The notes beneath the pieces were generated by a model that was given only the letters and a program-made list of their open reading frames with translations, was not told the origin of the DNA and made no database searches. Shown piece after piece: positions 1 through 27,302 of a stretch of DNA of 27,302 nucleotides. Numbering within the stretch: position 1 is the stretch's first letter; the number at the start of each line of letters is the position of its first letter. The translations under genes and the position numbers were made by a program. The stretch spans positions 1 through 27,302 of IMG/VR virus record IMGVR_UViG_3300043449_002391; one strand, given 5' to 3'. Source of the stretch: a virus.

Positions 1-2
1 CT

Positions 3-161
3 CAATTATCTAATTTAAAATCAAAGATTCAGGTTTCAAAAATGCCGACAGATAAAAGAGATAATCTTTTAAGAACGATAGACGCAGCAATTAATCATTT
101 TACATCATATGCAAATTTGATTAATACAATAGAGCAATTAGCATCACAAAAATTAAATTAA
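3..161 (+). CDS. 3' end of unknown protein (partial)
   Basis: The gene begins left of the window; 52 C-terminal residues are visible in one open frame, ending ...EQLASQKLN before a TAA at 159-161. The visible part is polar and probably helical. I recognise no domain. It ends seven bases before a strong hairpin terminator and is convergent with the ClpC-like gene. Its openness, gene-like residue composition and the correctly placed terminator support a real gene; no function can be given. Confidence 0.6.
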   Translation, partial: QLSNLKSKIQVSKMPTDKRDNLLRTIDAAINHFTSYANLINTIEQLASQKLN

Positions 162-167
162 ATAAAA

Positions 168-188
168 GGGGTCTTAGACCCCTTTTTT
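168..188. terminator. Bidirectional Rho-independent terminator
   Basis: GGGGTC (168-173) pairs perfectly with GACCCC (177-182) around a TTA loop, followed by six T on the plus strand. An A-run at 164-167 gives a shorter U-run on the minus strand. It sits between two convergent genes and can serve both. The loop TTA is also the stop codon (TAA on the minus strand) of the ClpC-like gene, so the last codons of that gene form part of the hairpin. Confidence 0.85.
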
Positions 189-2231
189 CTTTTTAGTTTT
201 CTTTATCTCTGTAATTTTAACATTACCTTCTTCAGCAACCAATTCATATTCTTTATCTTCGGTTATATTTCCTTTTAGAACTTCTTCAGAAATATAATCC
301 TCAATTTTATCTTGAATGGCTCTCTTTAAAGGTCTTGCACCGTATGTCTCATCAAAACCTATTTCAGATATTAAATTAACAATAGAGTCGGTAAAATTAA
401 TTTTATATTTTAAACCAGTAAGTCGATTAGATAATTTATTTAATTCAATTTTAACAATCTCGGCAATTTGTTCTTTTTTAAGGTTGTTGAATACGATAAT
501 CTCATCAATACGATTTAAGAATTCTGGAGCGAAGAATTTCTTCAATTCCTTTTTCAACATGTCTCGTTTATATTCTTCCTCAATATATGAATTTGCCGCT
601 GATTTAAAACCAATACCTGAACCAAAATCCTGTAACATTTTAACACCGATATTTGATGTCATAATGATTACACAATTTTTGAAATTGATTTTTCTACCTA
701 AACCGTCAGTAATGTGACCATCATCCAATACTTGCAAAAGTGCTGAAAAAATATCTTTGTTTGCCTTTTCAATCTCATCAAACAATACCACAGAATATGG
801 TTTGTTTTTAACTTGTTCAGTTAATTGACCACCCTCATCATAACCAACATATCCTGGAGGAGCTCCAATCAAACGAGATATTGTATGTTTTTCTTGGAAT
901 TCTGACATATCCACTCGGATTAGATTATCCTCACTACCAAATATTTCTTTGGCGAGTTGTTTTGCAAGTAATGTTTTACCAACACCTGTCGAACCCAAGA
1001 AAATAAACGAACCAATTGGTTTGTTTGGGTCTTTAATTCCTAAACGGTTTCTCCTAATTGATTTTGATATTTTTATAACCGCCTCCTCTTGCCCTATAAC
1101 TTTTCCTGATAAATTTTTCTCAAGCTCGGTTAACAGTTTTGTTTCATCTGAATTTAATTTTGAGATTGGTATTTTTGTCATATTTGAAACAACTTCATAT
1201 ACTAATTCTTCGGTAACATCTCGTTTTGATAACAATAATTCACCTTCAAATTTCTTTTTCTCATCTTCAAGTTTACTCAAAATTTTCTTTTCTTTATCTC
1301 TTAGATTTGCGGCTTCCTCATAGTTTTGTTTTTTAACGACATCCAATTTTTGTTGTTTAATATCAGCAGCTTGTTTTTTTAGGTCATCGATAATCTCAGG
1401 CATTTTAATCTCAACTTGACTACGAGCACCAACCTCATCGATAATATCAAAAGCTTTATCAGGAAACTCCCTGTCGGTAATATATCGCTCGGCCAAATCA
1501 ACACATAAACTTAAAATGGGGTCAGAATATGATACTTTGTGATAAGTTTCATATTTATCTTTTGTGTTTTTTAGAATTTGTAGAGTTTCAGCCTTTGTTG
1601 CAGCATCAACTACAACTTTTTGGAAACGACGTTCCAACGCACCATCCTTTTCAAAGTTTTTACGATACTCGTCATTAGTTGTTGCACCCACACATTGAAT
1701 TTCACCACGAGCAAGTGCTGGTTTGAATATATTTGACGCATCCAAAGAACCCGATGAATTACCCGCTCCAACTATTGTATGAATCTCATCAATAAACACA
1801 ATTATGTTTGGATTATTTTGTAATTCCTCAATAATAACCTTCATACGTTCTTCAAATTGACCACGATACTTTGTACCGGCAACAATTGAAGTCATATCTA
1901 AAGAAACAATTCTTTTATCTTGTAGGTTTCTCGGACAATCACCTTCAAAAATTTTAATTGCCAATCCTTCAACTATTGCAGTTTTACCACAACCTGGCTC
2001 ACCAATAATGATTGGGTTATTCTTTTTTCTTCTAGATAAGATTTGAGCAATTCTTGTAATTTCTCGTTCTCTACCAACAACAGGGTCAATCTTACCCTGT
2101 TCGGCAAGTTTAATTAGGTCTCTACTAAAATTATCTAGTACAGGAGTACCACTGTCGCTAGCCTGTTTTGATTTTTTTCCTTCGTTATCCGCAGATTCTA
2201 TCATAACTGTTTTTTTTCTAATAATAACCAT
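174..2231 (-). CDS. ClpC-like AAA+ unfoldase without N-domain
   Basis: A 685-aa Hsp100 ATPase with two AAA+ modules. Module 1 has Walker A GEPGCGKT (77-84), pore loop KYRG (121-124), Walker B VFIDEIH (145-151) and arginine fingers near 201-202. A UVR-like coiled segment (about 300-325) separates the modules and points to ClpC rather than ClpA or ClpB. Module 2 has Walker A GSTGVGKT (413-420), pore loop GYVG (460-463), Walker [10 protein letters not shown] (481-489) and sensor-2 GARPLKR (631-637). An IGF tripeptide (540-542) sits where ClpC carries its ClpP-docking loop. Bacterial ClpC is about 810-850 aa; here the roughly 140-residue Clp_N repeat domain, which binds adaptors, is absent and replaced by about 30 polar residues. 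Inference: it unfolds proteins for host ClpP, possibly with changed substrate choice. The ATG at 2231 lies only 20 bp from the divergent KTSC gene. No clear promoter was found. Confidence 0.93.
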
Positions 2232-2251
2232 TATTTTTTAAAAAAAAAGTT

Positions 2252-2494
2252 ATGGCAATACTCAAAGAAGAAATTATCGGCACAAAAATCATTAATGAAA
2301 TTCAGTCTAGTAACATTAAAAAAACTGAATATGATACTGAAACTAAAAATCTACTTGTTACATTCAATAACGGGGCAATTTATGAATACCAAGAAGTACC
2401 CCACCAATTGTATACTCAATTCAGAATGAGTGAATCACAAGGTAAATTTTTTAGTAGTAAAATCGCAAAAGCGTTTAAGTATAAAAAATTTTAA
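2252..2494 (+). CDS. KTSC domain protein
   Basis: An 80-aa protein whose residues about 18-78 match the KTSC fold family (PF13619): an SSNI start, a short strand pair with FNNGAIYEYQEVP, then a helix and GKFFSSKI near the end. KTSC domains occur alone or attached to other proteins in phages and bacteria; their molecular role is unclear, and a nucleic-acid or peptide-binding role has been suggested. It starts 20 bp from the divergent ClpC-like gene. The T/A-rich gap (2232-2251) holds only TATTTTTT, a poor match to the window's promoter-like 8-mer. There is no Shine-Dalgarno sequence, as elsewhere here. Confidence 0.8.
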   Translation: MAILKEEIIGTKIINEIQSSNIKKTEYDTETKNLLVTFNNGAIYEYQEVPHQLYTQFRMSESQGKFFSSKIAKAFKYKKF

Positions 2495-2512
2495 TAATTA
2501 ACTCTACTCAAA

Positions 2513-2520
2513 TATTTATT
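2513..2520 (+). promoter_or_regulatory. Variant late-promoter-like motif TATTTATT
   Basis: One mismatch to the TATTTATA motif of this window. It ends only four bases before the ATG at 2525, so if it is a -10 element the message would be nearly leaderless. Weaker case than the exact copies. Confidence 0.35.
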
Positions 2521-2524
2521 GGGG

Positions 2525-4717
2525 ATGAGTAATTTAAAAAGGATTTTATCAAGTTTTAAAGTTAGAGAAGAACTTAATCCAAAAGTTTGGACCAAAATTG
2601 ATGGTGAAGTTAAAATGAGACCTAACGTTAGACAGTCTCTATTAGATATCGCCAATGATTTCATTGAATTTTTAAAAGTAGATATTGTTGTGACAGATGT
2701 CATAATGACCGGCTCATTGGCTAACTTTAATTGGTCAAATTTTTCAGATATTGATTTACATATAGTTGCTGATTTTAGTCAGTTTAAGGAAGAACAGTTA
2801 GACTTGTATAAAGAACTTTTCACATTGAAAAAAACTTTATATAATGAAAAACACGATATAACTATCTATGGTTATGACGTGGAATTATACGTTCAGAATG
2901 AAACTGAAGCTCATTTTAGTAGTGGTGTATATTCGGTATTATTTGACGAGTGGTCTAACAAACCAAAAAAAGAAAATGTTGAAATAGACAAAGAGTTAAT
3001 CAAAACCAAGTCTGAAAAGTGGATGGAGATTATCGATGGTGTAATTGAAAACGCATCTGATGAGCCGTTTGAAAAAGCCAAAGAACTTATTAAAAAATAT
3101 AAAGACAAGTTAAAAAAATATAGGACTTGCGGTCTCGAAAAAAACGGGGAATACTCTGATGAAAATTTGGTTTTTAAAGTTTTAAGAAGAAACGGGTATA
3201 TTGAAAAACTACATAATTTTGCAGATAAATTAGTAGATAAGACATACACAATAAAAGAAGGTACCACAAGTATTGGAGGTCCTTTTAAAACGGATATTGA
3301 AAACGGTCCGTCAAATCACGGTAAAAGAGCGTTTGGTAATTGGCAATCAGATAATGCTTGGGATATTTTTGCACCTCCTGGTAGTGTTGTTAATTCATAT
3401 ACTGAAGGAAAAGTTACCAAAGTAAGAAATTCAAATAAAAGGTCTGGTAAAGTTTTTGGTACACAAGTATCGATTAAAGGTATAAATGGGTTTCCTGATA
3501 TTTTCTATACCCATTTGAAAAATGTTAAGATTAAACCTGGTGATGTTGTAAATCTCGGTGATTATATAGGGGAGGTTACTGAATGGTGTAAAGACGAATC
3601 ATGTACTGAAATGCATAGCGGAACACACGTACATCTTGGATTACCTAGAGGAGAACATTTAAGGGAATTGTTGAAAAATTCCGATAAAATATTTACAGGT
3701 TCTGAATCAAGTAATTATAGTGATTCACCAGAAGATGAAAAAAGAGAGGTGGAATCTTTAATACCTGAGGATGCGAAAGGTTTTATTGATGATTTAAAAA
3801 CATTATTAAATTCAAAAACCACTTTGACCAACATGAAAAAACTCGGTAAAACTATACCGTATGATAAAAATGTTGAGACCTTACAAACCGCATTACAAAT
3901 ATTGGGATTTTCTCTACCAACTTGGGGAGTAGATGGAAAATTTGGAAATGAAACTGAGCAAGCGGTTAAATCAGCCCAAGAAAAATTGGGTAAGGAACCC
4001 AATGGAGTTGCTGACCCTGAAATAATTAAATTAGTTGTATATAATGTCGCTGAAAACGTTTTAAAAAACAAAGATGTATTAAAAAAAATAAAAAAAACTA
4101 AAACACAAGAATTACCGGCCGACTCAGGAGAAAAAGAAAGTAATGATGTAACATCTACTACTGATAGAGAGTACGCCATTATAAGACCACAAGGATATAC
4201 AGGAAATAGAGTTCACGTTTTATTTGGTGGTGCTCATACATCAGGGTATTCAAAAAATAGCGCAAGACCTGACGCTATAAAAAAATATATAAATGTAATG
4301 ACACCATATGCTAACAATATTATCATAGTCGTTACACACCATATGAATACTTTGGGTAATGTAAGAGCCTACGTTAAAGAAAAATTTGGTGGTGAAGTTA
4401 CATCAATTGCCGGATTTTCACAAGGTGGTAAAGAAACTTGGGAGCACGCTGGTGATAGTACATTAAGTTTGGTCGGATTAATAGACCCGTCAACATATGC
4501 AACAGGAATATCTTTTGGTGCTAACACCATTCTATATTGTGACCCAAGAAATTGGGGAACAAGTGGATTTTATGGGCAAACAAGACGTAGATTAGAATGG
4601 TATTGTGAAAATAAAAATAGATACGGAGGAAAAGTTGTTTGTTTCAATCAGGGAGGTACACACATGAATTTCAAAATATTGAAATCATTTTATGAACAGT
4701 ATGGAAGTAAGATGTAA
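2525..4717 (+). CDS. Four-domain fusion: NTase-like / M23 / PG-binding / hydrolase
   Basis: A 730-aa protein from the ATG at 2525; a TTG two codons upstream is less likely. Domains in order: (1) residues ~55-125, nucleotidyltransferase-like, with GS (63-64), SDIDLH (74-79) and a later acidic DVELYV, the Pol-beta/MNT pattern; (2) ~250-375, M23/LytM metallopeptidase with NAWDIFAPPG, YTHL, KPGD and the zinc-binding HVH (368-370), but with Asp instead of His four residues before the first-motif Asp (280); (3) ~435-505, PG_binding_1-like repeat with GVDGKFGNETEQAVK; (4) ~548-730, alpha/beta hydrolase-like, with nucleophile elbow GFSQGG (Ser632), a candidate acid in LIDPS (Asp654) and GTHMNF (His713). 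No signal peptide. The middle part suggests peptidoglycan cleavage during entry or lysis; the roles of the two outer domains are unknown. It is monocistronic, with a weak AT-rich hairpin at its stop. Confidence 0.85.
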   Translation: MSNLKRILSSFKVREELNPKVWTKIDGEVKMRPNVRQSLLDIANDFIEFLKVDIVVTDVIMTGSLANFNWSNFSDIDLHIVADFSQFKEEQLDLYKELFTLKKTLYNEKHDITIYGYDVELYVQNETEAHFSSGVYSVLFDEWSNKPKKENVEIDKELIKTKSEKWMEIIDGVIENASDEPFEKAKELIKKYKDKLKKYRTCGLEKNGEYSDENLVFKVLRRNGYIEKLHNFADKLVDKTYTIKEGTTSIGGPFKTDIENGPSNHGKRAFGNWQSDNAWDIFAPPGSVVNSYTEGKVTKVRNSNKRSGKVFGTQVSIKGINGFPDIFYTHLKNVKIKPGDVVNLGDYIGEVTEWCKDESCTEMHSGTHVHLGLPRGEHLRELLKNSDKIFTGSESSNYSDSPEDEKREVESLIPEDAKGFIDDLKTLLNSKTTLTNMKKLGKTIPYDKNVETLQTALQILGFSLPTWGVDGKFGNETEQAVKSAQEKLGKEPNGVADPEIIKLVVYNVAENVLKNKDVLKKIKKTKTQELPADSGEKESNDVTSTTDREYAIIRPQGYTGNRVHVLFGGAHTSGYSKNSARPDAIKKYINVMTPYANNIIIVVTHHMNTLGNVRAYVKEKFGGEVTSIAGFSQGGKETWEHAGDSTLSLVGLIDPSTYATGISFGANTILYCDPRNWGTSGFYGQTRRRLEWYCENKNRYGGKVVCFNQGGTHMNFKILKSFYEQYGSKM

Positions 4718-4733
4718 TGTAAATTTTTACATT
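4716..4733 (+). terminator. Weak AT-rich hairpin after the fusion gene
   Basis: AATGTAAA (4716-4723) and TTTACATT (4726-4733) form a perfect inverted repeat beginning within the stop codon of the fusion gene. The stem has only two G-C pairs and no U-run, so it may be an inefficient terminator or simply an AT-rich palindrome. Confidence 0.3.
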
Positions 4734-4740
4734 TCTGATA

Positions 4741-4748
4741 TATTTATA
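4741..4748 (+). promoter_or_regulatory. Candidate late promoter TATTTATA
   Basis: Exact 8-mer in the context CTGATATATTTATATAA, 30 bases before the ATG at 4779. It would drive the run of genes at 4779-8757, which are tightly packed and end at the terminator at 8762. No -35 element is evident. Confidence 0.6.
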
Positions 4749-4778
4749 TAAAAATAATTTTCTACACAAAAAAACAAA

Positions 4779-6008
4779 ATGGGAAAACTTAAACCAGTTG
4801 GTAGTGAAAAACTACAAGGTATGGATAAAATTAATCGAATGATTGAAATATCTCGCTATAAAGAGAACATACCAACGCCAATTAATGAGGACACGTCTGT
4901 TGAATATAAGAAACTATTACCTGACGGTTACACTTATAGAATTGATAAAGAAAAAAACGGTTACGTAATCGTAAAAGGACTTAACGAATCGTCAATGGAT
5001 TACGTTGAGCCTATGAAAAATAGAAAATATTATTCATCATATTCTGCAGCCTTTAAGAGACTTAATTTAATTATTAAGGAAGTTAACCAATTAACAGGTA
5101 ACAATAAAAATGTTTCATTATTTACTGAAAGTGATGAAGATGTAAAATACTTTTTGAAAACATCTATGGATGTTACCGAACAAGCTCCACCGGCTCCCGC
5201 TCCGGCACCTGCACCAGCTCCCGCACCAGCTCCGGCACCTGAAGAAATGCCAGCAGAACCTGAAATGGAGGCGGCACCTGAAGAAATGCCGGCAGAACCT
5301 GAAATGGGTGATGAAGGTCAAGATGATGAAGTGGTGACATTTAAAACCATCCAAAAATTAACAGGAAAACTCGCTCAGAAAATTAGAACATTGGCGGCTG
5401 ATGAGGAAAACCCTATGTCATCTAAGGATATTAAATATGTAATTAATTCTGTGTTATCGGCCTTTGATTTAAATAATTTAGAGGAAGAAGATAGAGAAGA
5501 AATTATGGGTAAATTTGAGGGTGAGGAAATGCCATCGGATGAAATGGGAATGGAAGATATGGGTGATGAAGAAATGGGGGCCGAAGAAGCGCCAATTGAA
5601 GCACCTGAAGAAATGATGGAAATGGCTAACCAGTATGAGTCAGAAGCTCCTGAAAAACCAAGAGTACCTAAAATTAAGGGTCACGACATTGAAGACAAAC
5701 ACGCGGTTAAGGTTGAAGATATGATTGAAAGTTTATTCAGCGAATCTAAAGTTGACCAAATCTTAAAAAAATACTTCAAAGTGGATGAGCAAGAAAAAGT
5801 TATTACCGAACAAAAAAAGAGTATAAAAAAAGAAATGATTAAAAAAATTAATCAATTATCTGAGAATATTGAACAAGAGGTAATATCTCGTAAATTGATT
5901 AATAAGTTTGGTAATGCTAAACTTCTTGGTAGAAACAAGAAAAATGATTTAATATTTGAAATAAATGAATCAAAAATTAGAGTAACACCAAAAGGTGAAA
6001 TTCTATGA
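4779..6008 (+). CDS. Acidic protein with Pro-Ala linker, head-module associated
   Basis: A 409-aa protein I cannot assign to a known family. Residues 1-125 look folded. A long Ala-Pro dipeptide run follows (about 137-153, DNA near 5185-5240), then repeats of the type APEEMPAEPEM (about 153-176). A short folded segment (about 185-245) is followed by a Met/Glu/Asp-rich stretch (about 248-285) and a charged, probably coiled-coil C-terminus with ESKVDQILKKYFKVDEQE. Acidic low-complexity segments and a helical tail are common in prohead core proteins. Several [LIVF]xE sites that a gp21-like protease could cut are visible (LFTE/S, VTE/Q, FSE/S), so an internal-core or head role is possible but unproven. 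It overlaps the next gene by ATGA (6005-6008), indicating translational coupling. Confidence 0.85.
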   Translation: MGKLKPVGSEKLQGMDKINRMIEISRYKENIPTPINEDTSVEYKKLLPDGYTYRIDKEKNGYVIVKGLNESSMDYVEPMKNRKYYSSYSAAFKRLNLIIKEVNQLTGNNKNVSLFTESDEDVKYFLKTSMDVTEQAPPAPAPAPAPAPAPAPAPEEMPAEPEMEAAPEEMPAEPEMGDEGQDDEVVTFKTIQKLTGKLAQKIRTLAADEENPMSSKDIKYVINSVLSAFDLNNLEEEDREEIMGKFEGEEMPSDEMGMEDMGDEEMGAEEAPIEAPEEMMEMANQYESEAPEKPRVPKIKGHDIEDKHAVKVEDMIESLFSESKVDQILKKYFKVDEQEKVITEQKKSIKKEMIKKINQLSENIEQEVISRKLINKFGNAKLLGRNKKNDLIFEINESKIRVTPKGEIL

Positions 6009-6415
6009 GTTATTTGATTTATGTTAATGAATTAGGTCCAAACTATAAGGGAGACAATATATACGAATTTATTTTCTCAGATAGTTTGGAAAATGTTTGG
6101 GGTGATTCTTGGGAATCAAAACCATCTAACGGTTACCCATCACCACCAAACTTGGAATTTATAAAAAAAGTAGGAGTTCTAAAAAACGATACGATAAGTA
6201 TGACAGTTATTCAGAACTCCGATTTTTTTTCTATGATAGACGCAATTGATGGTGTAATTGCTTTATCTTGGGAAGATGAAAACGATGATATTAATTTTGA
6301 AACAAAAACAAGATTAGTTTTTCGTTATGGAGAAAAAGAGGAGATTGTTAAAAATAAACTTTATGAACGAGATTTAGTATTGGAGTTCGAAAAAAAAGTA
6401 GTTTATGAACATTGA
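6005..6415 (+). CDS. Conserved-looking phage protein, unknown function
   Basis: A 136-aa protein without a domain I can name. Features: an N-terminal strand-like MSYLIYVNELG, a conserved-looking ENVWGDSWESKP segment rich in Trp and Pro, and a C-terminal half of alternating hydrophobic and charged residues. No signal peptide or membrane segment. My impression is that similar short proteins occur in other T4-like phages, but I could not test this. It is coupled to both neighbours: its start overlaps the previous stop by four bases, and its stop lies 11 bases inside the next gene. The three genes are probably translated together. Confidence 0.82.
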   Translation: MSYLIYVNELGPNYKGDNIYEFIFSDSLENVWGDSWESKPSNGYPSPPNLEFIKKVGVLKNDTISMTVIQNSDFFSMIDAIDGVIALSWEDENDDINFETKTRLVFRYGEKEEIVKNKLYERDLVLEFEKKVVYEH

Positions 6416-7430
6416 AAAAAAGATATTAAGTTTGTTAGAACATGGACTAAATACGTCTACATTAGCCGACCTGAACGCTAAACAAATCGAGGCGTTGTAT
6501 GATAGATTGGCAGAATCTAAAAAAGAAAATAAAGAAGCGGTAACAAAAACATCAACAACCACAACATTTGACCCATCTAATGAGGCCGATAGGAAGACAG
6601 TGGAGGACATGTTAGGTAAAAAAGGAGTACCTGTTACAATTGACCCAGCAACTAAAAAAATAACAGTTGTGAGTGAAGATAACGAAGACGAAGACCAATT
6701 TACACAATCTTCAAAATTTGATTCAGGTGAAGACCCACAACAGGATGCACCACAAGATGAAGGACCATCTGACAATATGAATGCCGATGATGGTATGGGT
6801 ATGTTTGAAGAAAATTTAGATGAGAAATTTGAATCAAAAAAACAACAAAAATATTTTTTCTCAAAGTGTGGTGACGGTAAAACAAAAGAACAAAAGAAAT
6901 GGTGTAAAATGGCGAAAGAATTTGCAGATTCTACCAAAAATTTTAGTAAATTACCTGAGAAAAAAGATGAAACAAATGAAGAATTTTCATTTAAAGATTA
7001 TATGGGTAAAATTGGTAGTGTAATTGCCTCAAACACCGCTAAAAATGTTGGTAAAACATTAAAACCTACATTTGAAGGTAAATTAGAAGAAAGTATTATG
7101 AAAATGATTAATAAACATATCACCCCTAAAATGACTAAGAAAGATTTTATTAAAACAATAATGGAATCTGAAAAAGAAGTTGAAACTCCGGTTAAACCTG
7201 ATGTTGACACTCCTTCTATACCTAAACCTGCAACACCATATCAACCAAAACATAAACCAGCTCCAAAGGCAGGTGAAAAGGAAGTTGAAACACCGGTTAA
7301 ACCTGATGTTGATACTCCGTCAAGACCAAAACCGGCAACTCCTTACCAACCAAAACATAAACCAGCCCCAAAAGCGGAAGATATTCCACAATGGTTAACA
7401 TTTGACGCAATTGGTATTAATATCAAGTAA
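6405..7430 (+). CDS. Unknown phage protein with 35-residue tandem repeat
   Basis: A 341-aa protein of unknown function. It begins with a short helix, MNIEKKILSLLEHG, of a type seen at several N-termini in this window. The middle is acidic and Gln/Asp-rich (about 90-130), then comes a small basic segment with two cysteines (Cys155 and Cys167, KCGDGKTKEQKKWC). Residues 200-255 look helical. Residues 256-324 are two copies of a 34-residue Pro/Lys/Val unit at 35-residue period (VETPVKPDVDTPS...PKHKPAPKA), a probable extended linker, ahead of a short hydrophobic tail (QWLTFDAIGINI). It starts inside the previous gene and its stop is one base from the next ATG. A structural or adaptor role is possible; no direct evidence. 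Confidence 0.85.
   Translation: MNIEKKILSLLEHGLNTSTLADLNAKQIEALYDRLAESKKENKEAVTKTSTTTTFDPSNEADRKTVEDMLGKKGVPVTIDPATKKITVVSEDNEDEDQFTQSSKFDSGEDPQQDAPQDEGPSDNMNADDGMGMFEENLDEKFESKKQQKYFFSKCGDGKTKEQKKWCKMAKEFADSTKNFSKLPEKKDETNEEFSFKDYMGKIGSVIASNTAKNVGKTLKPTFEGKLEESIMKMINKHITPKMTKKDFIKTIMESEKEVETPVKPDVDTPSIPKPATPYQPKHKPAPKAGEKEVETPVKPDVDTPSRPKPATPYQPKHKPAPKAEDIPQWLTFDAIGINIK
7170..7376 (+). repeat. Two-copy 105-bp tandem repeat (coding)
   Basis: Unit 1 spans 7170-7274 and unit 2 starts at 7275. Over 34 aligned codons I count 13 synonymous differences and one amino-acid change (Ile272 versus Arg307). The duplication is therefore not recent, and the peptide sequence has been kept. Confidence 0.9.
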
Positions 7431-7431
7431 A

Positions 7432-8757
7432 ATGAGCTTTAATCCTAATATGAAAAACACTTTGAGTAAGAAAACTAAATTAGAGAAAAAATTAGTTTCG
7501 GAAGGTTTAACCAAAAAAGAAAACGATATTTTGAAAAATTTAAAGAAAAAACTTAATGAAGCTCCTATCGACTATGAAGGACCGGAGAGAATGGACCCAA
7601 ATATCGAAAGAAAGATTACAAGTAGAGAAACTCCGTTCTCCTCAAATCCGGCAATGCCAAAAGGAGACCGTGACTTTGTTGAATTAGTGTCATCAAAAAG
7701 ATTTAAAGATTCTGTTGAAACTGTTGGTCGGTATTTAGGAACTACCGCTCCTTTACAAGGTCGTAACCCTTTGATGCAACTTATGGGAATGGCCATGCAA
7801 TCTTTACAACAGGTAATGAGAATCGAGTTTCAAAACAAAGAATATCTCGAAAGATTGGCAGTTGATTTGGTTAAGAAAGAAATGGGTATTCCTGATGGGG
7901 CGATGCAATTTGACGCTAAACTTGTTTCAGGTCCTTTATCTTCGGCTGAGGGTATGAGAAGTACTCCACAAACACCAAGTAAAGAAGATGTTAAACAAGC
8001 GTTCAAACATCAAGAAGAATTGGAAGATTTTGCGGATGAGTTTGAAAAATTCAATCTTGAGAAGGCTAAAAGACGTTTCATCAACTCATTAATTCAGGGG
8101 GCATCTAAAAAAGGTCACTATATGTTTGAATTGGTTAGAGATGAGCTAAACCGTTTAGACCCTAATTTGGTTAATTTGTATGGTGTAAACCAATCACTTA
8201 TGGACCACCTTTATTGGGTAATGCCTGATATGGAAAGTATGGCGGCTAGTGGTGAAGGTCAAATGGGACAAACAAGTGTTGACCCTGAAACTGACCCCCC
8301 AACAGTTAAAGCAAGAGCGGCAACATTCCCATTACTTATTCACGAATTGATTAAGGGTATTTACGAAATATTTGGTACTCACGGTTTACCTGATGACCCA
8401 AGACAAGCCGAGATGATTATGGGTTCTGAGGATACTCTACCGGCTGAGATTTGGGATATGAGACTCGGACCGATATTTTGGGAGAAATTTACAGCGGCTT
8501 ATCCACTTGAATTATTTGACGAGGATAAGAAACACATCCAACATTATTTGTTTATGAGATTCTCAAAACTCGATGCTGAAGAATTCTTCAAAGTCGCCAA
8601 GTTGATAAACAGTGGTGACCCACAAGGAGAAAAAATAATCAAAAGAATGGTAGATGAGATTGTTTCTGATTTAAAGAAACAAGAATACGAACAAGAAGCT
8701 TCCAAATGGGAAGATGATGATATTGATGATGTTGACCTTAGTAGTTTAGGTCTCTAA
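7432..8757 (+). CDS. Unknown protein upstream of terminase
   Basis: A 441-aa protein of unknown function. I chose the ATG at 7432 because it follows the previous stop (7428-7430) directly; an in-frame TTG at 7402 would add ten residues from the overlap. The N-terminus is basic and polar (about 1-60). A helical, Met/Gln-rich segment follows (LMQLMGMAMQSLQQVM, about 108-123), then a mixed alpha-helical region and a strongly acidic C-terminus (WEDDDIDDVDLSSLGL). No signal peptide. It is the last gene of the 4779-8757 run and is followed by a strong terminator. Its place directly before the large terminase might suggest a small terminase or head protein, but the size is wrong for gp16 and I see no helix-turn-helix, so I do not assign it. 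Confidence 0.85.
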   Translation: MSFNPNMKNTLSKKTKLEKKLVSEGLTKKENDILKNLKKKLNEAPIDYEGPERMDPNIERKITSRETPFSSNPAMPKGDRDFVELVSSKRFKDSVETVGRYLGTTAPLQGRNPLMQLMGMAMQSLQQVMRIEFQNKEYLERLAVDLVKKEMGIPDGAMQFDAKLVSGPLSSAEGMRSTPQTPSKEDVKQAFKHQEELEDFADEFEKFNLEKAKRRFINSLIQGASKKGHYMFELVRDELNRLDPNLVNLYGVNQSLMDHLYWVMPDMESMAASGEGQMGQTSVDPETDPPTVKARAATFPLLIHELIKGIYEIFGTHGLPDDPRQAEMIMGSEDTLPAEIWDMRLGPIFWEKFTAAYPLELFDEDKKHIQHYLFMRFSKLDAEEFFKVAKLINSGDPQGEKIIKRMVDEIVSDLKKQEYEQEASKWEDDDIDDVDLSSLGL

Positions 8758-8761
8758 TAAA

Positions 8762-8785
8762 AAACCCCCACTTAGTTGGGGGTTT
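8762..8785 (+). terminator. Rho-independent terminator before terminase
   Basis: AAACCCCCA (8762-8770) pairs with TGGGGGTTT (8777-8785) around a six-base loop, just after the stop of the 7432-8757 gene. A late-promoter-like motif follows three bases later, so one unit ends and the terminase unit starts here. Confidence 0.85.
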
Positions 8786-8787
8786 AA

Positions 8788-8795
8788 TATTTATA
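8788..8795 (+). promoter_or_regulatory. Candidate late promoter TATTTATA
   Basis: Exact 8-mer between the terminator at 8762-8785 and the terminase ATG at 8811, leaving a 15-base gap. Its place directly behind a terminator argues that a new transcript must start here. Confidence 0.65.
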
Positions 8796-8810
8796 TACAA
8801 ATACAATCTT

Positions 8811-10571
8811 ATGACAAAAGAACAAGTGATGATTGAGTACGTGAAGTGTATGAAGGACACATCGTACGCCCTCAGAACATACTTACAAACTTATGACAAT
8901 ACAGTTTCAAAATATGTACCGTTAGAATTATTTCCTGACCAAGTATCTTTGCTCGAGGACTATGAAAACTATAACGAAAATATTGCGTTAAAGTACAGAC
9001 AGGCTGGTGTATCCACAGTGACCGCTGCTTGGGTATCTAAAAAACTAGCATTTGCCAAAAAAACAAAACCTGAAAAAATATTGATTATTGCCAATAAACT
9101 TGACACATCACAAGAAATGGCAAATAAAATTAGAGCGTTTATTGGCCAATGGCCCTCATGGGTTGGAATTGATTTTTCAACTGAAAAAGATTCTCAAAAA
9201 CATTATAAATTAAATAATGGTTGTGAAGTAAAGGCGGTTGCAACATCAAAAGACGCACTTCGTGGATTCACACCAACAATATTAATATTTGACGAGGCGG
9301 CGTTTATCGATGCTGATTCTGACTTTTGGGCGGCTTGTATGGCGTCCTTATCTACGGGTGGTAAAGTGATTGTGGTTTCAACACCTAACGGGTATGACCC
9401 AATCTATTATGAAATTTATGACCAAGCGTTAAGAAATATGAATGACTTCAAAATTTCAGAGATGTATTGGTTTAGAGACCCAAGATATACCAGAGATTTA
9501 TATCTTGTTAAGACAAAGGATATTATTCATTATTTGTTAAACAAAGAAGAATATGGTCAGGATGATATTATTAGTTGGGAGGGCATCCCGTTTGAAAATA
9601 GGAATTACGAAGAACTTAAATTAGTTATGGACACGGGTTATAAACCTTGTTCGGCATGGTTTGAGGGTATGGTTAAGAAATTAAAATACGACAAACGTAA
9701 AGTTTCTCAGGAGTTGGAGTGTAACTTTTTGGGGTCAGGTGATAACGTATTTGACTCAAATTTATTACAAAGAGTTAGAGAAAATCATATCCGAGAACCC
9801 CAAAATAAAATGATGGGAAATGCTCTATGGATTTGGAAAGAACCAGTGATTGGTCACAAATATGTTATGGGGGTTGACGTTAGTCGTGGAGATAGTGAGG
9901 ATTATAGTTCGTTTCAAATTATTGATTTTGATACACGAGAACAAGTTGCCGAGTTTGTAGGAAAATTACCTCCTGATACAATGGCCGATGTTTGTTACAA
10001 ATGGGCAAATATGTATTCTTGTTTTGTTGTGATAGATATCACTGGTGGTATGGGAGTATCTACGGCAAGAAAATTACAAGAGATGAATTTTAAAAACTTG
10101 TATGTTGATGGTGTGGATACCGCAAACAAATGGAAGTGGGACCCGAAGGCTGCTGAAAAAATACCTGGTATTAATTTTAACAACAAACGAGTTCAGATTA
10201 TTGCATCGTTTGAGGAAGCAATGAGACACGATTTTAAAATATACAGTAATCGTTTGTTTAATGAGATGAATACGTTTGTTTATATAAACGGACGACCTGA
10301 CCACCAAAAAGGTCATCACGATGACTTAATTATGTCAATTGCTATGGCTTGTTATGTTGCCGAATCATCATTCTCACAACTGACAAAGGTTACAGAACAA
10401 ACAAAGGCGATGTTGGAATCTTGGTCTGTTAGTAATAATGATAATGTTGGGGCTCAAATCGCATTTAATCCTGTAATACCAAATTATACAGATAGGTCTA
10501 AACAATTTAATGGTAATAATCTAACCAAAGATGATTATATGAAATATGGTTGGTTATTTGGGAGTAGATAA
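8811..10571 (+). CDS. Terminase large subunit (T4 gp17-like)
   Basis: A 586-aa DNA-packaging motor that pumps DNA into the prohead and cuts the concatemer. The ATPase half shows the terminase variant Walker A RQAGVST (63-69), Walker B ILIFDEA (157-163) and coupling motif VVSTPNG (188-194). The RNase H-like nuclease half shows three acidic centres: GVDVS (Asp356), VVIDITGG (Asp409) and KGHHDDLIMS (Asp504/505). Length is close to T4 gp17 (610 aa). The neighbours are a terminator and promoter-like motif upstream and the portal gene 65 bp downstream. In T4 the tail sheath and tube genes lie between terminase and portal; here they do not. No small-terminase gene was recognised nearby. Confidence 0.96.
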   Translation: MTKEQVMIEYVKCMKDTSYALRTYLQTYDNTVSKYVPLELFPDQVSLLEDYENYNENIALKYRQAGVSTVTAAWVSKKLAFAKKTKPEKILIIANKLDTSQEMANKIRAFIGQWPSWVGIDFSTEKDSQKHYKLNNGCEVKAVATSKDALRGFTPTILIFDEAAFIDADSDFWAACMASLSTGGKVIVVSTPNGYDPIYYEIYDQALRNMNDFKISEMYWFRDPRYTRDLYLVKTKDIIHYLLNKEEYGQDDIISWEGIPFENRNYEELKLVMDTGYKPCSAWFEGMVKKLKYDKRKVSQELECNFLGSGDNVFDSNLLQRVRENHIREPQNKMMGNALWIWKEPVIGHKYVMGVDVSRGDSEDYSSFQIIDFDTREQVAEFVGKLPPDTMADVCYKWANMYSCFVVIDITGGMGVSTARKLQEMNFKNLYVDGVDTANKWKWDPKAAEKIPGINFNNKRVQIIASFEEAMRHDFKIYSNRLFNEMNTFVYINGRPDHQKGHHDDLIMSIAMACYVAESSFSQLTKVTEQTKAMLESWSVSNNDNVGAQIAFNPVIPNYTDRSKQFNGNNLTKDDYMKYGWLFGSR

Positions 10572-10579
10572 TATTTATA
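10572..10579 (+). promoter_or_regulatory. Candidate late promoter TATTTATA
   Basis: Exact 8-mer directly after the terminase stop (10569-10571), in context GATAATATTTATATAAAA, 57 bases before the portal ATG. It gives the longest leader of the set. The remaining gap (10580-10636) holds nothing else I recognise. Confidence 0.55.
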
Positions 10580-10636
10580 TAAAACCAACAAGTCAATATC
10601 TATTTAGTTATTAATTGTGGTGTTTAAAATTATCCT

Positions 10637-12451
10637 ATGGAGAATAACAATACTCAAATGACGGTTTGGCAAAGGTTAACCAGGGCATTTGGACCAAATG
10701 CATTACTTAACCAAGACTACCCAACCTACAAGTTCGACAAAAAGGAGTTGCTTCGCACAACTTCAAAACAAGAATACGATAAAGAGCTTTTACAGGCTCA
10801 ACAGACATTCTATCTTGCCAATCAATGGCAAAAGATTGAGAGTAATCTTTATACACAAGCAGTATATTACGAACCAACAAGATTGGCTTCGTTTTATGAC
10901 TATGAATCTATGGAATATACTCCTGAGATTTCAGCAGCATTAGATATCTACGGTGAGGAATCTACAACTGTTGACCAGAATGGTTATATGTTACAGATTT
11001 ACTCAGAATCAAAAAGAATTAAAGGTATTTTAGCTGACTTATTTAACAATGTGTTAGATATTAACACAAACTTACCTATGTGGACAAGAAACACTTGTAA
11101 GTATGGGGATAATTTTGTGTATTTAAAACTAGACCCTGAAAAGGGTGTTGTTGGTTGTATGCAATTACCGAACATCGAGATTGAGCGTTTGGAAAGAGGT
11201 ATGCCGGCAAAAAGTCAGAACGTTGAGGAACCAAAAGAAAATAGAGGTTTAAGATTTAAGTGGAAGGCAAAAGATATGGAGTTTAACTCGTGGGAGATTG
11301 CACATTTTAGATTAATGGGTGATGACAGAAAACTTCCTTATGGTACCTCTATGTTGGAAAAAGCTCGTCGTATTTGGAAACAATTATTGTTGTCAGAGGA
11401 TGCAATGTTGATATACAGAACATCGAGAGCACCTGAAAGGAGGGTGTTTAAAGTGTTTGTTGGTAATATGGATGATAAAGATGTTGAAGCGTATGTACAA
11501 CGTGTTGCCAATAAGTTTAAGCGTGACCAAGTAGTTGATTCTAAAACAGGTAACGTAGATATGAGATTCAACCAAATGGCGGTTGACCAAGATTATTTTA
11601 TTCCTGTTCGTGACCCTGCACAAGCATCTCCTATTGATACTTTACCCGGTGCTCAAAACTTATCTGAAATTGCCGATATTGAGTATATTCAAAAGAAATT
11701 ATTAACCGCACTTCGTGTACCAAAAGCGTTTTTAGGATTTGAGGAAGTTGTTGGTGAAGGTAAAAATTTATCGTTGCAAGATATTCGTTTTGCTCGTACA
11801 ATTAACAGAATTCAAAAGTGTATGATTGCGGAAATGAATAAAATTGCAATTATTCACCTTTTCTTATTAGGTTTTGAAGATGAATTATCAAACTTTACAT
11901 TAGGGTTAACTAACCCATCTACCCAAGCCGATTTACTTAAAATTGATGTATGGAAAGAAAAAGTATTATTGTATAAAGATGCTGTTACTGCGATTGAAGG
12001 TATTGCCCCTGTGTCAGTTTCTTGGGCCAAAAAACACGTACTTGGATTTAGTGATGAGGAGATTAAACTTGATTTACAACAACAAAGAATTGAAAAGGCG
12101 GTTGGGGCTGAATTAACTAACACGGCAACTATTATTACTCACACAGGTATCTTTGACAACATCGATAAATTATACGGTTCTATGACAGGAGGAACTGCTG
12201 CGGGAGGAGCCGCAACACCACCACCTCCACCTGGTGGGGAAGAAATGGGGGGAGGGGCGCCACCTCCACCACCGGCCGAGGAACCAGCGGGAGCAGAACC
12301 ACCAATTCCTGAATCATTTAAGAGAGATAATTTAAAAATATTACTTGAAAATGATAGTTTAACTGAGGAGGATTCTTATATTGATTTATCAAGAGGTAAA
12401 AATTCTTTGGGTGAAATGGAGATGCATTTGAGTAAACTTTTAAGAGATTGA
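10637..12451 (+). CDS. Portal vertex protein (T4 gp20-like)
   Basis: A 604-aa protein forming the dodecameric ring through which DNA enters and leaves the head. Recognised by the gp20-type core: RLASFYDYESMEYTPEIS near 90-107 followed by AALDIYGEEST, a NYxYGDNFVYLKL-like segment (CKYGDNFVYLKL), the SRAPERRVFKVFVGN strand and EYIQKKLLTALRVPKAFLGFEE in the middle. After the conserved core comes a Gly/Ala/Pro-rich stretch (DNA about 12185-12305) with two runs of five prolines, more GC-rich than its surroundings, then a charged tail (about 560-604). That C-terminal extension is probably a flexible linker. It lies between terminase and the 12471 gene, as expected for a T4-like head module. Confidence 0.95.
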   Translation: MENNNTQMTVWQRLTRAFGPNALLNQDYPTYKFDKKELLRTTSKQEYDKELLQAQQTFYLANQWQKIESNLYTQAVYYEPTRLASFYDYESMEYTPEISAALDIYGEESTTVDQNGYMLQIYSESKRIKGILADLFNNVLDINTNLPMWTRNTCKYGDNFVYLKLDPEKGVVGCMQLPNIEIERLERGMPAKSQNVEEPKENRGLRFKWKAKDMEFNSWEIAHFRLMGDDRKLPYGTSMLEKARRIWKQLLLSEDAMLIYRTSRAPERRVFKVFVGNMDDKDVEAYVQRVANKFKRDQVVDSKTGNVDMRFNQMAVDQDYFIPVRDPAQASPIDTLPGAQNLSEIADIEYIQKKLLTALRVPKAFLGFEEVVGEGKNLSLQDIRFARTINRIQKCMIAEMNKIAIIHLFLLGFEDELSNFTLGLTNPSTQADLLKIDVWKEKVLLYKDAVTAIEGIAPVSVSWAKKHVLGFSDEEIKLDLQQQRIEKAVGAELTNTATIITHTGIFDNIDKLYGSMTGGTAAGGAATPPPPPGGEEMGGGAPPPPPAEEPAGAEPPIPESFKRDNLKILLENDSLTEEDSYIDLSRGKNSLGEMEMHLSKLLRD

Positions 12452-12459
12452 TATTTATA
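12452..12459 (+). promoter_or_regulatory. Candidate late promoter TATTTATA
   Basis: Exact 8-mer in GATATTTATAAATAAA, just after the portal stop codon, 11 bases before the ATG at 12471. This is the shortest leader among the exact copies. Confidence 0.55.
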
Positions 12460-12470
12460 AATAAAAAACA

Positions 12471-13187
12471 ATGGTAAAGTTCGGTTTATTAAAATCCAAA
12501 ATAGAAAAATTAATGTTAGAATCATATTCTAACAATACTTTTAAAAATGAAATGAAAAACTTCAAAAAATATGTTTTGGAGAATAAAAACATTTCTAAAC
12601 TTTTCTACCTTTATGATGAATTAAATTCAAATAAAGGTTTAACTGAATCTATTGTGGATGATTACATTCACGAATGTATTACAATCTATGAGAATACAAT
12701 CAATAAGGTAAAACCATCAACATTGGCCGAATTATCTAAATGGGTTGCAAAAACCAAAAGTGAAAACAACTACTCAAATATTGATAACTTATTTTCTAAT
12801 GATGTGTTAACAATTGAATCAAGATTATCTTGTAAAAAATTAATTAAGGAATCTTTAAAGAAAAAACCAGTTGATAAAAAAGATGTTGTTAATTTACCTT
12901 TGAGTACAATGGTGAATGTCGCTAACAAAACAATTAATAATTTTATCGAGAGTTTAAATGAATCTGAAAAGAAAGAATTAGTTGATTTTCTTAAAACAGA
13001 CGACAAGGAATTGGAAGGTAATTTTGAGCAATTGAAGGAGAGTGTCGCCAAAAAGTTGGAGACAATTAAAGAAAACTCGGATTCAGAAACCAAAAGTAGA
13101 ATTAATGAAACTTTGGAAAAAGTTGTATCAGAAAAGTATGATAAGTTTACGTATTTTAAATTAAAGAATCTAAACGAGAATCTTTAA
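12471..13187 (+). CDS. Helical protein in gp67/gp68 position, possible prohead core
   Basis: A 238-aa, Lys/Glu/Asn-rich, almost wholly helical protein without a recognisable domain. It opens with MVKFGLLKSKIEKLMLESY, an N-terminal helix ending in Leu-x-Glu. T4 has the small prohead core genes 67 and 68 between portal (20) and protease (21), and this gene takes that place. Possible gp21-type cleavage sites are LES at about 17 and LTES at about 58. That is only a positional argument for a core role. Its stop overlaps the stop of the convergent bS21 gene (13184-13187), and no terminator separates them, so transcripts from the two strands may run into each other. Confidence 0.85.
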   Translation: MVKFGLLKSKIEKLMLESYSNNTFKNEMKNFKKYVLENKNISKLFYLYDELNSNKGLTESIVDDYIHECITIYENTINKVKPSTLAELSKWVAKTKSENNYSNIDNLFSNDVLTIESRLSCKKLIKESLKKKPVDKKDVVNLPLSTMVNVANKTINNFIESLNESEKKELVDFLKTDDKELEGNFEQLKESVAKKLETIKENSDSETKSRINETLEKVVSEKYDKFTYFKLKNLNENL

Positions 13188-13375
13188 TTTTCTTTACTCC
13201 TCATCTTTTGAACGTACTTAGCCTTTTTCATCATTTTTCTTTTCCTGACAGATTTTTTCTCATACTCCTTTCTTTCGACTAGTTGAGACGACTGTCTAGT
13301 TTTAATTACCTTACTTTTGAGTAACTTTAAAGCTTTCTCAATACCTGTATTTTTATCTAATTTGACAATTAACAT
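13184..13375 (-). CDS. rpsU: Phage-encoded ribosomal protein bS21
   Basis: A 63-aa small basic protein from the ATG at 13375; a TTG two codons upstream is less likely. It matches bS21: MLIVKLDKNTGIEKALK opening, the helix-forming LKLLKSKVIKT, ERKEYEKKSVRKRK and the C-terminal KAKYVQKM. bS21 binds the 30S platform next to the 3' end of 16S rRNA. Phage copies of bS21 have been reported in many uncultivated viruses. The gene stands alone on the minus strand inside the plus-strand head module, with a host-type promoter rather than the late-type motif. No Shine-Dalgarno sequence precedes it. Inference: the product enters host ribosomes early and shifts translation toward phage messages. Confidence 0.92.
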   Translation of the reverse strand: MLIVKLDKNTGIEKALKLLKSKVIKTRQSSQLVERKEYEKKSVRKRKMMKKAKYVQKMRSKEN

Positions 13376-13420
13376 ATACAATAAATAACACTAAAATTAA
13401 ATTTTTTTTGACTACCGATG

Positions 13421-13428
13421 CAAATATA
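13421..13428 (-). promoter_or_regulatory. Host-type promoter -7 box (TATATTTG) for bS21
   Basis: The minus strand reads TATATTTGCATCGG, a perfect match to the Bacteroidota primary-sigma consensus TAnnTTTG. It lies about 45 bases before the bS21 ATG. About 19 bases further upstream there is only a weak TG-containing sequence instead of the usual TTTG -33 box. Confidence 0.65.
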
Positions 13429-13469
13429 CTTATTTTTTTAAAAATAAACATTGGTAAAATGAAAAATTG

Positions 13470-13931
13470 ATGAAAAAAGGAAAAACCTCACCTATTGTGG
13501 GTTTCAAAAATGCAAAGGTGATTTACGGGACGGTAGATTCGGTAGAATTCAAATCACTATATCTAAACATACAAACATGGGTCGAGCCAATTATAGATTC
13601 TGAAAATTGGCAAAGAGTAGTTCTAAACTTAACAAGAGCAATAAGACATACAATACACGATATATTAGACAGGATTTTATTTGAAGATAATTTTATTGTT
13701 GATTTAGATTTAAGGTCAAGCGGATTATGTAAAGGTAAAAAATCATTTCTTAATTTAGAAATTAATCTGTATGTGAAAAATAAAGAATTAGATTTTAAAT
13801 CAAAAAAATTGAAGGATGTTCTTAAAAAGATGACAAAAGAGATAGTTTCACATCATTTTACAAAAAACGAAAATTTTAAATTCCACTTACGCAAAACACT
13901 TAAACCAAAGGAAACAATTCTACAAAGTTAA
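13470..13931 (+). CDS. Conserved-looking phage protein, unknown function
   Basis: A 153-aa protein of unknown function. I prefer the ATG at 13470 over the TTG one codon upstream. It contains TVDSVEFKSLYLNIQTWVEP, a central helix with ENWQRVVLNLTRAIRHTIHD, and FIVDLDLRSSGL followed by SFLNLEINLYVK. The alternating strands and helices suggest a compact alpha/beta fold. No signal peptide, membrane segment or catalytic motif could be identified. It is the first plus-strand gene after the bS21 interruption. No exact TATTTATA copy precedes it, so its promoter is unclear. A head-assembly role is possible from position only. Confidence 0.82.
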   Translation: MKKGKTSPIVGFKNAKVIYGTVDSVEFKSLYLNIQTWVEPIIDSENWQRVVLNLTRAIRHTIHDILDRILFEDNFIVDLDLRSSGLCKGKKSFLNLEINLYVKNKELDFKSKKLKDVLKKMTKEIVSHHFTKNENFKFHLRKTLKPKETILQS

Positions 13932-13940
13932 AAACCAAAG

Positions 13941-13948
13941 TATTTATT
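13941..13948 (+). promoter_or_regulatory. Variant late-promoter-like motif TATTTATT
   Basis: One mismatch to TATTTATA, seven bases before the ATG at 13956. If the second in-frame ATG (13962) is the true protease start, the gap becomes 13 bases, like the exact copies. Confidence 0.4.
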
Positions 13949-13955
13949 ATAAAAA

Positions 13956-14681
13956 ATGAATATGGAAGTTTTAAAACCAGGACAATCAGGAAAAGGTATT
14001 TTAATCGAATACGATGCAGGATATCTATCCCCAACTGAAAAACGTAATTCAGATTTAATACAAGAGTCTAAAGGAATGTTAGACCACTCAAAACCATTTG
14101 AGTTCTACGCTGTTTTGCAAAAATACAATACCCCAAACAGAAACGGAAGAATATACCCTGAAAAAGTATTAAAAAGAGAAGCCGACAATTATAAAAAAAT
14201 GATTAGTAAGGGTATTGCGTTATCTGAACTTAATCACCCTGAATCATCATTAGTTGACTTGGATAGAGTTTCTCACTCAATTAGTGATATATGGTGGGAG
14301 GGCCCTGTTTTAATGGGTAAATTAAAACTATTAACTTCACCAGGTTTTCACGAAAGAGGAATTGTTTCTACAAAGGGAGACCAAGCGGCAAATCTTTTGA
14401 GACAAGGAGTGACACTTGGTATATCATCTCGTGGTGTTGGGTCATTAAAAAAGATTGGCGAACAAAACGAAGTACAAGATGATTTTGAATTAATTTGTTT
14501 TGACCTTGTATGGTCACCATCAACTCCTGGCGCTTATCTTTTTACAGAGCCAGACGATAGATTTAAGTTTGAGGAAAACTTGGATGAGGAGAAAAAAATG
14601 AAAGCCGAGAGAGAATTTGGTGGGTCTCCTGATAAATCGCTTGACTTAATGAAAAAATTAAACGATTATTTGGGTTACTAA
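13956..14681 (+). CDS. Prohead core protease (T4 gp21-like)
   Basis: A 241-aa serine protease that matures the prohead by cutting scaffold and capsid proteins, and probably itself. Matching the gp21 (S80-type) pattern: NRNGRIYPEKVLKRE (61-75), a catalytic His in SELNHPESS (His94), the acidic VDLDRVSH segment (100-107), GPVLMGKLKLL strands, and the nucleophile segment LGISSRGVGS with Ser157 or Ser158. The C-terminal part is charged (EENLDEEKKMKAERE). Start: MNMEV has two ATGs, at 13956 and 13962. The order portal - small protein - protease - scaffold - capsid is that of T4, apart from the insertions noted. Substrate sites of the expected type can be seen in the capsid protein. Confidence 0.94.
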   Translation: MNMEVLKPGQSGKGILIEYDAGYLSPTEKRNSDLIQESKGMLDHSKPFEFYAVLQKYNTPNRNGRIYPEKVLKREADNYKKMISKGIALSELNHPESSLVDLDRVSHSISDIWWEGPVLMGKLKLLTSPGFHERGIVSTKGDQAANLLRQGVTLGISSRGVGSLKKIGEQNEVQDDFELICFDLVWSPSTPGAYLFTEPDDRFKFEENLDEEKKMKAEREFGGSPDKSLDLMKKLNDYLGY

Positions 14682-14692
14682 AACTCAATAAA

Positions 14693-14902
14693 ATGGACGA
14701 AAAATATTTTGTAGCAAAAATTACAACAGACATGCCTGACCCAGAGACAGGTAAAATTAAAAAACTAAGACAAGAAAAATTGGTAAAAGGTTATTCACCG
14801 ACTGATGTTGAAGCGAAGGTAACAAAGGTTTTTGAAAACTATTCGGAAGATTGGAGAATAACAGCTATTGTTGAAAGTAAAATTGATGAGGTGATAGAAT
14901 AA
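14693..14902 (+). CDS. Small DUF4494-like protein
   Basis: A 69-aa protein starting 12 bases after the protease stop. Its pattern resembles DUF4494, a small Bacteroidota and phage family: an N-terminal YFVAKI strand, a charged turn with KLRQEKLVKGYSPTDVEAKVT, and a later strand WRITAIVESK. The family has no known function. The match is from memory of the pattern, so the family name is tentative. It shares a transcript with the protease and ends before a strong terminator. Confidence 0.72.
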   Translation: MDEKYFVAKITTDMPDPETGKIKKLRQEKLVKGYSPTDVEAKVTKVFENYSEDWRITAIVESKIDEVIE

Positions 14903-14924
14903 TCAAAAAATAATCAATAGTTGT

Positions 14925-14952
14925 AAAAGGAGGGGAAACCCTCCTTTTTTTT
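14925..14952 (+). terminator. Rho-independent terminator, GAAA loop
   Basis: AAAAGGAGGG (14925-14934) pairs with CCCTCCTTTT (14939-14948) around a GAAA tetraloop, then a T-run to 14952. It ends the protease / small-protein unit. The stem holds the Shine-Dalgarno-like GGAGG and its complement. Confidence 0.92.
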
Positions 14953-14961
14953 ATTCTGATA

Positions 14962-14969
14962 TATTTATC
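14962..14969 (+). promoter_or_regulatory. Variant late-promoter-like motif TATTTATC
   Basis: Lies inside the inverted repeat CTGATATATTTATCAG (14956-14971), four bases before the ATG at 14974. Position after a terminator supports a start signal; the very short gap argues for caution. Confidence 0.35.
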
Positions 14970-14973
14970 AGAT

Positions 14974-15930
14974 ATGAAAATTAATATTTCAGAGGGTCAA
15001 TACAGTGTACTATCAGAATATTTTAAAAGACAAACCGACCCTATTGCCGCTCATATTAGAAAAACATTAAAGGACGTATATTACCCTTCAAATTGGGGTA
15101 AAATAGAAAATCCTGACGAGGGTTGTGCGACTGATTTTGGTGTTATTGGGGTCTACCAACACATACCTGGTAAAGATGAATGGTCGATACTCAATAGGTT
15201 TGATACCAATACCAAAGTAAGACAAAGAATGGAATCGTTGTTTCGTGAAGACGAACCAGACACTGAACTAACCCCTAAAAAATTCATGGAGTGGATTACG
15301 TTAAACGCAGAAAGATTGTTTAAAAGTCCAATTACTGATGAATTGGTTGAATTGAATAGAACTACAATCGATAGAGGAAATCAAAACGAAGATTATGCGA
15401 TTCAAATTCTAAAAGATTTTTTTGGTGAGGATGCCAAGATTTTAAGATTCTGCTCAGGTGATATTAGAGACACTAAAAAGGGAATGGATATATCTGTAAC
15501 TGCCGGCGGAAGAACATTTCATGTACAAGTAAAACCATTTACAAATGTTAGAAGTTTAGTCGATAGAGATGGTGATACTTTTTTTGAGGTCACATCAAGG
15601 GGATTTGACTCTACAAAATATTCTGAATCAAATGTACAAGTATTTTTATTTGTTGATTTAACCAATAAAAAATATATCGCATTTGCTAATAAGAAAAATA
15701 AAATCAGAAAATCCACTACCGAAATCACAAGATATGATGAACCATATCTTTTAAGTAATATCAATTTTGAAGGTAAGACTAAAGTTAAATCATATAGAAA
15801 CATTCCCGTCGAGGATGATATATTCAAAGTCGGAGAAAGAAGATTACAAAATTTAGAATTTAGAAAAGCCGAAATTGAAAAAATGATTGAGCTCGAGAGA
15901 CAAAAAATGAAAAAACGAAATCAAAAATAA
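14974..15930 (+). CDS. PD-(D/E)XK-like nuclease candidate
   Basis: A 318-aa protein whose residues about 133-190 fit the PD-(D/E)XK nuclease core: a helix with Glu139 (GNQNEDYAIQIL), then FCSGDIRDTKKGMDIS with Asp172, then FHVQVKPF with Gln185 and Lys187. The Gln in place of Glu/Asp is a known variation of the superfamily. The N-terminal 130 residues and the helical C-terminus (about 285-318, Lys/Glu/Arg-rich) are unassigned. It opens with MKINISEGQYSVLSEYF, resembling short N-terminal helices of other genes here. It lies between protease and scaffold, where T4 has no nuclease, and has its own upstream terminator and promoter-like motif, so it looks like an insertion into the head module. A repair, restriction-like or homing role cannot be told apart from sequence alone. 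Confidence 0.72.
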   Translation: MKINISEGQYSVLSEYFKRQTDPIAAHIRKTLKDVYYPSNWGKIENPDEGCATDFGVIGVYQHIPGKDEWSILNRFDTNTKVRQRMESLFREDEPDTELTPKKFMEWITLNAERLFKSPITDELVELNRTTIDRGNQNEDYAIQILKDFFGEDAKILRFCSGDIRDTKKGMDISVTAGGRTFHVQVKPFTNVRSLVDRDGDTFFEVTSRGFDSTKYSESNVQVFLFVDLTNKKYIAFANKKNKIRKSTTEITRYDEPYLLSNINFEGKTKVKSYRNIPVEDDIFKVGERRLQNLEFRKAEIEKMIELERQKMKKRNQK

Positions 15931-15984
15931 TAAAAAATATTTAATATCAAAATAAATAATAAAAAATTTTTGTGATTTCATACA

Positions 15985-15992
15985 TATTTATA
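15985..15992 (+). promoter_or_regulatory. Candidate late promoter TATTTATA
   Basis: Exact 8-mer in CATACATATTTATATAG, 20 bases before the scaffold ATG at 16013. It probably drives both scaffold and major capsid genes, since no copy lies between them. Confidence 0.65.
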
Positions 15993-16012
15993 TAGAAAAA
16001 TAAAAACAAAGA

Positions 16013-17536
16013 ATGGCAAAAGAAAAATCTATTGTTGAAGAAGCAATCCTCCAAATGAAAAATTTGGAAGAAGCGGTTGCGGAAAATGCAAAAGGAATAC
16101 TTGCTTCGACTATGAAGGAAGAAATCAAAGAATTAGTAAAAGAATCTCTTAACGAACAAGGTGAAGAAGAGGTTGACACAGAAGTGGACATGGAAGAACC
16201 TGAAATGGAAGATGAGGACGAAATGGACTCAGATGAAATGGATATGGGTATGGAAATGGACACTGATAACATGGAAGATGAAGAACCAATTGACTTAACT
16301 GACAAATCAGATGAGGAAGTTTTACGTGTTTTCCAACTAATGGGTCCTGATGACCATATCGTTGTTACTAAAGATGACAGCGGTAATATTAGTGTAAAAG
16401 ACACTGAAACTGACAAAGAATATATGATTGTTGGTGAAAGTGATGAGGACTTAATGGGCGATGCTGACATTGAAGCTATGGGAGAATACGGAATGATGGA
16501 AGATGACATGATGTCTGATGACATGATGTCTGAAGATGATGACGTTACTCCTATGATGGAAGATGATGATATGTTCGGTGATTCTGAAGGAGAATCTGAT
16601 ATGGACATTCAGGGTATCGTAAGTAAAATCTTCGATGAAGGTTATGATGACAATGAAGAAGAAGACGAAAGTGTAGTCTATGAAATCGACATGAATGAAG
16701 AATCTGACGAAGACGATAATGAAGAAAACGAAGAAGGTATCGTTTATGAAATCGTAATGGATGAATCAAATGACGAGGAACAAGACGAAGAATATGAAGA
16801 AGAAAATGAGAGTTATTTAGAAGAAGCCAAAAAATCAATTAAACCTAAGGGTGTTGGTATGGGTAAACCTTCTAAATTCAAATACTCTAAAAACGCTAAT
16901 CACGAAGGGTTTAAAGTCGTTAAGAAAAACGCCAATAAAACTATGGGTACAGGAAGTGCTAAAAAAGGCTTCTCGTACGACAAAAATGGTGAAAATCTTG
17001 ACGGTGAATTTAAAATTAAACCTAAAGGTGTTAAAAAAGCGGAAACAAAAGAAGCCGCACGTACATATGGTAACGGTTCTAAATCAGGTCGTGGTCTAAG
17101 AAAAGGGATTACTCCTAATAGAAACCTAACTTTTGAAAGTGTGGATTCAAACGAGTTACAACTTCTTAGAGAAAAAAATGAAGAATACAGAAAGGCTCTA
17201 AATGTGTTTAGAAATAAACTAAATGAAGTTGCGGTATTTAATTCAAATTTAGCTTACGCTACGAGATTATTTACTGAACATTCAACATCAAAACAAGAAA
17301 AAATCAATATCCTTAGAAGATTTGATTCTGTTGAAACATTAAAAGAATCTAAGAATTTGTACAAAACAATCAAAGATGAATTGTCAGGAAGTTCTGCTCA
17401 ACCAATGAATGAGTCAATCGGTCAAGTAATCGAAAAAGCACCATCAACAGGTTCAGCAATCAACTTAATTGAGTCAAAAACATACGAAAATCCTCAATTC
17501 CTGAGAATGAAAGATTTGATGAATAAAATAAAATAA
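16013..17536 (+). CDS. Prohead scaffold/core protein (gp22 position)
   Basis: A 507-aa protein in the place of T4 gene 22, directly before the capsid gene. Residues about 1-50 are helical. Residues about 50-280 are extremely acidic, rich in Asp, Glu and Met (for example MMEDDMMSDDMMSEDDD). Residues about 280-370 are basic, rich in Lys and Gly. The C-terminal part (about 380-470) is a probable coiled coil with ELQLLREKNEEYRKALNVF and NSNLAYATRLFTEHS, ending in FLRMKDLMNKIK. The helical C-terminus resembles the core proteins of other T4-like phages. The acidic half, longer than in T4 gp22 (269 aa), might balance charge inside the prohead. Several [LIF]xE sites could be cut by the protease. Assignment is from position and composition. 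Confidence 0.82.
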   Translation: MAKEKSIVEEAILQMKNLEEAVAENAKGILASTMKEEIKELVKESLNEQGEEEVDTEVDMEEPEMEDEDEMDSDEMDMGMEMDTDNMEDEEPIDLTDKSDEEVLRVFQLMGPDDHIVVTKDDSGNISVKDTETDKEYMIVGESDEDLMGDADIEAMGEYGMMEDDMMSDDMMSEDDDVTPMMEDDDMFGDSEGESDMDIQGIVSKIFDEGYDDNEEEDESVVYEIDMNEESDEDDNEENEEGIVYEIVMDESNDEEQDEEYEEENESYLEEAKKSIKPKGVGMGKPSKFKYSKNANHEGFKVVKKNANKTMGTGSAKKGFSYDKNGENLDGEFKIKPKGVKKAETKEAARTYGNGSKSGRGLRKGITPNRNLTFESVDSNELQLLREKNEEYRKALNVFRNKLNEVAVFNSNLAYATRLFTEHSTSKQEKINILRRFDSVETLKESKNLYKTIKDELSGSSAQPMNESIGQVIEKAPSTGSAINLIESKTYENPQFLRMKDLMNKIK

Positions 17537-17564
17537 ACTTAAAATTAAATAAAAACCAAACAAA

Positions 17565-19406
17565 ATGGGAGCATTATTAGAATCAGGTCTTGTTGGTAAC
17601 ATTGGTCTTAAGCACCTTAAAGTTATCAAAGAAGATACTATTAACAAATGGGACAAATTAGGGTTCCTTGAAGGCCTTCGTGGTCACCTAAAAGAAAATG
17701 TGGCTCAGTTATATGAAAACCAAGCATCACATTTGATTAACGAAGCAACTTCTGACGGTTCTTCAGGTTCTTTTGAAACTGTTGTATTCCCAATCGTTAG
17801 ACGTGTATTCTCTAAGTTACTTGCTAATGACATTGTATCTGTACAAGCTATGAACTTACCAATCGGTAAATTGTTCTACTTCGTGCCAAAGATTCAAGGT
17901 TACAATGGTGGTACTGGTGGTTCAGGTGCCTTTGACCAAAATTCAGGTGAACACTATGCACCTGTAGGTTCTCCAGGTAACTATCCTGGTGACCCTAATT
18001 CAGGCTATACTACTGGTAATGGTACTTACAATGGTACTTACGCTAAAAATCTTTATGATTTATTCTATGAAGGTACTGAACCTGGATTGAGTCCTGCAGG
18101 TCTTTTTGATTATTCAAAAGGTCGTTGGTCTGCGATTACTGCTAACACAACTGTTGTTTCTTGGCAAAATGGTGCTTTAGCCGCCACTACTGGAACTTCA
18201 GGTAACGTTAGAAAAGTTATCATATCTCTTTGTGGTTTTAACGATTTAGGTTATGGTAAATTAATGGGACCTGATGGTAGTGAAATGGATACAGAATCAT
18301 TCTTATCAAACTTGATTGTTTATACAGGGGCCGGATTAGTTGTTGCGGCCGGTAGTCCATGTTCAGTATCTACAGGACCTCTTCTTTATAGAGTTGTTAC
18401 ACAACAATATGGTAGAGGTATAGTTAACCCTAACTACAACTCAACTACAACAGCTTGGCCTGGTAGTAACGGTGGTCAATGGGACACTGTATGTTCGGTT
18501 GATGGTTGTATTTATCTTGAAGTTGACCTTTCATGTCCAGCATGTCCTACTTGTGGTAATGATACTTTAGATGGATACACAGGAACAACAATCACTTCTG
18601 CGACTTCAGGAACTTCGTTTAATGCTGCTTGGAGACGTTATGAAGAATTAGAATTTGAAGACAAGATTGGTGAAGTTTCTTTCGACCTTGAGTCGGTAAC
18701 AGTTTCTGTAACTGAAAGAAAGTTGAGAGCACAATGGTCACCAGAACTTGCTCAAGACGTTGCAGCATTCCACAATATTGACGCTGAGGCTGAATTGACA
18801 GCATTGTTGTCAGAACAAGTTGCGGCTGAAATTGACCGTGAAATTCTTCGTGACCTTCGTAAAGGCGCAGCTTGGAATTTACGTTGGGACTACAACGGAT
18901 GGAGAAGAATTGCTAACACAACTTCTTACACTCAGAAAGACTGGAACCAAACTTTGATTACCGCAATCAACCAATTGTCGGCTCAAATCCACAAGTCAAC
19001 ACTTCGTGGTGGAGCTAACTGGATTGTTGTATCATCTGAGGTTTCTGCAATCTTCGATGACTTAGAATACTTCCACGTTTCTAACGCGTCACCTGAGCAA
19101 GACCAATACAACATGGGTATTGAGAGAGTAGGTACTTTAGCTGGTCGTTACCAAGTTTATCGTGACCCTTACTTCCCATCAAACCAAGTATTGATTGGTC
19201 ACAAAGGTACATCGTTACTTGATACTGGTTACATTTACGCACCGTATGTACCACTTCAATTAACTCCAACTATGTACAATCCATTCAACTTCACACCTAT
19301 CAAAGGTATCATGACACGTTACGCTAAGAAGATGGTTAACAACCGTTTCTACGGACGTATCACAGTTGATGGTGTACGTACATTTGACTTACAAGAACTT
19401 AGATAA
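17565..19406 (+). CDS. Major capsid protein (T4 gp23-like)
   Basis: A 613-aa capsid protein of the HK97 fold. The C-terminal half is clearly gp23-like: LRAQWSPELAQDVAAFHNID (about 387-406), AEAELTALLSEQVAAEIDRE, GRYQVYRDPYF (527-537), YIYAPYVPLQLTP and FYGRITVDGVRTFDL near the end. The N-terminus resembles the gp23 propeptide and has a likely prohead-protease site, HLINE60/A61, close to T4's cut after Glu65. The protein is about 90 residues longer than T4 gp23 (521 aa); the excess lies in a Gly/Ser/Thr-rich region (about 110-350) with a cysteine group at 310, 315, 324, 327 and 330. The leader is A-rich with no Shine-Dalgarno sequence. Its codons look more regular than those of the hypothetical genes, as expected for a highly expressed gene. 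It shares a transcript with the scaffold gene. Confidence 0.96.
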   Translation: MGALLESGLVGNIGLKHLKVIKEDTINKWDKLGFLEGLRGHLKENVAQLYENQASHLINEATSDGSSGSFETVVFPIVRRVFSKLLANDIVSVQAMNLPIGKLFYFVPKIQGYNGGTGGSGAFDQNSGEHYAPVGSPGNYPGDPNSGYTTGNGTYNGTYAKNLYDLFYEGTEPGLSPAGLFDYSKGRWSAITANTTVVSWQNGALAATTGTSGNVRKVIISLCGFNDLGYGKLMGPDGSEMDTESFLSNLIVYTGAGLVVAAGSPCSVSTGPLLYRVVTQQYGRGIVNPNYNSTTTAWPGSNGGQWDTVCSVDGCIYLEVDLSCPACPTCGNDTLDGYTGTTITSATSGTSFNAAWRRYEELEFEDKIGEVSFDLESVTVSVTERKLRAQWSPELAQDVAAFHNIDAEAELTALLSEQVAAEIDREILRDLRKGAAWNLRWDYNGWRRIANTTSYTQKDWNQTLITAINQLSAQIHKSTLRGGANWIVVSSEVSAIFDDLEYFHVSNASPEQDQYNMGIERVGTLAGRYQVYRDPYFPSNQVLIGHKGTSLLDTGYIYAPYVPLQLTPTMYNPFNFTPIKGIMTRYAKKMVNNRFYGRITVDGVRTFDLQELR

Positions 19407-19424
19407 TCTTATCTATAGTATATT

Positions 19425-19453
19425 AAAAAGGGACGAGAAATCGTCCCTTTTTT
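19425..19453 (+). terminator. Strong terminator of the capsid unit
   Basis: AAAAAGGGACGA (19425-19436) pairs with TCGTCCCTTTTT (19441-19452) around a GAAA tetraloop and runs into Ts. First of three hairpins after the capsid gene. Confidence 0.93.
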
Positions 19454-19461
19454 ATTTTATA

Positions 19462-19501
19462 AAGGTGAGACTTGTATCTAAATCGTCTTCCATCTCACCT
19501 T
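19462..19501 (+). other. Second hairpin, 9-bp stem with 22-base loop
   Basis: AAGGTGAGA (19462-19470) is perfectly complementary to TCTCACCTT (19493-19501). No U-run follows, so this is not a standard terminator. It may stabilise the capsid mRNA's 3' end, belong to a small RNA, or be a binding site. Confidence 0.6.
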
Positions 19502-19503
19502 AT

Positions 19504-19536
19504 AGGTTAGGATTGTTTCGTTCTAACCTTTTTTAC
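19504..19536 (+). terminator. Third hairpin, terminator-like
   Basis: AGGTTAGGA (19504-19512) pairs with TTCTAACCT (19521-19529), including one G-U pair, around an eight-base loop, followed by a run of Ts to about 19534. A second, weaker terminator behind the capsid gene. The rest of this 216-base gap (19537-19622) holds the promoter-like motif at 19586 and nothing else I can name. Confidence 0.65.
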
Positions 19537-19585
19537 TAAAATGTCTAATTAATATTAAATAATGACTTTTACAATGATTTTAATA

Positions 19586-19593
19586 TATTTATA
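19586..19593 (+). promoter_or_regulatory. Candidate late promoter TATTTATA
   Basis: Exact 8-mer in TTAATATATTTATATGG, 29 bases before the ATG at 19623 and downstream of the capsid terminators, so it should start the outer-membrane-protein message. Confidence 0.65.
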
Positions 19594-19622
19594 TGGTATT
19601 ATAAACAATTAAAACATAAAAA

Positions 19623-20414
19623 ATGAAAAAAATTATTCTATTTATTTTAACGATTATGGTGAGCATGTGTTCTTTTGCTCAACAATCTGTACAAGACACA
19701 ACTAAAACTGGCGGTTTATTTTTTAAACCCGCAAAAAAACAAAGTCCATTTACTAGCGAATTTGGAATTGCAACATCTAACTTATGGAGAGGGGTTGATG
19801 TTGGCAAACAACCCGTTATCAAAATGATTGCTGATTATCAACCTGTTGATTGGTTTACTTTAACTTCAGAGGCAAACGTAGTATACAATCAATTTAAAGA
19901 TGGCTATGGTAATACTATTAGAAACCAAGCAATGTTTAATATATATAACACATCTATTGGAGTTCAGGACTTATATTTCACTCAAAATACATTCCTACAG
20001 AGTGATACCTCATTTTTCCATTATGATAAAAAAACAACATCTCATTTTTTAGAAGCGGTTATTAAATACAAGGGAGATGCGAAAAGCAGAATTGACTTTT
20101 TGTCAAGTTATGTTTTTTTCCAAAACGAATCTTATAAAACAGGTGCATTATATTTTGAAGCTACTTATCATTTAGATTATAATGCGGATTTGTTTGTTGG
20201 GTATGTAACAGGAGAATCTCAAGCAAACTTCCAACAGAAAGGTGGGTTTACAAATGTTGGAGTTGTAGTTAAAAGAACCCTTCAGTTTTCTAAGACAACT
20301 GATGCAAATACAAGACTTACAATTATGGTTAATCCAATGTTTAGAACCGCAATTGTACCAAATTCAACAGTTGCTAATAGACCAGTAACCGCTAACTTAC
20401 AGATATTATTCTAA
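19623..20414 (+). CDS. Exported outer-membrane beta-barrel candidate
   Basis: A 263-aa protein with a typical signal peptide: KK, hydrophobic core 4-15, likely cut at SFA19/Q20. Cys16 does not sit in a good lipobox (Met before it), so it is probably not a lipoprotein. The mature part has alternating hydrophobic and polar residues in many short strands and ends LQILF, a C-terminal Phe typical of BAM-assembled barrels. SEFGIATSNLWRGVDVG near residues 45-61 resembles the start of the Gcw_chp/TIGR02001 barrel-like family. Inference: the product is placed in the host outer membrane or exposed at its surface, and could mask or remodel receptors, or act as a pore. It has its own promoter-like motif and terminator and begins a group of three exported proteins. 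A phage outer-membrane barrel would be uncommon. Confidence 0.8.
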   Translation: MKKIILFILTIMVSMCSFAQQSVQDTTKTGGLFFKPAKKQSPFTSEFGIATSNLWRGVDVGKQPVIKMIADYQPVDWFTLTSEANVVYNQFKDGYGNTIRNQAMFNIYNTSIGVQDLYFTQNTFLQSDTSFFHYDKKTTSHFLEAVIKYKGDAKSRIDFLSSYVFFQNESYKTGALYFEATYHLDYNADLFVGYVTGESQANFQQKGGFTNVGVVVKRTLQFSKTTDANTRLTIMVNPMFRTAIVPNSTVANRPVTANLQILF

Positions 20415-20433
20415 TATAAAAATAAAAAATATT

Positions 20434-20464
20434 AAAAGGAGGATGAAAATCCTCCTTTTTTTTT
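20434..20464 (+). terminator. Rho-independent terminator, GAAA loop
   Basis: AAAAGGAGGAT (20434-20444) pairs with ATCCTCCTTTT (20449-20459) around GAAA, followed by Ts to 20464. Ends the barrel-protein message. Confidence 0.93.
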
Positions 20465-20529
20465 CGACATACTTTGTTAAATAATCGATATAAAAACTTT
20501 AACAAACAAAATCCAATTAAATTATTAGA

Positions 20530-20537
20530 TATTTATA
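20530..20537 (+). promoter_or_regulatory. Candidate late promoter TATTTATA
   Basis: Exact 8-mer in TTAGATATTTATATATG, 15 bases before the nuclease ATG at 20553. It would serve both nuclease and subtilase genes, which are 22 bp apart with no motif between them. Confidence 0.65.
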
Positions 20538-20552
20538 TATGAATTATATGAT

Positions 20553-21137
20553 ATGAAGTTTATATTTTTTAAAATTTTTTTATTATTGTCTGTTTTATCA
20601 TTCGGGCAATTAAGAGATTCAATTTACATTAAAACAACAATTTTTGATATTGTTTATTCTGAAAAATTACAGCAACCAAAATGGATTGAATACTATGTTA
20701 AATGCTCTGATGGTAATATTTCTCGTAAGGGGTTAGATTTTTATGCTTGTGATTCGATTAAAACTTCCGACCATAAAGATTATGAAAATAATGTCTATGA
20801 CAAAGGTCATTTAGCCCCCGCTGCAGACTTCAACTGCAGTAAAGAATCCTTAAAATTAACATTTTCTTATTTAAATTGTGTTTTACAACATGAAAGATTA
20901 AATCGTGGTGTTTGGAGATTACTAGAATCTTATGAAAGAGAATTATCAAAAAGATATAATGTTGTTGTTGATATAAGAATGGTTTATAGTAAAAATTCAA
21001 TCATTTTACCAACAGGGGCCACAGTTCCTGATGCTTTTATAAAAACAATAAGATATGCAAATAAAGAAGAAATATATTATTTTAAAAACGGTATACCCGA
21101 ATATAATGATTTTAAAAAATATATTCGAGTTAAATAA
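20553..21137 (+). CDS. Secreted DNA/RNA non-specific endonuclease (NUC1 type)
   Basis: A 194-aa beta-beta-alpha-metal nuclease with a signal peptide (hydrophobic 3-17, likely cut at SFG18/Q19). The active-site segment is YDKGHLAPAADF with the general-base His86; the family usually has DRGH, here DKGH. The magnesium-binding Asn117 and the acidic Glu125 in RLNRGVWRLLE are spaced as in Serratia nuclease (His-Asn about 30, Asn-Glu 8), so the enzyme looks intact. The family cuts single- and double-stranded DNA and RNA. Export would put it in the periplasm or medium, away from the phage's own replicating DNA. Possible jobs are destroying DNA of competing phages during entry, clearing extracellular DNA after lysis, or nutrient recovery. 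It shares an operon with the subtilase. Confidence 0.9.
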   Translation: MKFIFFKIFLLLSVLSFGQLRDSIYIKTTIFDIVYSEKLQQPKWIEYYVKCSDGNISRKGLDFYACDSIKTSDHKDYENNVYDKGHLAPAADFNCSKESLKLTFSYLNCVLQHERLNRGVWRLLESYERELSKRYNVVVDIRMVYSKNSIILPTGATVPDAFIKTIRYANKEEIYYFKNGIPEYNDFKKYIRVK

Positions 21138-21159
21138 ATAAATTAATTAATCTTAAAAC

Positions 21160-23484
21160 ATGAAAAAAATCGTTCTATTACTCACATTTTGTCTATCCTT
21201 TATTTTTGGATACAGTCAATATGACCTATCCAAAAACATTGATAGACAAGTCATGGTGGTTCCCCAAAAAGGTATGGAATCACAAACTCAATCTTTTATT
21301 AAAGAAAACAACGCTCAGATTGTTGCAAATTTTGAGCAACTTGGATGGTATGTTGTATTACTACCTGAAAACTTAACTCAAGATTCATTTGTTAGGTCAT
21401 CTAAGGACCTACCATTTATTAAAGAGGTTTATAAAGACCAAAAGGTTGAAATGAAGTTGGACTATATTCCAAATGACGTTGAATTCAACCAATGTTGGCA
21501 TCTTAAACAATCTACGGATAAGGATATTGATGCTGATGAGGCTTGGGACTTGGTTCCGGCAAATAATCCAACAGTTAGTGTTGCAATGTTTGATGGAGGA
21601 CTTGATTTAACTATTCCTGATTTGGCTGGAAACACAACAAATCCATTTAACGCAGTTAACAGCACAACTAATATTCCTTATGTTAATTCTTTTGACAAAC
21701 ACGGAACAACTTGTTCAGGTACTATTGCCGCGGTTACAAATAATAGTATCGGTGTTAGTAGTGTTGGTAATAACAAAGTAAAGGTAATGCCTGTTAACAT
21801 TATGTCTCAGGTTTTTGACGGAGGTAGTTTCCAAACATCAGATGTGATTCAGATTAATGGTGTTAATGCCGCGATGGCTAATCCAACCTGTGTTGCAATT
21901 GCAATGTCATATGGTGGTTCATCGTATTCATCGGCATTAGACGCTGCTTTCCAATCGGCAAGAACAACGGCAAGGGGTGGTAAAGGTATGGTTGTAGTTG
22001 CATCGTCTGGTAATCAATATTCAGGAACTGCCGCTCAGTATCCTGCAAATTATAGTGGTGTTTGGGGTATTGGTGCAACATCACAAAGTGACTTTAAAGC
22101 AAGTTTTTCTAACTTTGGACAAATTTGTGATATATCCGCACCTGGCGTTTCAATTAGAACTGTCGATAGACCAGGAACTGCAGGATATAATTCGGGTGAC
22201 TACACCTCAATAAGTGGAACATCATTCTCTTGTCCGATATTTGCGGCTTCAGCGGCATTTTGTTTTTATAAGAATTGGGAATTAACTGATGACCAAGTGT
22301 TACAAATATTATCTCAAACCGCAGAAAAAGTTGGTGGGTATAGTTATACAAATAATCCAACTTGGCCATATTCTACAAGAAGTAATGAACTTGGTTATGG
22401 TAGAATTAATTTGAGAGATGCAATCAACTCAACACCAAATCCGGGAGGAGATGTACCACCTCCACCACCACCATCACAAATACATAATTTTGTAATTAAT
22501 ACTTTAACTATTAATCCAACATCGGTTCTTGCTAATGCTAGTATTACTATAACCGCAACAATTGCAACTCAAAATCCTTCATACCCTGCGGTTAATGTGA
22601 TGACTCAACATAGATTATCAACTAATACAACTTGGGGTGATGCTGATGATATTATTATTGGTACAACCAGTGGTACTCTTGGGGGTGGAGTTGCAACTGA
22701 TGTTGAAACTTTAACATATAATGTTGGAAATACCTCAGGGTTAAGATACATTATAAGTAGAGTAAACTATATGGGTTCAGTATCTGAGACCATATCCACA
22801 GATAATACAAAACAATCAAGTTTTACAATCACTCAACCGGCAGTTACAGGAGCGGATTTATCTTTAATTATAACTTCTCCATTGTCAGGGAGTATAACAG
22901 TTCCATCATCTCAAGCCGCAGTATCTTTCCAATGGAAAGTTACAAACACAGGTTCAGTTCCTATTACATCATTTACTTGGAGAAGAACTTGGGTTGATTG
23001 TTCAGGGTATACAAATCCATTAAGTCCCTGTGGTTCAGTGCTGACTTGGCCCACATCAACTTCTTGGCAAGGACCGTTATTACCGGGGCAATATATATTT
23101 TTACCTGGAGGAGGAACCCCAACAAACCCTATTGGTGCTTCTTGGAGTTCGTCCCAAGTTTGTTTTAGTTCAACAAGTTGTGCAATTCAACCTGGAGGTA
23201 CTAACATAATGAGAGTTACAATTCTAACTGTAAACGGAGGAACAGGTGATACTAATTTAAATAATAATCAAGTTGATTGTACGGTTAGTAGATTAACAAC
23301 CGCAACAAACAATGATGTTACATCAGATATTGATTATGTTGAGGTTAGACAATTTAGTAAACTGTATGAAAATCCTGTAAGATATAAGACTATGGAAGAA
23401 GCAATACTTGAAAAAGGACTTAATATAATCCACATCCATTACTCTGATGGAAGAATAGAAATTAAAAAGATTTCTATCAATTAA
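21160..23484 (+). CDS. Secreted subtilisin-like protease (S8) with Ig-like tail
   Basis: A 774-aa exported protease. Signal peptide 1-19 (cut before Gln20), then an inhibitor-type propeptide (about 28-100). The S8 catalytic domain (about 110-425) has Asp145 (VAMFDGG), His181 (DKHGTTCSGTIA), oxyanion Asn285 (VVVASSGNQ) and Ser355 (SISGTSFSCP); all four key residues are present. A proline linker (433-438) leads to two Ser/Thr-rich Ig- or CARDB-like regions (about 440-560 and 565-705). The last ~45 residues include YENPVR and a closing SDGRIEIKKISIN, which resemble a shortened type IX secretion sorting domain. Inference: displayed on or released from the host surface, where it may cut surface proteins, receptors or extracellular matrix. 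It ends before a bidirectional terminator. A phage gene of this kind was probably acquired from a Bacteroidota cell. Confidence 0.92.
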   Translation: MKKIVLLLTFCLSFIFGYSQYDLSKNIDRQVMVVPQKGMESQTQSFIKENNAQIVANFEQLGWYVVLLPENLTQDSFVRSSKDLPFIKEVYKDQKVEMKLDYIPNDVEFNQCWHLKQSTDKDIDADEAWDLVPANNPTVSVAMFDGGLDLTIPDLAGNTTNPFNAVNSTTNIPYVNSFDKHGTTCSGTIAAVTNNSIGVSSVGNNKVKVMPVNIMSQVFDGGSFQTSDVIQINGVNAAMANPTCVAIAMSYGGSSYSSALDAAFQSARTTARGGKGMVVVASSGNQYSGTAAQYPANYSGVWGIGATSQSDFKASFSNFGQICDISAPGVSIRTVDRPGTAGYNSGDYTSISGTSFSCPIFAASAAFCFYKNWELTDDQVLQILSQTAEKVGGYSYTNNPTWPYSTRSNELGYGRINLRDAINSTPNPGGDVPPPPPPSQIHNFVINTLTINPTSVLANASITITATIATQNPSYPAVNVMTQHRLSTNTTWGDADDIIIGTTSGTLGGGVATDVETLTYNVGNTSGLRYIISRVNYMGSVSETISTDNTKQSSFTITQPAVTGADLSLIITSPLSGSITVPSSQAAVSFQWKVTNTGSVPITSFTWRRTWVDCSGYTNPLSPCGSVLTWPTSTSWQGPLLPGQYIFLPGGGTPTNPIGASWSSSQVCFSSTSCAIQPGGTNIMRVTILTVNGGTGDTNLNNNQVDCTVSRLTTATNNDVTSDIDYVEVRQFSKLYENPVRYKTMEEAILEKGLNIIHIHYSDGRIEIKKISIN

Positions 23485-23502
23485 TAGTTATGATAAATTA
23501 TG

Positions 23503-23530
23503 AAAAAGGAGGAGTAATCCTCCTTTTTTT
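23503..23530. terminator. Bidirectional terminator, GTAA loop
   Basis: AAAAAGGAGGA (23503-23513) pairs with TCCTCCTTTTT (23518-23528) around GTAA. Ts on the right serve the subtilase gene; the A-run on the left serves the convergent minus-strand gene, whose stop is at 23533. Confidence 0.93.
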
Positions 23531-23532
23531 AT

Positions 23533-23766
23533 TTACACAGATTCAGATTCTTCTTTTTTAGAAAGAATTCTAATGGCTTTAGATATTATCTCGCACTCCC
23601 CAATTGAAAATGCCCCTCTATTATGGGCCGATTTACTAGCTTGAACTAAATAATAAATGGCCTCTTGGTTAGACATAGTTGATAATAATAGTTCCAAATG
23701 GTCTTCACTTATGATTGGTACTTCATCGAAAATTGTACCGTATATTTCTTCTGTTTGATTTTCCAT
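23533..23766 (-). CDS. Small unknown phage protein
   Basis: A 77-aa acidic protein. The C-terminal half, with EAIYYLVQASKSAHNRGAFSIGECEIISKAIRIL, looks like a compact helical domain. I recall similar short proteins in other Bacteroidota phages but cannot name a family. The ATG at 23766 is 39 bp from the divergent gene at 23806. TATATTTC on the minus strand (23798-23791) is one base off the TAnnTTTG consensus and might be its promoter; the TATTTATA copy in the same gap points the other way. Confidence 0.75.
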   Translation of the reverse strand: MENQTEEIYGTIFDEVPIISEDHLELLLSTMSNQEAIYYLVQASKSAHNRGAFSIGECEIISKAIRILSKKEESESV

Positions 23767-23775
23767 GTTACTTGA

Positions 23776-23783
23776 TATTTATA
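23776..23783 (+). promoter_or_regulatory. Candidate late promoter TATTTATA
   Basis: Exact 8-mer in CTTGATATTTATAATAA, 22 bases before the ATG at 23806, within the 39-bp divergent gap. Its direction fits the plus-strand gene. Confidence 0.55.
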
Positions 23784-23805
23784 ATAATAAGAAATATATC
23801 TCACA

Positions 23806-24519
23806 ATGTTAAGGGATACTATAAAAAAAATTTTACATGAAGCATCATCAGATTCAGGAGGTGCTGGGGCGTATATAAGTCCATTAGAACCGGGGTTACG
23901 TAAATTTAATAAAAATATATTATCTCCATTTATTGAAGAAGTATCCGAATACAATGATGCTATGTTAAATTATGATAGTTTAGATGGGTCAATGTCTGTT
24001 AGTAAATCAAAAGCAAAAACATTAGAAAAAAAAGCACAAAAAATGTCCAATTTAATTAAAAAAAATCCTGATTTGTTGGCTCAGGAAGATGAAGGAGGAT
24101 TACTTAATACACAACCACAAAAGATATCAGAGTGGGTTGAGATAAACGAGGAAACGATTTCAGAAGACCTTGCAGTATGGTTTGGTACCAAAAAGAAACC
24201 AAAAGGGAGCAGTCAACCAAAAGGTCCTTGGGTAAATATATGTAGAAAAAAAGAAGGGGGTGGTCATCCTCCTTGTGGGAGACCTGAAGCAGATTCAAAA
24301 GGATATCCTAAATGTAGAGCAGCAGGAGTGGCGGCTAAAATGACAGATTCACAAAAAAGAGCCGCTTGTGCTCAAAAAAGGAAGGCTGAAAAAAGTAATC
24401 CAAAGTCAGGTACAGGTAATTCTCCAACTATGGTTTCGTATAAACCAAAAAAAAAGACTCAAAATGAGTCTTTAGAACTTTTAATAAATAAGATACTTAA
24501 AGAAATTATTCAGAAGTAA
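23806..24519 (+). CDS. DUF5872-like basic protein
   Basis: A 237-aa protein. It begins MLRDTIKKILHEASSD, one of the short N-terminal helices ending in Leu-x-Glu seen in this window. Residues about 60-90 look coiled-coil. The part from about 125 to 210 is strongly basic: GPWVNICRKKEGGGHPPCGR, GYPKCRAAG, MTDSQKRAACAQKRKAE, ending SPTMV. This order of motifs resembles DUF5872, a family found in phages and large viruses, with cysteines that could bind zinc. Its function is unknown; nucleic-acid binding is a guess from charge. It ends with a helix ESLELLINKILKEIIQK. Its last 14 bases overlap the convergent gene's end, with no terminator between them. Confidence 0.82.
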   Translation: MLRDTIKKILHEASSDSGGAGAYISPLEPGLRKFNKNILSPFIEEVSEYNDAMLNYDSLDGSMSVSKSKAKTLEKKAQKMSNLIKKNPDLLAQEDEGGLLNTQPQKISEWVEINEETISEDLAVWFGTKKKPKGSSQPKGPWVNICRKKEGGGHPPCGRPEADSKGYPKCRAAGVAAKMTDSQKRAACAQKRKAEKSNPKSGTGNSPTMVSYKPKKKTQNESLELLINKILKEIIQK

Positions 24520-24940
24520 CAGGTTCGTTATTATTTATTTTTGTCAATATTGTTGATAACGAATATTCAATCTGAGATGTTATTTCATTTTCATATGTTT
24601 GCCTTTCTCTCTCTGTTCTATTATCGTACATTCTAGAAAGTCTTTCCCACTCTTTAAAATTTAAAACAACATCATAGTGGTATACGTGATTAGTCACACT
24701 AATTTTTCCACCATCTAAAATCACAAACAACCCAAGTTTAGAGTTTTTGATATACCGTTTTCCTGAAATTGGTGCAATTAAAAACTTTGAGTCAGGATTA
24801 TTTATTAATTTTCTACATATTGTAGAACAAATTCTTGCATTTTCATCAATATGAATAGATTTGTAATTAGATTTTTTTGCTAACCAAATTACTGATTTTA
24901 CATAAAGTTTTTTTAGCCAACGTTTAAGAATATTGTCCAT
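24506..24940 (-). CDS. Unknown protein with host-type promoter
   Basis: A 144-aa protein of unknown function. The N-terminus is basic with aromatic residues (KRWLKKLYVKSVIWLAKK), possibly amphipathic and membrane-associated. The middle has KFLIAPISGKRYIK and strands (GLFVILDGGKISVTNH), and the C-terminal part is helical and charged (NRTERERQTYENEI). No catalytic motif was recognised. It has a good Bacteroidota-type promoter and no late-type motif, so it may be expressed early by the host polymerase. Its 3' end overlaps the convergent 23806-24519 gene by 14 bases. Confidence 0.82.
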   Translation of the reverse strand: MDNILKRWLKKLYVKSVIWLAKKSNYKSIHIDENARICSTICRKLINNPDSKFLIAPISGKRYIKNSKLGLFVILDGGKISVTNHVYHYDVVLNFKEWERLSRMYDNRTERERQTYENEITSQIEYSLSTILTKINNNEPVTSE

Positions 24941-24960
24941 GTGTTTATTATTTGTGACTA

Positions 24961-24993
24961 CAAAAATACGATAAACTTCTTTAAATACAAAAA
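24961..24993 (-). promoter_or_regulatory. Host-type promoter (TTTG-N19-TATTTTTG)
   Basis: On the minus strand a TTTTTG (24993-24988) is followed 19 bases later by TATTTTTG (24968-24961). Both match the Bacteroidota primary-sigma promoter (-33 TTTG, -7 TAnnTTTG) at a usual spacing. The ATG at 24940 lies 20 bases beyond the -7 box. Confidence 0.65.
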
Positions 24994-25485
24994 TTATTTT
25001 TTCTTTTTTGTAAAAATAATCGCAGCCTCAGTAACTGTTAAAACCGCGATTGCCGGTAACCAAGCACCTGTTATACCACCAAGTGCTAACCCAACAACCG
25101 CAACACTTGTACATAATGTTGATTTTTTCCATTTTTTAATAGATTCACTTTGGTGAATTGTGGTAACCTCGTTTTTTAACTGGCTTACTTTCAAAGTATC
25201 AATAAGTTGGAAATATCTTTGTGATAGTAGATTGTAATCGTAATCGGCTCGTTCTATTTGACTTTTAAGATATTTGTTATCATTTTTTAATGAATCTGAT
25301 TCTGATTTACAATTTTCTAGTTGACTTAACTTTTCTAAAAGTCTAACTTCTTGTTTTTTTGTGAAGAAAATACCCGAATCACCTTTCAGTATTATCCTTT
25401 TTGGAAGTTCTTTTTGCCCATATACTATCACGCTTTGAATCAGTATAATACTCAGTACAATTAACTTCATTAGTAACTTGCTCAT
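24994..25485 (-). CDS. Exported coiled-coil protein with C-terminal membrane hairpin
   Basis: A 163-aa protein; the ATG at 25470 (residue 6) gives a neater signal peptide, cut at VYG/Q. After that comes a charged coiled coil (about 45-110, QEVRLLEKLSQLENCKSESDS...), then two closely spaced hydrophobic stretches (about 123-158) and a KKKK end. A signal peptide plus coiled coil, with its start inside the upstream gene that also has a membrane anchor and helical region, resembles the architecture of overlapping spanin pairs used in the last step of lysis. There is no lipobox, so it is not a standard o-spanin; the C-terminal hairpin could replace the lipid anchor or fit a holin-like role. Function tentative. 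Confidence 0.78.
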   Translation of the reverse strand: MSKLLMKLIVLSIILIQSVIVYGQKELPKRIILKGDSGIFFTKKQEVRLLEKLSQLENCKSESDSLKNDNKYLKSQIERADYDYNLLSQRYFQLIDTLKVSQLKNEVTTIHQSESIKKWKKSTLCTSVAVVGLALGGITGAWLPAIAVLTVTEAAIIFTKKKK

Positions 25486-25756
25486 TTTTTACTACTATTA
25501 TTTCTTTTGGTTTACTAACTACCTTAACAAAAACTGTATCTTTCTTAACAGTTTTTTCATTATCTAATAATAGTAATTTTTTTTCATAATTCAACATTTC
25601 GATGCTATCATTCAGTTTTGTAATAATTTTCTCGGTTTTTACTGTTTGTTTTGGAACTACATTATAAACCTTATTAACTTTTTTTGGTATGGTTATAATG
25701 TACAATAAAAGCCCGAGTATTACTGAATAATACCAATATTTTTTTAAAAACTGCAT
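25379..25756 (-). CDS. Membrane-anchored coiled-coil protein (spanin-like candidate)
   Basis: A 125-aa protein with one N-terminal transmembrane segment (about 8-23, SVILGLLLYIITI) after a short basic end, followed by a polar, probably helical part (KIITKLNDSIEMLNYEKKLLLL) and a basic C-terminus. The layout equals an inner-membrane i-spanin with a periplasmic coiled coil. It overlaps the following gene by 107 bases in another frame, as Rz/Rz1 genes do. No endolysin or holin lies directly beside it, although the fusion protein at 2525-4717 has peptidoglycan-cleaving domains. It starts 12 bases after the stop of the 26245 gene, in the same minus-strand operon. Confidence 0.75.
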   Translation of the reverse strand: MQFLKKYWYYSVILGLLLYIITIPKKVNKVYNVVPKQTVKTEKIITKLNDSIEMLNYEKKLLLLDNEKTVKKDTVFVKVVSKPKEIIVVKNEQVTNEVNCTEYYTDSKRDSIWAKRTSKKDNTER

Positions 25757-25768
25757 AAGTTAATATAA

Positions 25769-26245
25769 TTAACAATACGGTGGAGAACAACGTTTTTTAC
25801 CGTCGGCCCCTGGCATTCTACCTTTACACACTTGTACCGCATATCCATTGGCGTATGCTGATGGATATACTTTGAATTTCTTTTTGGCGGCAGATTTACC
25901 TCTAGCACACAATTTTGTACCAGCTTTTTTACGACCTTCCATCATAACCATTTCTTCTTCATCTGATTGGTCTTCTAAATCATCCTCATCAGTGGTTTCA
26001 TTCATTAAAAAATCAAATACTTGGTCCATATTATTCTTTGCTTCGGCAATATGGTCTTGTGCCCAATCGTGACCGTTATCTAAAATAGAATCAATTTCGT
26101 CTCTATTTTTACTTAACAATATATCACATTGTCTTCTCATTTGTTCTAAATTAGAGAAAAACATATATCTATCCGATGATTGTTCTTCTAAAACTCTTTT
26201 AACAATGTTACTTAATTCTGTTTCAGTTAATTTAATCTTTTTCAT
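25769..26245 (-). CDS. Cys-containing basic-tail protein
   Basis: A 158-aa protein that begins with MKKIKLTETELSNIVKRVLE, the clearest example of the N-terminal helix found repeatedly in this window. The middle is acidic (NETTDEDDLEDQSDEEEM, about 95-112). The C-terminal 45 residues are basic with four cysteines: GTKLCARGKSAAKKKF, VYPSAYANGYAVQVCKG, KKRCSPPYC. I have an impression of this tail as a recurring phage module but cannot name it. The combination of helix, acidic linker and basic Cys-rich end resembles the 23806-24519 protein. It follows the 26249-26632 gene by three bases, so the two are co-transcribed. Confidence 0.8.
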   Translation of the reverse strand: MKKIKLTETELSNIVKRVLEEQSSDRYMFFSNLEQMRRQCDILLSKNRDEIDSILDNGHDWAQDHIAEAKNNMDQVFDFLMNETTDEDDLEDQSDEEEMVMMEGRKKAGTKLCARGKSAAKKKFKVYPSAYANGYAVQVCKGRMPGADGKKRCSPPYC

Positions 26246-26248
26246 ATT

Positions 26249-26632
26249 CTAAGAATTTAATCCATTACCACCAATAGTAACCGCATTCATTTGTAATACA
26301 CTATGATTTTGATTTGTTGTCCACACTGGATGAGGAGGCACAAAAGTTTTAGTTGTTCCTGACCCTGCACTTATATCTGAATTCAAAATATAGGTTATTA
26401 CTTGTTCAGTATTAGAACTATAAGGGGCTAAACAAGCCGCGCAACTAGCAAATTCTATTGACAAGTTGACCGTAGGTTGTTCAGTTGTAGTTGCACCAAT
26501 TGTGGTAACTTGAATACAAATACCAGTACTTAACTGAAAAAAGTCATTGGCGGTAACACCGTTATCATCGGCAATGAAAGTGATTGTTCCTGAAGGACTA
26601 CAGGTGGTACCTGTCATGTATTTAAAAGCCAT
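26249..26632 (-). CDS. Small beta-rich protein, possible virion component
   Basis: A 127-aa Thr/Ser/Gly-rich, strand-forming protein without signal peptide. It includes TGTTCSPSGTITFIADDNG at the start and FASCAACLAP in the middle. The composition is that of phage capsid decoration or tail proteins. The SCxAC segment recalls SCPACPTC in the insertion of the major capsid protein, but such short matches may be chance. It starts the minus-strand operon 26632-24994 and has a good late-type motif 13 bases upstream, consistent with late structural expression. No family recognised. Confidence 0.75.
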   Translation of the reverse strand: MAFKYMTGTTCSPSGTITFIADDNGVTANDFFQLSTGICIQVTTIGATTTEQPTVNLSIEFASCAACLAPYSSNTEQVITYILNSDISAGSGTTKTFVPPHPVWTTNQNHSVLQMNAVTIGGNGLNS

Positions 26633-26645
26633 AGTATTTTTTTCT

Positions 26646-26653
26646 TATAAATA
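26646..26653 (-). promoter_or_regulatory. Candidate late promoter TATTTATA (minus strand)
   Basis: The minus strand reads GATATTTATAAGAAA, 13 bases before the ATG at 26632. It is the key case for orientation: on this minus-strand gene the motif is also turned, so TATTTATA is always on the coding strand. Confidence 0.62.
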
Positions 26654-26664
26654 TCAAAAAATTT

Positions 26665-27302
26665 TTATTTGTAACTTACTATTTGGAATTTAATTTGTCT
26701 TTTGTAAGTATTAATTTCTCCTGAACTTTTAACTTGAATATCGATATAATATTCGTTAGGTATTTTATCACGAGTGTCAAACATAAAATAATACTCATTT
26801 GGTGTCCTATTAACTTTAGTCCAATCTTGTACCTGCACTTCAATTTGACCTTCTCTTACATAAACTCTATAAAAAGCATCAACATTAGGTAAAAGTTTAG
26901 CGGTACTATAAGCTTGTTTAATTATTACACCAACTTTTCTTATATCTGTATTTAATATTTTTTCATCTTGTTTGATTCCATAATAATCAAAACCATACAT
27001 TTTTGGTTCGATAGAATCAGTACCAATTTGTAATGATTTTTTTAATGGATATACCGCAAATTCATTGGTTACGTTCGATAATGACAAACCATTAAATATT
27101 AGACCTTTCCATGTATCACTAAACGAACAAGGTGTCTTATATCCAATAAATGGAGGTATGGTAACCTCATATACACCCCTTGTTCTTAAACATGATGTTA
27201 ATCCTGACGCACCAGGTACTAAATCACCATTAGTGTCCGTAATATCAACTGTGGGAGGAACGTCCAATTTTACAGGGTTTCCGTTATCAAAAAGATATAG
27301 AT
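26665..27302 (-). CDS. Virion-like beta-rich protein (5' end outside the window)
   Basis: An open frame from the right edge to the stop at 26665, at least 212 residues. A TTG at 27267 could be taken for a start, but the frame continues upstream (LYLFDNGNPVKLDVPPTVDI), so the N-terminus lies outside. The sequence is strand-rich: VDITDTNGDLVPG, RGVYEVTIPPFIGY, FYRVYVREGQIEVQVQDW, then EYYFMFDTRDKIPNEYYIDIQVKSSGE. The end, with alternating hydrophobic residues (YKRQIKFQIVSYK), could be an Ig-like or tail-fibre-type domain. No catalytic motif. A tail or baseplate role is a guess from composition and from the virion-like neighbour. Confidence 0.75.
   Translation of the reverse strand, partial: LYLFDNGNPVKLDVPPTVDITDTNGDLVPGASGLTSCLRTRGVYEVTIPPFIGYKTPCSFSDTWKGLIFNGLSLSNVTNEFAVYPLKKSLQIGTDSIEPKMYGFDYYGIKQDEKILNTDIRKVGVIIKQAYSTAKLLPNVDAFYRVYVREGQIEVQVQDWTKVNRTPNEYYFMFDTRDKIPNEYYIDIQVKSSGEINTYKRQIKFQIVSYK

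Follow-up and report, generated by a model that had tools for sequence, protein, structure and literature searches.

Why should a phage keep genes for exported proteins directly behind the gene of its major capsid protein? This question is raised by a 27,302-nucleotide stretch of viral DNA (IMG/VR record IMGVR_UViG_3300043449_002391, positions 1 to 27,302; hereafter the window), which we infer to come from a large, T4-like phage of a Bacteroidota host. All window features described here lie on the plus strand. The gp23 major capsid gene (17565..19406; Pfam Gp23, 3.1e-74) belongs to the same morphogenesis module as a prohead protease of the T4 gp21 type (13956..14681; PF03420, 1.2e-24), and it forms the left border of what we call the cargo slot. 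The right border is g13 (23806..24519), a conserved gene of unknown function whose PHROG matches are likewise unknown-function families. According to the list of open reading frames, three intact, consecutive genes lie between them, encoding a barrel-type protein of 263 amino acids (19623..20414), a NUC1-type DNA/RNA non-specific endonuclease of 194 (20553..21137) and a subtilase of 774 (21160..23484). All three proteins begin with signal peptides, spanning approximately residues 1-19, 1-18 and 1-19, which were read by eye, cleavage sites included, as MKKIILFILTIMVSMCSFA, MKFIFFKIFLLLSVLSFG and MKKIVLLLTFCLSFIFGYS, each followed by Q. Their predicted export is well supported, and the original prediction of three consecutive signal-peptide genes directly behind the capsid gene is borne out.

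Both enzymes have intact catalytic sites. The nuclease matches PF01223 at 2e-24 (86.9 bits versus a cut-off of 23), and its residues H86, N117 and E125 align with those of EXOG and are invariant in 23 of 23 rows, in agreement with the complete active site predicted for it. By a crude signal rule, 44 of the 47 distinct homologues of NUC1 would be exported; the remaining three (L128, L129 and L161 types) also start with a hydrophobic stretch, and signal peptides are kept among relatives down to approximately 53% identity despite rather different N-termini. NUC1 proteins with a signal-peptide-like start are also encoded by Xanthomonas phage XaC1 and Yersinia phage GN1, phages of other hosts. The subtilase (PF00082, 9.2e-32) consists of a signal peptide, a propeptide-like stretch, an S8 domain (138-414), a beta-rich region and a short C-terminal domain; its structure model has a mean pLDDT of 69. 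The catalytic triad and oxyanion asparagine named beforehand (D145, H181, N285, S355) are invariant in 13/13 and 20/20 rows. Mirolase of Tannerella forsythia (PDB 8ehe), a bacterium that belongs to the phylum inferred for the host, is similar in sequence (E 2.4e-23) and in fold (TM 0.66 by target length, with part of the domains compared); it is, however, a bacterial enzyme, and it ranks 24 in the fold list, below furin and other subtilases. As to the presumed rarity of such secreted enzymes in phages, matches to the window queries at an E-value of 1e-5 occur in 12 (NUC1-like) and 21 (subtilase-like) of 50,697 phage records, export having been examined for few of these.

The identity of the third protein is less clear-cut. 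It has no match to any Pfam or NCBIfam family (best PHROG match, 0.22) and none in the phage collection, and two of its phage relatives have no direct match to Gcw_chp (PF09694) in Pfam. Its profile does match 9 of 395 Bacteroidota genomes (best 1.3e-7); two of the eight bacterial relatives scanned match PF09694, and a comparison with Gcw_chp by hhalign gave Prob 98.8 and E 4.3e-17 with sequences that had been selected by the same profile. The Gcw_chp proteins are outer-membrane porins, and we consider the window protein to be remotely related to them, from which it differs in having no direct Pfam match. Pfam itself labels the family as of unknown function. The predicted beta-barrel ending in phenylalanine stands in part: the terminal residue is present in 7 of 7 aligned rows and the remote homology is detectable, but structure prediction failed, an AlphaFold2 model built from seven similar rows reaching a pLDDT of 34.9.

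The three genes form two transcription units, the barrel gene and the nuclease and subtilase genes together, each preceded by one promoter-like motif and bounded by terminator-like hairpins read from the sequence. A hairpin with a T run follows gp23 (19425..19456), the first motif lies 37 nt before the barrel ATG (19586..19593), a second hairpin follows the barrel gene (20434..20465), the second motif lies 23 nt before the nuclease ATG (20530..20537), and a last hairpin follows the subtilase gene (23503..23531). The motif, TATTTATA, lies upstream of a start, no more than 80 nt away, at 9 of its 10 sites in the window (0.36 expected) and at 82 of 138 sites in 13 relatives, the open reading frames of which were mechanically called (5.2 expected). 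It also precedes the terminase gene, the portal gene and the gene immediately before gp23, and therefore looks like a promoter element common to the trio units and the virion genes. In T4, late promoters have the consensus TATAAATA near -10 of the coding strand. Ahead of the genes for the barrel and the nuclease, that strand reads TATTTATA, the reverse complement of the consensus, rather than the consensus itself. Of the late-type motif anticipated for each unit, then, the motif is real and is shared with virion genes, but there are two units instead of three and the orientation is not that of T4. To judge from the shared motif, the trio may be expressed late.

Comparison with related contigs reduces the trio to a pair. 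In all 23 contigs with a close subtilase (59% or more), NUC1 lies upstream on the same strand, 25-85 nt separating the two tblastn matches, and the pair adjoins gp23 in 19 of them; in the other four there is no gp23 in the fetched flank, which for two extends only about 6 kb upstream. Nine of the 23 contigs lack the barrel gene, which was found solely in a close clade of 14 contigs. NUC1 occurs in many phages with neither barrel nor subtilase nearby, and the fetched flanks of contigs with a more distant subtilase (44-55%) contain it in only 2 of 13 cases, so that the partnership does not extend to distant subtilases. Judged by gene order, the conserved unit is the NUC1-subtilase pair, not the trio, and the coupling of nuclease and subtilase is long-lasting. 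The view of the three proteins as one integrated system is not supported, and conservation beside gp23 applies to the pair. Since the barrel was found in one clade only, NUC1 is found elsewhere and four flanks show the pair without gp23, the genes are in part scattered and unlinked, an outcome that the original prediction had named as speaking against it.

The same comparison marks the site behind gp23 as a cargo slot of variable content. Enrichment of the slot in exported genes vanishes when families are counted without the trio (9/44 versus 10/72, p 0.44). Other slot proteins bear a capsid-targeting-like tag at the N-terminus, which the trio does not have. In another phage (L028) the same slot houses a subtilase of a different kind, which bears SprB repeats and a T9SS type A tail (E 3.1e-11) and is one of five exported genes in a row. 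Flavobacterium phage immuto (NC_055915 gp012) encodes a NUC1 protein that is 52% identical to that of the window and likewise has a signal peptide, followed by three further exported proteins; it differs in lying far from gp23, with no subtilase or barrel gene in its neighbourhood. It is located among replication genes and next to ribonucleotide reductase genes, one of them two genes ahead of it, and this setting suggests a different timing there.

Sorting signals of the host type IX secretion system (T9SS) occur in proteins of related phages. The tails of eight distant subtilases match Aquimarina T9SS tails by hhalign with Prob 95.2 and E 2.8e-8, as against E 0.15-0.68 for four control segments. 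When seven such tails were searched singly against TIGR04183, one exceeded the 23-bit cut-off (L249, 25.6), four scored below it (14.8-20.5) and two had no match. Type B signals above cut-off were present in 11 of 15 phage records versus 0 of 14 control genomes, and type A signals in 4 of 8 versus 1 of 14 by TIGR04183 and in 2 of 13 versus 0 of 14 by PF18962. The distant relatives of the window subtilase are probably exported by the host T9SS. The window enzyme has the Sec signal peptide of type A cargo, by sequence reading, the crude rule and conservation, and its C-terminal tail (23302..23481) occupies the position where these relatives have a type A sorting domain. Neither the whole protein nor its last 160 residues matched TIGR04183 or PF18962, a profile-to-profile comparison with T9SS tails gave the tail (E 0.038) no advantage over a control segment from inside the protein (0.044), and a search of 16 phage records with the tail profile brought up no protein of another kind. 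T9SS type A cargo encoded by variable genes of Cryophage, an inferred Bacteroidetes phage, was reported in 2020 (Bellas et al., PMC7468147, in excerpt). The likeness lies in variable phage genes for proteins exported via the host T9SS. According to the same excerpt, that phage is of 76 kb and its cargo comprises an endoglucanase, a GH39 enzyme and a PA14 protein, with mention neither of a pair of nuclease and protease nor of a slot behind gp23; its cargo bears a type A signal, whereas none was detected in the tail of the window protease.

The explanation that we tentatively prefer, at somewhat less than an even chance, is that envelope-directed enzymes made together with the virion proteins remodel the host envelope and protect progeny from loss on the cell that made them or on debris of that cell. 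The nuclease would act in the periplasm and subsequently in the lysate, the barrel would form a porin-like channel in the outer membrane, and the subtilase would act at the cell surface, perhaps delivered by the host T9SS, the probable export route of its distant relatives. Removal of a putative receptor and clearing of DNA around lysis would keep progeny from being wasted on the producing cell, debris and DNA tangles, with exclusion of rival phages as a side benefit. In favour of this reading are the invariant catalytic residues, the signal peptides retained among NUC1 relatives and present also in phages XaC1 and GN1, the tight linkage of nuclease and subtilase, the shared motif, the T9SS signals of related phages, the kinship with mirolase and, in four loci (L133, L134, L136, L139), an Amidase_2 gene near NUC1; against it speak the window subtilase tail, the replication setting of NUC1 in immuto, the loss of the pair among distant subtilases and the vanishing enrichment of the slot. 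Superinfection-exclusion proteins of the T5 Llp type are said to prevent both secondary infection and adsorption to lysed fragments (PMC9586334, in excerpt). By that account, Llp resembles the present case as a phage-made envelope protein that abolishes receptor function and has the double role proposed here; it differs in being a blocking lipoprotein expressed early, whereas the window encodes enzymes under a virion-type promoter motif, with the receptor putative.

Exclusion as the main purpose, with the protease trimming receptors, the barrel altering the outer membrane and a periplasmic nuclease destroying the injected DNA of rivals, seems to us rather unlikely. Export, active sites and slot diversity all fit it, the nuclease would be kept spatially apart from the phage's own replicating DNA, and the same guess was made for the Cryophage cargo (PMC7468147, in excerpt). 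It would, however, require DNA on its way through an injection tube to be accessible in the periplasm, the barrel is an inconstant partner, and many exclusion proteins are described as early (PMC9586334, in excerpt), whereas the trio has the motif of virion genes; expression with these genes makes protection of released progeny the better fit than classical early exclusion. The motif is also consistent with enzymes that are idle before lysis and then thin the lysate and help progeny to spread by degrading DNA and protein outside the cells, as are the broad specificity of both enzyme families and, in four loci (L133, L134, L136, L139), an endolysin-type Amidase_2 gene two genes from NUC1 on the opposite strand. 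We give this little credence, since lysis frees cytoplasmic enzymes too and leaves the signal peptides and surface-directed relatives in need of another reason, unless cytoplasmic enzymes are too harmful to the phage.

Nutrient scavenging, in which macromolecules outside the cell or in the periplasm are broken down by nuclease and protease and the products enter through the porin to feed phage synthesis, is unlikely, though it has its indications. Bacterial barrel relatives adjoin a MIP-family channel (L279) and an ammonium transporter (L278), a glutamine synthetase gene lies downstream of the pair in L094, with look-alike open reading frames in L150 and L156, and the proximity of NUC1 to ribonucleotide reductase in immuto points the same way. 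Against these, the scan of window genes revealed no metabolic gene of this sort, production with capsid genes comes late for feeding replication, and part of the contigs with the pair lack the barrel. That the proteins are virion components or injected proteins merely resembling exported ones is very improbable: their position directly behind gp23 and the tagged slot proteins would suit it, but the trio has hydrophobic signal peptides in place of the tag, and these are conserved among NUC1 relatives.

Protection of released progeny can be placed in a wider setting that is possible, though doubtful. The large T4-like phages that infect Bacteroidota may run a host-surface programme, with Sec-exported T9SS type A and B proteins as routine, a slot that swaps two address classes (exported enzymes and capsid-targeting-like-tagged proteins), and the subtilase-NUC1 pair as a receptor-destroying, DNA-clearing module displayed via the host T9SS. 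Its role would be comparable to that of the receptor-destroying enzymes of animal viruses. Phage-encoded T9SS cargo as such is not new, being known since 2020 (PMC7468147, in excerpt). If the proposal is true, lytic phages of an abundant phylum commandeer the surface-export machinery of their hosts at a late stage of infection, by means of enzymes rather than blocking proteins, and the variable block beside the capsid gene would be explained. One could then also test directly how phages keep their progeny from being lost to debris, and would have a source of secreted nucleases and proteases matched to Bacteroidota hosts. Type B signals, in turn, may mark the Bacteroidota hosts of uncultured phages.

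The 27.3-kb virus record, probably a genome fragment, carries a T4-like head module in which Pfam models identify the terminase large subunit, portal gp20, prohead protease gp21 and gp23 (17565-19406). As the original prediction stated, three successive intact genes of exported type directly follow gp23 on the plus strand; they encode a 263-aa candidate barrel protein (19623-20414), a 194-aa NUC1 nuclease (20553-21137) and a 774-aa subtilase (21160-23484). The conserved g13 (23806-24519), of unknown function, comes after the subtilase. All three proteins begin with signal peptides, in which a charged start leads into a hydrophobic stretch, and a small-residue site precedes Gln. The catalytic sites are also as described: subtilase residues D145, H181, N285 and S355 are invariant in 20 of 20 relatives, and the nuclease active site is complete, with H86, N117 and E125 kept in 23 of 23. 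Elsewhere in the window, two small overlapping genes (24994-25756, minus strand) have, by eye, a layout resembling a spanin or holin pair; the first encodes a signal peptide and a coiled coil (Pfam matches weak, best 0.042), and the second, also by eye, an N-terminal membrane stretch. Near the head module, 2525-4717 and 174-2231 (minus strand) encode a composite protein, weakly matching nucleotidyltransferase, M23 peptidase and peptidoglycan-binding models, and a ClpB-like AAA+ ATPase.

A terminator-like hairpin lies behind each of gp23, the barrel gene and the subtilase gene, and the motif TATTTATA is located 37 nt ahead of the barrel gene and 23 nt ahead of the nuclease gene. The subtilase gene, without a copy of its own, starts 22 nt after the nuclease gene. 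These positions define two transcription units, so that the predicted late-type motif is present before the barrel and nuclease genes but not before the subtilase. The window contains 10 sites against 4.2 expected from shuffles, and 9 of the 10 lie no more than 80 nt ahead of a start, where 0.36 would be expected; in 13 relatives, with ORFs called mechanically, the corresponding count is 82 of 138 (5.2 expected). The motif is not due to chance. It also precedes the terminase, the portal and the gene immediately before gp23 (a scaffold by position, with no Pfam match), and the trio units therefore probably belong to the same timing class. In coding orientation, TATTTATA differs from the T4 late consensus.

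A scan of viral contigs for gp23 gave at least 598 relatives, 80 of which were kept. Across the compared loci, the interval between gp23 and g13 (hereafter the slot) ranges from 77 bp, almost empty, to about 8 kb, with changing genes. The barrel is present in 14 contigs, all with gp23 in front and NUC1 after. Subtilases of at least 59% identity occur in 23 contigs, each with a same-strand NUC1 immediately upstream (25-85 nt between matches), and the pair adjoins gp23 in 19 of them; these counts overstate the number of independent cases, since many of the contigs represent near-identical strains. Within this close family nuclease and protease are thus coupled, and the expected conservation beside gp23 holds for the pair, whereas the barrel is not a constant partner. 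Six more contigs (L014, L017/L101, L096, L097, L099, L100) have a slot NUC1 without subtilase, and L098, a possible seventh, ends too early to judge; NUC1 without subtilase is also found outside the slot in many other phages. Of 13 contigs with more distant subtilases (44-55%), two have NUC1 nearby, on the opposite strand. The relatives are of metagenomic origin; a cultured carrier of NUC1 is Flavobacterium phage immuto, with Flavobacterium sp. LMO8 as its host. NUC1 genes with signal-peptide-like starts are seen in large Proteobacteria phages as well (Xanthomonas phage XaC1, L309:1225-1917; Yersinia phage GN1, L310:1192-1947).

Comparison of the window with a related contig, L152, suggests, from nucleotide identity, that the subtilase was exchanged recently: the final 1.5 kb of the gene are 96-100% identical, compared with 68-80% behind it and 73-96% between gp23 and the subtilase, while parts of gp23 reach 96%. 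The two patterns used to search for bacterial relatives returned 45, with best-segment identities of 23-37%, and no recent bacterial donor is visible among them.

Exported genes account for 82 of 237 plus-strand and 9 of 37 minus-strand slot genes, compared with 24 of 862 elsewhere, an excess inflated by near-identical contigs. Counted as families, the proportions are 16/57 and 10/72 (p 0.05). Without the trio, genes still differ (18/168 versus 24/871, p 2e-5), and families do not differ significantly (9/44 versus 10/72, p 0.44). On contigs without g13 the slot was taken as everything up to the end of the contig, limited to 9 kb in the family and trio-less counts, and may thus take in other genes. 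We therefore claim a variable slot in which exported cargo recurs, and treat enrichment as unproven. The rule used to call signal peptides is coarse: at least one obvious case (L049:2759, 798 aa) escaped it. Other slot residents include otherwise unlike proteins that in many loci have a common N-terminal tag similar to MKKLYFLDEEEKNRILNLHESATKRQYLxEQ (e.g., L077:3187-4074, L019:13880-14959 and L093:13005-13688), which resembles T4 capsid-targeting sequences (PMC3012670); a loose tag pattern matched 48 slot proteins, some of another, helix-turn-helix-like kind. Long open frames lie behind the subtilase in two contigs: an open-ended one of 3304 aa that contains a Laminin_G_3 domain (L149:12398-22310), and one of 2498 aa (L150:10029-17525).

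Surface-directed proteins recur in the slot. In another phage, L028, two slot proteins combine SprB with a Por_Secre_tail; one of them is a subtilase, in which SprB occurs as repeats. The tails of eight distant subtilase relatives aligned with 16 Aquimarina type IX secretion (T9SS) tails, drawn from 20 loci (L257-L276) by our motif filter, at Prob 95.2 and E 2.8e-8 (four control segments, E 0.15-0.68). With TIGR04183, one of seven distant subtilase tails scored over the cut-off, four under it, and two had no match. Among phage records picked for holding relatives of the window genes, type A signals over the cut-off were found in 4 of 8 with TIGR04183 (1 of 14 control genomes) and 2 of 13 with PF18962 (0 of 14), and type B signals in 11 of 15 (0 of 14); a 322-kb relative carrying the trio encodes two type B proteins. 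Judged from these signals, export by the host T9SS is well supported among the relatives. The window subtilase tail has the same position as the relatives' T9SS tails and a common Gly-hydrophobic-DG-K pattern. Pfam, NCBIfam and hhalign did not demonstrate a sorting domain in it, and we therefore do not assign this subtilase as T9SS cargo; searched against other proteins, the tail profile matched in 8 of 16 phage records, each time the subtilase itself.

Exported-protein clusters at L304:638-1767, L305:641-1767 and L301:345-2618 encode proteins of about 185 and 190 aa (L301 also 381 aa), each with a separate signal peptide; the ~190-aa member ends with a T9SS type B domain and others in a common ISHD/ISHN motif. 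These look like a surface adhesin divided among several polypeptides. Two mini-proteins, L094:8243-8578 (111 aa) and L246:5521-5862 (113 aa), consist of little beyond a signal peptide and a type B domain (37.0 and 32.8 bits; cut-off 35) and might act as decoy substrates for host secretion.

The barrel protein matched no Pfam or NCBIfam model and, by sequence, no PDB entry up to E 10; none of 263 pattern matches in genome contigs was a relative. An HMM search with a profile of seven phage rows gave 10 remote matches, spread over 9 of 395 Bacteroidota genomes (the best at 1.3e-7); eight were used, leaving out L281 and L282, short matches inside a 1032-aa open frame. The phage and bacterial profiles align over 190 columns (Prob 98.8, E 4.3e-17), and two of the eight bacterial relatives match Gcw_chp (PF09694); since the bacterial set was picked with the same profile, only the Pfam label counts as independent. 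Both groups end in Phe and, close to the N-terminus, have an R-G pair preceded by an aromatic residue. AlphaFold2 prediction from seven rows 76-87% identical to the window failed (pLDDT 34.9), and its all-beta pattern is not counted as evidence.

In the open-licence literature, as far as its accessible text goes, the sole direct precedent found for phage exported nucleases, proteases or T9SS cargo is the Cryophage of Bellas et al. 2020 (PMC7468147), whose three cargo genes of T9SS type A are variable and likewise prompted speculation about superinfection exclusion. Term searches of a jumbo-phage survey (PMC7824862) gave no hit for signal peptide, secreted, subtilisin, endonuclease G or periplasm, and those of a Baltic Flavobacterium phage paper (PMC7077304) gave no mention of Flavobacterium phage immuto. 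No statement that Flavobacterium phages need the gliding machinery was found in the accessible literature on their receptors, and that argument is therefore not used. As far as our searches show, four things are new: the NUC1-subtilase pair, its position in an exchange slot beside gp23 in large T4-like phages, a barrel resembling Gcw_chp, and how often type B signals occur.

Three other explanations compete with a late role at the cell surface. Nutrient scavenging draws on the bacterial barrel relatives, which adjoin a MIP-family channel (L279) and an ammonium transporter (L278), neighbours that suggest small-solute porins, and on a glutamine synthetase close to the pair in one contig (L094:13811-14830, downstream, by Pfam; look-alikes by ORF at L150:17773-18795 and L156:9802-10824). 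Simple clearing of the lysate is favored by an Amidase_2 gene close to NUC1 in 4 of 4 loci tested. Early exclusion of competitors is the remaining main rival. Against the late surface role we count the immuto NUC1, which adjoins replication genes, the inconstant barrel, the distant subtilases mostly without a nearby NUC1, and the non-significant enrichment of trio-less families.

On the late surface role, the likeliest of these readings, the enzymes would be produced along with the virion and reach the periplasm and surface, where they may remove receptor proteins and, at lysis, encounter debris and DNA, so that released progeny would not be lost. Late-arriving rivals may likewise be shut out, a double benefit of progeny protection and exclusion for which T5 Llp is the known analogue (PMC9586334).
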